A stretch of 64,000 bases of DNA from Hymenobacter sp. (GTDB lineage: Bacteria > Bacteroidota > Bacteroidia > Cytophagales > Hymenobacteraceae): assembly GCA_028288445.1 (NCBI GenBank), contig JAQBNT010000242.1, forward strand, positions 1 to 64,000, written 5' to 3'. Position numbers and translations under genes: made by a program. The notes under the pieces were generated by a model. That model did not search any database, was not told the origin of the DNA, and was given only the letters and a program-made list of their open reading frames with translations. Shown here piece after piece: positions 1-64,000 of the stretch (the first letter of the stretch is position 1; every line of letters starts with the position of its first letter).

Positions 1-456
1 AAGGTGGGCGGCTTCAACCTGAGCGTGTTCATCCAGGGCGTGCAGGGCTCGAATGTGCTGAACTTGAACCGCTACGAGCTGGAATCGGGCATCACGACCA
101 CCAACACGCTGGCCACCGTGACCAACCGCTGGACGCCCACCAATACCGATACGAACATTCCGCGGGCCGGCAGCACGCTGCGCCGCAGCACCGGCATTGT
201 GAGCGATGTGGTGGAGGACGGCAGCTTTGTGCGCCTCAAGACCGTGACGCTGGGCTACACGCTGCCCAAGTTCGACAAAGCCATCAAGTCGGCCAACGTG
301 TACGTGACGGCGCAGAACCTGGTCACGCTCACCAAATACACCGGCTACGACCCCGAGGTAAACTCTTTTGGCGGCGACAACCTGAGTTTGAACACCGATT
401 ACAACGCCTTCCCGAGCAGCCGCACCTTCATTGCCGGCGTGCGTCTGGGCTTCTAA
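1..456 (+). CDS. SusC-like TonB-dependent receptor, C-terminal fragment
   Basis: The reading frame is open from the first base, so the start lies outside the window; about 151 residues are visible. The C-terminus has features seen in SusC/RagA outer-membrane receptors: a VRLKTVTLGYTLP strand, the stretch VYVTAQNLVTLTKYTGYDPE, and a final aromatic residue (GVRLGF) typical of a beta-barrel end. SusC proteins import oligosaccharides with energy from TonB-ExbBD and work with the SusD lipoprotein encoded 26 bases downstream. It opens the visible part of the first PUL. The SusC assignment is firm; the substrate cannot be read from this fragment. Confidence 0.93.
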   Translation, partial: KVGGFNLSVFIQGVQGSNVLNLNRYELESGITTTNTLATVTNRWTPTNTDTNIPRAGSTLRRSTGIVSDVVEDGSFVRLKTVTLGYTLPKFDKAIKSANVYVTAQNLVTLTKYTGYDPEVNSFGGDNLSLNTDYNAFPSSRTFIAGVRLGF

Positions 457-482
457 TCTCCGACTTTCCTCCTCCCATTCCG

Positions 483-1913
483 ATGAAAAAAAATATCCTC
501 CTGCTCAGCTTGCTGGCCCTCGGCCTAAGCTTGGGCGCCTGCGAGAAATTCCTGCAGGAAACCCCGGCCGACTTCCTAGCCGCCGAGAACTTTTACCGCA
601 ACGAAGGCGACGCCGTAGCCGGCCTGAACGGTGTGTTCAACTCCCTGCTGCCTCAGACCTACTACGGCCGCACCGGCTGGCAAATCACGGAGCTGCCCGG
701 CGAACTCATCCGCGTGGGGTCCAGCACCGACGAGCGGGCCCAGCTTTCGCGCTTCACCTATACGCCCACCAACACCGAAATCAACAGCTGGTGGACCAAC
801 TCGTACCGGATGATAAACCGGGCCAACGCCTTGCTGGAGAAGGTGCCTGCCATCAGCATGGACGCCACCCGCAAGAACGTCATTCTCGGCAATGCCCGCT
901 TCCTACGGGCGCTGGCCTACTTCGATTTGGCCCGTTGCTTCGGCGATGTGCCGCTGGTGCTGGCCACCGTAAAAAGCCCTTCCGACGACCTGCGCCCACC
1001 GCGTGCGCCGCTAGCCAAGGTGTACGAAAAGATTATCGAAGACCTACAGTTTGCCGAAGCCAACTGCCCGCTGGAAAGCCAGATTGCCGCCGGCGAGAAA
1101 GGCCGCGTATCGAAGGGGGCCGCTGCTGCCGTGCTGGCCAAGGTGTACCTGACCCGCGCCGCCAACGCGGCCGTGGCCCAGCCCACCGACAACCAAAGCG
1201 CCCTCGATGCCTGCACTCGCGTGACCGGCTCGAACCAGTATAGCCTGCTACAGACCTACGGCGACGTGTTCAACCCCGACAAGGAAAACGGGCCGGAGCA
1301 CATCTTCAGCATCCAGTTCGATTTGCCGCCGAACACGGGCAGCATCATTGTGCGGCAGTTTTTGCCCTCGCAGTTGCAGGGCCTGGGCACGTTTACGGTA
1401 GAAGACAGCCTCGTGCGTTCCTACCGCACCACCGACGTGCGCCGGGCCTGGAACATCAGCAACCAGGCCGGTACCACCACGCTGGCCCGCTACTACTTCA
1501 ACAAGTTTCGCGACGACAAGCGCATCATCAACGATGCCCGTACCAACTACCTCATCACGCGCTATGCCGATGTGCTGCTGATGCAGTCGGAAGCCCGCAA
1601 CAACCTCAACGCCGCCGACCCGCTGAAGTACGACGGCTATAATAAAGTACGCCAGCGCGCCGGCCTGCCCCAGTGGGCTGCCACGCGCGTGACCACCAAA
1701 GACGCCTTCGTGGACATGATGGTGCGCGAGCGCGGCTGGGAGCTGGTACAGGAAGGCCACCGCTGGTTCGACCTCGTGCGCCTGAACCGCCTGATGGAGC
1801 GCGAAAAGGCCATTTTCAACCGCACGGTGGACCCCCGGTACCTGCTGTTTCCGATTCCGCAGCCCGAAATTCTGCTTAACCCTAACCTGACCCAAAACCA
1901 GGGCTATAACTAA
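483..1913 (+). CDS. SusD/RagB-type glycan-binding lipoprotein
   Basis: A 476-residue protein starting MKKNILLLSLLALGLSLGAC, a lipoprotein signal peptide with lipobox LGAC, so it should be lipid-anchored at the cell surface. It follows the SusC end directly, and SusD proteins cap the SusC barrel and bind glycan. The SusD/RagB pattern is visible in the N-terminal EKFLQETPADFLAAENFY segment, the central YADVLLMQSEARNN helix and the C-terminal RERGWELVQEGHRWFDLVRL block ending in FPIPQPEILLNPNLTQN. Length is usual for the family. The stop codon overlaps the next start (TAATG at 1911-1915), which suggests translational coupling. Confidence 0.95.
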   Translation: MKKNILLLSLLALGLSLGACEKFLQETPADFLAAENFYRNEGDAVAGLNGVFNSLLPQTYYGRTGWQITELPGELIRVGSSTDERAQLSRFTYTPTNTEINSWWTNSYRMINRANALLEKVPAISMDATRKNVILGNARFLRALAYFDLARCFGDVPLVLATVKSPSDDLRPPRAPLAKVYEKIIEDLQFAEANCPLESQIAAGEKGRVSKGAAAAVLAKVYLTRAANAAVAQPTDNQSALDACTRVTGSNQYSLLQTYGDVFNPDKENGPEHIFSIQFDLPPNTGSIIVRQFLPSQLQGLGTFTVEDSLVRSYRTTDVRRAWNISNQAGTTTLARYYFNKFRDDKRIINDARTNYLITRYADVLLMQSEARNNLNAADPLKYDGYNKVRQRAGLPQWAATRVTTKDAFVDMMVRERGWELVQEGHRWFDLVRLNRLMEREKAIFNRTVDPRYLLFPIPQPEILLNPNLTQNQGYN

Positions 1914-3103
1914 TGCGCGTATTCCTTCTTTTTCTAATGTGGTGGGTGCTGGGCGCCCCGGGGCTGGCGGCTGCAACTGCGGCCCCGGCGGCGTTTCTGC
2001 TGCTCGACCCGGCTGCCATGGCCGCCTACAAAACGGCCTACAAAGCCGGTCGCAAAGCCGAAACGACCCAGGTGCAAAAGCTGCTGGCTGATGCCGACCG
2101 CGCCCTCCAGCACGGCCCGTACACTATTACCACCAAGCCCCAGACGCCCCCCAGCGGCGACAAGCACGACTATATCTCGCAGGCCCCGTACTGGTGGCCC
2201 GACCCCACAAAGCCCAATGGCAAGCCTTACATCCAGAAGGACGGCCTGCACAACCCCGAGGCCGAGGCGATGAAGGACAGCGAGAACCTGAGCAAAATGT
2301 GCGCGGCGGTGCAGGCGCTGGGGTTGGCCTACTACTTCGCCGGCGATGAGAAATACGCCGGCCAAGCGGCGAATCTGCTACGCATGTTTTTCCTGAACCC
2401 GGCCACCCGCATGAACCCGAACCTGAACTTTGGGCAGGGCATTCCGGGCATCAACAACGGCCGGAATTTTGGCATCATCGAAACCCGGCACCTGGTGGGA
2501 ATCCCGGAGGCCCTGGCGTTGTTGAACGGCAGCCCCAGCATGGACGCGCCGCTAATGACGGGACTAAATGCGTGGTTCAAGGACTTTACTACCTGGCTCA
2601 CCACCAGCCCCATTGCCCTGCCCGAAGGCGCGGCCAAAAACAACCACGGCACCTTTTACGACACGCAGGTGGTGGATTTTGCCCTTTTCACCGGCAACGA
2701 CGCCCTGGCCAAAAGCATCCTGCAAAAGCAAACCTGGCCCCGCGTAGCGGTGCAACTCGCCCCCGACGGCGCGCAGCCCCTGGAGCTGGCCCGCACTCGC
2801 CCCTGGAACTACACCAGCATGAACCTGCAGGGCTGGGAACGTCTGGCCCTACTGGCCCCGCACGTCGGCCTCGACCTCTGGCACTACACCACCCCCGACG
2901 GCCGCGGCCTGCGCCAGGCCGTGGAATGGTTCCGGCCCTACCTGCTGGGCCAGAAAAAGATGGAGAAAGCCGACGCCGCCGGCACGTCCAACACGCTGGC
3001 CCTTGATGCCTACGAGCAGGCCAGCCGCGCCTATCCAGACCTGAAAGCCGCCGAAGTATTCGCGCAGCATCCTGATTTCAAGCCCGTGCCCTGGGCCTTT
3101 TGA
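1913..3103 (+). CDS. Alginate-lyase-superfamily protein (putative polysaccharide lyase)
   Basis: A 396-residue protein with an N-terminal signal sequence ending near AAATAAPA. The segment APYWWPDPTKPNGKPYIQ and the later NNHGTFYDTQVVDFALF are hallmarks of the alginate_lyase (alpha/alpha toroid) superfamily, where His and Tyr of the NNHG block and neighbouring residues take part in beta-elimination. It probably cleaves a uronate polymer in the periplasm and leaves unsaturated ends for the neighbouring GH88 enzymes. The gene shares one base with the SusD stop and one base with the next start. The actual substrate (glucuronan, alginate or another uronan) cannot be told from sequence. A close paralog is encoded at 13261-14448. 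Confidence 0.82.
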   Translation: MRVFLLFLMWWVLGAPGLAAATAAPAAFLLLDPAAMAAYKTAYKAGRKAETTQVQKLLADADRALQHGPYTITTKPQTPPSGDKHDYISQAPYWWPDPTKPNGKPYIQKDGLHNPEAEAMKDSENLSKMCAAVQALGLAYYFAGDEKYAGQAANLLRMFFLNPATRMNPNLNFGQGIPGINNGRNFGIIETRHLVGIPEALALLNGSPSMDAPLMTGLNAWFKDFTTWLTTSPIALPEGAAKNNHGTFYDTQVVDFALFTGNDALAKSILQKQTWPRVAVQLAPDGAQPLELARTRPWNYTSMNLQGWERLALLAPHVGLDLWHYTTPDGRGLRQAVEWFRPYLLGQKKMEKADAAGTSNTLALDAYEQASRAYPDLKAAEVFAQHPDFKPVPWAF

Positions 3104-4329
3104 TGATGAAGAAAGTCCTTGTCATTACGGCCGCATTGCTCGGGCTGGCGCCGGCACCGCTCCAGGCCCAGAAGCGGCCGCCCGCAAAACTGCCCGCTGC
3201 CCGGCCGCCGGCCGTGCCCGTAGCCGCCGTGGTAGCCCGCGCCGAAGCCCAGTATGCCGCCTACCTGCGCCAATACCCCGACAGCACCCAGCACCCACGC
3301 AGCACGGAGCCCGACGGCCGCCTCATCCGCACCAACTCGCGCAACTGGACCAGCGGCTTTTTCGCGGGCAGCCTTTGGTACCTGGCGCGCCTGAGCAGCC
3401 AGCCGCAGTGGCCGCGCCGCGCCGCTGCGTTCACCGAAACGCTGGATGCCGAAAAGAACGTGACCACGACGCACGACCTGGGTTTTATTCTCAATAACTC
3501 CTACGGGCAGGGCTACGCCGTGACGAAAAACCCGCCGTACCGCGCCGTGCTGCTGCAAGCGGCCGCCTCGTTGGCCAAGCGGTTCAGCCCCACGGTGGGG
3601 GCCATCCGCTCCTGGGACCACCACGCCGAGGTGTGGGCCTACCCCGTCATCGTGGATAACCTGCTGAATCTGGAGCTGCTTTTCGCCGCCACCCGCCTCA
3701 GCGGCGACTCCTCCTACTACCGCATCGCCAAAACCCACGCGGCCACGGATTTGAAGTACCGCTTTCGGGCGGATTTCAGCACCTTCCACGTACTGAATTT
3801 CGACCCGGCCAGTGGCAAGCTACTGACGGCCGTGACGCACCAGGGCTACGCTGACAACTCCTGCTGGGCGCGGGGGCAGGCCTGGGCCATCTACGGCTAC
3901 ACCATGGTGTATCGCGAAACCCGGGACCCAAAATTCCTGCAAGCGGCCATGCACGCCGCCGACTATTTCATTGCGCACACGGCTTCGATTCCGGACCGCA
4001 TTCCCTATTGGGATTTCAACGCCCCCGACATCCCCAACGCCCCGCGGGATGCCTCAGCTGCCGCCGCCGCCGCGTCCGGCCTGCTGGAATTGAGCAAGTA
4101 TGCGCCGAAAAAAAACGACTATTTCAGCGCCGCCACAGCCATTCTGGCCAGCCTCAGCTCGCCGCAATACCTGGCCGCTGCCGGCACCAACAACTACTTC
4201 CTGCTGAAGCACAGCACCGGAAATTTCCCCGCTAAATCAGAAATCGACGTGCCTTTGGTCTACGCCGACTACTACTACCTCGAAGCCCTATGGCGCTACC
4301 AGAACTACGCCCAGCTGACGCTCAACTAG
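3103..4329 (+). CDS. GH88 unsaturated glucuronyl/galacturonyl hydrolase
   Basis: A 408-residue protein. I start it at ATG 3103, which shares a base with the preceding TGA, rather than the TTG at 3100; ATG 3106 is also possible. A signal peptide runs to about LAPAPLQAQ. The GH88 features are TSGFFAGSLWYLARL, THDLGFILNNSYGQGY with the first catalytic Asp, SWDHH with the second Asp, and GYADNSCWARGQAWAIYGY. GH88 enzymes hydrate the 4,5-unsaturated uronic acid left by polysaccharide lyases and release a 5-keto-4-deoxyuronate. This fits its place right after the lyase-like gene. A second GH88 lies at 10552-11751. The last 40 bases overlap the SDR gene. Confidence 0.92.
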   Translation: MMKKVLVITAALLGLAPAPLQAQKRPPAKLPAARPPAVPVAAVVARAEAQYAAYLRQYPDSTQHPRSTEPDGRLIRTNSRNWTSGFFAGSLWYLARLSSQPQWPRRAAAFTETLDAEKNVTTTHDLGFILNNSYGQGYAVTKNPPYRAVLLQAAASLAKRFSPTVGAIRSWDHHAEVWAYPVIVDNLLNLELLFAATRLSGDSSYYRIAKTHAATDLKYRFRADFSTFHVLNFDPASGKLLTAVTHQGYADNSCWARGQAWAIYGYTMVYRETRDPKFLQAAMHAADYFIAHTASIPDRIPYWDFNAPDIPNAPRDASAAAAAASGLLELSKYAPKKNDYFSAATAILASLSSPQYLAAAGTNNYFLLKHSTGNFPAKSEIDVPLVYADYYYLEALWRYQNYAQLTLN

Positions 4330-5150
4330 CGAAAGAAACCAACAGCTTTTCCCTTGAAAACAAAGTAATTGTCGTCACCGGCGGCACCGGCATCCTCGGC
4401 GATGCGTTCCTGAACGGCATCGTGGAAGCCGGCGGCAGCGTCGGCATATTGGGCCGCAACGCGGCGCTGGCCGAAGAGCGGGCCGCCGCCATCAACCAGC
4501 AGGGCGGCCGGGCGCTGGCCCTGGTGGCCGACGTACTGAACGAAGGCCAATTGCAAGTCGCCTGCGACCTGATGATGGACACGTTCGGCCAGATTGATGG
4601 CCTGGTGAATGCGGCCGGGGGCAACGCGCCCGATGGCGTGCTGGCCGCCGATACCGACGTGTTCAAAATGGACCTCGCCGGCATGCGCCGCGTGATGGAC
4701 CTCAACGTGTGGGGCACCCTGCTGCCCACGCAGGTTTTCGGGCCGGCCATTGCCGAATCCGGCGCGGGCAGCATCGTCAACATTTCCTCGATGAACTCCA
4801 AGCGGGCCATCACCAAAGTACTGGGCTACAACATGGGCAAGGCCGCGGTGGACTGTTACAACCAGTGGTTTGCCGTGGAAATGGCCAACCGCTACGGCGA
4901 CCGCCTGCGCATGAACGCGCTGGCCCCGGGCTTCTTCCTCACTGAGCAAAACCGCAGCCTGCTCACCACGCCCGAAGGCGGTTTCACCCCGCGCGGCGAG
5001 CTGGTGATTCGCCAAACCCCTTTCAAGCGCTTCGGCCACCCCGATGAGTTGAAGGGAGCGCTGGTCTGGCTGCTTAGCGACGCCTCGCGCTTTGTCACCG
5101 GCTCCATGATTTGCGTGGATGGCGGCTTTTCCATTTTTGGCGGCGTTTAA
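4290..5150 (+). CDS. SDR-family oxidoreductase, probably uronate-related (fructuronate reductase/KduD-like)
   Basis: A 286-residue cytoplasmic short-chain dehydrogenase/reductase. The nucleotide-binding motif TGGTGILG is at residues 30-37, NISSMNSKR supplies the catalytic serine region, and Y180xxxK184 (YNMGK) is the active-site pair. The C-terminal SRFVTGSMICVDGGFSIFGG is typical of the classical SDR fold. Proteins of this type in uronate loci reduce keto-uronates such as D-fructuronate, or act like KduD on deoxy-ketouronates; the position after a lyase-like gene and GH88 supports this, but the exact substrate is inference. ATG 4290 lies 40 bases inside the GH88 gene and no better in-frame start follows before the fold begins. 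Confidence 0.85.
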   Translation: MALPELRPADAQLAKETNSFSLENKVIVVTGGTGILGDAFLNGIVEAGGSVGILGRNAALAEERAAAINQQGGRALALVADVLNEGQLQVACDLMMDTFGQIDGLVNAAGGNAPDGVLAADTDVFKMDLAGMRRVMDLNVWGTLLPTQVFGPAIAESGAGSIVNISSMNSKRAITKVLGYNMGKAAVDCYNQWFAVEMANRYGDRLRMNALAPGFFLTEQNRSLLTTPEGGFTPRGELVIRQTPFKRFGHPDELKGALVWLLSDASRFVTGSMICVDGGFSIFGGV

Positions 5151-5235
5151 TTCGGCCTATGGTAGGTAGAAGAATTTCTCGTGGCACAACCCCGACTCCG
5201 TTCCCGCGGACAGGAGGATTGAATGATTGTAGCGC

Positions 5236-5289
5236 GGGCTTTCAGTCCGCGAGTCAGGAGCGGATGGTCAGTTCGCGGACTGAAAGCCC
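5236..5289. repeat. REP-like 17-bp perfect inverted repeat
   Basis: Two perfect 17-base arms, gggctttcagtccgcga at 5236-5252 and its reverse complement at 5273-5289, are separated by 20 bases. The unit looks like a small dispersed palindromic (REP-type) element. It lies between the SDR stop and the GH2 signal peptide. The GH2 start codon chosen here (5264) falls in the loop, so the right arm would be translated as the protein's N-terminus. Confidence 0.7.
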
Positions 5290-8002
5290 ACGCCATATCC
5301 GCGCCGCATGCACGCTTCTGATACTCCTCGCGTTGCTTCTGCCGCGCCCCGCTGCCGCCCAGTCCCGCGTCGTTCAGTCCATTAATTCCGACTGGCAGTT
5401 CCGTCGCGCCGACGGCCCGGACTACGCCCAAACGGCCGCGCCGGCCGCTGGCTGGGAGAGAATTTCTATCCCCCATACCTGGAACGCGGCCGACGTGACC
5501 GACGACGAGCCCGGCTACTACCGGGGTGTGGGCTGGTATCGCAAAACCCTGCACATCCCCGCCAGCTGGCAAACCCGCCGCGTGTCCCTCTACTTCGAAG
5601 GGGCGGGCCAGGAAGCGGCCGTGTACGTGAACGGGCAACTGGCCGGCCGGCACGCGGGCGGCTATACCGCGTTCAGCTTCCCCATCAGCCAATGGCTGAG
5701 ATTTGATAAGGGGGTTCCAAACGAAGTAGTGGTGAAAGTCGACAACAGGCCCAACGTTGCCCTGCCGCCGCTTTCGGCCGACTTCACTTTCTACGGCGGC
5801 CTGTACCGCGACGTCTACCTGGTGGCCGCTAACCCGGTGCATTTCGACCTCGATAACTACGCCTCCAGCGGCCTGTTCGTGAGCACTCCGGCCGTATCGG
5901 CGGAGGCGGCGCAGGTGCTGGCCCGGGGCACGCTGGTGAACGAATCGACTACTAAGCGACGCCTCACGGTGCTCACCGAACTCACCGACCACGCCGGCAA
6001 TGTGGTGGGCCAGCAGCGTAGCAACCTCACGCTGGCGGCCGGTGAGAAGCGCGAATTTCGGCAGGCCTTCACCAACCTGCGCCGGCCGCACCTGTGGTCA
6101 CCCGACGACCCGTACCTGTACCACATCACGGCCACCGTGCGGGAAGCGGGGCCGGCTGCGGCAGTGCCGCTCGATGCCGTGAGCAGCCCGCTGGGTCTGC
6201 GCTGGTTCCGCTTCGATGCGGCCACGGGCTTTTACCTCAACGGCCAGCCGCTCAAGCTCATTGGCACCAACCGGCACCAGGATTTTCCTGGCCTTGGCAA
6301 TGCCCTGCCCGATGCCCTGGCAGAGCGTGACCTGCTGCTGCTAAAGCAGATGGGCGGCAACTTCCTCCGCGTGTCGCACTACCCACAGGACCCCGCTGTG
6401 CTCGCCGCCTGCGACCGCCTGGGCATCCTGGCGTCGGTCGAAATTCCCGTTGTGAATGCCATCACGGATTCGCCGGCTTTTTTCGAGAACTGCAAAACCA
6501 TGCAGACGGAGATGATTCGGCAGGGCTACAACCACCCCAGCGTCATCATCTGGGCCTACATGAACGAGGTGCTGCTGCGCCTGCCCACCGGCCTTACGAA
6601 GGACAATGACGCCGGCAAAGCTTACCTGGCTCGCGTGGCTGCCCTGGCCCGTGAGCTTGACGCGCTGACCCGCCGCGAGGACCCCACCCGCTACACCATG
6701 CTGGTTAACCACGGCGCGTTCGACCTCTATCAGCAAGCGGGCTTGCTCAATATCCCCCAACTAATAGGCTGGAATCTCTACGCCGGCTGGTACTCGGGCG
6801 GCTTCCAAGGCTTCCCCGACTTCCTAGACCGGCACCGCCGCGAGCTGCCCGACAAGCCCCTGCTGGTAACCGAATTTGGCGCCGATGCCGATGCCCGGCT
6901 GCATTCTTTCAGCCCCCAGCGCTTCGACAAAACCACGGAGTACGCCAACCGCTACCACCAGTTTTACCTCCGGGAGATTCTGGCCCGGCCTTTCGTGGCC
7001 GGGGCCACCGTCTGGAATTTGGCCGAGTTCAACTCGGAAACCCGGCAGGAAGCCGTGCCGCACATCAACAACAAAAGCCTGCTCACGGCCGACCGCCAGC
7101 CCAAAGATGCTTACCTGTTCTACCAGGCCCATTTGCTGAAAGCCCCTTTCGTGCGCATCGGCTCCCGCGCCTGGACCCTGCGGAGCGGTACGGCCGCCAG
7201 CCCCGATTCTTTGTACTGCGCGCAGCCGGTGGAAGTGTACACCAACCAGTCCGCCGCCGAGTTGCAACTCAACGGCCAGTCGCTGGGTACGCACCCGGCC
7301 GAGTTTGGTATCGTGCGCTTCCGCGTGCCCTTTGCCAATGGCCTGAACCAGCTGACGGCCCGCGCCGGCACCGCCCCTGCCGACCACACGGATATTCAGT
7401 TCCAGCTGCTGTCCCCCAACCTGTCTTCCGATAAACTGCCCTTCTCCGAGCTCAACGTGAGCCTGGGCGACCAGCGCTACTTCACCGATGCCCGGCTAAA
7501 CCAGGTCTGGCTGCCCGAGCAGGCTTACGTGCCCGGCGGCTGGGGCTACGTGGGCGGCCACCCGTTCGCGCTGCCCGGCACCGGCCGTCTGCCCTACGGC
7601 TCCGACCGCAACATCCTCGGCACCGAGTACGATGCCGTGTACGAAACCCAGCGCGTGGGCCTCAGCCAGTTTCGCCTCGATGTGCCCGCCGGCCGGTACG
7701 AAGTCACCCTGCACTTTGCCGAGCTCGAAGCCGTGCCCGCTGCCGAGCAGCTGGCCTACAACCTGGCCAAAGCTGATGCCGCTTCGGCTGCGCCGGCCAA
7801 AGCAGCCCGCCGCTTCGATGTCTGGCTGAATGGCTTGCTGTTACTGCCAGATATGGGGCCGGACAACAACCTGCCGCCGCTCCAGGCCGTGAGCGTTAAG
7901 CTACCGGTAAGCGTGCGAATGGGGGAGGGGATTATACTCGATTTTAAAGCGGCCGTCGGTGAGACGGTGCTGAATGGAATTCAGGTAAAACGGCTGGATT
8001 GA
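5264..8002 (+). CDS. GH2 glycosidase (beta-galactosidase/beta-glucuronidase type) with C-terminal malectin-like domain
   Basis: The frame is open from 5111, but ATG 5264 gives a compact N-terminus before the hydrophobic signal segment (CTLLILLALLLPRPAAAQ) and is preceded by AGGAG. The resulting protein has 912 residues. An N-terminal sugar-binding jelly roll (WERISIPHTWNAADVTD, GYYRGVGWYRKTL) is followed by an Ig-like domain and a TIM barrel with likely acid/base E435 (YMNEVLLR) and nucleophile E537 (LVTEFGADAD). The last ~170 residues (VPAGRYEVTLHFAELEA) look like a malectin-type carbohydrate-binding module. It is probably periplasmic and removes beta-linked galactose or uronate from the PUL 1 substrate. 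The start is the least certain point because it lies in a REP-like repeat. Confidence 0.88.
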   Translation: MVSSRTESPRHIRAACTLLILLALLLPRPAAAQSRVVQSINSDWQFRRADGPDYAQTAAPAAGWERISIPHTWNAADVTDDEPGYYRGVGWYRKTLHIPASWQTRRVSLYFEGAGQEAAVYVNGQLAGRHAGGYTAFSFPISQWLRFDKGVPNEVVVKVDNRPNVALPPLSADFTFYGGLYRDVYLVAANPVHFDLDNYASSGLFVSTPAVSAEAAQVLARGTLVNESTTKRRLTVLTELTDHAGNVVGQQRSNLTLAAGEKREFRQAFTNLRRPHLWSPDDPYLYHITATVREAGPAAAVPLDAVSSPLGLRWFRFDAATGFYLNGQPLKLIGTNRHQDFPGLGNALPDALAERDLLLLKQMGGNFLRVSHYPQDPAVLAACDRLGILASVEIPVVNAITDSPAFFENCKTMQTEMIRQGYNHPSVIIWAYMNEVLLRLPTGLTKDNDAGKAYLARVAALARELDALTRREDPTRYTMLVNHGAFDLYQQAGLLNIPQLIGWNLYAGWYSGGFQGFPDFLDRHRRELPDKPLLVTEFGADADARLHSFSPQRFDKTTEYANRYHQFYLREILARPFVAGATVWNLAEFNSETRQEAVPHINNKSLLTADRQPKDAYLFYQAHLLKAPFVRIGSRAWTLRSGTAASPDSLYCAQPVEVYTNQSAAELQLNGQSLGTHPAEFGIVRFRVPFANGLNQLTARAGTAPADHTDIQFQLLSPNLSSDKLPFSELNVSLGDQRYFTDARLNQVWLPEQAYVPGGWGYVGGHPFALPGTGRLPYGSDRNILGTEYDAVYETQRVGLSQFRLDVPAGRYEVTLHFAELEAVPAAEQLAYNLAKADAASAAPAKAARRFDVWLNGLLLLPDMGPDNNLPPLQAVSVKLPVSVRMGEGIILDFKAAVGETVLNGIQVKRLD

Positions 8003-8024
8003 TGACAGTGAATAGAAAATATAG

Positions 8025-8060
8025 AACGGTCATGCTTCGACTACGCTCAGCATGACCGTT
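8025..8060. terminator. Hairpin with GTCATGCT/AGCATGAC core between GH2 genes
   Basis: Perfect 12-base arms at 8025-8036 and 8049-8060, with a 12-base loop, followed by a short T-rich stretch to 8062. It lies 23 bases after the first GH2 stop and ends 15 bases before the second GH2 start. It could attenuate or terminate transcription, or stabilise the upstream mRNA. Hairpins with the same core occur at 13170-13218 and 40431-40464, so it may be a dispersed element. Confidence 0.55.
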
Positions 8061-8074
8061 TTGGGCATTCCGAT

Positions 8075-10549
8075 ATGATGAAAAAACTCTTTCCATTTCG
8101 CCTTTCGCTTCTGCTGCTCTTCAGCCTCAGCAGCCGCTTCGAATCCTTCGCGCAGCAAGGCACCCGCCTGAACACCGGCTGGGAATTCGTGCGCCAGGAC
8201 TTAGGCGGCATCTGGGAAGCCGTCCGGCCCGTGGTGGCCGGCAACCCCGAAAGTGTGCCGCTTTGGGAGCCCGTGGCTCTGCCGCACTGCTTCAACGCCC
8301 GCGATGCCGTGGACCCCGACGTGAACTACTACCAGGGTCCCGGCTGGTACCGTACCCAGCTCAGCATCGCCAACCCCTATCCCAACGGACGCACCCTGCT
8401 GCATTTCGAAGGCGCGGGTCAGAAAACCCGCGTTTTTATCTATACCACGGAAGTCGGCAGTCACGTCGGCGGTTACGACGAATGGACCGTGGACATCACC
8501 CAGGCCGTGGCTGATTTTCAGAAAACCGACGTTTTCAAAACCCAGTTCAAGGGCAAAATCCCGCTTTCCATCCGCTGCGACAATTCCCGCGACCTGGAGA
8601 TGATGCCCTCCGACTTGTCGGACTTCAACATCTATGGCGGCCTTTACCGCTACCTCAACCTCAGGTACGAGCCGGCCGTTTCGATGGAGCGCGTGGCGGC
8701 CAAAGCGGCAGTAGACAAGGCAGGTAAAATTGGCTCACTCGTGCTCAAAGGCGTTTTTCGCGAGCCGCTGGCTGATGGCCCCGCCACGGTAAACGTGCGC
8801 TTGCTGGACCCGCACGGTAAGGTCGTAGCGAAATCCCAGGCCTCCATTGCTGTCAAAGCCGGTGAGCTGGACTTCGGAAATTTCAAGCTTAAAACACCGC
8901 GTCTGTGGTCCCCCGAGCACCCGGAGCTGTACACGGTGGTGGTGACGGTGGGCACCGGCCCCGAGCAATTTGAGCACCGCGAAAAAGTCGGCTTCCGCCA
9001 CATCGAATTCGTGGAGCATGGCCCGTTTCTGCTGAACGGGCAGCGCCTGCTGCTGCGCGGTACCCACCGCCACGAAGACCACGCCGGCGTGGCCGCTGCC
9101 ATGACCGAAGCCCAGATTCGGCAGGAAATGCGGCTGATGAAAACCATGGGCGTCAACTTCATTCGCTTGGGCCACTACCAGCAGTCACGCATTGTGCTGA
9201 ATCTGTGCGACTCTTTAGGAATAACGGTGTGGGAGGAAATTCCGTGGTGCCGCGGTGGGCTAGGCGGCGAAATCTACCAGGCGCAGGGCCACCGGATGCT
9301 CACCAATATGGTGCAGCAGCACTTCAACCACCCGGCCATTCTCATTTGGGGGCTGGGCAACGAGAACGACTGGCCCGGCGACTTCCCGGAGTTCGATAAG
9401 GAGAAAATTCGGACTTACATGAAGTCGCTCAACGACCTGGCGCACCAGCTCGACCCCGCCCGCTACACCGCCATCCGGCGCTGCGATTTCTGCAAGGACA
9501 TTCCCGACGTGTATTCGCCATCCATCTGGGCCGGTTGGTACCGAGGCATTTACACCGACTACAAGGAAGCGAGTGAGCAGGAATTCAAGTCCGTGAAACG
9601 CTTCCTGCATGTGGAGTGGGGCGGCGACAGCCACGCCGGCCGCCACTCCGAAAACCCCGACAACGCGCTGGCCAAAATCACGGCCGGCAAGGGAGCCGAC
9701 GAGCGCGCCGGCGATGCCTCCCTCTTCGGCGGCAGCGCCCGCGTCTCGAAGGACGGCGACTGGAGCGAAAGCTACCTCTGCAACCTCGTCGACTGGCACC
9801 TCAAGGAGCAGGAAACCATGCCCTGGCTCAGCGGCGCAGCTTATTGGCCGTTTAAGGATTTTTCCACGCCCGTGCGCCCCGACAACCCCATTCCCTACCT
9901 AAACCAGAAGGGCGTGGTAGAGCGCGACCTCACCCCCAAAGAAGCCTTTTTCGTGTTCCAATCCTACTGGACCACCGCGCCGATGGTGCACATCTACGGC
10001 CACTCCTGGCCCGTGCGCTGGGGCGAAGCCGGCGAAAAAAAGATGGTGAAAGTGTATTCGAATGCCGCTGAGGTTGAGCTGTTTGTGAACGGCCAAAGCC
10101 AAGGGATTAAAAAGCGCAACAGTCAGGATTTTCCCGCCGCCGGCCTGCGCTGGCTGGTGGCCTTGCATAAGGGCGAAAACACCTTCCGCGCCGTGGCCCG
10201 CCAGGGCAACACCACCGTGCAGGACGAAATAACCCAGCGCTACCAAACCGCCAAATGGGACAAGCCTGCCAAGCTGACCCTGGAGAAAACCGGAGAAGCC
10301 AACGGCATCGCCACCATCGAAGTGAAGCTGTTGGATGCCCACGGGGTCCAGTGCCTTGACGCGGCCAACTGGGTGCGGTTTTCGCTGGCCGGCGGCGGGA
10401 TTCTGCTGGATGACCTGGGCACCAGCAGCGGTTCGCGCAAAGTGCAGGCCTACAACGGCCGCGCCATTATCCGGGTGCGCACCAACGGATTGCGCAGCGT
10501 GGCCAGCGTGGCTTCGGAAGGATTGGAAGCGGCTTTTTTGAATCTTTAA
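8075..10549 (+). CDS. GH2 family glycosidase
   Basis: An 824-residue protein with signal peptide MMKKLFPFRLSLLLLFSLSSR... ending near FAQQ. The sugar-binding domain (VALPHCFNARDAVDPD, YYQGPGWYRTQL) is followed by an Ig-like domain, a TIM barrel and C-terminal beta-sandwich domains (MVKVYSNAAEVELFVNGQSQG resembles the DUF4982-type domain). The likely acid/base is E430 in WGLGNENDW and the likely nucleophile is E514 in HVEWGGDS. GH2 enzymes retain configuration and release terminal beta-galactose, glucuronate or mannose; which one cannot be told here. It differs from the upstream GH2 in lacking the malectin-like tail. Its stop is two bases before the next start, so the genes are probably coupled. 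Confidence 0.9.
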   Translation: MMKKLFPFRLSLLLLFSLSSRFESFAQQGTRLNTGWEFVRQDLGGIWEAVRPVVAGNPESVPLWEPVALPHCFNARDAVDPDVNYYQGPGWYRTQLSIANPYPNGRTLLHFEGAGQKTRVFIYTTEVGSHVGGYDEWTVDITQAVADFQKTDVFKTQFKGKIPLSIRCDNSRDLEMMPSDLSDFNIYGGLYRYLNLRYEPAVSMERVAAKAAVDKAGKIGSLVLKGVFREPLADGPATVNVRLLDPHGKVVAKSQASIAVKAGELDFGNFKLKTPRLWSPEHPELYTVVVTVGTGPEQFEHREKVGFRHIEFVEHGPFLLNGQRLLLRGTHRHEDHAGVAAAMTEAQIRQEMRLMKTMGVNFIRLGHYQQSRIVLNLCDSLGITVWEEIPWCRGGLGGEIYQAQGHRMLTNMVQQHFNHPAILIWGLGNENDWPGDFPEFDKEKIRTYMKSLNDLAHQLDPARYTAIRRCDFCKDIPDVYSPSIWAGWYRGIYTDYKEASEQEFKSVKRFLHVEWGGDSHAGRHSENPDNALAKITAGKGADERAGDASLFGGSARVSKDGDWSESYLCNLVDWHLKEQETMPWLSGAAYWPFKDFSTPVRPDNPIPYLNQKGVVERDLTPKEAFFVFQSYWTTAPMVHIYGHSWPVRWGEAGEKKMVKVYSNAAEVELFVNGQSQGIKKRNSQDFPAAGLRWLVALHKGENTFRAVARQGNTTVQDEITQRYQTAKWDKPAKLTLEKTGEANGIATIEVKLLDAHGVQCLDAANWVRFSLAGGGILLDDLGTSSGSRKVQAYNGRAIIRVRTNGLRSVASVASEGLEAAFLNL

Positions 10550-10551
10550 GC

Positions 10552-11751
10552 ATGAGAATCAACCTTTCTTGCCTCGCGCTATTGCTGAGCGTACTGGCCC
10601 AGCCCGCCGCCGCGCAACGCCTCAATCTCAAAAAAGTCTTCGCCCAGGCTGCGCGCCAAACCACGGTATTGCTGGCCGAAACCGATAAGGCCAGGAACCC
10701 CGAAAAGCCCGCCCTGGTAGTGCCCCGCACCGAGGAAAACGGCCAGCTAAAACTGGTGAGCACCCCGGACTGGACCAGCGGCTTTTTCGCTGGCAACCTG
10801 TGGTTTCTCTACCAGGCCACCGGCGACAAGCAATGGCTAACCCAGGCGCGGCGTTTCACCCAGCTCAGCGAGCCCGAGAAGCTGAATACCACCACCCATG
10901 ACCTGGGCTTTATGATTTATTGCCCCTTCGGCAACGGCTACCGGCTGGCGCAGGATGCGCAGTATCGGGAGGTCATCATTCAGGCGGCGCGCTCGCTCAG
11001 CACGCGCTTCAGCCCCACGGCCGGCGTGCTCAAAAGCTGGGACCACCACGATAAAAACTGGCAATTCCCGGTCATCATCGACAACATGATGAACCTGGAG
11101 CTGCTCTTCGAAGCGACCAGGCTCAGCGGCGATTCGGCCTTCTACTGCCTCGCCGTTACGCACGCCAACACCACGCTCCGCAACCACTACCGCCCCGATT
11201 TCAGCTCCTACCACGTGGTGGACTACGACCCGCAAACCGGCGCGGTACGCGGCAAAATGACCGCGCAGGGCTACGCCGATGCCTCGGCCTGGGCCCGCGG
11301 CCAGGCCTGGGGCCTCTACGGTTTCACTATGTGCTACCGCGAAACCCGCAACCCCATCTACCTGCAACAGGCCGAGCACATCGCCCAATTCATCCTGCAC
11401 CACCCCAACCTGCCCCCCGACAAAGTGCCCTACTGGGATTATAATGACCCGACCATCCCCAATGCTCCGCGCGACGTTTCTGCCGCCGCCATCGCCGCCT
11501 CCGCGCTCTACGAATTGAGCACTTTCAGCCTTGCCAATGGGACGTATTACCGCCAGCAAGCCGATGTAATGCTGCACAGCCTGCAAGCGCACTACGCCGC
11601 CCCGTTGGGGAAGAACCACGGCTTTCTACTCCTGCACAGCACCGGCCACAAGCCCGCTAAAAGCGAAATCGACACGCCACTGATTTATGCCGATTACTAC
11701 TACCTAGAAGCCTTGCTGCGGGCGCGGGATTTGGCTGGTGCGAAGAAGTGA
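10552..11751 (+). CDS. GH88 unsaturated glucuronyl/galacturonyl hydrolase (second copy)
   Basis: A 399-residue protein with signal peptide ending near AQPAAAQR. It repeats the GH88 features of the gene at 3103-4329: DWTSGFFAGNLWFLYQAT, TTHDLGFMIYCPFGNGY (first Asp), SWDHHDKNWQFPVIIDN (second Asp) and GYADASAWARGQAWGLYGF. It should act on unsaturated uronyl oligosaccharides made by the lyase-like proteins of the locus. Two divergent GH88 enzymes in one PUL suggest two linkage types or two steps of oligosaccharide size. The C-terminus SEIDTPLIYADYYYLEALLRA is intact. Confidence 0.92.
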   Translation: MRINLSCLALLLSVLAQPAAAQRLNLKKVFAQAARQTTVLLAETDKARNPEKPALVVPRTEENGQLKLVSTPDWTSGFFAGNLWFLYQATGDKQWLTQARRFTQLSEPEKLNTTTHDLGFMIYCPFGNGYRLAQDAQYREVIIQAARSLSTRFSPTAGVLKSWDHHDKNWQFPVIIDNMMNLELLFEATRLSGDSAFYCLAVTHANTTLRNHYRPDFSSYHVVDYDPQTGAVRGKMTAQGYADASAWARGQAWGLYGFTMCYRETRNPIYLQQAEHIAQFILHHPNLPPDKVPYWDYNDPTIPNAPRDVSAAAIAASALYELSTFSLANGTYYRQQADVMLHSLQAHYAAPLGKNHGFLLLHSTGHKPAKSEIDTPLIYADYYYLEALLRARDLAGAKK

Positions 11752-11882
11752 GGGTGGCGGCCCACAGGGCGCTTTGCGAGACGAATGGCGCGGTTTTGCC
11801 CTGCTGAAAACGAGGCTGCAAAGCAGGTGATTTTCTGCAAACGATTCCGTAAATAAACCCGTCTCCTCAGATACTTAACGGG

Positions 11883-11917
11883 CGTCAGGGATTCTACATT
11901 TATGCCGCTCCCTGACG
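11883..11917. promoter_or_regulatory. 9-bp dyad upstream of the lipoprotein lyase gene
   Basis: Arms cgtcaggga (11883-11891) and tccctgacg (11909-11917) are perfectly inverted with a 17-base loop containing an AT-rich TACATTTA. It lies in the 230-base gap between GH88 and the next gene. It may be an operator or a weak terminator; the sequence alone does not decide, and the rest of the gap shows nothing else. Confidence 0.35.
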
Positions 11918-11981
11918 ATGGCCTACCTCTCGGAGTGGCTTGAGAATCATTGTTTCCATCCTTAATTCCCACCGAAGAACC

Positions 11982-13145
11982 ATGAAGCACATCACCGCTT
12001 TACCGCGCCTGGCCCGCCTGGGTTTTGCTGCCGCCATCACCTTGCTCATCAGTTGCCAGAAGGAGCAGGCTGCCACCCCCGACGCGGCCGTGGCCAACAC
12101 CGCCGATTCCACCATCACCACCTTCCGCCACCCCGGCGTGGTCAATAGCACGGCCAGCCTCAACCTCATTGCCTCGCAGGCCAATGGCGGCGATGCCACC
12201 CGCACCGCCGGCTACAACAAAGTGGTTGATTACATGAACCAGTACCCGGTACCGACTTCGTTTCCGGCGGTGGTGTACGTGGTGGGCAGCGGCGGCAGCC
12301 CCACCGAAGACCAAATCCGGCGCGACGCCGTGCTGGCCTACGCCTGCGCCCTGCGATGGGTGAAAACCGGCAGCGCCACCTACGCCGGCCAGGCCAAGCA
12401 AATCCTGAACGGCTACGCCTACAATTTCCAGCGCTACTCCACCTCGCCCAAGCCCGACGGCAGCCCGACGGAATTCCGGCAGACGTACCTGGAGGCTTCC
12501 TGGGTAGCCCCGACCTTTGTGGCGGCCGCCGAAATTATCCGCTACTACCAAGTGAACGGCACCGGCGCGGGCTGGTCGGCCACGGACGTGTCCAAATTCT
12601 CGGATTTTCTTAACAATCTGAAAAACAACTACGTCAACAACGTGCCCGGGGCCATCAGCGACACCAACAACTGGCAGGTGTCGTACGCCTACGCCAAAAT
12701 GGCGCTGGGCGTGTGGTTCAACAGCACCGCCGTGTACGACTCGGGCTACGACTATATGCTGCAAACCATGCCGCAGGTGGTGTACTCCGACGGCGCGCTC
12801 AAGGAGCAGCGCGACCGCGACTGCGTGCATCCGCAATACTCCCTCACGGCCATGAGCTACGCCGCCGAAACGGCCCGTATCCAGGGCAACACCGCCATCT
12901 ACGAGTTCAACGGCCAGGAAATCCGCAAAGGCTGGGAGAAATTCGAGGATGCCGAAGCCGGCAATTATTCCCGCAATTGCAGCGGCAGCCAGATTTTCCC
13001 CGGCATCGAAACGGCTTACAACTACTACGGCACCAGCAAACTGGCCTCGCTGCGCGACCGGCAGGACCCCTACGGTGTGCCCGGCGACAAGACCTTCCTG
13101 GGCTTCACTTCCTTCACGCATCGCAGCATCGGAGCCGCGCGGTAG
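11982..13145 (+). CDS. Alginate-lyase-superfamily lipoprotein
   Basis: A 387-residue protein from ATG 11982; a longer frame back to 11940 adds 14 residues with no signal character. The N-terminus MKHITALPRLARLGFAAAITLLISC is a lipoprotein signal with lipobox LISC. The mature part begins TTFRHPGVVNSTASLNLIA, a typical opening of alginate-lyase-like toroid proteins, and contains NNWQVSYAYAKMALGVWF and a DRDCVHPQYSLTAMSYA stretch in the predicted active cleft. It probably acts at the membrane on a uronate polymer. It lacks the YWWPDP motif of the other two lyase-like proteins, so it is a separate subfamily. Substrate unknown. Confidence 0.78.
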   Translation: MKHITALPRLARLGFAAAITLLISCQKEQAATPDAAVANTADSTITTFRHPGVVNSTASLNLIASQANGGDATRTAGYNKVVDYMNQYPVPTSFPAVVYVVGSGGSPTEDQIRRDAVLAYACALRWVKTGSATYAGQAKQILNGYAYNFQRYSTSPKPDGSPTEFRQTYLEASWVAPTFVAAAEIIRYYQVNGTGAGWSATDVSKFSDFLNNLKNNYVNNVPGAISDTNNWQVSYAYAKMALGVWFNSTAVYDSGYDYMLQTMPQVVYSDGALKEQRDRDCVHPQYSLTAMSYAAETARIQGNTAIYEFNGQEIRKGWEKFEDAEAGNYSRNCSGSQIFPGIETAYNYYGTSKLASLRDRQDPYGVPGDKTFLGFTSFTHRSIGAAR

Positions 13146-13169
13146 GGTCAGTGCTGATGGTTTAACATG

Positions 13170-13218
13170 AAAATGGACCGTCATGCTGGGGCTTGGCCGA
13201 GGTATGACGGTCCATTTT
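13170..13218. terminator. Hairpin with ACCGTCAT/ATGACGGT stem
   Basis: Perfect 15-base arms at 13170-13184 and 13204-13218 with a 19-base loop. It follows the lyase lipoprotein stop by 24 bases and the 3' arm ends in TTTT, so a terminator is plausible. The loop carries further partial copies of the CATGCT core seen in the hairpins at 8025 and 40431. Confidence 0.55.
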
Positions 13219-13260
13219 CCTGATGAATAAGCGCCCTGTTCAGTTATTTAAAAACTCCTG

Positions 13261-14448
13261 ATGCTATTCCGGAATTTCACGCTTCTCTGGTGCTTCTTTC
13301 TCGGCCCGGTGGTGGCCCGGACGGCCCACCAGCTTCCACCAGCTCGCCAGCTCCAGCAGGAAGCCGTGCGCACCCTGCGCGCCCACATCATGACCGAAGC
13401 CGCCTGGGCACTTCAGCAGGTGCCCGTTACGGTCACCGCCAGCAGCTCGCCGCGCAGCGCAGGCGGCCCGCACGACTTCTTCTCGGAGGGCGATTACTGG
13501 TGGCCCGACCCGCAGAACCCTACCGACCCTTACGTCCAACGTGATGGCCAGACCAACCCCGACAACTTCGTGGCCCACCGCCTGGCCATGATTCGTTTCA
13601 GTCGCATCATCGGGGCGCTGGCCTCGGCCTACAAGCTGACGGGAAACGAACAGTACGTGCGCCACGCCGTCACGCACTTGCGGGCCTGGTTCATCGATTC
13701 GCAAACGCTGATGAATCCCTCGCTGCTCTACGCACAGGCCATTTCGGGCCGGTTTACGGGGCGCGGCATCGGCATCATCGACACCATTCAACTGATGGAG
13801 GTAGCCCAGGGCGTGTTGGTAATGCAGGCGGCCAAAGGCTTTGATAAAAACGACTTAGCTGGCATCAAAAGCTGGTTTGCGCAGTACCTGACCTGGCTTA
13901 CCACGCACCCAAATGCCAAGGACGAGATGAACGCTGCCAATAACCACGGCACCTGCTGGACCATGCAGGTCGCCGCCTTCGCCCGCCTCACAACCAACCA
14001 GGAATTGCTGGCCCTGTGCCGTGACCGTTACAAAACCGTGCACCTGCCCACCCAAATGGCCCCTGATGGCAGCTTTCCGCTCGAAACCAAGCGCACCAAG
14101 CCCTACGGCTATTCCCTCTTCAACCTCGATGCCATGGCCACGCTCTGCCAGGTCCTGAGCACGAAAAGCGACAACCTCTGGGCCTACCAGACCCCCGACG
14201 GCCGGGGCATCCGCCGGGGCATCGAGTTCCTGTATCCCTTTGTGCAGGACAAAAACGCCTGGCCCTTCGCCCACGATGTGATGTACTGGAACAACTGGCC
14301 GGTGGCACAACCGTTTCTGGTGTTCGGGGCGGTGCAGTTCGGCAATCAGGCCTGGTTCAGCACCTGGCAACGCCTCGACCATGCCCCCAATGTGCCGGAG
14401 GTGGTACGTAATCTGCCGGTGCGCAATCCCCTCATCTGGTTGAATTAA
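13261..14448 (+). CDS. Alginate-lyase-superfamily protein (paralog of the 1913 gene)
   Basis: A 395-residue protein with N-terminal signal sequence MLFRNFTLLWCFFLGPVVA. It shares with the 1913-3103 protein the motifs GDYWWPDPQNP, GQTNPDNF and NNHGTCWTMQVAAFA, the last holding the conserved Asn-His of the alginate-lyase fold. It is the last recognisable gene of PUL 1 and follows a hairpin, so it may have its own promoter. With the two other lyase-like proteins and two GH88 enzymes it points to depolymerisation of a uronic-acid-rich glycan by elimination followed by removal of the unsaturated end. Confidence 0.82.
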   Translation: MLFRNFTLLWCFFLGPVVARTAHQLPPARQLQQEAVRTLRAHIMTEAAWALQQVPVTVTASSSPRSAGGPHDFFSEGDYWWPDPQNPTDPYVQRDGQTNPDNFVAHRLAMIRFSRIIGALASAYKLTGNEQYVRHAVTHLRAWFIDSQTLMNPSLLYAQAISGRFTGRGIGIIDTIQLMEVAQGVLVMQAAKGFDKNDLAGIKSWFAQYLTWLTTHPNAKDEMNAANNHGTCWTMQVAAFARLTTNQELLALCRDRYKTVHLPTQMAPDGSFPLETKRTKPYGYSLFNLDAMATLCQVLSTKSDNLWAYQTPDGRGIRRGIEFLYPFVQDKNAWPFAHDVMYWNNWPVAQPFLVFGAVQFGNQAWFSTWQRLDHAPNVPEVVRNLPVRNPLIWLN

Positions 14449-14536
14449 TGCAGTAAACAGCCATCTATCTGGCCCAATGCTTAGGCAGACAAGCCTTTAG
14501 ATTAGCTCTTTAAATGGTTGTGTCCAGCGATTCGGG

Positions 14537-15160
14537 TTAAGCCAGCTTCCGTGGTGCAGCGCGGAAAGCAAGCAGTAGGAGCAACACAAACTCATCGCCC
14601 TCCGCGACTGCGGCTCGGACGGCCGGCAGCACGGCGGCGTACGCCGGCCACTCGTCGGTGTGGTACCAGCAATGGCGGCGGTAGCGGGCGGGTAAGGCGG
14701 CCCAAAGCCGGCGGCACATGGCCGTGCCGCGGGTGCCCAGCACCCAGGCCACGATGCGCCAGCTGGCCCGCTCGACGGCCAGCCACAACCACACTTTTCG
14801 TTGTTTGCGGCCCACAAACGTCCACATCTCATCGAGTTCGAGCACTTCCCAGCGCTTGCGCTGGGCTTTCTTCGGCCGCAGCCGCGGCCGCATCGGGGCC
14901 GTTTGCGCCGCTTTTTTTGCCAGTTTGGCCACGGTCATGCGTGAGACGCCCGTGGCCCGCACGATGCTGCGCTGCGAATTGCGCTCGGCCAGCAGCTTTT
15001 CCACCTGGGCGTAACGGGCGGCCCGGTCCGGAGCCGCAGGGTGTAAATAGCCTTGGTAGCCGCAATTGGTGCATTGGTACTTCGCTCGCCCGCCACTGCT
15101 GCCGTTTTTGCGCACCTGCTCACTCGAACAACGCCCGCATAAGTGAATCGTGGTTATCAT
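14537..15160 (-). pseudogene. IS1-type transposase, C-terminal catalytic region missing
   Basis: A 207-residue frame on the minus strand. The N-terminus has the InsA-like zinc ribbon (CGRCSSEQ...YQCTNCGYQG) and a helix-turn-helix (SQRSIVRATGVSRMTVAKL). The catalytic part begins as in InsB with the first Asp in VLELDEMWTFVG and the second Asp in WYHTDEWPAY. After that the usual HVERFN block with the catalytic Glu and the LARLVRKTLSFSK segment are absent, and the frame jumps to a hydrophobic tail. Intact IS1-type proteins are about 230 residues. It is therefore probably inactive, most simply through an internal deletion. No clear terminal repeat pair was found. Confidence 0.75.
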
Positions 15161-15333
15161 GGCACCAGTGCGTTGTTCACTCTAATTTAGACCACCGCCA
15201 ATAATAGAACTGGCATGACTTGCCTAGCCTTATCTGAAAAGTTTATTATTTATATATCAATACGATATAAAAATGAGGCGGCATCAATATGGTTGCTGGC
15301 CCGTTACCGTTTGTAATCACCCTTTAACAAACT
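15161..15333. other. Short AT-rich spacer between transposase relic and integrase
   Basis: 173 bases with no gene. The stretch around 15236-15275 is strongly AT-rich (for example tatatatcaatacgatata, a small dyad) and lies just downstream of the integrase stop. It could be the remnant right end of the IS or a transcription end; nothing firmer can be said. Confidence 0.4.
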
Positions 15334-16296
15334 TTATAAACCTAACTTCTGGGCAGCATTATGCTGACGCACATTATCAAGACGGGTGTAACGGCGAATC
15401 ATCTCACTCGTCTTATGCTTGGTCTGGTTCATTACCTCTGAGTCATCTGCACCAGCCAGTTTAGCCACGGTAACGAAGGAAGCTCTTAATGAGTGGGCGG
15501 AGTACTTGGGCCCTAAATACCGCTGAACAATCAAATTGAGGTGCTTATCTGTCAGCCTGCGTTCAGTCAGTCGCTCGCCCTTGCGAAAGGACACGAACAC
15601 CGGCCCCGAAGTGCGGCCTAACCGCTTAATCCATGCTTCTAAAGTGCGTATAGGACACAACTTAAAATCCGGTGAATAGAAAATGGCCTTTTCCTCGGCT
15701 GCACTGTACTGATTAGTTTTGCTCTTAGCCAGGTTGACAATTAATCCTTCCTCCGAAAAGGATAAGTCCTCAATATCCAACGCCGCCAGTTCCGAGCGGC
15801 GAAAAGCTCCAGTGAAGCCTAGCAGCAGAATCACTCGGTCGCGCATACCTGCCAATGTTTGGGCATCAATGCTTTTTACCGTGCGTTTGAAGTTGGCCAG
15901 CGAAAATGCCGGGGCCTGTTTCTGTCTGACACCCTTAACCCGGGCAATGCCTTCCATCAGCACCTTAAACTTCTTGTCGTCCGTTGGTGAGTCCTGCCCG
16001 CGCAATACATGGGCCTTGGCTACGGCCGCGCAGTGCCGCTGAATGGTCGCCACTTTCTTGTCCGTTTCGGCCAAGTAAGTTACGAATCCCGCCAACGTAT
16101 CGACCGACGCTGGCAGCGGTTCCAGTCCGTGCTCAGCGCACCAAGCCCCGAAGCGCTTCCAATCCCCGGCGTACGCTTTCACCGTGTTGGCCGCGCCGCT
16201 CAGTCCGGCCTCGACGTAGCGCGAGGTGTGCTCCGCCAACTGCGCCAGTGCCGGTGACAGGTTGCTAGGAATGGCGAGTTCGGAGGACTTTTCCAT
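15334..16296 (-). CDS. Tyrosine recombinase/integrase
   Basis: A 320-residue protein with an N-terminal SAM-like core-binding domain (about 15-100) and a C-terminal catalytic domain. The full catalytic set can be seen: R166 or R167 (TGAFRRSEL), K191/K193 (LAKSKTNQ), H268 and R271 (HSLRASF), H294 (TKHKTSEM) and nucleophile Y303 (RRYTR). The length and simple architecture fit Xer-like or small mobile-element integrases. It lies between two PULs next to an IS1-type relic, and a dyad with recombination-core geometry lies just upstream (16356-16388). It appears intact; its element and target are unknown. Confidence 0.9.
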   Translation of the reverse strand: MEKSSELAIPSNLSPALAQLAEHTSRYVEAGLSGAANTVKAYAGDWKRFGAWCAEHGLEPLPASVDTLAGFVTYLAETDKKVATIQRHCAAVAKAHVLRGQDSPTDDKKFKVLMEGIARVKGVRQKQAPAFSLANFKRTVKSIDAQTLAGMRDRVILLLGFTGAFRRSELAALDIEDLSFSEEGLIVNLAKSKTNQYSAAEEKAIFYSPDFKLCPIRTLEAWIKRLGRTSGPVFVSFRKGERLTERRLTDKHLNLIVQRYLGPKYSAHSLRASFVTVAKLAGADDSEVMNQTKHKTSEMIRRYTRLDNVRQHNAAQKLGL

Positions 16297-16355
16297 GCGA
16301 CCTATATATAAAGGAGTAAAACGCGACTTTTAGCAGGAAAAGTAAAGATAGTGTG

Positions 16356-16388
16356 TAAGGTCCGATAAGAGAAGGTTATCAGACCTTA
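16356..16388. promoter_or_regulatory. Dyad with 13-bp arms and 7-bp spacer upstream of the integrase
   Basis: Arms taaggtccgataa (16356-16368) and ttatcagacctta (16376-16388) are inverted with one mismatch and separated by gagaagg. Two near-palindromic arms around a 6-8 base spacer is the usual geometry of a tyrosine-recombinase core site. It lies 60 bases upstream of the integrase start, so it may be the crossover site of its element, or an operator for the integrase gene. Confidence 0.45.
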
Positions 16389-16420
16389 TACCGAACGATT
16401 GATGACGGCGCCAATATCTA

Positions 16421-16470
16421 CCAGGCAACACTTTTCCGGAGCAAGCGGAGCCGAGAAAAGTGTTGCCTGG
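16421..16470 (-). terminator. 16-bp perfect hairpin downstream of the GH3 gene
   Basis: Arms ccaggcaacacttttc (16421-16436) and gaaaagtgttgcctgg (16455-16470) are perfectly complementary around an 18-base GC-rich loop. It begins 24 bases after the end of the leftward pectin operon and is well placed to terminate it, although a T-run after the stem is lacking on the minus strand. It could instead be a dispersed palindromic element. Confidence 0.5.
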
Positions 16471-16494
16471 CTATCAGCTTAATTCTGCCGTCTC

Positions 16495-19191
16495 CTATTC
16501 AATCGCAACGCTACCGCCGGTCAGGGTCAACTCCTTTTTTAAGACGCTGCCGCTGGCCAGCGCTTGGCGGAGCGGCTGCCCGCCTCCGGCAAACAGGTGC
16601 ACCTTGCCCGGCCGCTCGGCCCGTTGCACCTGCTCATCGAGCCACGAAAGCTGGCGGGGCGAGAGCGTGAACCGCACGGTCCTTTTCTCTCCGGCTTGCA
16701 GGGCCACCCGCTGGAAGCCTTCAAGGGCGTGTAGCGCCACCCGGCTTTTCGCATTGGGGTGCCGCACGTAGAGCTGGGCCACTTCGTCGCCGGCCAGCTT
16801 GCCGGTGTTTTGCACCTCCACGCTCACCACAACGGGCTGGCCGGTCGGGGCCGTAGCGGGCACCTTTAGGTTGCTGTATGTAAAGCGGGTGTAGCTCAGG
16901 CCGTAGCCGAAGGGATACAGCGGCGTGGCCTTGAAATAGCGGTACGTGCGGCCCGTCATGTCGTAGTTGTCGAAGGGCGGCAGCTGGCTTTCCGACTCGT
17001 AGAACGTCACGGGGAGGCGGCCGGCGGGGTTATAGTCGCCGAACAGCACATCGGCCAGGGCGGTGCCGGCCGCCTGCCCGCCGTACCAGCCGTTCACGAT
17101 GGCCGGCAGGTTCCGGGCCTCCCACGGGCAGCCGATGGCGCTGCCGGTCATCATCACAAACACCACCGGCTTGCCCGTGGCGTGCAGCTTTTTCAACAAT
17201 TCGGTTTGCGCGGTGGGGAGCTTGATGCTCGTGCGGTCGCCGCCGTCAAAGCCCTCCACGTTCACCTTCATTTCTTCGCCTTCGAGCCGGGGCGAAATGC
17301 CGCCCACGAAGATGATGGCATCGGCATCCCTGGCCTGGGCCAGAATACTGGGCAGGTTTATGGGCACCACGGTGGCGGCCCCGAACTTCAGAATGGCCCG
17401 GCCGCTGTTCTGAAAATATTCCAGCTTGATGGCCAGTGGTTTACCGGCCGTTACTTTGCGGTCGTACTGGCTGGTGGTGCTGTTCTGGCCGCCCCATTTG
17501 TCAATCACCAGCTGGTTGTCGATGAACAGCCGGTAGCCGTCGTCGCCGGTAATCTGAAACGATACTTCGCCCGTTTTTTCGGGCGTGTAGGTGGTTTGGT
17601 AGCGGGCCGAGATGTTTTGGGCCGGCAGGCCGGGCGCGATTTCCAGGCTGGGCTCGCGCAGGTTGCGGTTCAGGCTGGCTTCCTGCGCGGTGGCTACCGG
17701 CGGGCCTGCCAGCTGGGTGCCCTTGAAATATTCGGCCCTGAAACCTGGCTGGCCCTCGTAATCTAGGCTTTTGTTGATATTGAACGGCTCGTAAATCGTG
17801 TTGCTGGCGTAATCAACGCCTTGCATATACGTCACCTGCGTGTTCGGCCCCACCTTGGCGCGGATGCCTTCGAGCGGCGTCACGTTGGTGGTGGGCGTGC
17901 CGTTGTAGTTGCCCAACTGCACGATGTCGTTGTCGGCGTTGGGGCCGAATACGGCAATTTTTTTCAGGTCTTTGCGCAGCGGCAGGGTGTTGTGCTCGTT
18001 CCTGAGCAGCACCACCGATTCGCGGGCCATTTTGAGGGCGTGGGCCTGGTGCGGGGCGCTTTCCACCACGCTCAGCGGAATCCGGGCGTATTTCACGCGC
18101 TCCACCGGGTCGAACATCCCCAGCTGGAAGCGGATTTTGTAGAGCCGCTTCACCGATACGTCCAGCTGCTTTTCCGTAATCAGGCCCTTCTGCACCGACT
18201 CCAGCAACGAGTTGTAAGTGAACCCCTTGCCACCGGCGCACTCCAGGTCAGTGCCGTGCATTACGGCGTTGGCGGCGGCTGTAGGGGCATCGGGGTCGGT
18301 TTTGTGGTGCTGCCAGAAGTCGTTGATGCCGTCGCAATCAGAGGTGACGTAGCCATTGAACTGCCATTTCTTATACAGAATGTCGTTCATCAGCTTGTCG
18401 CTGCCGCAGCAGGGCTGGCCGGCATAGGCGTTGTAGGCGCACATCACTCCGGCCACTTTGGCGTCCACAATCAGGTCGCGGAAGGCGGGCAAGTACGTGT
18501 CCCACAGGTCGTAGTCGCTGATTTGGGCGTTGAACTCGTGGCGGATTTTTTCGGGGCCGCTGTGCACGGCGAAATGCTTGGCGCAGGCCGTCACCTTGTA
18601 GTATTTGGGGTCGTCGCCCTGAAAGCCCTTCACCAGCGCCGCGCCCAGCTGGCCGGTCAGGTAAGGGTCTTCGCCGTAGGTTTCCTGGCCCCGGCCCCAG
18701 CGCGGGTCGCGGAAGATGTTGATGTTGGGCGTCCAGAACGTGAGGCCGCGGTAGATGCCGCGCTCGCCGCGCCGCACGTATTCCTGGTGCACGGCCCGCG
18801 CCTCGTCGGAAGTGATGGTGGCCATCTGGAGCATGGCCTCGGCATCGAACGTGGCCGCCATGCCAATGGCCTGCGGGAACACCGTGGTTTTCATGCTGGT
18901 GCGGGCTACGCCGTGCAGGGCCTCGTTCCACCAGTTGTAGGCCGGAATGCCCAGCCGGTCGATGGCCGGCGAGGCGCTGAGCATCTGCGATACTTTCTCG
19001 GACAAAGTCAGGCGGCCCACCAGGTCGTCCACGCGCTGGTCCATGTCCAGGTCCGGGTTTTGGAAGGGCAGTCCGGCCGCGACTGCGGGCGCTGGGGCCG
19101 GGGCGGCCGGCGCGGTGCCGGTCTGGGTTGATTGGCTGGAAACGCAGCCGGTCAGGACCACCAGCGATAAGGCAATCAGGCGTTTGTTCAT
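16495..19191 (-). CDS. GH3 glycosidase with PA14 insert, probably beta-xylosidase-like
   Basis: An 898-residue lipoprotein starting at ATG 19191 (MNKRLIALSLVVLTGC, lipobox LTGC); 24 further upstream codons are open but add no signal. The GH3 N-terminal barrel has EALHGVARTSMKTTVFPQ and nucleophile D285 in VTSDCDGIND. A PA14 domain (FRAEYFKGTQLAG...TGDDGYRLFIDNQL) is inserted before the second sandwich half, and a fibronectin-like domain closes the protein (VVVSVEVQNTGKLAGDEV). The GVAR/TVFPQAIG wording is typical of GH3 beta-xylosidases and arabinosidases, which fits the xylose genes of this PUL. It is the last gene of the leftward operon. Confidence 0.88.
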   Translation of the reverse strand: MNKRLIALSLVVLTGCVSSQSTQTGTAPAAPAPAPAVAAGLPFQNPDLDMDQRVDDLVGRLTLSEKVSQMLSASPAIDRLGIPAYNWWNEALHGVARTSMKTTVFPQAIGMAATFDAEAMLQMATITSDEARAVHQEYVRRGERGIYRGLTFWTPNINIFRDPRWGRGQETYGEDPYLTGQLGAALVKGFQGDDPKYYKVTACAKHFAVHSGPEKIRHEFNAQISDYDLWDTYLPAFRDLIVDAKVAGVMCAYNAYAGQPCCGSDKLMNDILYKKWQFNGYVTSDCDGINDFWQHHKTDPDAPTAAANAVMHGTDLECAGGKGFTYNSLLESVQKGLITEKQLDVSVKRLYKIRFQLGMFDPVERVKYARIPLSVVESAPHQAHALKMARESVVLLRNEHNTLPLRKDLKKIAVFGPNADNDIVQLGNYNGTPTTNVTPLEGIRAKVGPNTQVTYMQGVDYASNTIYEPFNINKSLDYEGQPGFRAEYFKGTQLAGPPVATAQEASLNRNLREPSLEIAPGLPAQNISARYQTTYTPEKTGEVSFQITGDDGYRLFIDNQLVIDKWGGQNSTTSQYDRKVTAGKPLAIKLEYFQNSGRAILKFGAATVVPINLPSILAQARDADAIIFVGGISPRLEGEEMKVNVEGFDGGDRTSIKLPTAQTELLKKLHATGKPVVFVMMTGSAIGCPWEARNLPAIVNGWYGGQAAGTALADVLFGDYNPAGRLPVTFYESESQLPPFDNYDMTGRTYRYFKATPLYPFGYGLSYTRFTYSNLKVPATAPTGQPVVVSVEVQNTGKLAGDEVAQLYVRHPNAKSRVALHALEGFQRVALQAGEKRTVRFTLSPRQLSWLDEQVQRAERPGKVHLFAGGGQPLRQALASGSVLKKELTLTGGSVAIE

Positions 19192-19266
19192 GAAGTGGAG
19201 GAGGGGAAGGCCGGGGCCCGCGCTGGGCGTAGCGGGCGGAATGGGGCTAAGAGGATTCAGCAACGG

Positions 19267-20943
19267 CTAACCTTTGACCTTGAGGGCTTTGGCACTGGCA
19301 CCGGCCTTGGCTTCCACCGGCGGGCGGTTTTTGCCGGCTTCGATACGGGTCGCGGTTATTTTCTCGCTCCGGGCTCCGCTCAGGCCGAAGAGGGGCTGGT
19401 TGCCGGGGGCCGTCACCGTCAGGCCGTCGAAGCTGATGCTGCGGCTGTTTTCGACGTAGACCGGCGATGCGGCACTCAGCGTTTCCAGCCGCAAGTTGCT
19501 GATAATGATGTTCTGGGCCTCAATCAATTCCACGCCCTTGTTGGCGCGCAGCACCAGGTTGTCGAGGGTGATTTGCTGGATACTCATTTCCGGCAGGCCG
19601 CGCAGGAAAATGGCCCGCTCGGCCCCATCGCACACGATGTTGCTGATGAAAAAGCGGCGAAACTGCGGCGTGGCTTCCGTCACGGCGGGCACTTCGGCCG
19701 GGGCAGCGGTGCCGTCGGCCAGCTTGGGCGGGGCCTTCATGAAGTAGTACATGTCGAACAGAATGGCGTCGTGCACAATGTCTTTCATGGCGATGTTGCG
19801 CACGTAGATGTCCTCCACGATGCCGCCCCGGCCGCGCGCCGTTTTGAAGCGCAGGCCGATGTCGGTGCCCATAAATGTGCAGTCTTCCACGAACAGGTTG
19901 CGCGCCCCGCCCGACATTTCGGAGCCGATGACGAAGCCGCCGTGGGCGTGGTACACCACGTTGCGGCGGATGAGGGCGTTTTCGGTGGGCACGCCGCGCT
20001 TGCGGCCTTCCGCGTCCTTGCCCGATTTGATGCAGATGCCGTCGTCGCCCACGTCGAAGGTGCAACCTTCCACCAGCACGTTGCGGCACGATTCGATGTC
20101 CAGGCCATCGCCGTTGCGGGCGTAGTCGGGGTTGCGCACCAGCAGGTTGCGCACCGTTAGCTCCTGGCACAGCAGCGGGTGCAGGCACCAAGCCGGCGAA
20201 TTCTGAAACGTGACGCCATCCAGCAGCACTTTCTTGCAGTTCGTAAGCACGAGCAGGTTGGGGCGCAAAAAGTCCTTCACGTCGTTGTAGTCCGGCGCAG
20301 TTTTGCCGGCCACCACGCCGCCAGGGTTGGGCACCTGCGCACCGCGCAGGGCCTTTGCCGAGGGGTGCCACGTCTTGCCGTCCTCGCTCAGCAGCCCGCC
20401 CGAGGCCACTTTTTTCTTCCACTCGCTTTCCGTCAACCGGTCGCGGCCCACGGCCCGCCAGGCGTCGCCGTTGCCGTCCACGATGCCGCTGCCGGTGATG
20501 GCCACGTTTTCCAGCCCGGTGCCCGAGAGCGGCGACTGGTTGCGGTAGGATGGAATGCCCTCGAAGCTGCCCAGCACCAGCGGGTACTGGTCGAAATCGG
20601 CCGAGAACTGCAGCACCGCCGCCCGCCGCAGGTGCAGGTTCACATTGCTTTTGAGCTCCACCGGGCCGGTCAGCCACAGGCCGCCGGGCACCAGCACCAC
20701 GCCCCCGCCCTTGCGGCTGCAGTCGGCAATGGCCGCGTTGATGCTCTGGGTGTTGAGTGTGCGGCCGTCGGGCCGGGCCCCGTAAGTGGTGATGTTGAAT
20801 GTGTCGGGTTTGAAAGTGGGGAGCTGCGCGGTGGGCAGGTTGGCCCAGGAAAAGCCGCCGGACTTCGGCTGCGCTTTGGCGGCCGGGGCCAGCAGGGCCG
20901 CGCTACCCAGCAGCGCCAGGCATAAGAAAAAAGGTTGTTTCAT
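19267..20943 (-). CDS. GH28 polygalacturonase-type hydrolase
   Basis: A 558-residue protein from ATG 20943 with signal peptide MKQPFFLCLALLGSAALLAP...AKAQ; the longer frame to 21156 overlaps the upstream pectinesterase gene and is unlikely. It is a right-handed beta-helix. The GH28 catalytic blocks are visible: NGDGLDIES (about residue 280), GDDGICIKSG (about 300), HGGFVIGSEMSGG (about 330) and RFKTARGRGG (about 363), corresponding to NTDG, DD, GHG and RIK. It hydrolyses alpha-1,4-galacturonosyl or rhamnogalacturonosyl bonds, in an exo or endo mode that cannot be told here. It lies between CE8 and GH3 in the leftward pectin operon. Confidence 0.92.
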   Translation of the reverse strand: MKQPFFLCLALLGSAALLAPAAKAQPKSGGFSWANLPTAQLPTFKPDTFNITTYGARPDGRTLNTQSINAAIADCSRKGGGVVLVPGGLWLTGPVELKSNVNLHLRRAAVLQFSADFDQYPLVLGSFEGIPSYRNQSPLSGTGLENVAITGSGIVDGNGDAWRAVGRDRLTESEWKKKVASGGLLSEDGKTWHPSAKALRGAQVPNPGGVVAGKTAPDYNDVKDFLRPNLLVLTNCKKVLLDGVTFQNSPAWCLHPLLCQELTVRNLLVRNPDYARNGDGLDIESCRNVLVEGCTFDVGDDGICIKSGKDAEGRKRGVPTENALIRRNVVYHAHGGFVIGSEMSGGARNLFVEDCTFMGTDIGLRFKTARGRGGIVEDIYVRNIAMKDIVHDAILFDMYYFMKAPPKLADGTAAPAEVPAVTEATPQFRRFFISNIVCDGAERAIFLRGLPEMSIQQITLDNLVLRANKGVELIEAQNIIISNLRLETLSAASPVYVENSRSISFDGLTVTAPGNQPLFGLSGARSEKITATRIEAGKNRPPVEAKAGASAKALKVKG

Positions 20944-20992
20944 AAGCTGAAGACCCGGCCTGCACGGAAGGTCTAAATAGGTAAGAGGGTGG

Positions 20993-22060
20993 TTATTTGA
21001 GCGCTGGCAGCCACGGGGTTTGACCCGCGAATACCTGCGCCAGCGTGTAGGTTTTGGCTTCTTTGGCGCTGAGCTGTTTGGCCCACGGCACGCGGCTTTT
21101 GGCATTGGCGCCCGGCCCGGCGGACTGGTATTCGGCGTAGTAGGCCGTTTGCTCATTCTGCGGGTTGCGCCAGTTGTCCCAGCCCGCCGGGGCGATGTGG
21201 CCGCCCATTTCGGTGTTCAGAAACACGGTGCGCGCATTGGGCCGCCAGGGCCGCCCCAGGTACACCTTTTGGGCCTCGGGCGCGGCTGTAAGCTGGCAAT
21301 TGAGGAATACGAAGCCGAACTGCTGCCGGGGTGTGGTGGAAGCCGCCGTGATGTAGGAATCGGCTTTGCTGAAGATGACGCAATGGTCGAACACGGCCGT
21401 GCTGGCCCCGAAAATGAAATCCGTGGTGCCCTCGATGTAGCAGTTCAGGTAGTACTGGCGGCTGTTTTCGATGGCCAGAAACAGGGTGTCCTGGTTGCCC
21501 AGCATCCGGCAGTTGCGGAAGGTGGCCCGGTCGCCCTCCACGTGCAGGGCCACGGCCTGGCCCACGCGCCCGGCCGAATTCTCGAAGGTGATGTTCTCGG
21601 CCGTGAAGTCGTTGCCCTGCACGCGCACCGTGGAGGACGTGTAGGTGCTGTGCTTCCCGGCATCGCCGGAATAGTCGCCGTAGGTGATGATGACGCCTTC
21701 GCGGCTTTCGCCTACGAGGGTAATGTGCGTTTTTTGCGAGGGCACCAGCAGCTTCTCGCGGTAGATGCCGTTTTTGATAAAAATGGTGGCCGTCACCTGC
21801 ATAAAGTCGCGCACGGCCAGCACGGCTTCCTGAATGGTGCGGTAGTCGCCGGAACCGTCCGGGGCTACCGTCAGGCGCACTTTCTGGTTGAAGGAGGCGG
21901 GCGGCGCGGGCGCTTTCACAGGCACCGTCTGGGCCGATAATGACGGGGCCGCCAGCAGCCCCGCCAGTAGCACGGCATACCGGGCCTGACGAGGCAGCCG
22001 TGGGCCAGCATTTCGTGAGCCGGGACGCAGCCGGGCTATTTTACAAAAGCGTTCGACCAT
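20993..22060 (-). CDS. CE8 pectin methylesterase
   Basis: A 355-residue protein with a long basic N-region and signal segment (YAVLLAGLLAAPSLSAQ). The pectinesterase motifs are present in order: GSGDYRTIQEAVLAV, QAVALHVEGDRATF, GNQDTLF with D191, EGTTDFIFGAS with catalytic D214, and YLGRPWRPNART. It removes methyl esters from homogalacturonan so that the lyase and GH28 can cleave. A second CE8 with T9SS tail is at 30918-33509; this one lacks such a tail and is probably periplasmic, so the two may act on polymer outside and oligomers inside. The start could be shorter, but no other ATG fits well. Confidence 0.93.
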   Translation of the reverse strand: MVERFCKIARLRPGSRNAGPRLPRQARYAVLLAGLLAAPSLSAQTVPVKAPAPPASFNQKVRLTVAPDGSGDYRTIQEAVLAVRDFMQVTATIFIKNGIYREKLLVPSQKTHITLVGESREGVIITYGDYSGDAGKHSTYTSSTVRVQGNDFTAENITFENSAGRVGQAVALHVEGDRATFRNCRMLGNQDTLFLAIENSRQYYLNCYIEGTTDFIFGASTAVFDHCVIFSKADSYITAASTTPRQQFGFVFLNCQLTAAPEAQKVYLGRPWRPNARTVFLNTEMGGHIAPAGWDNWRNPQNEQTAYYAEYQSAGPGANAKSRVPWAKQLSAKEAKTYTLAQVFAGQTPWLPALK

Positions 22061-22088
22061 TGGGCGAAGGGAAGTGATATAGTAAGAA

Positions 22089-23012
22089 TCATTGCTTTTT
22101 GCCCGTCAGAAAACCCATTTCCAGCAGCCAGGCTTCGCAGAGCGTGGTCCACTGGCCGGTGGAGCCGGGGTTGTTGCGCAGGGCAATGGCGTGGCCGCCC
22201 TGCGGGAAGATGTGCAGGCTGCCGGGCACGTTGTGCTCTACCAGCGCTTGGTAAAAGAGCAGGCTGTTGCGCTGGTTTACGGTCGGGTCGTTGGCGGCGT
22301 GCACCAGGAAGGTGGGCGGCATAGCGGCCGTGACGTGCAATTCGTTGGAGAATTTTGTCACCAGTTCCGGCGCAGGGTTTTTGCCCAGCAGATTGTCCCG
22401 GCTGCCCGCGTGGGCATACTGCCCCAGGCTGATGACCGGCGACACCAGCACCATAAAATCGGGGGCAAACGCCAAGTAGTCGAGCGAGTCGCCCACGGCC
22501 GAAACGTCTTCTGGGTGCGTGCCGAGCGTGCTGGCCAAGTGTCCGCCGGCCGAGGCCCCCATTATGCCAATGCGGCGGTGGTCGAGCTTCCACTGGGCGG
22601 CGTGGGCCCGAATCAGGCGCATGGCACGCTGGGCGTCCTGCTCCGGGCCGATGCTGCGGTCTTTAAGGTCGGGCGAATTGGGCAGGCGGTAGTTGAGCAC
22701 GAAGGCCGTGACGCCCATGGTGTTGAACCACTTGGCTAATTGTGTGCCGCCCACCAAGTACGTCAGTTTCTGGTAGCCGCCCGGCGGGCAGATGAGCACC
22801 GCGCAGCCCTTGTTTTCCTCTTTTGAGGTGAAGAAAGCGTACATGCCCGGCGTGCCCACCTGCACAATCCGCTCGTTCTCAATCTTGTCCTCCAGGTTGA
22901 GGCCCTTGGAGTTAGGCATCTTCTTTTTCGGCCACAGCGGGAGGAATTCCTGGGCCTGCGCGGGCCGGAAACTCAGGCTCAGCAAGCAGAAAAGGAGGAG
23001 GCGGGAAAGCAT
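22089..23012 (-). CDS. Alpha/beta-hydrolase carbohydrate esterase
   Basis: A 307-residue protein with signal peptide MLSRLLLFCLLSLSFRPAQAQ. It has the alpha/beta-hydrolase triad: Ser in GASAGGHLAS, Asp in HAANDPTVNQ and His in FPQGGHAIAL; VLICPPGGYQ carries the oxyanion HGG-type motif in variant form. Proteins of this kind in Bacteroidota PULs remove acetyl groups from xylan or pectin. Its position between GH95 and CE8 in the pectin operon supports pectin or xylose-side-chain deacetylation, which is inference. It overlaps no neighbour and is 16 bases from GH95. Confidence 0.85.
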   Translation of the reverse strand: MLSRLLLFCLLSLSFRPAQAQEFLPLWPKKKMPNSKGLNLEDKIENERIVQVGTPGMYAFFTSKEENKGCAVLICPPGGYQKLTYLVGGTQLAKWFNTMGVTAFVLNYRLPNSPDLKDRSIGPEQDAQRAMRLIRAHAAQWKLDHRRIGIMGASAGGHLASTLGTHPEDVSAVGDSLDYLAFAPDFMVLVSPVISLGQYAHAGSRDNLLGKNPAPELVTKFSNELHVTAAMPPTFLVHAANDPTVNQRNSLLFYQALVEHNVPGSLHIFPQGGHAIALRNNPGSTGQWTTLCEAWLLEMGFLTGKKQ

Positions 23013-23028
23013 AGAATAGCGCGGGCGC

Positions 23029-25542
23029 TTATTGCGCCGTTAAGTCGTAGGATTGCCCGGCCTGGGTGGCCAAATCGTAGAGCGTGGAAGCCGCCAGCTT
23101 GGGTTTGGCTGTGGTGGTTTTGGCCGAAATGAGCGGCGCTTTCACGGGCAGTAGCTGGTAAAATGGGTTGGGATTATCGCCCTGCGCGGCCGTGAGCCGG
23201 GTTTTGCCGGTGGCTTTGAGGGGGCTGTGCAGGCGCACCCGGCAGTTGCCGCCGAGGCGCGAGGTGATGTGCAGGCGCGTAACCCGGCCCTGCTCCCAGG
23301 CCAGGTCCACCACGTAGCCGCCGCGGGCCACCAGGCCGCGTACTTCGCCCGTGGGCCAGGCGTCAGGTAGCGCGGGGAGAATGTCAATGGCCCCGTCGTA
23401 GCTCTGCACAAACAGTTCGGCCAGGCCCGAGGTGCAGCCGAAATTGCCGTCAATCTGGAATGGCGGGTGGGCATCGAGCAGGTTGGGGTAGGTGCCGCCG
23501 CCGGTGGCTTCGTTCACCTTTTCCACGGTGCCGGGCAGCAGGCGCAGCTGGTTGGTGAGCAGTTGGTAGGCGTGGTTGCCGTCCTGCATGCGGGCCCAGA
23601 AGTTCACCTTCCAGCCCATCGACCAGCCCGTGGAAATGTCGCCCCGCTGGGTGAGCGTGGTGCGGGCCGCCTCAAACAATTCGGGCGTGTGGTAGGGCGA
23701 AATCTGCCCGCTCGGAAACAGGCCGTAGAGGTGCGAGATATGGCGGTGCGTGCCCCTGGGGTTGTCGAGGTCCTGCAGCCACTCCTGCACCTGCCCGTAC
23801 TGGCCAATCTGTATGGGGGCCAGCCGCGCCCGCAGGCTACGTAGCGTATCGGCAAAAGCGTTATCAGTCCCCAGCAGCTCAGCGGCCCGGATGGTCTTGG
23901 AAAACAGGTCCGTTACCAGCTGGTTGTCCATGGTGGTGCCGGCCACGATGGCAATTTTGGTGTTGTCAAGCAAGTAAGAGTTTTCGGGCGACATCGACGG
24001 GCTCACCACCAGCCACTTGTGGGTGGGCTCCTCCTGCAAGGCATCCACGTAATAAGTAGCCGCGCCCTTCAGCACGGGGTAGTATTCGCGCAGAAAGGCC
24101 TGGTCGCCGGTGAACTGATAATGGTCCCAGAGATGCTGCGAGAGCCAGGCCCCGCCCATCGGCCAAAGGCCATAGTTGGGCTTATCCACCTGCCCGGTGA
24201 TGCGCCAGATATCCGTGTTGTGGTGCATCATCCAGCCACGGGCCCCGTACATGGTGCGGGCGCTCTGCTGGCCGGTTACGCTCAGGTCTTTGAGCATGCT
24301 GAACAGCGGCTGGTGCATCTCGGTCAGGTTGGTGATTTCGGCGGGCCAGTAGTTCATTTCCGTGTTGATGTTCACGGTGTACTTGCTGTCCCAGGGGCCT
24401 TTGAGTTTGTCGTTCCAGATGCCCTGCAGGTTGGCAGGCTGCCCGCCCGGCTGCGAGCAGCTGATGAGCAGGTAGCGGCCGTACTGGAAATACAGGGCCG
24501 CCAGGGCCGGGTCCTGGCCGTTGGCGAAGTTGGCCAGGCGCACGTCGGTGGGCTTTTGGGCGGCGGGCGTCACGCCCAGGCTCAGGCCCACGCGGTTGAA
24601 GTAGCGCTGGTAGGCGGCTACGTGGTCGGCCAGCAGCCGGTCGTACTTTTTGCCTATGGCTTTGGTGATGAAGGCGCTGGCCCGCTGGGTGGCGTCGCCG
24701 CTCACGTCGTGGTAGTTGTTGAAATTGGTGCCAATCGAAATGTAGAGCGTGGCACTGGTGGCCCCCTCAATGCGCAGCTCCTGGGGCCCGGCCACCACCC
24801 GGCCGCCCTCGGCCACGGCCCGCACCCGGGTCTGGAATTTGATTTGGCCGGGCTGGCCTTCGTGCTCATTGCCCGTGCCATCGAGGATGAGTTGGTCGTT
24901 TTCGGTGCGCAGGGCGTATTTCACCAGCGTTTCCTCGCTCAGCTGGCAGTCGATTTTGCCCGGCTTGCTGGCCGTCAGGCGCACCACCAGCACCTGGTCG
25001 GGCACGGAGCTGAACACCTCGCGCCGAAAGGCCACGCCGCCGAGCTGGTAGCTCACCGAAGCCACGGCGCGGCCAATGTCCAGGTCGCGGTAGTAGCTGG
25101 TGGCTTTTTCGTGGCCGGGAAAGGTCAGGTAGAGGTTGGCGGCCATCTGGTAGGGCATGCCGCTGTTGCCCTGGGGCAGCATTTTTTCCTGGGCCAGGGC
25201 CTGGGCTTCCACCTGTTGGCCGGCTTTGAGCTGCTCGCGCAATTGCTTGATAACCGGCAGCGCATTGGGCTTCACGTTGTTGTTCGGGCCGCCGGCCCAG
25301 ATGGTCGCCTCATTCAATTGCAGCCGCTCGCGCTCGGGGCTGCCAAATACCATGGCCCCCAGCCGGCCGTTGCCGATGGGCAGGGCCTCGTTCCAGTTGG
25401 CAGCCGGATGGTCGTACCACAGCCTGAGTGGCGTGGCGGGCACCGGTTTGGCGGCTGCGGGCGAGGCTACCGCCGTCGCCAACAGGCCCAAGCCGATGGA
25501 CAGGTACGTGAAGGCCTTCCGGCGCAGCGGCACTACTTTCAT
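23029..25542 (-). CDS. GH95 alpha-L-fucosidase/alpha-L-galactosidase family enzyme
   Basis: An 837-residue protein from ATG 25542 (MKVVPLRRKAFTYLSIGLGLL, signal peptide ending ASPAAAKP); nine more codons are open upstream. The N-terminal super-sandwich carries LWYDHPAANWNEALPIGNGR and QLNEATIWAGGP, both diagnostic of GH95. The alpha/alpha barrel has VVSPSMSPENSYLL and GNFGCTSGLAELFVQS, which include the catalytic Glu and Asn/Asp positions. GH95 enzymes invert alpha-1,2-fucose or the related alpha-L-galactose found in pectin and xyloglucan side chains. It sits between SusD and the esterase. Which sugar it removes is not clear from sequence. Confidence 0.92.
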   Translation of the reverse strand: MKVVPLRRKAFTYLSIGLGLLATAVASPAAAKPVPATPLRLWYDHPAANWNEALPIGNGRLGAMVFGSPERERLQLNEATIWAGGPNNNVKPNALPVIKQLREQLKAGQQVEAQALAQEKMLPQGNSGMPYQMAANLYLTFPGHEKATSYYRDLDIGRAVASVSYQLGGVAFRREVFSSVPDQVLVVRLTASKPGKIDCQLSEETLVKYALRTENDQLILDGTGNEHEGQPGQIKFQTRVRAVAEGGRVVAGPQELRIEGATSATLYISIGTNFNNYHDVSGDATQRASAFITKAIGKKYDRLLADHVAAYQRYFNRVGLSLGVTPAAQKPTDVRLANFANGQDPALAALYFQYGRYLLISCSQPGGQPANLQGIWNDKLKGPWDSKYTVNINTEMNYWPAEITNLTEMHQPLFSMLKDLSVTGQQSARTMYGARGWMMHHNTDIWRITGQVDKPNYGLWPMGGAWLSQHLWDHYQFTGDQAFLREYYPVLKGAATYYVDALQEEPTHKWLVVSPSMSPENSYLLDNTKIAIVAGTTMDNQLVTDLFSKTIRAAELLGTDNAFADTLRSLRARLAPIQIGQYGQVQEWLQDLDNPRGTHRHISHLYGLFPSGQISPYHTPELFEAARTTLTQRGDISTGWSMGWKVNFWARMQDGNHAYQLLTNQLRLLPGTVEKVNEATGGGTYPNLLDAHPPFQIDGNFGCTSGLAELFVQSYDGAIDILPALPDAWPTGEVRGLVARGGYVVDLAWEQGRVTRLHITSRLGGNCRVRLHSPLKATGKTRLTAAQGDNPNPFYQLLPVKAPLISAKTTTAKPKLAASTLYDLATQAGQSYDLTAQ

Positions 25543-25694
25543 CAGGAAAGAATAACGAGGAAAAAGCAAGAGAACAGGGCGAAAAAAACGGTGGGCAACC
25601 CCACCCGATGCTCGTTTACAGCACCGGTTGGAGTTGCCCGAACAGCCCCCATTTGGACTCCCACCCGAATGGGGCTGTTCATGTCGTTTCAGGC

Positions 25695-27542
25695 TTACAG
25701 GTAGCCGAAGTTCTGCTTGAGGTTGGGGTTGGAATCGACCACAGTTTGCGGGAAGGCCAGCAGCTCATCGCCCGAATTAGGCACGTAGTTGGCGGCAAAC
25801 AGGTCGATGAACGTAGACGTCGCGCCCCCCGTCAGCGCCTGGCGCCAGCTGAAGCGTGCGGCCGTAGCGGTAGAGCCCGGAATCGGAATGGTGTTGGTGG
25901 TGACGTCAAACGGCCGGTAGAGCGAGCGGACGTAACGCAGCTGGTCGTTCACGGCGTAGCCGTACACGTACAGCGGAACTCTGGCCCCGATGCCCGTGCC
26001 GTTGCGTATATCGGTCATGATGGACTTGGCTTCGGCGATTTTCGCGCCCAGCAGGTTCCACCGAATCAGGTCGTATTTGCGGATGCCTTCGCCGCCGAAT
26101 TCGAGCAGGCGCTCTTTCACCAGCGCATCGAAGAAACCGGTTTTGGTGCCCACCTGGGTGGTGGGCAGGGCGGCGTAGCGGCTGGCGGGGTAGGCGCGGC
26201 GGCGCACTTCTTCCAGGGCCTGCACCGGCGTGGTGCCGTTGTAGGCCGTGGTGGGGTCGGCCAGTTCGTTCTGGGCTTCGGCAAACATCAGCAGTACGTC
26301 GGCGAAGCGCACGATGGGCCAGTTCAGACCCAGGGTTTGCGACGAGCCGGTGAGCAGCGGCACGCGCCAGTCGCGGCGGAATTTGCCGTCGCGCAGGGCG
26401 TTCAGCGTGGTGCTGGTTTGGGTGTTGGGCGTGGCGGCCACGGTCTGGTAGAGCGTCACGGTCACGTCGCGGCGCACATCGGTCGAGTCGAAGGTGTAGA
26501 AATAGTTCGGGTTGATGGTGTAGGAACCGCCGCCCTGGCCCCATTTCGAGGCCACGTCGAGGCGCGGGCCGTTGTTGTACCCCAGCTTGCTATCCGAGGC
26601 GGCCGAGCCAGAGCCCATGCCTACTTCGAACATAATCTCGCCGTACTGCGTGTCGAACTTGGCTTCGTTGATGTTGCGCCACACCTGCTCGTAGCTGGGG
26701 TTGAGGGTGTGCTGGCTGCGGTTTTGCAGCAGCGTGTCGCACTCGGCGCGGGCCATGGTGTAGTAGGTCAGGTAGTCGCTGGGGCGCTCCATCTGGCCGT
26801 TGCGGGCGTTGGCACGCCAGCCGCCGCGGGCCAGGGCAATGCGGGCGCGCAGGGCCTTGGCCGCGCCTTTGGTGAACCGCTCGTAGGCGTTCACGTCCGA
26901 CTCCCGCCGCCAGGGCAGCAGCTTCGAGGCCAGGGCCAGGTCGCCCAGAATCTGGTCGTAAATCTCGTTGCGCGGGGTCTGAATCAGGTTCAGGTCGGTG
27001 TAGGCCGAGGAGGGCTTGAACTGCGCGGGCACGTCGCCCCAGTTGCGCACGATTTCCATGTAGTACAGCGCCCGCAGGGCCAGCACCTCGCCGTGAGCGC
27101 GGCGCAGGGCCTTCTGCTCGGCGGCGTTGCCGGTTTTATAAAGGGCCATCTGCGGGATGTTCTGGATGCAGATGTTGGCGCGCTCCACGCCCTGGTAGAG
27201 CGTGGTGAACGGCCCAATCAGCTCGGTGGTGCCGGCCGTCACGCGGTAGCGGTTGATGTCGCGGCTGCCGCCGTCGGCCGCGCCGGCCCGGTTCTGGCCC
27301 TCGTCGGTGTCAGAAGGGTAGCCCGTGGAGAGGCGCACGCCGTAGCCGCTGTCGCCCGACAGCGGGTCGTAGGCACCAATGACGGCGCTGTTCACGTTGG
27401 CCACACTGCTGAACACGTCGTCTGAAATGTACGAGGATGCGGGGCTCACGTCGAGGTAGTCTTTGCAGGCCGTGAGCAGGCCCGCGGCACCTACCAAAGA
27501 GCTGGTGGCCAGGGCGGTGCGAAGGATGAAGGAAGATTTCAT
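25695..27542 (-). CDS. SusD/RagB-type glycan-binding lipoprotein of the pectin PUL
   Basis: A 615-residue lipoprotein starting MKSSFILRTALATSSLVGA with lipobox LTAC (LLTACKDYLDVSP). The SusD/RagB fold is supported by the N-terminal ANVNSAVIGAYDPLSG region, the TPR-like helices (HGEVLALRALYYMEIVRNWG) and the RFADVLLMFAEAQNEL and VKERLLEFGGEGIRKYDLIRW blocks near the C-terminus. It is longer than the SusD of PUL 1 (476 residues). It should bind pectin fragments at the cell surface with the SusC encoded 19 bases upstream. The 126-base gap after it holds no gene. Confidence 0.95.
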   Translation of the reverse strand: MKSSFILRTALATSSLVGAAGLLTACKDYLDVSPASSYISDDVFSSVANVNSAVIGAYDPLSGDSGYGVRLSTGYPSDTDEGQNRAGAADGGSRDINRYRVTAGTTELIGPFTTLYQGVERANICIQNIPQMALYKTGNAAEQKALRRAHGEVLALRALYYMEIVRNWGDVPAQFKPSSAYTDLNLIQTPRNEIYDQILGDLALASKLLPWRRESDVNAYERFTKGAAKALRARIALARGGWRANARNGQMERPSDYLTYYTMARAECDTLLQNRSQHTLNPSYEQVWRNINEAKFDTQYGEIMFEVGMGSGSAASDSKLGYNNGPRLDVASKWGQGGGSYTINPNYFYTFDSTDVRRDVTVTLYQTVAATPNTQTSTTLNALRDGKFRRDWRVPLLTGSSQTLGLNWPIVRFADVLLMFAEAQNELADPTTAYNGTTPVQALEEVRRRAYPASRYAALPTTQVGTKTGFFDALVKERLLEFGGEGIRKYDLIRWNLLGAKIAEAKSIMTDIRNGTGIGARVPLYVYGYAVNDQLRYVRSLYRPFDVTTNTIPIPGSTATAARFSWRQALTGGATSTFIDLFAANYVPNSGDELLAFPQTVVDSNPNLKQNFGYL

Positions 27543-27561
27543 ATCGAAAAGCGGGTGGGAA

Positions 27562-30500
27562 TTAAAGGGTCAGGTTCAGGCCGGCCAGGAAGGCGCGGCT
27601 GCGCGGATAAGCCGCATAATCGACGCCCGGCGTGAGCGGTGTGCCGCGGCGGGTGTTCACCTCGGGGTCGTAGCCCGAGTATTTGGTGAAGGTGTACACG
27701 TTGTTCAGCGTCACGTAAAAGCGCAGCTGCGTGAGCTTGGCGCGCTGAATAATGGACTTGGGCAGCGAGTAGCCCACCGTGATGTTGTTGATGCGCAGGA
27801 ACGAGCCGTCCTCGATGGCCCAGGAGCTGAGCAGGTAGCGGCCGCGGGTGGGCCGCCACACCTGGGCGTTTTCGTTGAGGGCGGCCAGGGCGATGGGCTC
27901 GGTCACCAGGTTGCCCGAGGCATCAATCGTGCGGAACCGGTCGCGCATCAGGCCCAGCACGTTCTGGTTGCCGTTGTAGCCGCTGGTGAAGTCGATTTTG
28001 TTGGCGTTGTAGATGTCGTTGCCCACCACGAAGTTGAGAAACATGCTGGCATCAAACCCTTTGTAAGCAAACTGCTGGTTGAGGCCGCCTGTGAACTTGG
28101 GGTTGGCGTTGCCAATCACCGTACGGTCGTTGGTGTCCACCACGCCATCGTTGTTGATGTCCTTGAACTTCATGGCGCCCGGGGTGGGCTGCAGGTAGCC
28201 GCCCTTGGGGGCCGGCACGCCGGTCACAGTGGGTACGGTGTAGCCGGTGTTGTCGGCCACCACGCCGTTGTTGTTTGCCACGCCGTCGCGCAGCACGTAG
28301 TTCCAGCCGCCGCTGCCGTTTGGCGTGGCGTTGAAGTCGCTCACTTTGTAGAAGCCGTCCGACACATAGCCGTACATCAGGCCCACGGGCTTGCCGGGCT
28401 GCACCAGGTAGTCGGTGCCGGTGTCGCTGGTCCAGCCCGAGTTGATGCCGGGCAGGTAGGCCTGGCCGCCCAGGTCCTCCACGCGGTTGCGGTTGAAGGA
28501 AATGTTGCCGTTGATGTTCCAGGTGAAGTCCGGGGTCCGCACCGCCGTGCCGCTCAGCTGCAGCTCAATGCCGCGGTTGGACGTCTCGCCGATGTTGCGC
28601 AGCTGCGTATTGTAGCCTGCCGTTACGGGCACGGGCTGGGCAATGAGCAGGTCGTAGGTCGAGTTGTAGTACAGGTCGGCGGTGAGCTGCACGCGGTTGC
28701 TGAACAGGGCCAGGTCCACGCCCAGGTTGCGGGAGTGGGTGGTTTCCCACTTCAGGTTGGGGTTGGCCAGCACCGAGGTGGCCAGGCCCGGCGTGCGGCC
28801 GTTTTCAATGGAATACTCCACACCGCTGGTCGAGTAGGTTTCGCGGAACAGGTTGTTGCTGATGCGGTTGTTGCCGGCCAGGCCGTAGCTCAGGCGCAGC
28901 TTCAGGTCCGATACCGCCGTCAGGGGCAGCATAAAGGTTTCCTTCGATAAGCGCCAAGCCACCGAAGCGGCCGGGAACACGCCCACGCGCTTGCCTTCCG
29001 CAAATTTCGACGAGCCATCCACGCGCATCGTGCCCGTAAACAGGTACTTATCATCGTAGGAATAGTTAGCCCGGGTGAAGCCCGACAGAATGCGGTTGGG
29101 GTCTTCGTTGGTGGTGGGCGAAGGCTGCACGAAGCCGGCCGGGGCCTGGGCCTGGTTGAAGTTGGCCAGCGCCTTCTCCGGGTCAATGTCGGTGGGGAGG
29201 TAGAAGGCCGAGATGTTGAGCGAGTTGTTCAGGGTCTGGTACACTTCTTGGCCCAGCAGCACGTCGAAGCTGTGCTTGCTCTTCGAAAAGAACTTGTAGG
29301 ACAGCACGTTCGAGTTGTTGAGCGTGAACTGGGTGCCCGTGCCGATGGAGGCCGTGGGCTGGTTGCCGTTCTGGCGGGCCACGCCGGTCACCTTGCTGTT
29401 GAAGGCTTCCGTGCGGGTGGTGCGGTAGTCGATGCCCACCGTGGAGCGGAAGCTCAAGCCCTTGGTAAAGTTGTAGTTGACGTAGGCGCTGGAGTTCACC
29501 AGGCGCTGGCCGTCGCGGCGGTATTCCGAGTTGGCCAGCACGATGGGGTTAATCAATCCGTTGTTGCCACCGCTCAGGGTGTAGTATTCCTCGTCCTCCT
29601 GCGTGGGGTCGAGCACCACGCCCGTGCCCAGGTTGTTGGTGAAAGGGCGGTACTGCACCGTGTTGCGCAGCCGCGACGAGCTGCTGAGCCCGCCGCTGGC
29701 CGTGCCGGCCCCGTTGATGGTCTGGTCGTTCAAACGCACGTTGAAGCCGAGGCGCAGCTTATCGGTGGCCTTGTTGTCGAGGCGGAAGTTCAGCAGCTTG
29801 CGGTCGAAGTCCGAGGCCAGCTGAATGCCCTGCTCGCGGTTGCTGGTCAGGCTCAGCGAGTACACCGTGCCCTTGCCGCCGCCCGACACCGTCAGGTTGT
29901 GGGTTTGCTGGAAGGCATCGCGCCCAAACACTTCATTCTGCCAGTCGGTAAACGGCGACTGCCGGGCCCGCGCCAGCGTGTCGCTCAGGAAGTTGCGCGA
30001 GCCATAGGCCCCACGAAACCCGGCCAAATCGGCGCTGCTGCGCGCGGCGCGCTCGTATTGCAGGTCGATGAACTCGCCGGGCTTCAGCACGTCCAGGCTT
30101 TTCACCAGCCGCCGCACCCCGGCAAAGCCGCTATAAGCCACCGTGGTGCGGCCTTCAATACCGTTTTTGGTGGTGATGATAACCACGCCGTTGGCCCCGC
30201 GGGCGCCATAAATGGCCGTCGAAGCCGCGTCCTTCAGCACATCCACCGAGGCGATGTCCTGGGGCGAAATCACGTTCAACGCATTCTCAATCTGAATCCC
30301 GTCCACCACGTACAGCGGCGAGTTGTCCTGGGTAATGGAGCCGCCGCCCCGCACCCGTATGGTGACGTTGGCCCCCGGTGTGCCCTCCGAGGACGTGAGC
30401 TGCACCCCGGCCAGCCGGCCCGTCAGGGCCTCCGCAGCAGAGTTCACCGGGATGTCCTTGATTTGCTGTGCGCTCACCGACGAAACCGAGCCCGTCAGCT

Positions 30501-30855
30501 CGCTGCGCTGCACCGAGCCGTAGCCAATCACCACCACGTCGTCGAGCTGCTTGTTGTCATTCGTCAACGTCACGTCGTAGGTATTGCCGGTGCCCACGGC
30601 CACTTCCTGCGACAGGAAGCCCACATAGCTGAACACCAGCGCGGTGCCCGCGGTGCCCGCCGGCACGGTTACTTGGAAGCGGCCGTCAGTGCCCGTCGAG
30701 GCCCCATTGGTAGTGCCCTTCACCAGCACGGTTACGCCGGGCAGGGCATCGCCTTTGGCATCCTTCACCGTACCGGAAAGCGAGCGGTTTTGGGCCACCG
30801 CCAAGCCAATGCTCAGGCAGAACAAAAGCCAGTAGAGCAGGAAATTTCGTTTCAT
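27562..30855 (-). CDS. SusC-type TonB-dependent receptor of the pectin PUL
   Basis: A complete 1097-residue receptor. After signal peptide MKRNFLLYWLLFCLSIGLAVAQ comes a carboxypeptidase-D-regulatory-like domain (LSGTVKDAKGDALPGVTVLV), then the plug with DDVVVIGYGSVQRSELTGSV and the RGGGSITQDNSPLYVVDGIQ block, then a long barrel ending AFLAGLNLTL. It takes up pectin oligosaccharides through the outer membrane with its SusD partner, powered by TonB. It lies in the middle of the leftward operon, after the two T9SS pectinases. The order enzyme-enzyme-SusC-SusD is less usual than SusC first. Confidence 0.97.
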   Translation of the reverse strand: MKRNFLLYWLLFCLSIGLAVAQNRSLSGTVKDAKGDALPGVTVLVKGTTNGASTGTDGRFQVTVPAGTAGTALVFSYVGFLSQEVAVGTGNTYDVTLTNDNKQLDDVVVIGYGSVQRSELTGSVSSVSAQQIKDIPVNSAAEALTGRLAGVQLTSSEGTPGANVTIRVRGGGSITQDNSPLYVVDGIQIENALNVISPQDIASVDVLKDAASTAIYGARGANGVVIITTKNGIEGRTTVAYSGFAGVRRLVKSLDVLKPGEFIDLQYERAARSSADLAGFRGAYGSRNFLSDTLARARQSPFTDWQNEVFGRDAFQQTHNLTVSGGGKGTVYSLSLTSNREQGIQLASDFDRKLLNFRLDNKATDKLRLGFNVRLNDQTINGAGTASGGLSSSSRLRNTVQYRPFTNNLGTGVVLDPTQEDEEYYTLSGGNNGLINPIVLANSEYRRDGQRLVNSSAYVNYNFTKGLSFRSTVGIDYRTTRTEAFNSKVTGVARQNGNQPTASIGTGTQFTLNNSNVLSYKFFSKSKHSFDVLLGQEVYQTLNNSLNISAFYLPTDIDPEKALANFNQAQAPAGFVQPSPTTNEDPNRILSGFTRANYSYDDKYLFTGTMRVDGSSKFAEGKRVGVFPAASVAWRLSKETFMLPLTAVSDLKLRLSYGLAGNNRISNNLFRETYSTSGVEYSIENGRTPGLATSVLANPNLKWETTHSRNLGVDLALFSNRVQLTADLYYNSTYDLLIAQPVPVTAGYNTQLRNIGETSNRGIELQLSGTAVRTPDFTWNINGNISFNRNRVEDLGGQAYLPGINSGWTSDTGTDYLVQPGKPVGLMYGYVSDGFYKVSDFNATPNGSGGWNYVLRDGVANNNGVVADNTGYTVPTVTGVPAPKGGYLQPTPGAMKFKDINNDGVVDTNDRTVIGNANPKFTGGLNQQFAYKGFDASMFLNFVVGNDIYNANKIDFTSGYNGNQNVLGLMRDRFRTIDASGNLVTEPIALAALNENAQVWRPTRGRYLLSSWAIEDGSFLRINNITVGYSLPKSIIQRAKLTQLRFYVTLNNVYTFTKYSGYDPEVNTRRGTPLTPGVDYAAYPRSRAFLAGLNLTL

Positions 30856-30917
30856 AATAAATGACTTTGAGAGTGGGAATTTTTACTTGTGGGTGGGTGC
30901 CGACGGGTGGCCCGGCG

Positions 30918-33509
30918 CTAGTCTTTTTGCAGCGACAAAGCGGCTTGCTGGCGGCCATCGCCGTAGCGCACCAGGTAGCGGCCGGCGGCCAGGTTTTCCA
31001 GGTTGAGCAGGGTTTGTTGGCTACCGGCCATGCACGGCACCGTGGCCACCAGCTGGCCCAATGCGGAATACACCGCAACGCTCGCCTCACGGGCGGCGGC
31101 GGGGTGCACCAGACGACACTGGGTAGCCGTGGGGTTCGGAAAGAGCTGGAGCTGGCTGGCCAGCGCATTGCGCGTGCTGGTCGTCGTCAGGGCCTCGCCC
31201 TTCACCAGCACGTTTTTGAGGGTGGCAAACCGTGTGCTGGTGCTGGTGGAGCCGCAGCCGAAGTAGAAGCGGAAGGTGAGGCGCTGCCCGGGCTGGAGCG
31301 TGGTGCCCGCCGCCCCGGCAAATGCCAAGCGATAGGCAGCGCTGTTGCTGGTGGTGAAAATGGGCGTTGCGAAGCCGCCATTGGCCGTGCTCAGCAGCGG
31401 GCCACCGGGACCTTTGCCGCCCGTCACATCCGCCGAATCGGTGGCAAACCCGCTGCGCGACCACACCACGGCCACCTTCGTGCTGCTGGTAGAGCCAGTG
31501 TAGTAGGCATTGAAAATGACGGAATCGACGCGCACGGCCGTGGTGCCGCTCGGGGCCACGGTGAACTGCTCGTAGTAGGTGCGGTTCAGGATGCTGCCAT
31601 TGCCGCCCACCGTAGCGGTCCAGCCGCCATCAGGCCCTGGCGCGATGGCCTGGCCGTAGGTGCGCGAGTACGGCGGAATGGTGGCCGCCGCCGAGCCGCT
31701 TGACACCTGCAGCTTGCGCAGGGTGGGCGTGCTGGAGGCCACAGCGCTGGGGCGCACGGCGCTGCTGTCCTGGTTGTTGCGCGCCATGGGCCACCACAGC
31801 AGGTTGATGGCCTGCGGCAACGCGGCCGTCTGGGTCAGGCCCGAAACCGGCAGGCTGACCGTGGCCGCGCCGGCGCTGGTCAGCGTCAGGTTGCCGGCCG
31901 AGGTACCGGGCGTAGCGGCATTGAGGCGCACGCTGAGCGCGGTGCTGGCCACGGCCCCCGTGCCGCTCTGGGCAATGACCAACGGCGCGGCCGCGCCAAA
32001 CCAGGTGGTGCCGCCATTGGCCGATACCTGAAAGCCGGCCGGGGGCATCACCGTCACGCCTGTGGTCAGGTTCTCGGCCGCCACCAGCACATTCTGCGAA
32101 GCCGAAGGCTGGCCGCCGCCCTGCAAGAAGGCCTGCAACGTGCCCGTGGTGGTGATGGTGGGCGTGCTCAAAATCTCCAGCGTATCGGTGATGTGCGCGG
32201 CCAGGCCCGTTTTCGAGGCCCGCAGGTAGTAGAAGTACGAGGTGCCCGGCGCGGGAATGGCGTCGGTGGTGCCCGCGTTGACGTTGGTTGCTACCGCGTT
32301 CGTAGTGGTGTAGAGCGGGGCGTAGGTGCCCCGGCGCGCAGTGCTGCGGTACAACTCGTACTGCACGCCGGCCACGGGCCAGCTCAAGTTCCAGTTCAGG
32401 GCAGTGGGTGCCGTCGAAGTGCCTTTCACGGCGCGGAAGTTGGACACCGCAATCGGGGCCGGGGCGCTGGTGCAAAACGTGCTGCTCAGGGTGCAGGGGT
32501 TCCAGTTGCTCAGCACGTTGGCACGGGTGTACGTAGTCGTGTCCGCATCGGCGAGCTGAATGGTCCAGGGCAGGCGCTGGCTCACGTTGACCAAGGCCCC
32601 ACTAAAGTCGCGGCTCTTGTATTCGGCGTAGGTAATGACGCTGGTGACCGTGCCGGCGTCCCACACCTGCCAGCCCACGGGCTTGATGGTGGCACCCATA
32701 ACGGTGTTCAGCCACACCACTTTGGGATTCGAGCGGTCGGCTGGGGTCGAGCCCGAATCGTTCTGCCAGGGGCGGCCCAGCGTGTAAGTGGTGGTGCCCC
32801 GGTTGTCGAGAATGGTGCAATTGCGAAACACGAACCCGTACGGTTGGCCCGCCTGCGTGTTGGCCGCCGTGATGTAGCCGCCGCTGCCCCCGTCGCGGCG
32901 CGTCTTGGGGTAGATGTAGCAGTTCTCGAACAGCCCCCGCGCACTCCCGAAAACAAAGTCGACGGTGCCATCAATGTAGCAGTCTTTGAAGTAGTTGCGC
33001 AGTCCCGCGCCAGCGTTGAGCTGCACCGTGTCCTGGCCCCCGATGAAGCGGCAGCCCTTGAAGGCCACCCGGTCGCCGGTGGTGTACATGGCCAATGCCT
33101 GCGGCGATTCGCCCCAGGAGTTCTCAAACGTGATGTTGAGCGCCACAAAATCTGAGGCATTGATGATGACCGTGGAGGAGTTGCCCACAAAGCCGGGCAC
33201 AGCGGCTTGGTCGTAGGTAATAATGGTGTTGGCAACACTTTCCCCGGTCAGCTGCAAAAAGGGCTTGTTAGCCGGAATTGTCACCCGCTCGCGGTACTTG
33301 CCGTTTTTGATGAAGATGGTGTACACCGCCGTGCGGCCCGTGGGGGCCGCATTGATGGCGGCCTGCACCGTGGTGTAGGCTCCCGAGCCGTCTTTGGCCA
33401 CCACTAGGTCGTAGGTCTGTGCCTGGGCCGTGGCACTCAGGGCAAGCAGGAGAACCAACACGCAGCGCGCCAGCATCCCAGAAAAGAAAAGCGTAGTCAA
33501 GCGTTTCAT
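30918..33509 (-). CDS. T9SS-secreted CE8 pectinesterase, multidomain
   Basis: An 863-residue protein from ATG 33509 (MKRLTTLFFSGMLARCVLVLLLALSATAQAQ). The first ~330 residues are a CE8 beta-helix: GSGAYTTVQAAINAA, GGQDTVQ with D160, GTVDFVFGSARG with catalytic D184, and YTLGRPWQND. A fibronectin-like segment (YELYRSTARRGTYAPLY), Ig-like sheets and a jelly-roll-like domain (TYYEQFTVAPSGTTAVRVDS) follow. The C-terminus QLFPNPTATQCRLV...ARYLVRYG is a type A T9SS sorting domain, so the protein should be exported across the outer membrane. It probably de-esterifies intact pectin outside the cell, before PL1 and uptake. A relic of its jelly-roll-like domain may lie at 45314-45718. Confidence 0.92.
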   Translation of the reverse strand: MKRLTTLFFSGMLARCVLVLLLALSATAQAQTYDLVVAKDGSGAYTTVQAAINAAPTGRTAVYTIFIKNGKYRERVTIPANKPFLQLTGESVANTIITYDQAAVPGFVGNSSTVIINASDFVALNITFENSWGESPQALAMYTTGDRVAFKGCRFIGGQDTVQLNAGAGLRNYFKDCYIDGTVDFVFGSARGLFENCYIYPKTRRDGGSGGYITAANTQAGQPYGFVFRNCTILDNRGTTTYTLGRPWQNDSGSTPADRSNPKVVWLNTVMGATIKPVGWQVWDAGTVTSVITYAEYKSRDFSGALVNVSQRLPWTIQLADADTTTYTRANVLSNWNPCTLSSTFCTSAPAPIAVSNFRAVKGTSTAPTALNWNLSWPVAGVQYELYRSTARRGTYAPLYTTTNAVATNVNAGTTDAIPAPGTSYFYYLRASKTGLAAHITDTLEILSTPTITTTGTLQAFLQGGGQPSASQNVLVAAENLTTGVTVMPPAGFQVSANGGTTWFGAAAPLVIAQSGTGAVASTALSVRLNAATPGTSAGNLTLTSAGAATVSLPVSGLTQTAALPQAINLLWWPMARNNQDSSAVRPSAVASSTPTLRKLQVSSGSAAATIPPYSRTYGQAIAPGPDGGWTATVGGNGSILNRTYYEQFTVAPSGTTAVRVDSVIFNAYYTGSTSSTKVAVVWSRSGFATDSADVTGGKGPGGPLLSTANGGFATPIFTTSNSAAYRLAFAGAAGTTLQPGQRLTFRFYFGCGSTSTSTRFATLKNVLVKGEALTTTSTRNALASQLQLFPNPTATQCRLVHPAAAREASVAVYSALGQLVATVPCMAGSQQTLLNLENLAAGRYLVRYGDGRQQAALSLQKD

Positions 33510-33574
33510 AAGCAATGTTTTGGGTGGGATAGAAAAATTGCGGGGCAGGCTGCGGCAAGCCACGTCAGTAAGGG

Positions 33575-35338
33575 CTATTCGTGGACCAGCTTCGCCGTCA
33601 GGGAGCCATCGGGGCCCAGGTAGCGCACGAGGTAGTTGCCGTGGGCCAGGCCGGCCAGGGGCAGCAGCGTCTGGCCGGTGCCGGGCTGGGCGGTGGCCGT
33701 CGTCACCCGGCGGCCGTCGAAGGTGTAGATTTCGATGGTCACGGGAAGCCGGCCGGCGGGGTGCGTCAGGGTCAGCAGCTCACGGGCCGGGTTGGGGTAC
33801 ACGTTCAGTCCGGTCCTGGTGTTTTCGGCCTCTTTGCTGCCCAGCAGCACGCTGGCAATGCCATTGAGGTAGTTCTCGAGGTTGGTATAGCCGTTGGCTG
33901 CCACGCCCTGGCGGTCGCCTGGGCTATTGGGATTCAGGCCGTGGGTGGTTTCGTAGGCATCGGGCATGCCGTCGTGGTCGGTGTCGGCGGGTGCGGTGCC
34001 GCAGCTCAGCGCCGGCCAGGCCGCCTGCGACACGCTATAGGGCGTGACGTGGGCCGGAAAGCCGCCCTGCACGTCAATCAGGCCGCCGGTGCGGTTGCGC
34101 ACGTCGTTGATGATGCGCTGGTCCAGCACGTCGCGGGCGGGCAGCACGCAGCCGGCCTGGGCCAGCACAGCGGTGTAGGCCGCCTGCGCGGTTTCGGTGG
34201 GCAGGGCCACGGTGTTGAACGGCGTCGTCACCTTCACCTGCGCGGTATCGGCGCGGGGGGCGCTGCCCGGCGCCACGCCCAGCCAGTTGTTGCGGGTCGT
34301 GTTGGGGTAGCCTTCCACGTAGTTGCCGCTCAGATAGGCGTGCGGGAAGGGCAGCGCCGCGCTGAAGAACGGGTAAAATATCATGGACTTAATGGCCACG
34401 CCGCTCGTGGAGCCCGTGGAAGTGGCGGGGCCCGACTTGTAGTAGTTGTTCACCATGTTGTAGCTGCCGCCCTCGCCCCCGTTGGTGCTGTAGGAGCCCC
34501 AATCGTAGATGACGTTGTTGCGGAAGTCGGCCATTTCGGCCCCGGCGACGGCCGGCGTGAGGCCGCCGCTGCCGGAAAACCGGGGCATGCGGCCTTTGGC
34601 GTGGGCAATCAGGTTGTGGTGGAAGGACGCGTGCCGCCCGCCCCAGACGCCACCGTAGCCGTGGTGCTCGAAATCGGTATCGCCCGCCTCAAAATGGTAG
34701 GAATAGTCCAGCGGCTCCGAAATCAGGTTCCATTGCAGCGTGGTGCTGTCGCCCTGGTAAAAGGAGAAAGCCTCGTCGGTGCTCCAACTCATGGTGCAGT
34801 GGTCCACCATGGTTTTCACGTTGAAGCGCCCGCCGAAAGCATCGTCCGAACCGGCCCCGTCCACCATGCCGATGTTTTGGTACCGGTCGCCCATCCGAAA
34901 GCGCACAAAGCGCACGATGACGTTGTTGCCGTTCACGGTCACGGGCCGGTCGGCCAGGCAAATGCCGTCGCCGGGGGCCGTCTGGCCCGCCAGCGTGGTA
35001 TTGGCCGGAATGCGCAGCTGTGTGAGCAGGTGAATGGTACCACACACCCGGAATACCACCGTGCGGTTGGGCGCGGCCGTGGCCGACTGGCTGCACGCGT
35101 AGCGCAGGGTGCCGGGCACGTTGGTGTCGTCCAGCGAAGTCACTTCATACACCGTAGTAGGCGCCGTGCTTGTCCCGCGTCCGCCGCTCGTGTATTTCCC
35201 GGCCCCTTCCGCGCCGGGAAAGGCAACCAGGCGCTGGGCTTGCGCGGGCAGCGTTAAGGCCAGTAGCCACCCCAAAACCAACAGGGGCGCACTAGTCTTA
35301 ATCGATGATTGAAAACATCCGAGACGGTACACGTTCAT
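33575..35338 (-). CDS. T9SS-secreted PL1 pectate lyase
   Basis: A 587-residue protein with signal peptide ending LALTLPAQAQ, from ATG 35338. The PL1 beta-helix begins VAFPGAEGAGKYTSGGRG and carries VYEVTSLDD, PANTTLAGQTAPGDGI, FVRFRMGDR and the DHCTMSWSTDEAFSFY block, with HAKGRMPRFS near the expected catalytic arginine strand. It ends with a T9SS type A sorting domain (LNVYPNPARELLTLTH...NYLVRYLGPDG). It should cleave de-esterified homogalacturonan by beta-elimination outside the cell. It is the first gene of the leftward operon, whose promoter must lie in the 465-base divergent region. Confidence 0.93.
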   Translation of the reverse strand: MNVYRLGCFQSSIKTSAPLLVLGWLLALTLPAQAQRLVAFPGAEGAGKYTSGGRGTSTAPTTVYEVTSLDDTNVPGTLRYACSQSATAAPNRTVVFRVCGTIHLLTQLRIPANTTLAGQTAPGDGICLADRPVTVNGNNVIVRFVRFRMGDRYQNIGMVDGAGSDDAFGGRFNVKTMVDHCTMSWSTDEAFSFYQGDSTTLQWNLISEPLDYSYHFEAGDTDFEHHGYGGVWGGRHASFHHNLIAHAKGRMPRFSGSGGLTPAVAGAEMADFRNNVIYDWGSYSTNGGEGGSYNMVNNYYKSGPATSTGSTSGVAIKSMIFYPFFSAALPFPHAYLSGNYVEGYPNTTRNNWLGVAPGSAPRADTAQVKVTTPFNTVALPTETAQAAYTAVLAQAGCVLPARDVLDQRIINDVRNRTGGLIDVQGGFPAHVTPYSVSQAAWPALSCGTAPADTDHDGMPDAYETTHGLNPNSPGDRQGVAANGYTNLENYLNGIASVLLGSKEAENTRTGLNVYPNPARELLTLTHPAGRLPVTIEIYTFDGRRVTTATAQPGTGQTLLPLAGLAHGNYLVRYLGPDGSLTAKLVHE

Positions 35339-35450
35339 ACATCAAGTGCTAATGGGTGGGAATCAGAGACAGAGCGAGGCGGGAGAGCATAAGATGAAGT
35401 AAATGTGAATGGAACTTTAGTAAGAAACAAGAAAAGTCGTATAAAAAGTA

Positions 35451-35478
35451 CCGGGAACGATGCCGGCATCGTTCCCGG
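35451..35478. promoter_or_regulatory. Perfect 28-bp palindrome, probable operator
   Basis: The 14-base half ccgggaacgatgcc is followed immediately by its exact reverse complement. It lies 113 bases upstream of the PL1 start codon. A spacer-free palindrome in a promoter gap suits a dimeric regulator; the AACG...CGTT halves resemble LacI-family operators. A terminator is unlikely because no gene runs into it. Confidence 0.6.
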
Positions 35479-35630
35479 AGCGCGTAACCATTCAGCAAAT
35501 GCCGGTTAGTACGCGGTTTGTGCCGACGTCAAAACATGCATTCACCGAAAAACTATTTTTTATTAAGCTACTAAAAATAAATACTTTAACTATTAAAGTA
35601 AATAATAGATTCGTGTAGACTTGGCTCGTC

Positions 35631-35638
35631 TATCTTTG
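35631..35638 (+). promoter_or_regulatory. Possible -7 promoter element for the GH43 operon
   Basis: TATCTTTG matches the Bacteroidota -7 consensus TAnnTTTG. No good TTTG at -33 was found at the usual spacing. Transcription from here would pass through the dyad at 35696-35746 before the GH43 start at 35804, so a bound repressor could block elongation. Confidence 0.4.
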
Positions 35639-35695
35639 TAAAACGCAATTAAAGTCACCTGTCGGTTCATTTGATTTGAAATGACTGGATTTAAC

Positions 35696-35746
35696 CGTTT
35701 TTGCAGCATATCGGTATCGATACCGAATAGGATATTGCAAAAAACG
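35696..35746. promoter_or_regulatory. Nested dyad with perfect 16-bp core, probable operator
   Basis: The core tcggtatcgataccga (35711-35726) is a perfect palindrome. It is flanked by outer arms cgtttttgca (35696-35705) and tgcaaaaaacg (35736-35746), which are inverted copies differing by one A/T. The site lies 58-108 bases upstream of the GH43 start. The nearby LacI-type regulator (43697-44752) is the obvious candidate to bind it (inference). Confidence 0.6.
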
Positions 35747-35803
35747 TCTTTACTTTGTCTCATCGCTGACTAGCCTCGTCGATTGGATTCATCCCGCTAA
35801 TTC

Positions 35804-37486
35804 ATGCATATATTCTGCTCTCTGCCTGACTTGCCGCGCCGCCCACGGGCGTTCGCCAGCCGTTGCCTGCGGGCGCTGCTGCTGGTGCTGGGCCTGCAGG
35901 TGGTCCCGGCCCATGCCCAAGGCCCTTTGTCGAAAGTGTGGGTGCCGGACCTGGGCAACGGCACCTACAAAAACCCGGTGCTCTACGCCGACTACTCCGA
36001 CCCCGACGTGGTGCGGGTGGGCGAGGATTTTTACCTGACCTCATCGAGCTTCAATGCCGTGCCGGGGCTGCAAATCCTGCATTCCAAAGACCTGGTGAAC
36101 TGGTCCATTATCGGGGCCGTGTTTGAGCAGCAGCCGCCCCTGGCCCGCTACCGCGAGCCTCAGCACGGCAACGGCGTGTGGGCCCCGGCCATCCGCTACC
36201 ACAACCAGGAATTCTACATCTATTACCCCGACCCCGACCTGGGCATCTTCGTGACGAAGGCCAAAAACCCGGCTGGGCCGTGGTCGACGCCCGTGTGCGT
36301 GAAGCAGGCCACGGGCTGGATTGACCCCTGCCCGCTCTGGGACGAGGACGGCAAAGCCTACCTGGTGCACGGCTTCGCGGGCAGCCGCGCCGGCATCAAA
36401 ACTATTCTGGCCGTCAGCCCCATGAGTGCCGACGGCCAGCGCCTGATTGGCCGCGATGCGCTGGTGTTTGACGGCCACAAGGGCCAGCCCACGCTGGAGG
36501 GCCCGAAGTTTTACAAGCGCAACGGCTACTACTACATTTTTGCCCCGGCCGGCGGCGTGCCCACGGGCTGGCAGCTGGTGCTGCGCTCGAAAAACGTGTA
36601 CGGCCCCTACGAGGAGAAAATCGTGATGGACCAGGGCAAAACCACCGTCAACGGCCCGCACCAAGGGGCCTGGGTGAACACCAGCACAGGCGAAGACTGG
36701 TTCCTGCACTTCCAGGACCAGGGCCCGTATGGCCGCGTGGTGCATTTGGAGCCCATGACGTGGAAAAACGACTGGCCCATCATCGGCGAGGACCCCGACG
36801 GCGACGGCAAGGGCCAGCCCGTGCTCGTGCACCGCAAGCCCGCCATCAAGGGCCCGGCCCAGCCGCGGGCCACCCCGGCTACTTCCGACGAGTTCGGCGG
36901 CAACACGCTGGGCCTGCAGTGGCAGTGGCACGCCAACCCGCAGGACTATTGGGCCTACCTCAATGGGCCGCAGGGCTACCTGCGCCTGTATTCGGTGCAG
37001 CCGCCCGAGGGAGCGAAAAACCTGTGGCAGGTGCCTAACCTGCTCCTGCAAAAGCTGCCCGCCGACGTGTTCAGTGCCACTACCAAGTTTACCTTCACGC
37101 CCCGCGTGGAAGGTGAGAAAGTGGGTTTGCTGGTCATGGGCATGGATTACGCCTATGTATCGGTAGCCAACGTGGGCGGCAAGCTCCAGCTCAACCAAAG
37201 CACCTGCCTGAATGCCGATAAGCTCACGGCCGAAACCAGTACGCCCGCCGTGGAGGTGCCGGCCGCCAAAGCCGGCCAGCCGCTGTACCTGCGCGTAGCC
37301 GTGAAGGCCGGGGCCAAATGCCAGTTTAGTTACAGCCTCGATGGGCAGAGCTTCCAGCCGCTGGGGGCCGAGTTTCAGGCCCGCGAGGGCAAATGGATTG
37401 GGGCCAAAGTGGGCCTGTTCAGCACCCGCCCCACGAAGTTCAACGACTCGGGCAATGCTGATTTTGACTGGTTTAGAATAGAATAG
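35804..37486 (+). CDS. GH43 beta-xylosidase/alpha-arabinofuranosidase-type enzyme
   Basis: A 560-residue protein with a signal segment ending VVPAHAQ. The five-bladed propeller of GH43 is seen in NPVLYADYSDPDVVRVG with base D66, WIDPCPLWDEDG with the pKa modulator near D174, and LEGPKFYKRNGYYY with acid E232. The last ~200 residues form a beta-sandwich of the GH43 C-terminal type (SDEFGGNTLGLQWQWHANP). It starts the rightward operon and is followed 24 bases later by xylulokinase and xylose isomerase, which supports xylose as the released sugar. Arabinose release is the main alternative. Confidence 0.92.
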   Translation: MHIFCSLPDLPRRPRAFASRCLRALLLVLGLQVVPAHAQGPLSKVWVPDLGNGTYKNPVLYADYSDPDVVRVGEDFYLTSSSFNAVPGLQILHSKDLVNWSIIGAVFEQQPPLARYREPQHGNGVWAPAIRYHNQEFYIYYPDPDLGIFVTKAKNPAGPWSTPVCVKQATGWIDPCPLWDEDGKAYLVHGFAGSRAGIKTILAVSPMSADGQRLIGRDALVFDGHKGQPTLEGPKFYKRNGYYYIFAPAGGVPTGWQLVLRSKNVYGPYEEKIVMDQGKTTVNGPHQGAWVNTSTGEDWFLHFQDQGPYGRVVHLEPMTWKNDWPIIGEDPDGDGKGQPVLVHRKPAIKGPAQPRATPATSDEFGGNTLGLQWQWHANPQDYWAYLNGPQGYLRLYSVQPPEGAKNLWQVPNLLLQKLPADVFSATTKFTFTPRVEGEKVGLLVMGMDYAYVSVANVGGKLQLNQSTCLNADKLTAETSTPAVEVPAAKAGQPLYLRVAVKAGAKCQFSYSLDGQSFQPLGAEFQAREGKWIGAKVGLFSTRPTKFNDSGNADFDWFRIE

Positions 37487-37510
37487 TTACGCCCAACACA
37501 CGCTTGCCCT

Positions 37511-39019
37511 ATGCTATTGCTTGGAATTGACCTCGGCACTTCGTCAGTGAAGGTATCGGTACTGGATGCCGCGACGCAGCGCTGCCTGGCGGCGGTGAGC
37601 TACCCCGAGACGGAGCGGGAAATCCGCGCCCTGCAACCGGGCTGGGCCGAGCAGTCGCCCCGCCAATGGTGGCACGACGCGCAGGAAGCCATCCGGCAGG
37701 CCAACGCCACGCAGGCCTACAACCCGGCCGATATCGGGGCCATTGGCATTGCCTACCAGATGCACGGCCTGGTGCTGGTGGATGCGGCCAATGAGGTGCT
37801 GCGCGATGCCATTATCTGGTGCGACAGCCGGGCCGTGCCCTACGGCGAGGCGGCGCTGCTGGCCATTGGCGAGGAGCGTTGCCAGACCCACCTGCTGAAC
37901 TCGCCCGGCAACTTCACCGCCGCCAAGCTGGCCTGGGTAAAATCTGAAGAACCAGCTCTGTACAAACGCATTGCAAAAGTGCTGCTGCCCGGCGATTTCC
38001 TGGCCCTGCAACTTACCGGCGAGGCCACCACCAGCATTTCGGCCTTGTCAGAAGGCATCTTTTGGGACTTTGCCCGGCACGAGCTGTCGGAAGACGTGTT
38101 CCGCTTCTTTGGCTTCGACCCCGCGCTGATTCCGCCGGTGCAGGACGTGTTTGCGCCGCACGGACAGCTGCGGGCTGCCGTAGCGCAGGAGCTGGGCCTG
38201 CGGGCGGGCATTCCGGTGAGCTACAAGGCGGGTGACCAGCCCAACAACGCCCTTTCCCTGAACGTGTTGCAACCCGGCGAAGTGGCGGCCACGGCCGGCA
38301 CCTCGGGCGTTATCTACGCCGTGACCGACCAGCTGTTTGTCGATGAAAAGTCGCGGGTGAATGCCTTTGCCCACGTCAACCACACGGCGGCGCAGCCCCG
38401 GCTGGGCGTGCTGCTGTGCATCAACGGCACCGGCAGCCTCAACCGCTGGGTGCGCGGCGTGGCGGCCCCCGGGCTGAGCTACGCGCAGGCCAACGAGCGC
38501 GCCGCCGCCGTGCCCGTGGGGGCCGACGGCCTGCTGTGCCTGCCCTTCGGCAACGGGGCCGAGCGCATGCTGGAAAACCAGCAGGTGGGCGCGCATTTCC
38601 ACGACATCGACTTCAACGTGCACACGCCCGGCCACCTGCTGCGGGCGGCGCAGGAGGGCATCGCCTTCGCCTTCCGCTACGGCCTGGACTTGATGCGCGC
38701 CGGCGGCCTGCACCCCACGGTGGTGAAAGCTGGCTATACCAACATGTTTTTGAGCGACGTGTTCGCCCAGGCCTTTGCCGACGTAACGGGCCTGGCCGTG
38801 GAGCTGTACCAGACCGACGGCAGCGTGGGGGCCGCGCTGGGAGCCGGCATCGGGGCGGGCGTTTTCGCTACTTCCGAGGAGGCCTTCCGCCACATGCGGC
38901 CCCTGCGGCTGGTGAGCCCGGGCCCGGCCGCGGCCGCCTACGAAACCCATTACCAGCGCTGGAAAACCCAGCTGCTGCACCGCCTGCCGGCGGCCCGGCC
39001 CCTCCCCCAGCCCGTATAG
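37511..39019 (+). CDS. xylB: Xylulokinase (FGGY family)
   Basis: A 502-residue cytoplasmic sugar kinase of the FGGY family. The N-terminal ATP-binding signature GIDLGTSSVKVSVLD, the IAYQMHGLV segment that in xylulokinases contacts the sugar, the WCDSRA motif and the C-terminal GSVGAALGAGIGAG support it. It phosphorylates D-xylulose to xylulose 5-phosphate. Gluconokinase-like FGGY members look similar at the N-terminus, but the adjacent xylose isomerase 60 bases downstream makes xylulokinase the best call. The pair feeds xylose released by GH43 and GH3 into the pentose phosphate pathway. Confidence 0.9.
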   Translation: MLLLGIDLGTSSVKVSVLDAATQRCLAAVSYPETEREIRALQPGWAEQSPRQWWHDAQEAIRQANATQAYNPADIGAIGIAYQMHGLVLVDAANEVLRDAIIWCDSRAVPYGEAALLAIGEERCQTHLLNSPGNFTAAKLAWVKSEEPALYKRIAKVLLPGDFLALQLTGEATTSISALSEGIFWDFARHELSEDVFRFFGFDPALIPPVQDVFAPHGQLRAAVAQELGLRAGIPVSYKAGDQPNNALSLNVLQPGEVAATAGTSGVIYAVTDQLFVDEKSRVNAFAHVNHTAAQPRLGVLLCINGTGSLNRWVRGVAAPGLSYAQANERAAAVPVGADGLLCLPFGNGAERMLENQQVGAHFHDIDFNVHTPGHLLRAAQEGIAFAFRYGLDLMRAGGLHPTVVKAGYTNMFLSDVFAQAFADVTGLAVELYQTDGSVGAALGAGIGAGVFATSEEAFRHMRPLRLVSPGPAAAAYETHYQRWKTQLLHRLPAARPLPQPV

Positions 39020-39079
39020 CTTTTCATCGCCCGCCAGGGCTGTTTTCTCCGCACGCTAACCCTCTATTTGTCTCCGTTA

Positions 39080-40408
39080 ATGTCAATCCTGACCGCTTCC
39101 GAAACCCTGTTCTCCAGCATTCCCCAAATCAAGTTTGAAGGGCTGGAATCCGATAACCCATTCGCTTTTCGCTGGTACGACGCCGAGCGCGTAGTGGCTG
39201 GCAAGCCCATGAAAGACTGGCTGCGCTTTGCCGGAGCCTATTGGCACTCGTTCAACGGCAACGGGGCCGACCCGTTTGGCGAGCCCACCCACCTGTTTCC
39301 GTGGGATTCCGAGCGCGACCCCATTGCCCGCGCCAAAGCGAAAATGGACGCCGCTTTTGAGTTTCTGACCAAGCTCAACCTGCCCTACTACTGCTTTCAC
39401 GACGTGGACGTGGTGGACTATACCAACGACGTGGCCGACAACGAGCGCCGCCTCCAGGCCCTGACCGAATACGCCAAGCAAAAGCAGCAGGAAACCGGCC
39501 TGAAACTGCTCTGGGGCACGGCCAATCTGTTTTCGCACCGCCGCTACATGAACGGGGCGGCCACCAACCCCGACTTCCACGTACTGGCCCACGGCGCGGC
39601 CCAGGTGAAGGCGGCCATCGACGCGACCATCGCGCTGGGCGGCGAAAACTACGTGTTCTGGGGTGGCCGCGAGGGCTATATGTCCTTACTGAACACCAAC
39701 ATGCAGCGCGAGCAGGAGCATTTTGCCAAGTTCCTGCACACCTGCAAGGACTACGCCCGCCGCAACGGCTTTACCGGCACCTTCTTCATCGAGCCCAAGC
39801 CAATGGAGCCCACCAAGCACCAGTATGACTACGACGCGGCCACCGTCATCGGCTTTTTGCGGCAGTACGATTTGCTCGATGATTTCAAGCTGAACCTGGA
39901 GGTGAACCATGCCACGCTGGCCGGCCACACCTTCCAGCACGAGTTGCAGGTGGCCGCCGATGCGGGCATGCTCGGCAGCATGGACGCCAACCGCGGCGAC
40001 TACCAGAACGGCTGGGACACCGACCAGTTCCCGAACGACATCTACGAGCTGACCGAGGCCATGCTGGTGGTGCTCGAAGCCGGTGGGCTGCAGGGCGGTG
40101 GCATCAACTTCGACGCCAAAATCCGCCGCAACTCGACCGACGTGCAGGACCTGTTTCACGCTCACATCGGCGGCATGGACCTGTTTGCCCGCGCCCTCAT
40201 CACGGCCGATAACGTGCTGCAAAAGTCGGACTACAAGCAGATTCGCCAGCAGCGCTACGCTTCGTTCGATGCGGGTGCCGGCAAGGCTTTCGAGCAAGGC
40301 CAGCTCACGCTGGAGCAGCTGCGCGACTACGCCGCCGAGAACGGCGAGCCCGCCACCATCAGCGGCCGCCAGGAGTACCTGGAGAACCTGCTGAACCGCC
40401 ACATCTAG
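39080..40408 (+). CDS. xylA: Xylose isomerase
   Basis: A 442-residue TIM-barrel enzyme; I start at ATG 39080 rather than the TTG 12 bases upstream. The family motifs are clear: [10 protein letters not shown] (catalytic His with Asp), [34 protein letters not shown] with metal-binding Glu, and [20 protein letters not shown] with the second metal set. It converts D-xylose to D-xylulose. The length is that of the class II enzymes common in Bacteroidota. It follows xylB and precedes a hairpin that may end or attenuate the transcript before the GH2 gene. Confidence 0.97.
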
Positions 40409-40430
40409 CGTCTTCTGACAAAACCGAAAG

Positions 40431-40464
40431 GCCGTCATGCTAAGCACAGCCGCAGCATGACGGC
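40431..40464. terminator. Hairpin with GTCATGCT/AGCATGAC core after xylA
   Basis: Arms gccgtcatgct (40431-40441) and agcatgacggc (40454-40464) with a 12-base loop, followed by TTTTGTGT. It starts 23 bases after the xylA stop. It resembles a terminator and shares its core with hairpins at 8025 and 13170. Confidence 0.6.
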
Positions 40465-40523
40465 TTTTGTGTGTCATTCCCGGCCATTTTCAAAGCCTAA
40501 TCCAGCCATCCTTCCTCCCGCTT

Positions 40524-43500
40524 ATGACCGTTTCCTCCTTCTTACAACGGGTGCTACTCATCGGCTTGTGCAGCCTCGGCCTGCGCGCCAAAGCGCAATC
40601 CGATAACGGCCGCTTCTTGCAGGATTTGTCGAGCCAGGACTGGCACCTGTGGCTGGACAAGGCCGCGCCGTGGACTCAGGACCGCCTTTATGCACCACCC
40701 GTGGCCGTGGCCCGGCTGCCCGTGAACCTGCCCACGGGCGGCTGGGCCGCGCTGGCCAGCCCCGAAGGTAAAACGGTGCACCTGCCGGCCACGGTGGAGC
40801 AATACTACTGGGGCCAGAATGGCAACGCCTTCGGCCTGAGTGGCAATTATTTGGGTGTATCATGGTTTAGCACCAAGCTGGCGGTGCCGGCCGCGCTGCA
40901 AGGGCAGCGCGTGGTGCTGCGCTTCGAGAGCGTGCGGTTTCGGGCCGAGGTCTTTGTGAACCAGCAGTTGGCGGGGTATGATTTGGTGAACAGCACGCCG
41001 TTTGAAATCGACGTGACCAAGCTGGTGCGCTACGGGCAGGCCAACGACATTGCCGTGCGCATCACCGACCCCAACGGCAACTTCGACTGGCGCGACTCGC
41101 AGAACTTCATGTGGGGCAGCTACCGCACCCAGCCCACGCACGGCTTCGGCGGCATTACGGGCAAGGTGGAGCTGGTGGCCACGCCGCTGGTGTACGTGCA
41201 GGACGTGTTTGTGAAGAACAAGCCCGCCCTGCGCGAAGTGGATGTGCAGGTAACCACCGCCAATTCAACGAACCAGCCCGCCAGTGGCAGGTTGCGACTG
41301 GAAGTGAAAGAGCACGGCGGCGCGCAAAGGACGGTTTTCAGCCAGGAGCTGACCCTGGCGCAGGTGCCAGCCGGCCTGAGCACCAAAACCGTAACCGTGA
41401 AAGTACCCGAAGCCAAGCTGTGGAGCGTCGAAAGCCCCAGCTTATACGAACTGACCGCCACTTGGAAAAGCGCTGGCAATGCCTCGGACACCTACCGGCA
41501 GCGGTTCGGATTTCGCTGGTTTGAGGCGCGGGACGTGGCCGGCGGCGACCGAATGTTCTTTCTCAACGACAAGCGCATTGTGCTGCGCACCGCCATTTCC
41601 TGGGGCTTCTGGCCGGTGAATGGCATTGCGCCGAGCGACGCGCTGGCCCGCAAGCAGGTGGAAACGGCCAAGGCGCTGGGGTTGAACATGCTTAACTTCC
41701 ACCGCACCATCGGCCAGACCAACGTGCTCGATTACGCCGATGAGCTGGGCCTGCTCTACTTTGAGGAGCCCGGCGGCAACCAGTACCCGGCCAACCTGAT
41801 GAACGCCACCGACTCGCTGGGCAAAAAGCAGGCGGACTTCTACCTGGCGGCCCGCACCGAAAAAGTGCTGCGCATGGTGCGCCGCGACCGCAGCCACCCC
41901 TCGCTCATCATCTACAACTTTCACAACGAGCGCGGCGCGCCCCCGGAAGCCCAGGACCGCACCGAGATGAGCGCCGCCCACGCCCTCGACGAAACCCGGC
42001 TGCTCACCTACAACTCTTCCAACGGCGACCCCACCCTCAAGCCCAACCCGCGCTTCAAGCTGCACCTGCGGCCTTACGATGGCAAATTCTACGATTACGG
42101 CTGGTTCGACCAGCACCATGCCGGCGGCCCCGGTGTGTACAACAACGCCTTGTATTCGGGCCCTGGCAAGTACCTGCGCTTCACCGACCATAAGGATGAA
42201 ATCATCTATTGGGGCGAGGACGGGGCCATTGGCACGCCGCCGCGCCTGCAGCTTATCCGGGACGAAATCCTGAAAACCGGCAAGACCATCGGCTGGGAAA
42301 GCGCCGCTTATTTGCAGTGGTACGATGCCTACGACCAGTTTCTGACCAACACGCCCGGCTTTCGCCAGGCCTTCCCGACGGTGGATGCGCTGACCACCGC
42401 CATGGGCAACACCGCCTACTACTACCAGGGCCGCGCCATCGAAAACGTGCGCCTCAACAACGTGGCCGATGGCTACGCCGTGAACGGCTGGGAAAGCATG
42501 ATGCTGGAAAACCACTCCGGCATCGTGGACAACTACCGCAACCCCAAAGGCGACGTGCAGCTCATTGCCCGCTACAACCGCCCGGTGTACGTGGCCGTGA
42601 AGCTCACCCGCAAAGTGCTGGGCGTGGGCGACACCGCCCGCGCTGATTTCTACCTCGTCAACGAAGTCAATCTACACGGCAAATACAAGCTGCGCGTGCA
42701 GGCCACCGACGAAAACGGCCGGGTGGTTTTCACCAGAACCCTGCCCGTGAAAGCCAGCGGTGGCACTACCTACGGCGAATTGCTCACGGCCGCGCTGCCC
42801 ATCGTGCCGGCCAGCGCGGGCTACACCACCGTGCGCGCCGAGCTGCTGAGCGGCAGCACCGCCGTGGCCAGCGGCGACGACCAACTCTTTGCCGTGCGCC
42901 TGAACACGGCCGGCGTGCCCGCCACCGGCATGGTGGCCGATACCAGCGGCGTGCTGGCCGGCTACCTGAAATCCGTGGGCGTCAGCTCGTTTAAGGAATT
43001 CAAATCGGGCCGGCCGGTGGGCGACTACCTGCTGGTGGGCGCTTTCAACCCGCAGCAAACCGGCAACCCGCTGGTGACCGACATTCTGGAGTGGGTGAAC
43101 GAAGGCCACACGCTCATCGTGGTGAACAACAGCGACAAGTGGGCCACCCACCTAGGCCGGAAGGAAGTGGTGGACTACCGCGGAGCCAAGGAACTGGGCA
43201 CCAGCTGGTACGGCGGCAACTACTTCGTGAAAAGCCACCCGCTGTTCGCCGGCCTGCCGCAGGCCTGCGTCTTCAACTGGGAATACCAGTGCTTCGCCAC
43301 CTACGACCGCGCCCGCCTGGGCCTGCGCCTGTTCAACGGCGAAACCATCGTGGGCTGCGTGTCCGACCACAAAAAGGAAGTGTATTCGGCCCTGAGCGTG
43401 GTGCCGCACGGGCGGGGCCGCATCATCCTCTGCGCCCTGGACCTGTTCTCGACCCTGCGCGGTGTAAAAACCAGCAAAAAAGCCGAAGGCGACGGTGAAA

Positions 43501-43604
43501 ACGCGGCCCTGACTTCGCTGGATACCTCGCGTGGCAACAAGGCTAACATCGTGGGTCAGCAGCTGCTGCTGAACATGCTGCGCTGGGCCGGTACGGAGCG
43601 GTAG
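40524..43604 (+). CDS. GH2-like glycosidase, large divergent member
   Basis: A 1026-residue protein from ATG 40524 (MTVSSFLQRVLLIGLCSLGLRAKAQ, signal peptide). It has a galactose-binding-like domain (VVLRFESVRFRAEVFVNQQL), an Ig-like domain and a TIM barrel in which E469 (NFHNERGAP) is a likely acid/base and E565 (YWGEDGAIG) a likely nucleophile, and a C-terminal part that ends in a class I glutamine-amidotransferase-like or DUF-type fold (VVNNSDKWATHLGRKEVV...VPHGRGRIILCALDLFS). GH2 members of this length are common in plant cell-wall PULs, where they cleave beta-galactose, beta-arabinose or uronate. Substrate unassigned. It closes the rightward operon. Confidence 0.82.
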   Translation: MTVSSFLQRVLLIGLCSLGLRAKAQSDNGRFLQDLSSQDWHLWLDKAAPWTQDRLYAPPVAVARLPVNLPTGGWAALASPEGKTVHLPATVEQYYWGQNGNAFGLSGNYLGVSWFSTKLAVPAALQGQRVVLRFESVRFRAEVFVNQQLAGYDLVNSTPFEIDVTKLVRYGQANDIAVRITDPNGNFDWRDSQNFMWGSYRTQPTHGFGGITGKVELVATPLVYVQDVFVKNKPALREVDVQVTTANSTNQPASGRLRLEVKEHGGAQRTVFSQELTLAQVPAGLSTKTVTVKVPEAKLWSVESPSLYELTATWKSAGNASDTYRQRFGFRWFEARDVAGGDRMFFLNDKRIVLRTAISWGFWPVNGIAPSDALARKQVETAKALGLNMLNFHRTIGQTNVLDYADELGLLYFEEPGGNQYPANLMNATDSLGKKQADFYLAARTEKVLRMVRRDRSHPSLIIYNFHNERGAPPEAQDRTEMSAAHALDETRLLTYNSSNGDPTLKPNPRFKLHLRPYDGKFYDYGWFDQHHAGGPGVYNNALYSGPGKYLRFTDHKDEIIYWGEDGAIGTPPRLQLIRDEILKTGKTIGWESAAYLQWYDAYDQFLTNTPGFRQAFPTVDALTTAMGNTAYYYQGRAIENVRLNNVADGYAVNGWESMMLENHSGIVDNYRNPKGDVQLIARYNRPVYVAVKLTRKVLGVGDTARADFYLVNEVNLHGKYKLRVQATDENGRVVFTRTLPVKASGGTTYGELLTAALPIVPASAGYTTVRAELLSGSTAVASGDDQLFAVRLNTAGVPATGMVADTSGVLAGYLKSVGVSSFKEFKSGRPVGDYLLVGAFNPQQTGNPLVTDILEWVNEGHTLIVVNNSDKWATHLGRKEVVDYRGAKELGTSWYGGNYFVKSHPLFAGLPQACVFNWEYQCFATYDRARLGLRLFNGETIVGCVSDHKKEVYSALSVVPHGRGRIILCALDLFSTLRGVKTSKKAEGDGENAALTSLDTSRGNKANIVGQQLLLNMLRWAGTER

Positions 43605-43696
43605 CCCGCTTTTCGGGCGCAGACGCTAACGGCGAATCCAACCAGATTTGGGCGCGGCGGAGCGCCCCTGAGTTCGGCGCACCCGCGCGGCGGAGC

Positions 43697-44752
43697 TTAG
43701 GCGCTGGTTGCCGGTTGGGCTGGCAGCCCGTGCAACGAGGAGCCCCGGATGATGAGCTTGGTTTTTAGCACGATGCGCTGCCCGGTGAAGGTGTCCGAGC
43801 GTTTCTGAAGCTGAAGAAATAACTGTACTGCCGCCTCCCCCATCTGCACGCCGTGCTGGTCTACCGACGTTAGCTGCGGCTTTATCATGGTGGTGAAGGG
43901 CTCGTTGCTGAAGCCGGCGAGCGCAATGTCCTCGGGCACCCGAAGGCCGTGGTCCTCCAGCACCCGCATGGCCCCGACGGCCGCAAAATCATAAGCGGCA
44001 AATACGGCGTCGGGCCGCATGTTGCCAGCCAGCAGGTGCCGCATGGCCGCCGCGCCCCCGGCTTCCCGGGAATTGGAAAGCGGCACTACGAGCTGTTTAT
44101 CGTAGGGCAGGCCGTGCGCCAGCAGCGCGTCGTGGTAGCCCTGGTGGCGGTTGTGGGTGATGTTCAGGTGCTGGGGGCCGGCCAGGTGCGCAATGCACCG
44201 GCAGCCCTGCTCAATCAGGTGCTCGGTGAGCTGGTAGGCCCCCCGGTAGTCGTCGGCCACCACGCCACACACGTTGGTCAGTTCGGGCATCCGGTCGAAA
44301 AAGACCAGCGGAATGCCTTTGCGCCGCACCTGCTCAAAATGGTCGTACTCGCGGGTGGTGTTGGACATCGAGACGAGAATGCCATCGACCTGGGCCTTCA
44401 GCAAGGCCTTCACATGGGCTACTTCCCGGCCCACTTCCTCGCTCGACTGGCATATCATCACATTGAAGCCGGCCTGACTGGCCAGGCGCTCGATGCCGTG
44501 CACCACGGCCGGAAAAAAAGCCCCGTTGATGTGCGGCACAATCACCCCCAGCACATGGCTGCGGCCACTGCGCAGCGAGGCGGCCATGCTGTTCGACTGG
44601 TAGTTGAGCTTTTCGGCCAGGGCCCGGACCTGGGCCTTGGTCGCTTCGCTAACGTCCAAAGCATTGTTCAATGCCCGGGAAATGGTCGAAACGGACAGGC
44701 CCAGCTCCGCCGCAAGGTCTTGAATGGAAACGCGTTTATTGCCTTTGGCCAT
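43697..44752 (-). CDS. LacI-family transcriptional regulator
   Basis: A 351-residue regulator from ATG 44752 (MAKGNKRVS...); ten extra codons are open upstream. The helix-turn-helix and hinge helix lie at the N-terminus (IQDLAAELGLSVSTISRALN), followed by a periplasmic-binding-protein-like sensor domain (HVLGVIVPHINGAFFPAVVHG, AGFSNEPFTTMIKPQLTSVDQ). It faces the GH2 gene and is the only regulator gene near PUL 2. It probably senses a sugar such as xylose or a galacturonide and controls the divergent promoters at 35339-35803, whose palindromes look like LacI operators; this link is inference. Confidence 0.9.
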   Translation of the reverse strand: MAKGNKRVSIQDLAAELGLSVSTISRALNNALDVSEATKAQVRALAEKLNYQSNSMAASLRSGRSHVLGVIVPHINGAFFPAVVHGIERLASQAGFNVMICQSSEEVGREVAHVKALLKAQVDGILVSMSNTTREYDHFEQVRRKGIPLVFFDRMPELTNVCGVVADDYRGAYQLTEHLIEQGCRCIAHLAGPQHLNITHNRHQGYHDALLAHGLPYDKQLVVPLSNSREAGGAAAMRHLLAGNMRPDAVFAAYDFAAVGAMRVLEDHGLRVPEDIALAGFSNEPFTTMIKPQLTSVDQHGVQMGEAAVQLFLQLQKRSDTFTGQRIVLKTKLIIRGSSLHGLPAQPATSA

Positions 44753-45178
44753 ATTTTTATCTCCGAATACCTGCCCATCCATCCGCTCTCAGTGGCAGAT
44801 GGACCCATAATGAGCCGCTGATGTTAGTCAGGACGCCGGCGGTGTCAACTGCTGATAACAGGCATCACCAAACAGGTCCACGGCACGCGAACGGGGCATT
44901 TTTCGTCAACGAATCTACACCGTTTCAGCGGCTCTTCCAGCTTTCGGTGCATTCGGCCCAGCCCACTCCCCTGCACTAAGCATGTTTCTGAATTCGGCAT
45001 GTGAAGAGGGAATATGCGGAGCATTTCTCGTGGTCGGGTCACCGGAGGAGTATTCCCGAGCCCATTGGCTGGCCCCGGCACTGCCCGCAGAAACGCACCC
45101 ACGGGCTCAGGTCTGCATCCGGTTGGCTTTGCTTGGCTTTGCTTGGCAGGCACAAGGTGCTGCGACTAATCAGGTATT
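44753..45178. other. No recognisable gene
   Basis: About 430 bases upstream of the LacI-type gene. It should contain that gene's promoter, but no convincing element was seen. A direct repeat of ggctttgctt occurs near 45123-45146. The short open frames here have no recognisable protein features. Confidence 0.5.
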
Positions 45179-45718
45179 CTGGTCCTTAATCAGGCGGGTG
45201 GTGCTTCTGCGGGCATCGTCCGCGCATTCTACCAGGTACAGGTCGCGGGCCAGGCCTTCGAGGGCAAGGCTGGTATCGAGGGAATTCGGCTCGACAGCGT
45301 GAGTCAATACCCGCTAGTCGGTGGCATTGTACCCGTAGAGCCGGGCGGTGCGGCTGGTGGAATAGGAAAGCGCTAATTGCCCATTGGCAGAGTTAAGGGT
45401 CGAAGCGCTAAGCAGCAGCGAGTCAATACGCAGGGCGGCGGTGCCGGAGTTGGTGATGGCAAACTGCTCGTAAAACGCCCGTCGCGGCCCGCCAGGGGTG
45501 TTGGCACTGCCGTTGGTGCGGGTATTGGTAGTGGCAAAAGCCTGGCCGTTGCTCGAATACGGGGCCACCGCCGGCGTCGTCGCATTGGCCGTTCCCGTGG
45601 AGCGCACCAGCCTTTTGAAGGTCCCCGCGCCGGGGGGAACGCCGGTTGCCGGCAGCGGTACTTGCGTGCTGTCGTTCGCGTTTCGGGTCAGGGGCAGAAC
45701 CCGGTTTGAAAAAATCAA
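45179..45718 (-). pseudogene. Fragment of a T9SS-enzyme accessory domain
   Basis: A 134-residue open frame (45314-45718, minus) has no signal peptide and no enzyme domain. Its wording resembles the C-terminal accessory domain of the T9SS pectinesterase at 30918: NANDSTQVPLPATGV, FKRLVRSTGTA, YSSNGQAFATT and FYEQFAITNSGTAALRIDSL match in order to RNNQDSSAVRPSA, RKLQVSSGSA, YSRTYGQAIA and YYEQFTVAPSGTTAVRVDSV. After its stop, the same frame reads on for about 43 codons with protein-like composition (LALEGLARDLYLVECADDA) that I do not recognise. The opposite strand is also open there. It looks like the remains of a larger secreted protein gene. Confidence 0.5.
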
Positions 45719-45817
45719 AAAGCAAAGCCGATGGGTGCTAAAAATACCTGAATCCGGGTATTTGACGGGGGAAAATTACATCGGAACCTTTGAGGTACTT
45801 AATTCCCGATTATTAAA

Positions 45818-48800
45818 ATGATTAAACGCTTTACATCTAAATGCACCAACCGGCTAAGCCAGTGTATGGTGTTATTCCTGCTACTGTTGGCCGGCTCAGC
45901 CTGGGCCGAATCACCGGCTGCCGCCGGGCCCGGCGGCGGTACCACGCCTTCCCTTAGCCAGGCGCTCAATTCCGACGGCACCCTGCGGGCCGGCGCAAGC
46001 GGCTCGTTCGATGCCCGCGCTTTTACGATGGGCACTGCGCCCGATGGCCGGCCGGTGTTTCGGCCGGCCGGGGTCAAGCGTATCCAGGGGGCCGGCGATG
46101 TCAACTGGCAGGACGGCTTCGGCATTCGCGGGGCCAATTCCTCGGTGCTGGCCGTGGTGCAGGTGGGCACCGATACTTATGTGGCCGGAAGCTTCACTAT
46201 AGTGGGCAACGTGGTGGCCAACCGCGTGGCCCGCTGGAACGGCACTACCTGGGTCAGCCTCGGCACTGGCACGGCCAACGGCGTGGACGGCACCGTGAAT
46301 GCGCTGGCCGTGGACGGCACCGGCAATGTGTACGTAGGCGGCAGCTTTACCAACGCCGGCGGTAACCCCGCCAGCCGCGTGGCCCGCTGGAACGGCACGG
46401 CCTGGAGCGCCCTGGGCAGCGGTACCATCGCCACCGACGGCACGGCCAACGGCGTGGGCAGCACGGTGAATGCGCTGGCCGTGGACGGCACCGGCATCGT
46501 GTATGCGGGCGGCGGCTTTACCACGGCCGGCGGCCTCACGGCCAACCGCGTGGCCCGCTGGAACGGCACGGCCTGGAGCGCCCTGGGCAGCGGCACCACC
46601 GCCACCGACGGCACGGCCAACGGCGTGGGCAGCACCGTGAGCGCGCTGGCCGTGGGCGGCACCGGCATCGTGTACGCGGGCGGCGGCTTTACCACGGCCG
46701 GGGGCACGGCCGCCCGCTACGTGGCCCGCTGGAACGGCACGACCTGGAGCGCCCTGGGCAGCGGCACCACTGCCACCGACGGCACGGCCAACGGCGTGGG
46801 CAGTACGGTGAATGCGCTGGCTGTTTCCGGCACCAGCGTCTACGCAGGCGGGTTATTCACCACGGCCGGGGGCACGGCCGCCCGCTACGTGGCCCGCTGG
46901 AACGGCACGGCCTGGAGCGCCCTGGGCAGCGGCACCACCGCCACCGACGGCACCGCCAACGGCGTGGCCTCCCTGGTTTTCGCCCTCAGCGTGTCCGGTT
47001 CCAACGTGTACGTGGGCGGCCTGTTCACCACGGCCGGGGGCCTGACGGCCAACCGCGTGGCCCGCTGGAACGGCAGCACCTGGAGCAGCCTCGGCACGGG
47101 CACCACCAACGGCGTGAACAGCACCGTGCAAGCCCTGGCCCTGAACGGCACCGACGTGCTGGTAGGCGGTCTGTTTGCCACGGCCGGCGGCACCACTGTA
47201 GGCCGTCTGGCCCGCTGGGACGGTTCCGCCTGGAACGCGCTGGGCGCTGCCGCCAACGGCGTGTTCGGCTCGGTTACCAACGACATCCGGGCGGTGGTTG
47301 TGAGCGGGACCGACGTGTACGTGGGCGGCCCCTTTACCCAGGTGGGTGGGGTGGCGGCCAACTACGTGGCCAAGTGGAACGGCACGGCCTGGAGCAGCCT
47401 CGGCACCGGCACCGCGAATGGCACCGATGACGTGGTGGAGTCGCTGGCCATCAGCGGCACCACGCTCTACGCGGGAGGACGCTTTCTGAATGCCGGCGGC
47501 AACCCCGCCAGCCACGTAGCCAAATGGAATGGTACGGCCTGGAGCAGCCTCGGCACCGGCATCGCCGACGGGGCCAACATCTTTGTAACCGCGCTGGCCG
47601 TGGACGGCACCGCCCTGTACGTGGGTGGACAGTTTGCCCAGGCCGGCAGCGTAACGACCACCAACATTGCCCGCTGGACCGGCAGCGCCTGGCAGGCGCT
47701 GGGCAGCGGAGCCAACGAAGGCGTGAACGCCGCAGTGAACGCCCTGGCCCTGCGTGGCACCGACCTCTACTTGGGCGGCGGCTTCAGCATGGCCGGCTCG
47801 GTGGCAGCTAATCGGGTGGCGCGCTGGAACGGCAGCACCTGGAGTAGCCTCGGCACCGGCGCGGCCAACGGCATTGACCTGAGCGGCACCGTCGATGCGC
47901 TGGTGCTGAACAGTACCGATGTGTACGTGGGCGGTACCTTCACGGCGGCCGGCGGCAACGCGGCCAATAACGTGGCCCGCTGGAACGGCACGGCCTGGAG
48001 CAGCCTCGGCACCGGCACCGACGGCCGGGTGCAGGCCCTGACCCTGAACGGCCCCGACCTGTACGCGGGCGGCGAGTTTGTCCAGGCCGGCGGCGCGGCG
48101 GCCAGCCGCATTGCCAAGTGGAACGGCGGCACCTGGAGTGTGCTCGGCACCGGCCTCAACAATGCTGTGTATGCGCTGGGGGCCATCACCGGCGGCAACG
48201 TATACGCCGGCGGCCCTTTCACCGCCGTCGGCGATGGCAGCAAGGTCAGCTACGCCTTCGGGGTGTACGAGCCGGTCAGCACAGCTTTCACCGTCACCGG
48301 TTTCAGTCCGGCGAGCGCGGCAGCAGGGGCGGTGGTCACCATCACCGGCACCAACCTGACCGGGGCCACGGGGGTGCGCTTCGGCACCGGGGCCCTGGCC
48401 CTGCGCTTCACCGTAGTCGATGCCAGCACCATCACGGCAGTGGTGCCGGTGGCGGCCGCGTCAGGACCTATCACCGTGAGCAACGCCACGGCGGTGGCCA
48501 GCAGTGCGGCCTCGTTCACCTACGCGCCCATGCTTGATGCCCAGGTCAGCCTGAGCCCGATTGGCCCGCTCAGCGTCTGTTCGCCCCAAACCCTGACCGC
48601 CACGGGCACCCGGCCCGGTTTCGCCCCCGGCGGCACCGGTTTCAACAACCCGGTGCGAGTGGTGACCGTGCAAACCGACGGCAAGGTGCTGGCCGGTGGC
48701 TCCTTTACCCAATTCAATGGCGCTTCGCAGCCCTACCTGGTCCGGCTCAATGCGAATGGAACTATTGACAACACGTTGAGTGCGAGTGCGGCTGGAGTGA

Positions 48801-51800
48801 ATGGTGACGTTTACGCTCTGGTGGCGCAGCCCGACGGCAAAACGCTGGTGGGCGGCGCTTTCGGCGGGAGTAGCGGCAGGCTGCTGCGGCTGAATGCAAA
48901 CGGCAGCCTGGATGCCTCGTTCACCATCGGCAGTGGCTTTGATGGCACGGTGTGGGCACTGGCCTTGCAGCCCGACGGCAAAATACTGGTGGGGGGCACC
49001 TTCAGTACCCTCAACGGCGTGACCGTGCCCACGGGACTGGTGCGGCTGAATGCTGACGGCACCCGTGACGCCACCTTCAACCCCGGCGGCCAGGGTGTGG
49101 ACGGCGGCGTCCTCGCCCTGGCCTTACAGGCTAACGGCAGGATTGTGGCCGGTGGCGAGTTCGGCACCTACAATAACGTGGCGGCGGCCAACTTGCTGCG
49201 CATGAACGCCAACGGCAGCCGCGACCTGACCTTCGACAGCAGCCCGGCGGGCATCGCCAACAAGGTGTGGGCCGTGGCCGTGCAGCCCGACGGCAAAATA
49301 CTGGCTGCTGGCAGCTTCGACAACAATGCCCTGGCCCCCGACCATCTCGTGCGCCTGACCACTACCGGAGGGCTCGACAACACCTTTAACCTCAACGGCG
49401 CCGGCTTCGATAACGTGGTTTGGAGCGTGGGCGTGCTGGCCGATGGCAAAATCCTGGTCGGCACCCCATCCAATAGCTACAACGGGGCCGCTGTTTCGGG
49501 CGGACTGATGCGGCTGACCGCCGCCGGGCAGTACGACAACAGCTTCAATGCCGGCGGCACCGGCTTTGGCACCGCCGACGTGTTTGGCATTGCCCTGCAA
49601 GCCGATGGCAAGGTGCTGGCGGGCGGCTCTTTCCTGAGCTACAACGGCGTGGCCTCGACTCCCGATTACCTGGCCCGCGTACAGGCCGACGGCAGCATGA
49701 ATGCCACCAGCACCGCCCTGACCGGGGCCACGTTCACCTTCGCGCCCGGCGGCAGCACCACCAATCCGCTCACGACGAGTACGGCCGGCTCCTACTCAGC
49801 CACGGCCACGGTGGGCAGCAGCACATCGGAACCATCCAATACGGTGGTGCTGACCCCGTGTGCGGTCCCCACCCTGACCTCGTTCACGCCCACCAGCGGT
49901 CCGGCCACGACCAGCGTTCAACTCACTGGCACCAACTTTACCGGGGCTACCGCCGTGGCCTTCAACGGCACGGCGGCACCCGGCTTCGTGGTCAATTCCA
50001 GTACCCAGATTACGGTAAGCGTGCCGGCTGGCGCCAGCACGGGCACTATTTCAGTGACCACGCCCGGCGGCACGGCCACCAGCACCGGCATCTTTACAGT
50101 GCCTACGGGCACGGCCCCGGTAGTGGTGAGCGTGGGGGTACCGGCCAGCCAGAATTATAAACTGGGCCAACTCCTGGCCTTCACGGTCGTGTTCGATGCG
50201 CCGGTAACGGTGAGCGGCAGCCCCACGCTGAACCTGGTGATGGGGAGCACTACCGTGCCGGCCGCCCTGACCGGCGGCAGCGGCACCACCACCCTGCAAT
50301 TCAGCCGCACGGTGGACGGTACCGACCTGGACCTGGATGGCATTGCCCTCGTTGCTGCCTCGGCGCTGAGCGGCGGCAGCATCGTGAGCAGCGGCGGCGT
50401 GGCCGTTAACCGGACCCTGAACGGCGTGCCGTCGACGAGTGGCATCATCGTAGATGGCATTCAGCCCTTCGTGGCTGCTTCGACCCGCCTGCTGCCCGCT
50501 ACCGCGAGTGCCACCGGCCCGGACGTGACTTTTCGGGTGGTGTTCAACGAGGCCGTGACCGGCGTGGCCGCTGCCACTTTTGCTGTGGTGAGCGCGGGCG
50601 GCGTGGGCGGCACGGTGAGTGGCGTGGTGCCGGTAGCGGCTTCGGGCGGCACCACCTACGACGTGACCCTGACCGGCATCAACGGCGACGGCTCGGTGCG
50701 GCTGACGGCCCCCGGCACCGGTCCCTTGGTGCAGGATGCCTTCACGAATGCCTACCTGGCCAGTGCCTCAGCCGCCGGCGAAACCTATACCATCGTTCCC
50801 GGCAACTTGCTCGTGGCCACGCCCCAGAACGTAACCGGCGTGTACGCCAACGTGACGGTGGCCGCGAACGGTGTGGCCACCCTCACCGGCAACCTCACGG
50901 TGACCAGTGTGGTGACCGTGAGTTCGGGCGGCTCGTTCTTGTTCCGGCAGGGCAGCGGTGCCTTTCGTCGGGGCACGGCCGGCGACCCTTGCAACGTGGT
51001 GAGCGGCACCGGCAGCTTTGTGGTGGAGCCCGGCGCGAAGCTGGGCATCTGCGACCCCAACGGCATCAGCCTGAGCGGAGCCACCGGGGCTGTGCAAGTA
51101 ACGGGCTCCCGCAGCTTTTCCAGCCAGGCCCACTACATATACGCCGGCGACGTGGCCCAGACCACTGGTGATGGCCTGCCCGCCACCGTGGCCGGCCTCA
51201 CCGTCGGCAATGAGGCCGGCGTCACACTGACCAACGCCGCAATAAGCATTTCGGGGTTTCTGAACCTGACCAACGGCGACCTGACGGTGCCGGCGGCCAA
51301 AACACTGACCATCAACAGCGGGGCTGTCGCTACTACCGGCACTCGCGTCATCAGCGGAGCCGGCTCTTTTGTGCTTAGCAGCGGGGGGCTTCTCAAGACC
51401 GGCAACGGGGCCGGCATCAGCGCACTTGGTACGGCCACGGGCGCGGTACAAACCACGACGGCCCGCTCCTTCGGGGCCGGTGCCAGCTACGATTACAACG
51501 GTACGGCTGCCCAAACCACCGGTACCGGCCTACCGGGCACCATCGCCGGGCTGACCGTTGGCAACGCGGCCGGCGTAACGCTGACCAATGACCTGACCAC
51601 CACCGGCGTGCTGACCATGAGCAGCGGCGTGCTGACCACCGGCACCCGAACCATAACGCTGGGTAGCACGGGCACACTTTTGGAACAAGAAGCCAGCTAC
51701 GTGCTGGGCAAGGTAGTGGCGACCCGCCCGCTGGCCCCCGGCGCAGCCGAAGCTTTCGGTGGGCTGGGCCTGACGCTGGCCCCGGCCACCGGCTCCACCG

Positions 51801-52651
51801 CCCCCGGCACTACGCTCGTTACGCGCACCACCGGCACGGCCCTCGCCGGGGCGGGCACGAGCCAGAGCATTCTGCGCAACTTCAACATCGTGCCCACGGT
51901 GAACACGGGCCTGAACGTGACGATGGATTTCGCGTATTTCGACCACGAGCGCAACGGCATTCCTGTCGCCAACCTGGCCCTGTTCAAGTCGATGAGCGGC
52001 GGTACGCCCTGGATTCCGCAGCGCGGTACCACGGCAGCCGGCAACGTCATCGCCAAAACGGGCATCACCGACTTCTCGGTCTGGACGCTGGGCAACAGCG
52101 CCGCCCCGCTGCCCGTGGAGCTCACCGCCTTCACGGCCACGGCCGAGGGCACTACGGCTGTGCGCCTGGCCTGGGCCACGGCCTCGGAAAAGAACAGCGC
52201 CGCATTTGAAGTAGAGCGCAGCGCCGACGGCACAAGTTTCGTGCGCATCGGCACGGTAGGTGCCGCTGGCAGCAGCAGTGCCCCCCGCAGCTACGAGCTG
52301 GTGGACACCAACCTGCCAACGCACCACCCCACCCTCTACTACCGCCTGCGCCAGGTGGATACGGACGGCACGTTCAGCCACTCACCTATCCGCGCCGTAG
52401 CCCTCAATGGCGCGTCTGCCGGCCTGGCCCTGTTCCCCAACCCGGCCCCTGCCGGGCACGGCGGCGCGGTCACGCTTGCGGGCGCGTTGCCCGGCACGGT
52501 GGTTACGGTGTTCGATGCGCTGGGCCGCGCAGTAACCGCGGCCCCGGCCGATGCCACGGGCACCGCAGTGCTGGCCCTGCCTCAGGGCCTGTCCAGCGGT
52601 GTGTACGTGGTGCGCAACGGCACCCATGCCCTGCGCCTGACGGTAGAATAG
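45818..52651 (+). CDS. Giant T9SS cargo protein with two types of propeller-like repeats
   Basis: A 2277-residue protein with signal peptide ending AGSAWAES. Residues ~97-810 hold 13 repeats of about 55-65 residues, each with a YVGG/YAGG-FTxAGG strand and a VARWNGTxWSxLGxG strand, likely beta-propeller blades. A TIG domain follows (~823-905), then about seven delta-60-type repeats (~946-1290; QPDGKILVGGTF, LVRLNADGTRDATFN), a second TIG domain (~1350-1430), Ig-like domains, and beta-rich repeats (LTVGNAAGVTLTN). Near the end is a PVELTAFTATAE domain, and the last ~75 residues are a T9SS sorting domain (LFPNPAPAG...GVYVVRNG). It is probably surface-bound or released. Its role is unknown; adhesion or glycan binding would fit. 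It has its own strong terminator. Confidence 0.88.
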   Translation: MIKRFTSKCTNRLSQCMVLFLLLLAGSAWAESPAAAGPGGGTTPSLSQALNSDGTLRAGASGSFDARAFTMGTAPDGRPVFRPAGVKRIQGAGDVNWQDGFGIRGANSSVLAVVQVGTDTYVAGSFTIVGNVVANRVARWNGTTWVSLGTGTANGVDGTVNALAVDGTGNVYVGGSFTNAGGNPASRVARWNGTAWSALGSGTIATDGTANGVGSTVNALAVDGTGIVYAGGGFTTAGGLTANRVARWNGTAWSALGSGTTATDGTANGVGSTVSALAVGGTGIVYAGGGFTTAGGTAARYVARWNGTTWSALGSGTTATDGTANGVGSTVNALAVSGTSVYAGGLFTTAGGTAARYVARWNGTAWSALGSGTTATDGTANGVASLVFALSVSGSNVYVGGLFTTAGGLTANRVARWNGSTWSSLGTGTTNGVNSTVQALALNGTDVLVGGLFATAGGTTVGRLARWDGSAWNALGAAANGVFGSVTNDIRAVVVSGTDVYVGGPFTQVGGVAANYVAKWNGTAWSSLGTGTANGTDDVVESLAISGTTLYAGGRFLNAGGNPASHVAKWNGTAWSSLGTGIADGANIFVTALAVDGTALYVGGQFAQAGSVTTTNIARWTGSAWQALGSGANEGVNAAVNALALRGTDLYLGGGFSMAGSVAANRVARWNGSTWSSLGTGAANGIDLSGTVDALVLNSTDVYVGGTFTAAGGNAANNVARWNGTAWSSLGTGTDGRVQALTLNGPDLYAGGEFVQAGGAAASRIAKWNGGTWSVLGTGLNNAVYALGAITGGNVYAGGPFTAVGDGSKVSYAFGVYEPVSTAFTVTGFSPASAAAGAVVTITGTNLTGATGVRFGTGALALRFTVVDASTITAVVPVAAASGPITVSNATAVASSAASFTYAPMLDAQVSLSPIGPLSVCSPQTLTATGTRPGFAPGGTGFNNPVRVVTVQTDGKVLAGGSFTQFNGASQPYLVRLNANGTIDNTLSASAAGVNGDVYALVAQPDGKTLVGGAFGGSSGRLLRLNANGSLDASFTIGSGFDGTVWALALQPDGKILVGGTFSTLNGVTVPTGLVRLNADGTRDATFNPGGQGVDGGVLALALQANGRIVAGGEFGTYNNVAAANLLRMNANGSRDLTFDSSPAGIANKVWAVAVQPDGKILAAGSFDNNALAPDHLVRLTTTGGLDNTFNLNGAGFDNVVWSVGVLADGKILVGTPSNSYNGAAVSGGLMRLTAAGQYDNSFNAGGTGFGTADVFGIALQADGKVLAGGSFLSYNGVASTPDYLARVQADGSMNATSTALTGATFTFAPGGSTTNPLTTSTAGSYSATATVGSSTSEPSNTVVLTPCAVPTLTSFTPTSGPATTSVQLTGTNFTGATAVAFNGTAAPGFVVNSSTQITVSVPAGASTGTISVTTPGGTATSTGIFTVPTGTAPVVVSVGVPASQNYKLGQLLAFTVVFDAPVTVSGSPTLNLVMGSTTVPAALTGGSGTTTLQFSRTVDGTDLDLDGIALVAASALSGGSIVSSGGVAVNRTLNGVPSTSGIIVDGIQPFVAASTRLLPATASATGPDVTFRVVFNEAVTGVAAATFAVVSAGGVGGTVSGVVPVAASGGTTYDVTLTGINGDGSVRLTAPGTGPLVQDAFTNAYLASASAAGETYTIVPGNLLVATPQNVTGVYANVTVAANGVATLTGNLTVTSVVTVSSGGSFLFRQGSGAFRRGTAGDPCNVVSGTGSFVVEPGAKLGICDPNGISLSGATGAVQVTGSRSFSSQAHYIYAGDVAQTTGDGLPATVAGLTVGNEAGVTLTNAAISISGFLNLTNGDLTVPAAKTLTINSGAVATTGTRVISGAGSFVLSSGGLLKTGNGAGISALGTATGAVQTTTARSFGAGASYDYNGTAAQTTGTGLPGTIAGLTVGNAAGVTLTNDLTTTGVLTMSSGVLTTGTRTITLGSTGTLLEQEASYVLGKVVATRPLAPGAAEAFGGLGLTLAPATGSTAPGTTLVTRTTGTALAGAGTSQSILRNFNIVPTVNTGLNVTMDFAYFDHERNGIPVANLALFKSMSGGTPWIPQRGTTAAGNVIAKTGITDFSVWTLGNSAAPLPVELTAFTATAEGTTAVRLAWATASEKNSAAFEVERSADGTSFVRIGTVGAAGSSSAPRSYELVDTNLPTHHPTLYYRLRQVDTDGTFSHSPIRAVALNGASAGLALFPNPAPAGHGGAVTLAGALPGTVVTVFDALGRAVTAAPADATGTAVLALPQGLSSGVYVVRNGTHALRLTVE
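46360..47100 (+). repeat. Near-identical tandem DNA repeats in the giant gene
   Basis: Four consecutive copies of a roughly 180-base unit within this stretch are almost identical at DNA level, for example the ggcacggcctggagcgccc block followed by accgccaccgacggcac. The other nine blades of the protein are more diverged. Such identity points to recent duplication or gene conversion and makes the blade number liable to change by recombination; it also makes assembly errors possible here. Confidence 0.75.
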
Positions 52652-52701
52652 TGCCAGCCCCGGCCTGATACCCGATGCTTCGGGCGTCCGGGTGATGCAA
52701 T

Positions 52702-52754
52702 GAACGGAAACGGCTCCCGGCATTTATTGCCGGGGGCCGTTTCCGTTCTTTTTT
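52702..52754 (+). terminator. Strong rho-independent terminator
   Basis: Two 21-base arms (52702-52722 and 52728-52748) pair with a single G-T wobble around the loop tttat, followed by a run of six T (52749-52754). It lies 50 bases after the stop of the giant T9SS gene and is the clearest terminator in the window. Confidence 0.85.
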
Positions 52755-52901
52755 GGCTCGAATCAGGTATTGTGGCAGAAAACAGGCCTCCTACCCTTCC
52801 CCGTGGGCCGGCGGAGAAGATGATGGTGAGAAATAACGCAAGGATTTCCTGCCGGCCCGCAGGTACACGTGAGCCGGAGGAGGAGAATCAAACGGGTAAG
52901 C

Positions 52902-53576
52902 TTACTTTTTGGGCGACATCATCTGGCGCAGCTGTTTTTTCATAGCTTTCTGAATCTGCGCCTCGTGGTCGGCCCGGAAGCGGTTCAGGATGTTGTGGAT
53001 GATGTCCGGCGCGGAAGCCCCGTTGCCGAGCAGAAAGCCCAGATTGGTGAAGAACTGCTGGTGGTCGGCGGTGATGCGCAGGGTCGTCCCCTTCTTTTCG
53101 CTGGAGGGCACAAACAGCCGGTTCAGGTCCAACTCGCTGGTTTCCGCCACAACGGGTGCCTCCGGCAAGGTTTCCTCTTCCTCCAAGTCCGCATCGTCGT
53201 TATTATCCTCGGTGGGCTTTGGAGTTGCGGTCGGGGTTGCCGCACTGGGAGTGGCAGGCTCCTCCCCTCCCCTCTTCGCCGGAGCCGGAGCTTTCGGGCT
53301 GGTTCTGACGACGGCTGGCGCAGCCGATGGCTGGGCCTCGTCCTTCTTTCCCTCGGGTTCCCGACTTGCCGGTTGCGGAGCCGCCGGTGCGGGCGCGATG
53401 GCGGCTGGCGCTGGCGGTGCTGGTACTTCAACGGGCGTGGGAGCAGCTGCCGGCGCCTCCGGCCGCGGGGCCTCGCCCATCAGGCTGAAGGCGGCTACCC
53501 CTGAGGTGAGCGCCGCTAATTCGCGCTGGCGCCGGGCGGCGGCGTCTTCTTTCGATTCTGGTGTTTTCTTGGCCAT
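52902..53576 (-). CDS. Putative partition adaptor: disordered protein with RHH-like (DUF3408-like) C-terminus
   Basis: A 224-residue protein. Residues ~36-150 are a Pro/Ala-rich, probably disordered linker with an acidic patch (DNNDDADLEEEE). The C-terminal ~60 residues predict as beta strand TTLRITA (164-170), helix ADHQQFFTNLGFLLG and helix ASAPDIIHNILNRFRADH, the order of a ribbon-helix-helix DNA-binding fold; the wording recalls DUF3408 proteins found next to ParA in Bacteroidota mobile elements. It starts 12 bases after the parA stop. In type Ib partition systems a small RHH protein downstream of parA binds the centromere and stimulates ParA, so this is its probable role (inference). The RHH call is from pattern only. 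Confidence 0.65.
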   Translation of the reverse strand: MAKKTPESKEDAAARRQRELAALTSGVAAFSLMGEAPRPEAPAAAPTPVEVPAPPAPAAIAPAPAAPQPASREPEGKKDEAQPSAAPAVVRTSPKAPAPAKRGGEEPATPSAATPTATPKPTEDNNDDADLEEEETLPEAPVVAETSELDLNRLFVPSSEKKGTTLRITADHQQFFTNLGFLLGNGASAPDIIHNILNRFRADHEAQIQKAMKKQLRQMMSPKK

Positions 53577-53588
53577 GGTGGGAAGCGG

Positions 53589-54398
53589 TTATTTGGCGTT
53601 GTCGTCGAGGGTGGCGGCGGGCGTGGGCTGTTCAAACTCCACCGGGGCGAATTCCAGGCGCTTGCCCGAGGGCGTCACGGTGCCCTGACCGACTACCAGC
53701 GTCAGAATCTCGGTAATCAGGCTGCCCAGCCCGAGCTTGCCCAGCTCCTTTTCCGGCATAGGAAACATCGTGGAGCGCTTGTCCTTGATACTGACCAGGG
53801 ATTCCACGCGGCTGTTGAGCAACGGGTAGCCCTTCTCGCGGAAGAGGTCGGCGGTTTTGGTATAGACCGTGCGCTTCTCGGCCTTGATGAACTTGTTCCA
53901 GAAGGCGTAAAAGCCCACCAGGTTGGATTCGGACCGCTGGGCCTGGGTGAAGTTGCCCAGGATGTGCATGTAGGACATCGTTGAGGCAATGGTGCCCATG
54001 TCCGGCTCCATGGGCAGGAAGATGTACTCCACCCGCTCGAGCAGCTCGCTCAGGCCCGAGACGTTTACCGTGCCGGGGGTATCGACCAGGATGAAGTCAT
54101 ATTCTTTCTCGGCCAGCGTATCGATGGCGTCCACCGCCTTTTCCATGCTGGAGATGGCAATGGGGTACGGGGTCACCCCCTGCTTGATGAGCCGCTCCTG
54201 GAACGCTACGTCGGACTGCAGCAGCAGCTGCTCGTGGTTGCGGTAGGCGTGCAGGGTATTCTGTGGGTAGTCGCAATCGAGCATGGCCACTTTGTAGCCG
54301 TAGAGGTAGCAGAGCGCCGAGGCAACATGCGTCCCGATGGTCGACTTGCCTGCTCCTCCTTTCTGAGTTGCGAAGGCAATTACACGGGTTTTTTTCAT
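53589..54398 (-). CDS. parA: ParA-family partition ATPase
   Basis: A 269-residue deviant-Walker ATPase without an N-terminal helix-turn-helix, the size of type Ib ParA/Soj-like proteins. Walker A is KGGAGKST at residues 13-20 with the signature first lysine K13; Walker A' is VAMLDCDYPQ (about 37-46); Walker B is DFILVDTPGTV (about 100). Such ATPases bind DNA non-specifically as ATP dimers and move plasmid or chromosome cargo. The gene is followed by an RHH-like protein gene and preceded by an octamer array (54445-54876), which together give the layout of a partition cassette. The helix-turn-helix-free form suggests the partner protein, not ParA, binds the array. Confidence 0.92.
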   Translation of the reverse strand: MKKTRVIAFATQKGGAGKSTIGTHVASALCYLYGYKVAMLDCDYPQNTLHAYRNHEQLLLQSDVAFQERLIKQGVTPYPIAISSMEKAVDAIDTLAEKEYDFILVDTPGTVNVSGLSELLERVEYIFLPMEPDMGTIASTMSYMHILGNFTQAQRSESNLVGFYAFWNKFIKAEKRTVYTKTADLFREKGYPLLNSRVESLVSIKDKRSTMFPMPEKELGKLGLGSLITEILTLVVGQGTVTPSGKRLEFAPVEFEQPTPAATLDDNAK

Positions 54399-54444
54399 AG
54401 AGGGAAAAGGGGTTGCAGACGATGGGTTCTAAATTTTCCGTATT

Positions 54445-54876
54445 GCTTCTTCGCTTCAATGAGGCGATGCTTCACTGAAGCAAAGAAGCAATGCTTCGGA
54501 GTTATGTTGATTCCTTGAGGCTTCGAAGTTACAAAGCATTGCTTCAAAGATGCATTGAAGCAATGATATTATGCTTCAATGAAGCGTTAATAATTAGAAG
54601 CGCTGAAGTAATGCTTTGCTGCATCAATGCTTCACTACTTCATTGCATCATTATGTCAATGAAGTAGTGAAGCATTGATGCAGCGAAGCAGTTATTATAT
54701 AATGTATTGATTAAACGCGATTCGCGATGAAGCACCGAAGCAGTGAAGCAATCTTAGCACGCGTTTGGGGTATCCATTCATCAGGCCGCTGCCCATAGAT
54801 ATATTGAGAAACTATAGGCGTAACCTATGCTTCAGTGAAGTTCCGAAGTATTGAAGCGGTGAACCGCTGAAGCAGC
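54445..54876. repeat. 8-bp-phased GAAGC/GCTTC array, candidate parS-like centromere
   Basis: Upstream of parA, 31 octamers in unbroken register from 54445 to 54692 begin with GAAGC or GCTTC. Fourteen are exact (7 in each orientation), 13 have one mismatch and 4 do not fit. The last three bases of the octamers favour ANT. After a 36-base AT-rich gap come three octamers at 54729, 54737 and 54745 (half a unit out of phase), then a gap, then six more at 54829-54876 back in the first phase, three of them exact. In all 21 exact pentamers occur in about 430 bases, where about one is expected. It is probably the binding array for the RHH-like protein. Confidence 0.8.
54613..54689. repeat. 33-bp inverted repeat within the octamer array
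   Basis: Arms 54613-54645 and 54657-54689 are inverted copies with a single mismatch, around an 11-base loop (catcattatgt). Both arms consist of octamers of the array in register, so it could form a cruciform or mark a symmetric centre for a bound complex. Confidence 0.8.
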
Positions 54877-54917
54877 ACTTAGACTAGGATGTATTAACAG
54901 TAGGGATTATTTTGGGC

Positions 54918-55508
54918 ATGGACTATTTGTTGACGGATGCGCAATGGGGCGTATTGCGCCGCTGCTGCCGGGTCGCGAAGGCACGAAAGGCGGCCGGGGG
55001 CAGGACAACCGCCGCTTCGTGGAGGCGGTGCTGTGGCTGGCGCGCAACTGGTGCCGGTGGCGGGCCTTGCCAGCGGAATGGGGCAACTGGCACACGACGT
55101 ACACGCGCTTCCAGCGCTAGATGGCCTCGGGCGTGTGGGCCCGGGTGCTGGCGGCCGTGCAACAGGACGACGCGCTGCACACGCTGCTGGTGGACTCGAC
55201 CACTGTGCGGGCGCACCAGCACGCGAGCGGGCCGCGCAAAAAACGGGCCGCAAGCCCTCCTGGGGCGCAACCGCGGTAGGCTAACCAGCAAGCTGCACGT
55301 GGTGGCCAATGCCCGGGGCCGATTCCTGCGCGGCAGCCTGACGGCGGGTCAGCGCCACGACGCCCCACAAGCGCTGCCCCTGCTCGACGGCCTGGCGCCA
55401 GCTTATCTCATTGCCAACCGCGGCTACGATTCTGACCCGCTCGTGGCCGCCCGTGGCACGCAAGCTGTGATTCTGCCCCGGCGCAAACGCCGCACCCCGC
55501 GGGCCTAG
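54918..55508 (+). pseudogene. IS5-family transposase relic
   Basis: The N-terminus DYLLTDAQWGVLRR is that of IS5-group transposases. The rest is recoverable only by changing frame: NWHTTYTRFQR with an in-frame stop after it (near 55120), then LLVDSTTVRAHQHASG holding the first catalytic Asp (near 55195), then SKLHVVANARGRFL and IANRGYDSD (second Asp) in a third frame. The frame ends at 55508 without the C-terminal YxxRHxxE block. At least two frameshifts, one stop and a truncation make it dead. It lies 42 bases after the last octamer of the partition array. Confidence 0.85.
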
Positions 55509-55953
55509 CTCACCAACAGGACAGAACGCAGGCGCCTGCTGGACATATCCTGCAATCGTTTGATACGAATTCGTCATCGCCCGGTTTCTTAAAGACCCCG
55601 GCCCGAGAAAGTATCTCGGGTAATTTAATAACTTTTATGCTTTATCAAAAATACGGATTTTTCAAGATAACGTTTCCGGTAACGTTATCTTGAAAAATCA
55701 GGAATTCAATGTGAATTATTGCTGATTTTAAGCTTGCTATCAGGCAGGCAATAGCGTAGCTTGCAGTAAGCATTATCTGCAAACCATTGCACTTGGCGGG
55801 CGACGATTATTGAACAAAATCAATAATCCCTCCCTCCCCGACCTCCTGGCTCAGGTGCCCCGCCCCCGCTTCGGCCCCCTGCTTCCCGCCGGACCGGGCT
55901 ACCCAGCTGTGCCAGGTGTCCCCTCTCAAAATTCCCACCAACTCCACTTTCTA
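55509..55953. other. Intergenic region upstream of the PL6 gene
   Basis: 445 bases with no intact gene. The first ~60 bases may be the degraded tail of the IS5 relic. The middle holds the 44-bp palindrome at 55656-55699 in AT-rich sequence. The part from 55810 is open in the PL6 frame but reads as GC-rich non-signal sequence, so it is treated as leader. Confidence 0.55.
55656..55699. promoter_or_regulatory. 44-bp near-perfect palindrome upstream of PL6
   Basis: Arms gatttttcaagataacgtt (55656-55674) and its exact reverse complement (55681-55699) flank the six-base centre tccggt. The inner AACGTT...AACGTT part resembles LacI-family operators. It lies 255 bases upstream of the PL6 start. Because both sides are AT-rich it could equally be a bidirectional terminator. 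Confidence 0.5.
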
Positions 55954-58911
55954 ATGAGAGCACAACTTCTCACCCTAACCTTTTGGGTGTCATTCCTGTT
56001 TCCGGCAGTTGCCCAGGTCGCAATCAGCACTTCCTTTGAAAGTTCGCAGAACTATTCAGCCGGCACCATCCATAACCAGAACGGGTGGAAAGTGAACAAT
56101 GGCAACGGGACCGTTACCGGTACCACGGTGAAAACCGGCGCGCAGGCCTTAACGCTTAGTGCAGCCAATGCCGCGCTTTTTGTGGAATTTGTGCCTTATA
56201 GCGGTACGGTACCGGGGCTGCAAACCGAGGTGTACGCCGATTTTTGGGTGAACCCGGTCGCCTTTGTCACCAAAGGAATAGCCATCGGTGGGTATGACCA
56301 ATATGCGGGCAGCTCCAAAAGGGTCTTTGTGGTCGAATTCACCGAGAGCAATCTAATAAAGGCCTATAGTGGTTCCTCGGGCACCAATATCGGCGCTTGG
56401 GTTGCCAACCAATGGGTTCGTATCTCTGTCAAGGCAGATTTTTTGACCGAGAAATATAAAGTAGCCATTGACGGGGTGGTCCTTTCCAGCGACTTCAACT
56501 TCCGGGAAGCCTACACGCCTACTGCCAGCGGCACCCGGGTGGCTGGGGTGAAAGAGCTGCACTCCCTGCGGTTCAACCATACTGCTGACACCCAGGTTGC
56601 TACCTCTGAAGCGGTAATTGATGACCTGTATCTGGGGACGAATCCGATACCCGATGTGAACTTTGGGGGAGCTTCCACTACCCGGACCATTACGGTTACG
56701 CAGCCGGCTTTTGGCACCATTACCTTGGCCCCGGCCCGAGCAACCTATAGCGTTGGCGACCAAGTGACGGCCACGCTTACGCTGCCGCAAGGCTATCAAA
56801 ACAATGGCTGGACGGGCAGCCTGACCGGCACGGCCCTGGTGCAAACCTTCACCGTCACCGCCAACATGGCCATCAGCGCCAACACGGGGGTTGACCCAAT
56901 CAATCCGCCGGCGCTTTATACCGTTTCGGTTACCCAACCCGCCAACGGCACCATTACTTTGTCGCCCGCTGCTGCCAACGGGCAGTATTATGCCGGAACC
57001 AGCGTTACCGCGACGATTACGCCCGAGTCCTGTTATCAGTTCAATGGCTGGACCGGCGCCCTTTCCGGTACCCAGACACCCCAAACCTTTACCGTGACGG
57101 CAAACGCCAGCCTGGGGGCAACCATAGCGGTGAACACCACGCCCTCGGTGAAGCGCGTGGTGGCCTCGGTGGCCGATTTCAGGAGCGCCCTCGCGGCCAT
57201 GAACCCCGGCGATACCCTGGAGGTGGCCAACGGCACCTATAACCTGGGGAGCGCCAACATTACCCGGTCTGGCTGCCAACAACGACCCATTGTCATCAGG
57301 GCCCGAAACCAGGGCCTGGCCGTGCTCAGCGGCAACACGACGTTGACCTTTGAGAGTGTTCAGCACATCCGGCTGGAGGGCTTTGCGGTGCGGAGCGCCA
57401 GCGTGGGGACGGGTATCAAACTACTGAATAGCCGCCGCATCACCATTGCGCGCAATGCCTTTGCGTTAACGGAAACCAGCTCCTGCAACTGGATTTACAT
57501 TGGGGATACCTTTGGGAGCACCGCTCCGTTGAAATCCGGGGGCAACGTGATGGAATACAACTCTTTTGACGGGAAAACCCTGACGGGCAAATACATCGTC
57601 TTCGACGGCACCGCTACCCAGCAAAGCCAGCACGACACCATCCGGTACAACGTGTTCAAGAACAACGGCCCGCGGGCGGTCAATGAGCAGGAGACCATCC
57701 GGGTCGGCGTCAGCGGACTTTCCAGAAGCAGCGGCTTCACGGTGATTGAGTATAACCTGTTTCAGGCGTGTGACGGCGACCCGGAAATTGTTTCTATTAA
57801 GTCATGCGACAACATTGTTAGGTTCAACACTTTCCAAAGAAGCCTGGGCACGGTAACGCTCCGGCAAGGCAGCCGGAACGTCGTGGAGGGCAACTACTTT
57901 TTCGGGGAAGGGAAAACGGCCACTTTCAACGGCTCCACCATTGGCTGCGGGGGCATCAGAGTGTACGGCAAAGACCATCTCATCTTCAATAATTACATGC
58001 AAGGCCTGACCGGCGCACGATTTGATGCGGGCATCACCATCACCAACGGGGATGTCGACAATTCTTCCCCCAGCCTGTCTTCGCACAATCTGCCCGAGAA
58101 CGTGACCATCGCCTTCAACACGCTGGTAAACAATCGGTCTAATATAGAAATAGGCTTTACCAACAACGGCAGCTATCCCCTGGCGCCCATTAATTGCGTA
58201 CTGGCCAACAATGTAGTGGTAGAAAATACCGGCGCTATTGTGTTGTCGTACGGGGCCAGCTCATTGGCGGGCGTTGCGTTCGCCAACAACCTCATGTATC
58301 CCACCGGCACCGCGTCCGTGGGCATTCCGGCCACGGCGGCGCAAATCAGAACCATCAACCCGCTGTTGATGCAGCCCCCCTGTGTGGGGCCCAATTGCAC
58401 GCAGACCCTGGCGTACAGCGTGTTGCGGCTAGCCCCACAGAGCCCGGCCATTGATGCCGCCACCGGCACCTTTTCTTTTGTGTCGCGGGATTTCGAAAAT
58501 CAGTCGCGCACCGGCCTGAAAGACGTCGGAGCCGATGAGTTTAACGGGAGTGGCGCAGTGCATCAGGGGCCTTTAGACGAGCGGCACGTCGGCCCCGACG
58601 CCGTAGCTTACCGCTATGAGTATGCGTATCCGGTGGTCAGTTCCGCAGCCCCGGCTAATCTGGGCAAAAACATTTCGCTCTACCCCAATCCGGCTACCGC
58701 AGATTTCACCGTTCATTTTAATTCCGCGCCTGCCAACGGCACGGTTTTGCGCGTGTTTACGGCGACCGGTAAACTACTGAAAATGGTGCCTGCCGGGCAG
58801 CAGCCTTCGTTTACCGTATCGGTGGAGTCCTTGCCGGCCGGCATGTATTATGTGCGGATAGAGGAACCCGGGAAAACGGCTAGAACGCGGCCCTTGGTCG
58901 TGATAAAGTAA
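55954..58911 (+). CDS. PL6 (chondroitinase B/alginate lyase family) lyase with T9SS tail
   Basis: A 985-residue protein from ATG 55954 (MRAQLLTLTFWVSFLFPAVAQ). An N-terminal laminin-G-like sandwich (~25-225) is followed by two InlB-type repeats (VTQPAFGTITLAPARATYSVG; VTQPANGTITLSPAA), then a beta-helix with PL6 features: FRSALAAMNPGDTLEVANG, candidate base K616 in VSIKSCDN and candidate acid R637 in TLRQGSRNVVEGNYFFG. The C-terminal LYPNPATADFTVHF...GMYYVRIEEPG is a T9SS sorting domain. PL6 enzymes cleave alginate or dermatan/chondroitin by elimination outside the cell. It has no SusC/D partner here, so it may assist PUL 1, which carries uronate-degrading genes. Confidence 0.88.
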   Translation: MRAQLLTLTFWVSFLFPAVAQVAISTSFESSQNYSAGTIHNQNGWKVNNGNGTVTGTTVKTGAQALTLSAANAALFVEFVPYSGTVPGLQTEVYADFWVNPVAFVTKGIAIGGYDQYAGSSKRVFVVEFTESNLIKAYSGSSGTNIGAWVANQWVRISVKADFLTEKYKVAIDGVVLSSDFNFREAYTPTASGTRVAGVKELHSLRFNHTADTQVATSEAVIDDLYLGTNPIPDVNFGGASTTRTITVTQPAFGTITLAPARATYSVGDQVTATLTLPQGYQNNGWTGSLTGTALVQTFTVTANMAISANTGVDPINPPALYTVSVTQPANGTITLSPAAANGQYYAGTSVTATITPESCYQFNGWTGALSGTQTPQTFTVTANASLGATIAVNTTPSVKRVVASVADFRSALAAMNPGDTLEVANGTYNLGSANITRSGCQQRPIVIRARNQGLAVLSGNTTLTFESVQHIRLEGFAVRSASVGTGIKLLNSRRITIARNAFALTETSSCNWIYIGDTFGSTAPLKSGGNVMEYNSFDGKTLTGKYIVFDGTATQQSQHDTIRYNVFKNNGPRAVNEQETIRVGVSGLSRSSGFTVIEYNLFQACDGDPEIVSIKSCDNIVRFNTFQRSLGTVTLRQGSRNVVEGNYFFGEGKTATFNGSTIGCGGIRVYGKDHLIFNNYMQGLTGARFDAGITITNGDVDNSSPSLSSHNLPENVTIAFNTLVNNRSNIEIGFTNNGSYPLAPINCVLANNVVVENTGAIVLSYGASSLAGVAFANNLMYPTGTASVGIPATAAQIRTINPLLMQPPCVGPNCTQTLAYSVLRLAPQSPAIDAATGTFSFVSRDFENQSRTGLKDVGADEFNGSGAVHQGPLDERHVGPDAVAYRYEYAYPVVSSAAPANLGKNISLYPNPATADFTVHFNSAPANGTVLRVFTATGKLLKMVPAGQQPSFTVSVESLPAGMYYVRIEEPGKTARTRPLVVIK

Positions 58912-58951
58912 GGGTATTTTTTAGCGTCAAGGAATAGACGGTCAATGGTCG

Positions 58952-59011
58952 GTTTCCGAACCTGTTTTCAGCCTCGTCTCCTGAAATGAAGCCGAAAACA
59001 GGTTCGAAAAC
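58952..59011. terminator. 18-bp hairpin after the PL6 gene
   Basis: Arms 58952-58969 and 58994-59011 (gtttccgaacctgttttc and its reverse complement with one mismatch) around a 24-base loop. It lies 40 bases after the PL6 stop and before the convergent lipoprotein relic, so it may stop transcription from both sides. Confidence 0.5.
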
Positions 59012-59137
59012 GGGCCATGGTTAAAAGGTTGGTCCAAAGGTTAAACGCATTGCTTGCGAGCATAGCACTTCAAAATTGAGCTTTCAGAGCTTAGTATGGC
59101 TGGTTAGTACAGTAAACCGAGCACTAAAGTGAACGCA

Positions 59138-59738
59138 TCAATTAATCCAGCACAGGTCGGAGGATACCACCTCCCAAGTGGTGCCCTTCTTTTGCAGGTA
59201 GTAGCCCGTCCCCGCGCCACAACCTGGACAAACCCGGTCCAGCGCGATGTACGCACGTAAGCTGTCTTGGGAAAAGAGGGGCTGCGAAATGATGAAATGG
59301 GCATCCGTTGTTCCCCTTATCAGCCCTGCTATCGTTATTACATCACCCGGCGCAAACAGGCTGGAATCCAAGTAGCTGCTCTGTTCCATGGCGGCTTGTT
59401 GGCTTAGTGCCACCGAATCCTGCTGGGTCAAGGAAGTCCCGGGTGGAGCGTTCAGCGCGTAGAGCACGGTAATCGACGTCGCAAAGTAGCCGGGTGGTGG
59501 CATCTGGGGGCGGCTGCTTGAGGGCCAGGACCGGGGTAAAATGGAGCGGGGCCAAGAGCGTCGCGACGGGCAGGCCGCCAAGGCCTTGGCTGGGCAGGAT
59601 GCACTCGTCCCGCTTCATCAGTGCTCGGACCACGGCCATGTTTTCCGGGGTGGCAACCCGCGGCAGTGGGAGAGCTTGCTCCGCCGGCGTGCAACCGGTG
59701 GCGGTAAGCAACACCAGGCAAGGAAGAAGCTGTTTCAT
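59138..59738 (-). pseudogene. Small lipoprotein gene with a one-base frameshift
   Basis: Starts at ATG 59738 with MKQLLPCLVLLTATGCTPAE, a clear lipoprotein signal with lipobox ATGC. The first frame runs to about 59500 (PSQGLGGLPVATLLAPLHF); the sequence continues in the next frame (PPGYFATSITVLYALN...GTTWEVVSSDLCWIN) to the stop at 59138. Together they would give about 199 residues. The slip is near a C5/G5 run around 59500-59507, so a true mutation or a sequencing error are both possible. The CPGCGAGTGYYL pattern near the end is the only motif-like element; the function is unknown. Confidence 0.6.
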
Positions 59739-59843
59739 CTTGTTAGGGGTCGAAAGGGAAAGGTACAACGGTGCAGGCGTTAGTGATTGGCCCCCAAGAC
59801 ACCCTAAAAGTAACTTCCGGCACAAAGCATACCTTGTTCAGCC

Positions 59844-60827
59844 AAACGGTCGTGGCTGTTGCAGAACCCGGGTTTGTAGCGGGAAGATGCAAGGCAAGAA
59901 GCTGTTTCTCGATAAAGAGGTGGCCCGCTTTCGGCTCAGTGAGCGGGTGCGGCCCCATAACCTGTACCGCCGGCTCGCGGAGTTGGTCGACTGGTCGTTT
60001 CTCTACGACGCGCACGGCCCGCGGCGTCATCAGCCATGTGCAGGCCGACTTCGCCGATAAGCGCGACAGCCTGCATTTGCCCCGCCTGCTCACGGGCTTG
60101 CAGCGCCGCTTGCAGACCCACGAACTGCGTCTGCGTAACCTCTTGGCCGATGCCGGCTACGCGAACGGCCCCAACTACGCCCGGCTCGAAGCCGAGCAGG
60201 TCACGGCATGGATACCCGTTTTCGGCCAATACAAGCCCGACATCGAGGGCTTCACCTACAACCGCCGCACCGATGCTTTTACCTGCCCCGAAGGCCAAGC
60301 ACTGCCCTTTCAGAAGTATGACACCAACCAGGACGGGGGCTGGCATAAGATTTACTGCGCCCCGTGCCGCACCTGTCAGCAGTGCCCGCGCAAGCCGCTC
60401 TGTGCCCCGCGGGCCAAGCGCAAGCAAATCAACCGCACGATTTACGACGCGGCCTACCGCCGCGCCTGGCTTCGCCAACAGACCCGGCGCGGGCAGCGAC
60501 AACGCCGGGTGCGCCAGGGCACCGTCGAGCCCGTCTTCGGCAACCTGCTCCACCACTACGGCCTGCGCCGGCTCAACGTGCGCGGCCACGCCGGGGCCCA
60601 CAAAACCATGCTGCTCACGGCGGTCGCTTACAACCTGAAAAAGCTACTCAAACACCACACCCAACAGCAAGTGGGTGCTGTGGTGGCCCTGCCAAAGCCC
60701 CTGCTGGCGGCAAATGGACGCGCTGGGCGGCGAAGCAGACGCCCCAAGGCGCTCATTCAAGCACTCGCGAAGTAGCCACCCAAAATAGAACTACCTAAAC
60801 CGGGTTCTGCAACAGCCACGACCGTTT
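59844..60827 (+). mobile_element. IS1182-family deletion derivative with intact ends
   Basis: Perfect 28-bp terminal inverted repeats (59844-59871 and 60800-60827; core cggtcgtggctgttgcagaa) bound a 984-base element. A full IS1182 element is roughly 1.6-1.8 kb, so an internal part is lost. The outermost three bases may belong to the target. It lies just upstream of the frameshifted lipoprotein start, on the other strand. Confidence 0.85.
59887..60775 (+). pseudogene. IS1182-family transposase, internally deleted
   Basis: The N-terminus from ATG 59887 (MQGKKLFLDKEVARF, RPHNLYRRLAELVDWSFLYD) is that of IS1182 transposases. Around 60010-60030 it joins, in another frame, the C-terminal part: GVISHVQADFADKRDSLHLP, LLADAGYANGPNY (second catalytic Asp region), FTCPEGQALPFQKYD, a cysteine-rich CAPCRTCQQCPRKPLC block, and TVEPVFGNLLHHYGLRR with the catalytic Glu. 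About 150-200 residues, including the first catalytic Asp, are missing between the parts. It cannot code for an active enzyme but might be mobilised by a complete copy elsewhere. Confidence 0.85.
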
Positions 60828-61087
60828 CGTTAAACGGAGCGCGTTTAAAAATTCAGGTTCTTGTCGTGCTCTTCTGGTGGGTTCTAGCCTAGGGCCGCCA
60901 CGCCGGGCAGCTCCTGACCCTGCATGTATTCAAGCAGCGCACCGCATCCGGTGCTGATGTAGCTCACCTGCTCGCCGAAGCCCAGCGGCTGCCCCTGTAT
61001 CGTGTTTTGAATCGGTTGGGACGAAAGCACAAGACGAGCCTACGTTAGCTAACCTACCTCCGTGGGTCAACGGGTTAATGTGTCTGT
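60828..61087. other. Short unassigned stretch with a 51-codon open segment
   Basis: Between stops at 60890 and 61046 on the plus strand the frame reads as protein-like (GRHAGQLLTLHVFKQRT, LYRVLNRLGRKHKTSLR) but has no start. It may be the tail of a lost gene or transposase. I do not recognise it. Confidence 0.35.
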
Positions 61088-61600
61088 TTGCATTATTCTA
61101 CAATGATTTTCCTAGCAACCAAGCCCGCAGTGGTTTGCAGGTACAGCGAGTACATGCCCGTGGCTACATTGGCCAATGACAGGGTGTGTGTGTCCAGCCC
61201 GGCAGGCAACGCTTGCTGTAGTACAACTCGCCCTTGTCCATCTATCAAGGCTGCGGTTACTTCTTGCCGGCTCAATACCGCAGGCAACTTTACTCGATAC
61301 ATTTTGGTGAGCAGGATTGGGGTACAGCGCCACCTGGGCTACAAAGGCCGCCGACAGGGTGCCCAATCCCACAGTTGGGTTGTAGAGGCCAAAGTAAGCC
61401 GTCACCTTCGACACGTCGCCCACGGTAACAAATTCCCCCAGCGTACACCTGGCCGCTTCCATCTCCAACCAATGCAGCCACTTGATTACTAAGACCTGTG
61501 CCCGGGGTACTCCAAGCTACGCCACTCCAGCGGGCGATGTTATTGACGGCCACGCCACCGGCCGTAAAGAAAAAGCCTCCGACGTACAGATTAATTGCTT
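61088..61600 (-). pseudogene. Relic of a second propeller-type T9SS protein
   Basis: Read on the minus strand in three frames, the pieces line up with the blade and C-terminus of the giant protein at 45818: LYVGGFFFTAGGVAVNNIAR and WSGVAWSTPGTGLSNQVAAL are one propeller blade, AQVALYPNPAHQNVSSKV begins a T9SS sorting domain, and LSLANVATGMYSLYLQTTAG ends it. There are at least two frameshifts and almost the whole N-terminal part is missing. It is the 3' end of a paralog of the giant gene, now dead. Confidence 0.8.
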
Positions 61601-61630
61601 GCGGACAATAAGTGAGGTGGTCTAGGCACG

Positions 61631-61980
61631 GTGGATAGAAGAAGGACGTATATTTCTTCTGTTATCGCAACCAAAACCAACGGGTCGTCGTCCGACAAAC
61701 GGCGTAAATATGACGAGGCGTTCAAGGCCGAGGCCCTGCGCCTAGCCGGCAAGAGCCGCAGCACCCAAGCGGCGGCCCGGCAGCTGGGTCGTACCCGGTA
61801 GGGCATCAGCCCCAAGCTGCTCTACCGCTGGCAGCAGGCGCAGTTTGTGGCCGAAGTGGGCAGTGTGGAAGTGGCCCGTGACCCGGATGTCTGCGCGCTA
61901 CGCGCCGCCAATAAACGGCTGGCGCAGGAGCTTGATATTTAAAAAAGCCTTGGTCATCTTCGGCCAGTCGACCCCGTAAG
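61631..61980 (+). pseudogene. IS3-family transposase OrfA relic
   Basis: The plus strand codes for KRRKYDEAFKAEALRLAG, STQAAARQLG, PKLLYRWQQAQ and LRAANKRLAQELDI, the helix-turn-helix and leucine zipper of an IS3-type OrfA. An extra ~12 bases with a stop (near 61800) interrupt it and a further indel near 61940 breaks the frame before KKALVIFGQSTP. The A6 run there is where IS3 elements normally shift frame into OrfB. OrfB is absent apart from a few codons. Confidence 0.8.
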
Positions 61981-62306
61981 CGTCTATCAGCACACGCCCA
62001 ACCAGCCAGCGCGCCGCGTCTCAGTTGAAGCATTCTGATGCATAAGCGGCCTTCCTGCGCGCCTTGTATCCTGCTGGACGAGGCAATACCGGAGCTGTAA
62101 TAAGTCAGCCCTGCCGGCTTTAAGCAATTGCAAAATGGCCCCTTTTAACCAGTGGGCAGCGGTAGCGCATATGTGCTCGTGGCGGCCCGGCCGGCACAAA
62201 CTCCGTATTTTCTCCAACTATTTTTCCGGGAAAATGCGGATAATAAAGTAGTTATCGGCGCGGAAATTTGAGGATTCTTATTCCTTAACGCCTAGCCTCC
62301 GCCGTC
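61981..62306. other. Intergenic region upstream of the STAS-like gene
   Basis: 326 bases without a recognisable gene. The first ~40 bases may be the remains of the IS3 OrfB start. The AT-rich stretch 62208-62290 probably contains the promoter for the STAS-like gene, but no clear TAnnTTTG element was found. Confidence 0.45.
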
Positions 62307-62645
62307 ATGACTGTATTTCATGAACTGTTCCCAGCCAGCTACTTATTAGCCCTGGCCCCCCCGGCCACGGCTACGGCCGAAAATGAGCTGGCGGCACACC
62401 TGGCCCACGCCTGCCGCAGCGGCAAGCCGGCCGTGTGGGTCGACTGCCGCCTGCTCGACACGCTGCCGGCCACGGCGGCCTGGCAGCTGTGGGCCTGCCA
62501 GCAGCAGCTGCGCCGGCGCCACGCCCGCCTGGTACTGTGCCGGGTGCCCGCCGCTGTGGAGCGCACCCTGCGGCAGGCGCTGGCCTGCACGGGAGAAAGC
62601 CTGCTCATCGTGCCCACACTGGAAGACGCGGCAGCGCTGGCCTAG
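62307..62645 (+). CDS. Small STAS-domain-like protein
   Basis: A 112-residue protein without signal peptide. The pattern of a strand (KPAVWVDCRLLDTLPATAAW), a helix with many Arg/Gln (WACQQQLRRRHARLVLC) and the ending VERTLRQALACTGESLLIVP matches the alpha/beta fold of STAS domains (anti-sigma-factor antagonists), where a Ser/Thr after the second strand is phosphorylated; here the corresponding loop reads LLDTLPAT. It lies 201 bases upstream of a PAS/GAF sensor gene on the same strand, so the two may act together. The assignment is by pattern only. Confidence 0.6.
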   Translation: MTVFHELFPASYLLALAPPATATAENELAAHLAHACRSGKPAVWVDCRLLDTLPATAAWQLWACQQQLRRRHARLVLCRVPAAVERTLRQALACTGESLLIVPTLEDAAALA

Positions 62646-62846
62646 TGCCGGGGCCGGGCGGAAGCCCCGGCGTTATCAGCCTCTGTGTGAAGGCCCCGGC
62701 GGCAGTAGGCTGCTGCGAGCCGTTGCGGCCAGGGGCTTTCCATAAACCAACTTATTACGGCTCAGCTAATGAGCTTGGTCGGGATGGGCCGCCGGGGCCC
62801 CTGGGCCGGCCTACCTTTACGAAGCCCTTTCACCCGCCCGACCAGC

Positions 62847-64000
62847 ATGGATTCCACCGCCAACGCTCAGCCCGACACCCTTCTGCCGGGGCCTCTGCCG
62901 GGGCCGCTGATGCGCTGCTGGACACCCTGCCGTGGGGCGTGCTGGTGCTGGACGCGCAGCACATTATCCGGCGCGTGAACCCGCCGATGGTCCGCTGGTG
63001 CGGCTGCCCGCCCGAGGACCTGCCGGGCCAGCCGCTGGCCGGGGCAGCACTGCCGCCAGCCCTGCGCACCGCCCTGCTGCAGCTGCTGGCCTCGGACGCG
63101 GCCGCGCCGCAGGAAGTATTTCTGCCCCAACTGGAACAGTGGATTAGCCTTTCGGCCACCCGCCCGACGGAAGGCTGGATGGTGTGCGCGCAGGACATCA
63201 CCGAGCGGCGGCAGCGCGAGGCCCTGTTGCAAGCCAGTGAGGAGCGGCAGGCGTTTCTGCTGCAGCTCAGCGACGCGCTGCACCCGCTCACCGACCCGGT
63301 GGCCGTGCAGCAGGCCGCGCTGCGCTTTGTGGCCGAGCAGCTGGGCCTCGACCGCACGCTCTACAACGAAATCGACCCCGACGTGACCACCTACACCATG
63401 CGGGCCATCTATGTCCGAGAGGGCTTTGCCGCGTACGGCGGGGTGCAGCCCATGGGGCCGTTCACCGAGTCGGTGCGGGCCTTGCAGCAGGGCGTTACCA
63501 AGGTGGTCTACGATGTTGAAACCGACGACTCGTTCAGCCCCGAAGAAAAAGCCATCTGCGCGGGCATTCAGGTGCGGGCGTTTGTGACGGTGCCGCTGCT
63601 CAAAAACGGGCGGTGGGTGCTCAACCTGGTGGCACACAGCAGCCAGCCCCGCTCCTGGACCCCGCACGAGCTGCACCTGCTGGAAGAAACCGCCGACCGC
63701 ACCTGGGCCGCCGTGGAGCGCGCCCAGGCCGAAGAAGCCCGCCACGCCAGCGAGCAGCGCCTGCGGGCCGTGATGGAAAACCTGCCCGGCGGGGCCGTGT
63801 TCGTGGTGGATGCCGACCTGCACTACCAGGTGGCTGAGGGCGCCGCACTGCAACAGATGGGCCTGCTGGCGTCCGACTTCGTGGGCCGGACGGTGCCGGA
63901 AATGGCCCCGCCGTCCCTCTGGCCCGACTTTCAGCGCCTCTACGCGCAAGCCTTCACCGGCCGGCCGTTCGAGTACGAGCACGAGCAGGGCGGGCGCACG
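62847..64000 (+). CDS. PAS/GAF sensor protein, N-terminal part, apparent frameshift; runs off the window
   Basis: ATG 62847 begins MDSTANAQPDTLLPG, but this frame stops at 62978. From about 62900 the next frame is open to the end of the window and encodes a PAS domain (LLDTLPWGVLVLDAQHIIRR), a PAC-like VCAQDITERRQRE, a GAF domain (ALRFVAEQLGLDRTLYNEID...AFVTVPLLKNGRWVL) and a second PAS (VMENLPGGAVFVVDADLHYQ). One extra base in the ccgggg run near 62898-62903 would join the frames. It is probably a sensor histidine kinase or cyclase whose output domain lies beyond 64000. The frameshift may be a sequencing slip or a real defect. Confidence 0.75.

Follow-up and report, generated by a model that had tools for sequence, protein, structure and literature searches.

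A ParA gene, an RHH-like partner, and an 8-bp-phased array in Hymenobacter: a probable type Ib-like partition module, usually beside mobilization and transfer genes

The described systems closest to the locus reported here come from plasmid partition and from DNA transfer. In ParF/ParG/parH of TP228, a ParA without a helix-turn-helix (HTH) domain is paired with a ribbon-helix-helix (RHH) partner, and the site has short boxes with AT-rich spacers (PMC7308502). In delta/omega/parS of pSM19035, RHH dimers occupy contiguous nonpalindromic units in both orientations, and at least four contiguous units are required for full stimulation of the ATPase, as described in PMC9499535. ParCAB of the Myxococcus plasmid pMF1 is described as a type Ib-like system with autorepression, iterons like AGATGTCT, and a bound octamer motif (PMC3235114). 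On the transfer side, the comparison of CTnDOT with four B. thetaiotaomicron elements in PMC1976400 gives identities of 40 to 63% for TraA and 20 to 38% for TraB; the lower values for TraB would be expected if TraB changes specificity. In the account of PMC4949242, the ParA-like VirC1 acts with VirC2 at T-DNA borders of Ti plasmids, with binding near a site cut by a relaxase, and the Par proteins of R1 raise transfer. Gonococcal ParA and ParB are described as cooperating with a relaxase in a type IV secretion system (T4SS) (PMC8716806).

The locus described here lies in the window (the whole 64,000-nucleotide [nt] stretch of Hymenobacter DNA that was analyzed) and consists of a parA gene, a partner gene, and an upstream array of 5-bp words on an 8-bp step (Table 1). 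It resembles ParF/ParG/parH in its HTH-less ParA and RHH-like partner and differs from it in the 5-bp word, the longer arrays, the usual position at a junction of mobilization (mob) and transfer (tra) genes, and the partner, which has 224 amino acids (aa) and a long linker, in contrast to the 76 aa of ParG. The likeness to delta/omega/parS lies in its contiguous units in both orientations (PMC9499535), whereas the step differs: a heptad array on a Macrococcoides plasmid, taken from a region picked for its signal, repeats at lags 7, 14, and 21, and the module repeats at 8, 16, and 24. The pMF1 system, compared by its description, differs in having few units near the operon, others scattered on the plasmid, and an extra gene, parC. 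TraA/TraB (DUF3408) of CTnDOT-type elements have the same gene order by the mob and tra genes, a homologous partner, and 8-bp periodicity upstream of traA-type genes; they differ in that the five partners of our main family that were scanned score under the DUF3408 cutoff and in that some of the distant arrays have further repeats at 4-bp multiples. The 8-bp step has a precedent among RHH partition arrays: on an IncX1 plasmid of E. coli (not TP228), a 294-bp region upstream of parFG repeats at 8 and 16 bp (z of 3.9 and 4.2, respectively). The sequence-only reading, made before any database search, had called the cassette type Ib-like and without a described counterpart. The first part agrees with our sequence comparisons; the second has to be given up in view of the parFG region and the octamer-motif iterons reported for pMF1 (PMC3235114), and the relationship to DUF3408 and the mob/tra position had been missed. 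As far as the open-licence literature was searched, the site family, the switching of its word, the relationship of the partner to DUF3408/TraB, and the placement at a mob/tra junction appear to be new.

Table 1. Positions of the module's features in the window (a dot marks features to which no strand is assigned)
Feature	Position	Strand	Basis or remark
Candidate centromere-binding protein, 224 aa, distant DUF3408/TraB relative	52902..53576	-	12 bp past parA stop codon
RHH-like C-terminal domain of partner, beta-alpha-alpha order	52905..53156	-	AF2 single-sequence model; hhalign with ParG
Strand segment KKGTTLRIT, residues 161-169, candidate DNA-reading strand	53070..53096	-	Varies between word classes
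Pro/Ala-rich linker of partner, probably disordered, approximate boundaries	53157..53474	-	P+A fraction 0.48
N-terminal peptide of partner, residues 1-34, candidate ParA contact	53475..53576	-	N-termini of 29 loci
parA, ParA/MipZ-like ATPase, 269 aa, without N-terminal HTH	53589..54398	-	Pfam/NCBIfam matches, alignment
Main array, candidate centromere	54445..54692	.	31 octamers, one 8-bp phase, both orientations in same 5-bp frame
Word triplet, exact, 8-bp spacing (54729, 54737, 54745)	54729..54749	.	4 bp off main phase
Six distal octamers, main phase	54829..54876	.	6/6 within at most one mismatch

Recounting the main array gave 27 of 31 octamers that start with GAAGC or GCTTC at no more than one mismatch, the exceptions being those at 54501, 54565, 54589, and 54653; the sequence-only reading had arrived at the same count, and all 14 of the exact starts that it listed in one 8-bp phase were right. 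Exact words occur 21 times between 54399 and 54893, and 17 of the 21 have one phase in common, a number reached by 0 of 100,000 random placements. The best run of 31 octamers in this region scores 27; over 1,000 dinucleotide-preserving shuffles, the corresponding figure averages 4.0 and never exceeds 9. Together, the shuffles and the placements rule out a chance origin of the array. Along the 136,008-bp contig, the signal at lags 8 and 16 peaks at the array, 10.6 standard deviations (SD) above the mean of 3,393 windows, and the best contig window clear of it reaches 4.5 SD. The six distal octamers, which like the triplet were absent from the list in the sequence-only reading, are probably the distal end of the array, which totals 31 + 3 + 6 octamers across 432 bp. 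Inside it, 54612-54645 and 54657-54690 form a 34-nt inverted repeat (97% complementary, arms 11 nt apart), probably a recent inverted duplication. Just past the array, in the direction in which mobC lies in most relatives, is an IS5-like transposase reading frame (54912-55508); we looked upstream of the array for a clean IS boundary and found none. At 46268-47107 of the window, about five tandem repeats of 171 bp are found within a reading frame of 2,277 aa.

The ATPase has ParA/MipZ/AAA_31 matches in Pfam and NCBIfam (in Pfam, MipZ at 2.7e-14 and AAA_31 at 6.6e-12), and its relatives by sequence in the Protein Data Bank (PDB) include MipZ, MinD, and ParF. Its deviant Walker A motif, QKGGAGKST, starts at residue 12, which leaves no space upstream for an HTH domain, in agreement with the earlier description of this protein. 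Two type Ib features are thus present: an ATPase that combines a deviant Walker A motif with the lack of an N-terminal HTH, and short direct and inverted repeats arrayed upstream of its gene. The VirC1 family (PF07015) gives a weak, partial match (E = 0.014; 15.2 bits, under the cutoff of 24), so that this ParA falls outside the family as delimited by that cutoff; our comparison with VirC1/VirC2-overdrive was made on the VirC1 side, and in the open-licence literature we found no paper joining VirC1, VirC2, overdrive, and ribbon-helix-helix.

The partner is, as judged by hhalign alone, a distant relative of DUF3408/TraB: its family profile aligns with a DUF3408/sister set over 67 columns (probability, 95.8; E = 7e-9). 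Direct scans with DUF3408 (PF11888; cutoff, 29.9 bits) covered the window partner whole and four other main-family partners as C-terminal pieces; the window partner had no match at an E value of 1, nor had the pieces from classes B and D (see below for the word classes), and those from classes C and E scored 19.8 and 12.6 bits, both under the cutoff. The same family profile aligns with the ParG RHH over 44 columns (probability, 52; E = 1.4e-4), and DUF3408 itself aligns poorly with ParG (probability, 1.6). A single-sequence AF2 model of the C terminus has a strand (25 to 28) followed by two helices (30 to 44 and 49 to 79) at low confidence (pLDDT, 67), and adding six distant partners in a second model brought no improvement (pLDDT, 64). 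PDB sequence searches with two partner profiles returned no RHH match, and fold searches with Foldseek and VIA-align, started from the weak model, gave no RHH match and nothing useful. From the ParG alignment and the model, an RHH fold appears likely. Of the earlier description of a disordered linker and an RHH-like C terminus, the linker agrees with its composition and the fold is retained as likely. Partner relatives were absent from a scan of viral_contigs. Across 29 loci, the N termini are alike within classes A and B and differ in C, D, and E. The window partner carries Arg and Lys there, and in an arginine-finger check on the unaligned N termini, we saw no position kept across classes. 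We suggest this peptide as a candidate contact with ParA.

A ParA search of 149 genomes gave matches at an E value of 1e-10 in 63 and defined a main family of 29 loci (the window and 28 others, with about 58% ParA identity or more), all from Hymenobacter. In PLSDB, likewise, Hymenobacter plasmids give the best ParA matches, and all 11 records matching the partner are from this genus. The partner lies downstream of parA in all 29 loci. Phased arrays beside orthologous parA genes, which the sequence-only reading had proposed to look for, are present in each: the best lag in the range of 4 to 24 is 8, 16, or 24, and the 8-bp score exceeds that of all 516 random stretches from relatives' loci (maximum, 0.084) and all 71 upstream regions of other, more distant ParAs (maximum, 0.123). 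Neither control is a perfect match: coding sequence makes up most of the random stretches, and among the 71 ParAs, which span many phyla, a few may be TraA-like. Two loci lacking upstream sequence (L092 and L130) were left out of the controls. The top-scoring control (L134, from Methylobacterium trifolii; 0.123, upstream of parA) might be another such array. In one main-family locus (L060, contig G005:C2), the partner gene appears to carry a frameshift in the part encoding the RHH-like domain, and a traG match close by is split; either decay or misassembly may have affected this copy.

Comparison of the window with its close relative L034 separates what is kept from what is not. The two ParAs are 97% identical and the partner C termini 96% (dN/dS, 0.011/0.25 for parA and 0.016/0.41 for the partner C terminus), and yet little of the two arrays can be aligned (the best piece found by blastn is 67% over 110 bp). 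What is conserved between them is the word and its phase, not the array sequence. These data bear on the reading of the array as functionless low-complexity or satellite DNA. Slippage can create repeats, and the array contains the 34-nt inverted duplication. Against a satellite, word and step are kept through such turnover, the arrays stand above the controls in 29 of 29 loci, and the words sort with a protein strand as described below; we rejected satellite DNA as unlikely on the first two grounds and give this reading hardly any weight.

The word itself changes within the family. Across the 29 loci, it is GAAGC in 10, GCAAC in 12 (class B, where TGCAA is more frequent than GCAAC), GTAAC in 3, GAGGC in 2, and GATAC in 2; these cores, and hence the summary GNNRC for the close family, were picked after looking. 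Among neighboring words at most 40 bp apart, same-orientation pairs keep phase in 117/126 (GAAGC), 63/64 (GCAAC), 26/26 (GTAAC), 27/28 (GAGGC), and 18/20 (GATAC) cases, and pairs in opposite orientations are in phase in 53/57, 14/25, 10/11, 1/1, and 13/13, respectively. The corresponding strand segments of the partner are KK[GT]TTLRIT, KKTFQ[IV]RIT, KKT[EW]VVRIT, KKVFTMRLT, and KKTVMFRIT. Judged from the alignments, the word differs by clade in step with a short strand segment of the partner while the 8-bp step stays constant. In the ParA tree, a single branch separates each word class from the rest (for class B, this branch is weakly supported, 78/75), and five word changes are required, sister group included; this implies few independent word switches, and since the classes follow the clades, the match of word and strand rests on about five states. 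In one genome (G056), two members coexist, one with GAGGC and the other with GATAC.

Outside the main family, weaker arrays are present in a sister ParA family (36 to 42% identity). Scoring covered 8 of the 13 places at 35 to 43% identity: seven exceeded the best random stretch, the exception being L072 (0.057), and six exceeded the best control. A further sister-type locus (L029), outside the eight scored, gave no clear 8-bp signal on first look, and another ParA is also present on two of three sister-family contigs examined. A more distant TraA-type set was assembled from Spirosoma, Rufibacter, Bacteroides, Chryseobacterium, Sphingobacterium, and others, together with a draw across the phylum (395 genomes, with matches in 18). 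Of its 32 loci, several of which are near-copies of one element (e.g., L160 and L165) and so not independent, 31 scored above all random stretches (L179, at 0.069, did not) and 23 above the best control, with nine below. A different Hymenobacter ParA (L184), scored in the same run of 33 and kept out of the 32, had no 8-bp signal (0.009). In this set too, words tend to sort with the partner strand, in a descriptive comparison made without statistics: RxGKVVYIR with TAAAAGC-like words in seven loci, an RDGKTVYIR-like strand with TACA in four (two of them weak), and KTRQCVYIS with CGGA in two. The Rufibacter tibetensis plasmid 1 (L161) has a long run of GTTAA/ATTAA at 8 bp before parA (2823-3994); there the array is strong, the mobilization set is different, and the partner does not look like DUF3408.

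In 26 of the 29 main loci, we observed a mobC gene on one side of the array and parA on the other, the exceptions being the window, L044 (at a contig end), and L058. On the far side of the array, genes for a relaxase and a coupling protein accompany mobC in most of the 26; TraE, TraF, and TraG follow the partner in many main loci. The parA of most relatives thus occupies the place of traA in CTnDOT-type elements, an arrangement seen also in Bacteroides plasmids, and similar arrays precede traA-type genes in chromosomal elements of single-contig genomes. The window departs from this placement between mob and tra genes, its contig having no match for the mob and tra proteins used as queries. In several relatives (L068, L070, L072, and others), a long inverted repeat with CATGGCTTGCT was seen by eye near mobC, between it and the array, and is possibly an oriT; the window has no exact match to this word and one with a single mismatch (at 7829; chance expectation, 1.9).

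Because the unit stands at the junction of mobilization and transfer genes in most relatives, a role in conjugation is a real rival to partition. On this reading, TraA and TraB would bind the array near oriT and bring the relaxosome to the transfer channel in the manner of VirC1/VirC2-overdrive, with partition secondary or absent; VirC1 with VirC2 at T-DNA borders and the R1 Par proteins (PMC4949242) and the gonococcal T4SS ParA/ParB with a relaxase (PMC8716806) are described precedents, and the TraA/TraB position in CTnDOT-type elements, Bacteroides plasmids, and chromosomal elements fits it. Against it, the module is kept where transfer genes were not detected. One 316-kb contig (G064:C3) has it as the sole ParA, with matches to TraG and relaxase only on another contig, apart from a relaxase-like partial match (34%) of its own; another genome (G075) has no TraG match and a relaxase remnant with a stop. 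In G021 and in the window's own genome (G000), genome-wide searches found no match to TraG (E = 1e-20) or relaxase (E = 1e-15), an absence that weighs little there, as the former locus is on a 10-kb contig and the latter genome is in 311 contigs and 93% complete; the window may also have diverged from L034 before it lost its transfer genes. In addition, the module's ParA is the sole AAA_31 match on its own contig in 12 of 13 genomes searched, and none of the 13 module contigs has a ParB_N match; AAA_31 finds the module family weakly (E values down to 2e-5), and so other divergent ParAs may have been missed. Weighing both sides, we judge a mainly conjugative role unlikely, although partition and conjugative roles may both hold.

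The window contig itself carries a second, different ParA (C241:106539-107057), which may be another partition gene of the replicon. A Rep-like match (30% identity; about 108324-108974) lies some 1.3 kb from this ParA, so that the module may be redundant there. The same Rep-like match bears on whether the array consists of replication-origin iterons, as short repeated words on a plasmid might suggest. It is about 54 kb away, and on plasmid NZ_CP095047, the annotated replication initiator (7852-8790) is about 40 kb from parA (48704-49513); with the initiator tens of kilobases off on both replicons examined, we regard iterons as very improbable. It could also be that the array is mainly an operator, the partner coating its own promoter region and only regulating the par-tra operon, since it stands immediately upstream of parA and type Ib partners are also described as repressors (PMC5016525). 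However, the array's 31 + 3 + 6 octamers seem more than this would need, and array lengths in relatives are of similar order; we consider a purely regulatory array improbable.

We therefore return to the module as a type Ib-like ParA-RHH (ParABS) plasmid partition system, which we regard, from sequence comparison, as fairly probable. What argues for partition is the recurrence of an HTH-less ParA, an RHH-like partner, and an 8-bp-phased array together in 29 of 29 loci, with the module's ParA usually alone of its kind on the contig and retained where transfer genes were not found. Against it stand the position mostly next to mobC and often before tra genes and the chromosomal elements with similar arrays, for which a need for partition is not obvious. 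In the mechanism that we propose, partner dimers would sit side by side, one per octamer, and as both orientations lie mostly in one frame, the twofold axis of each would fall near the middle of the 5-bp word. The partner would coat the array, link the plasmid to nucleoid-borne ParA-ATP, and stimulate its ATPase, so that plasmid copies would be separated at cell division; the same binding would probably repress the parA promoter. Were words and strand residues to switch jointly on a fixed step, related plasmids would become compatible.

More tentatively, as something that we find quite possible though short of probable, TraA-TraB (DUF3408) may be a segregation-and-transfer module found throughout the Bacteroidota, in which an RHH domain of TraB reads 8-bp-phased arrays at the mob/tra junction, a beta-strand sets the word, and the module acts on the replicating or excised element in two ways, by partitioning it and by placing it for conjugation. 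This would give DUF3408/TraB, together with the ParA-like TraA, a proposed function; both head the transfer genes in plasmids and conjugative elements of Bacteroidota, those of gut Bacteroides included, and it makes a case for asking if one DNA site serves both partition and conjugation. An array with constant spacing and a changing word fits lock-and-key swaps made several times in evolution. If this is true, the clades would be natural orthogonal pairs of protein and word from which a code of RHH recognition could be read. The five natural strand-word pairs on a fixed 8-bp grid make changes of specificity in an RHH centromere-binding protein directly testable by strand swaps.
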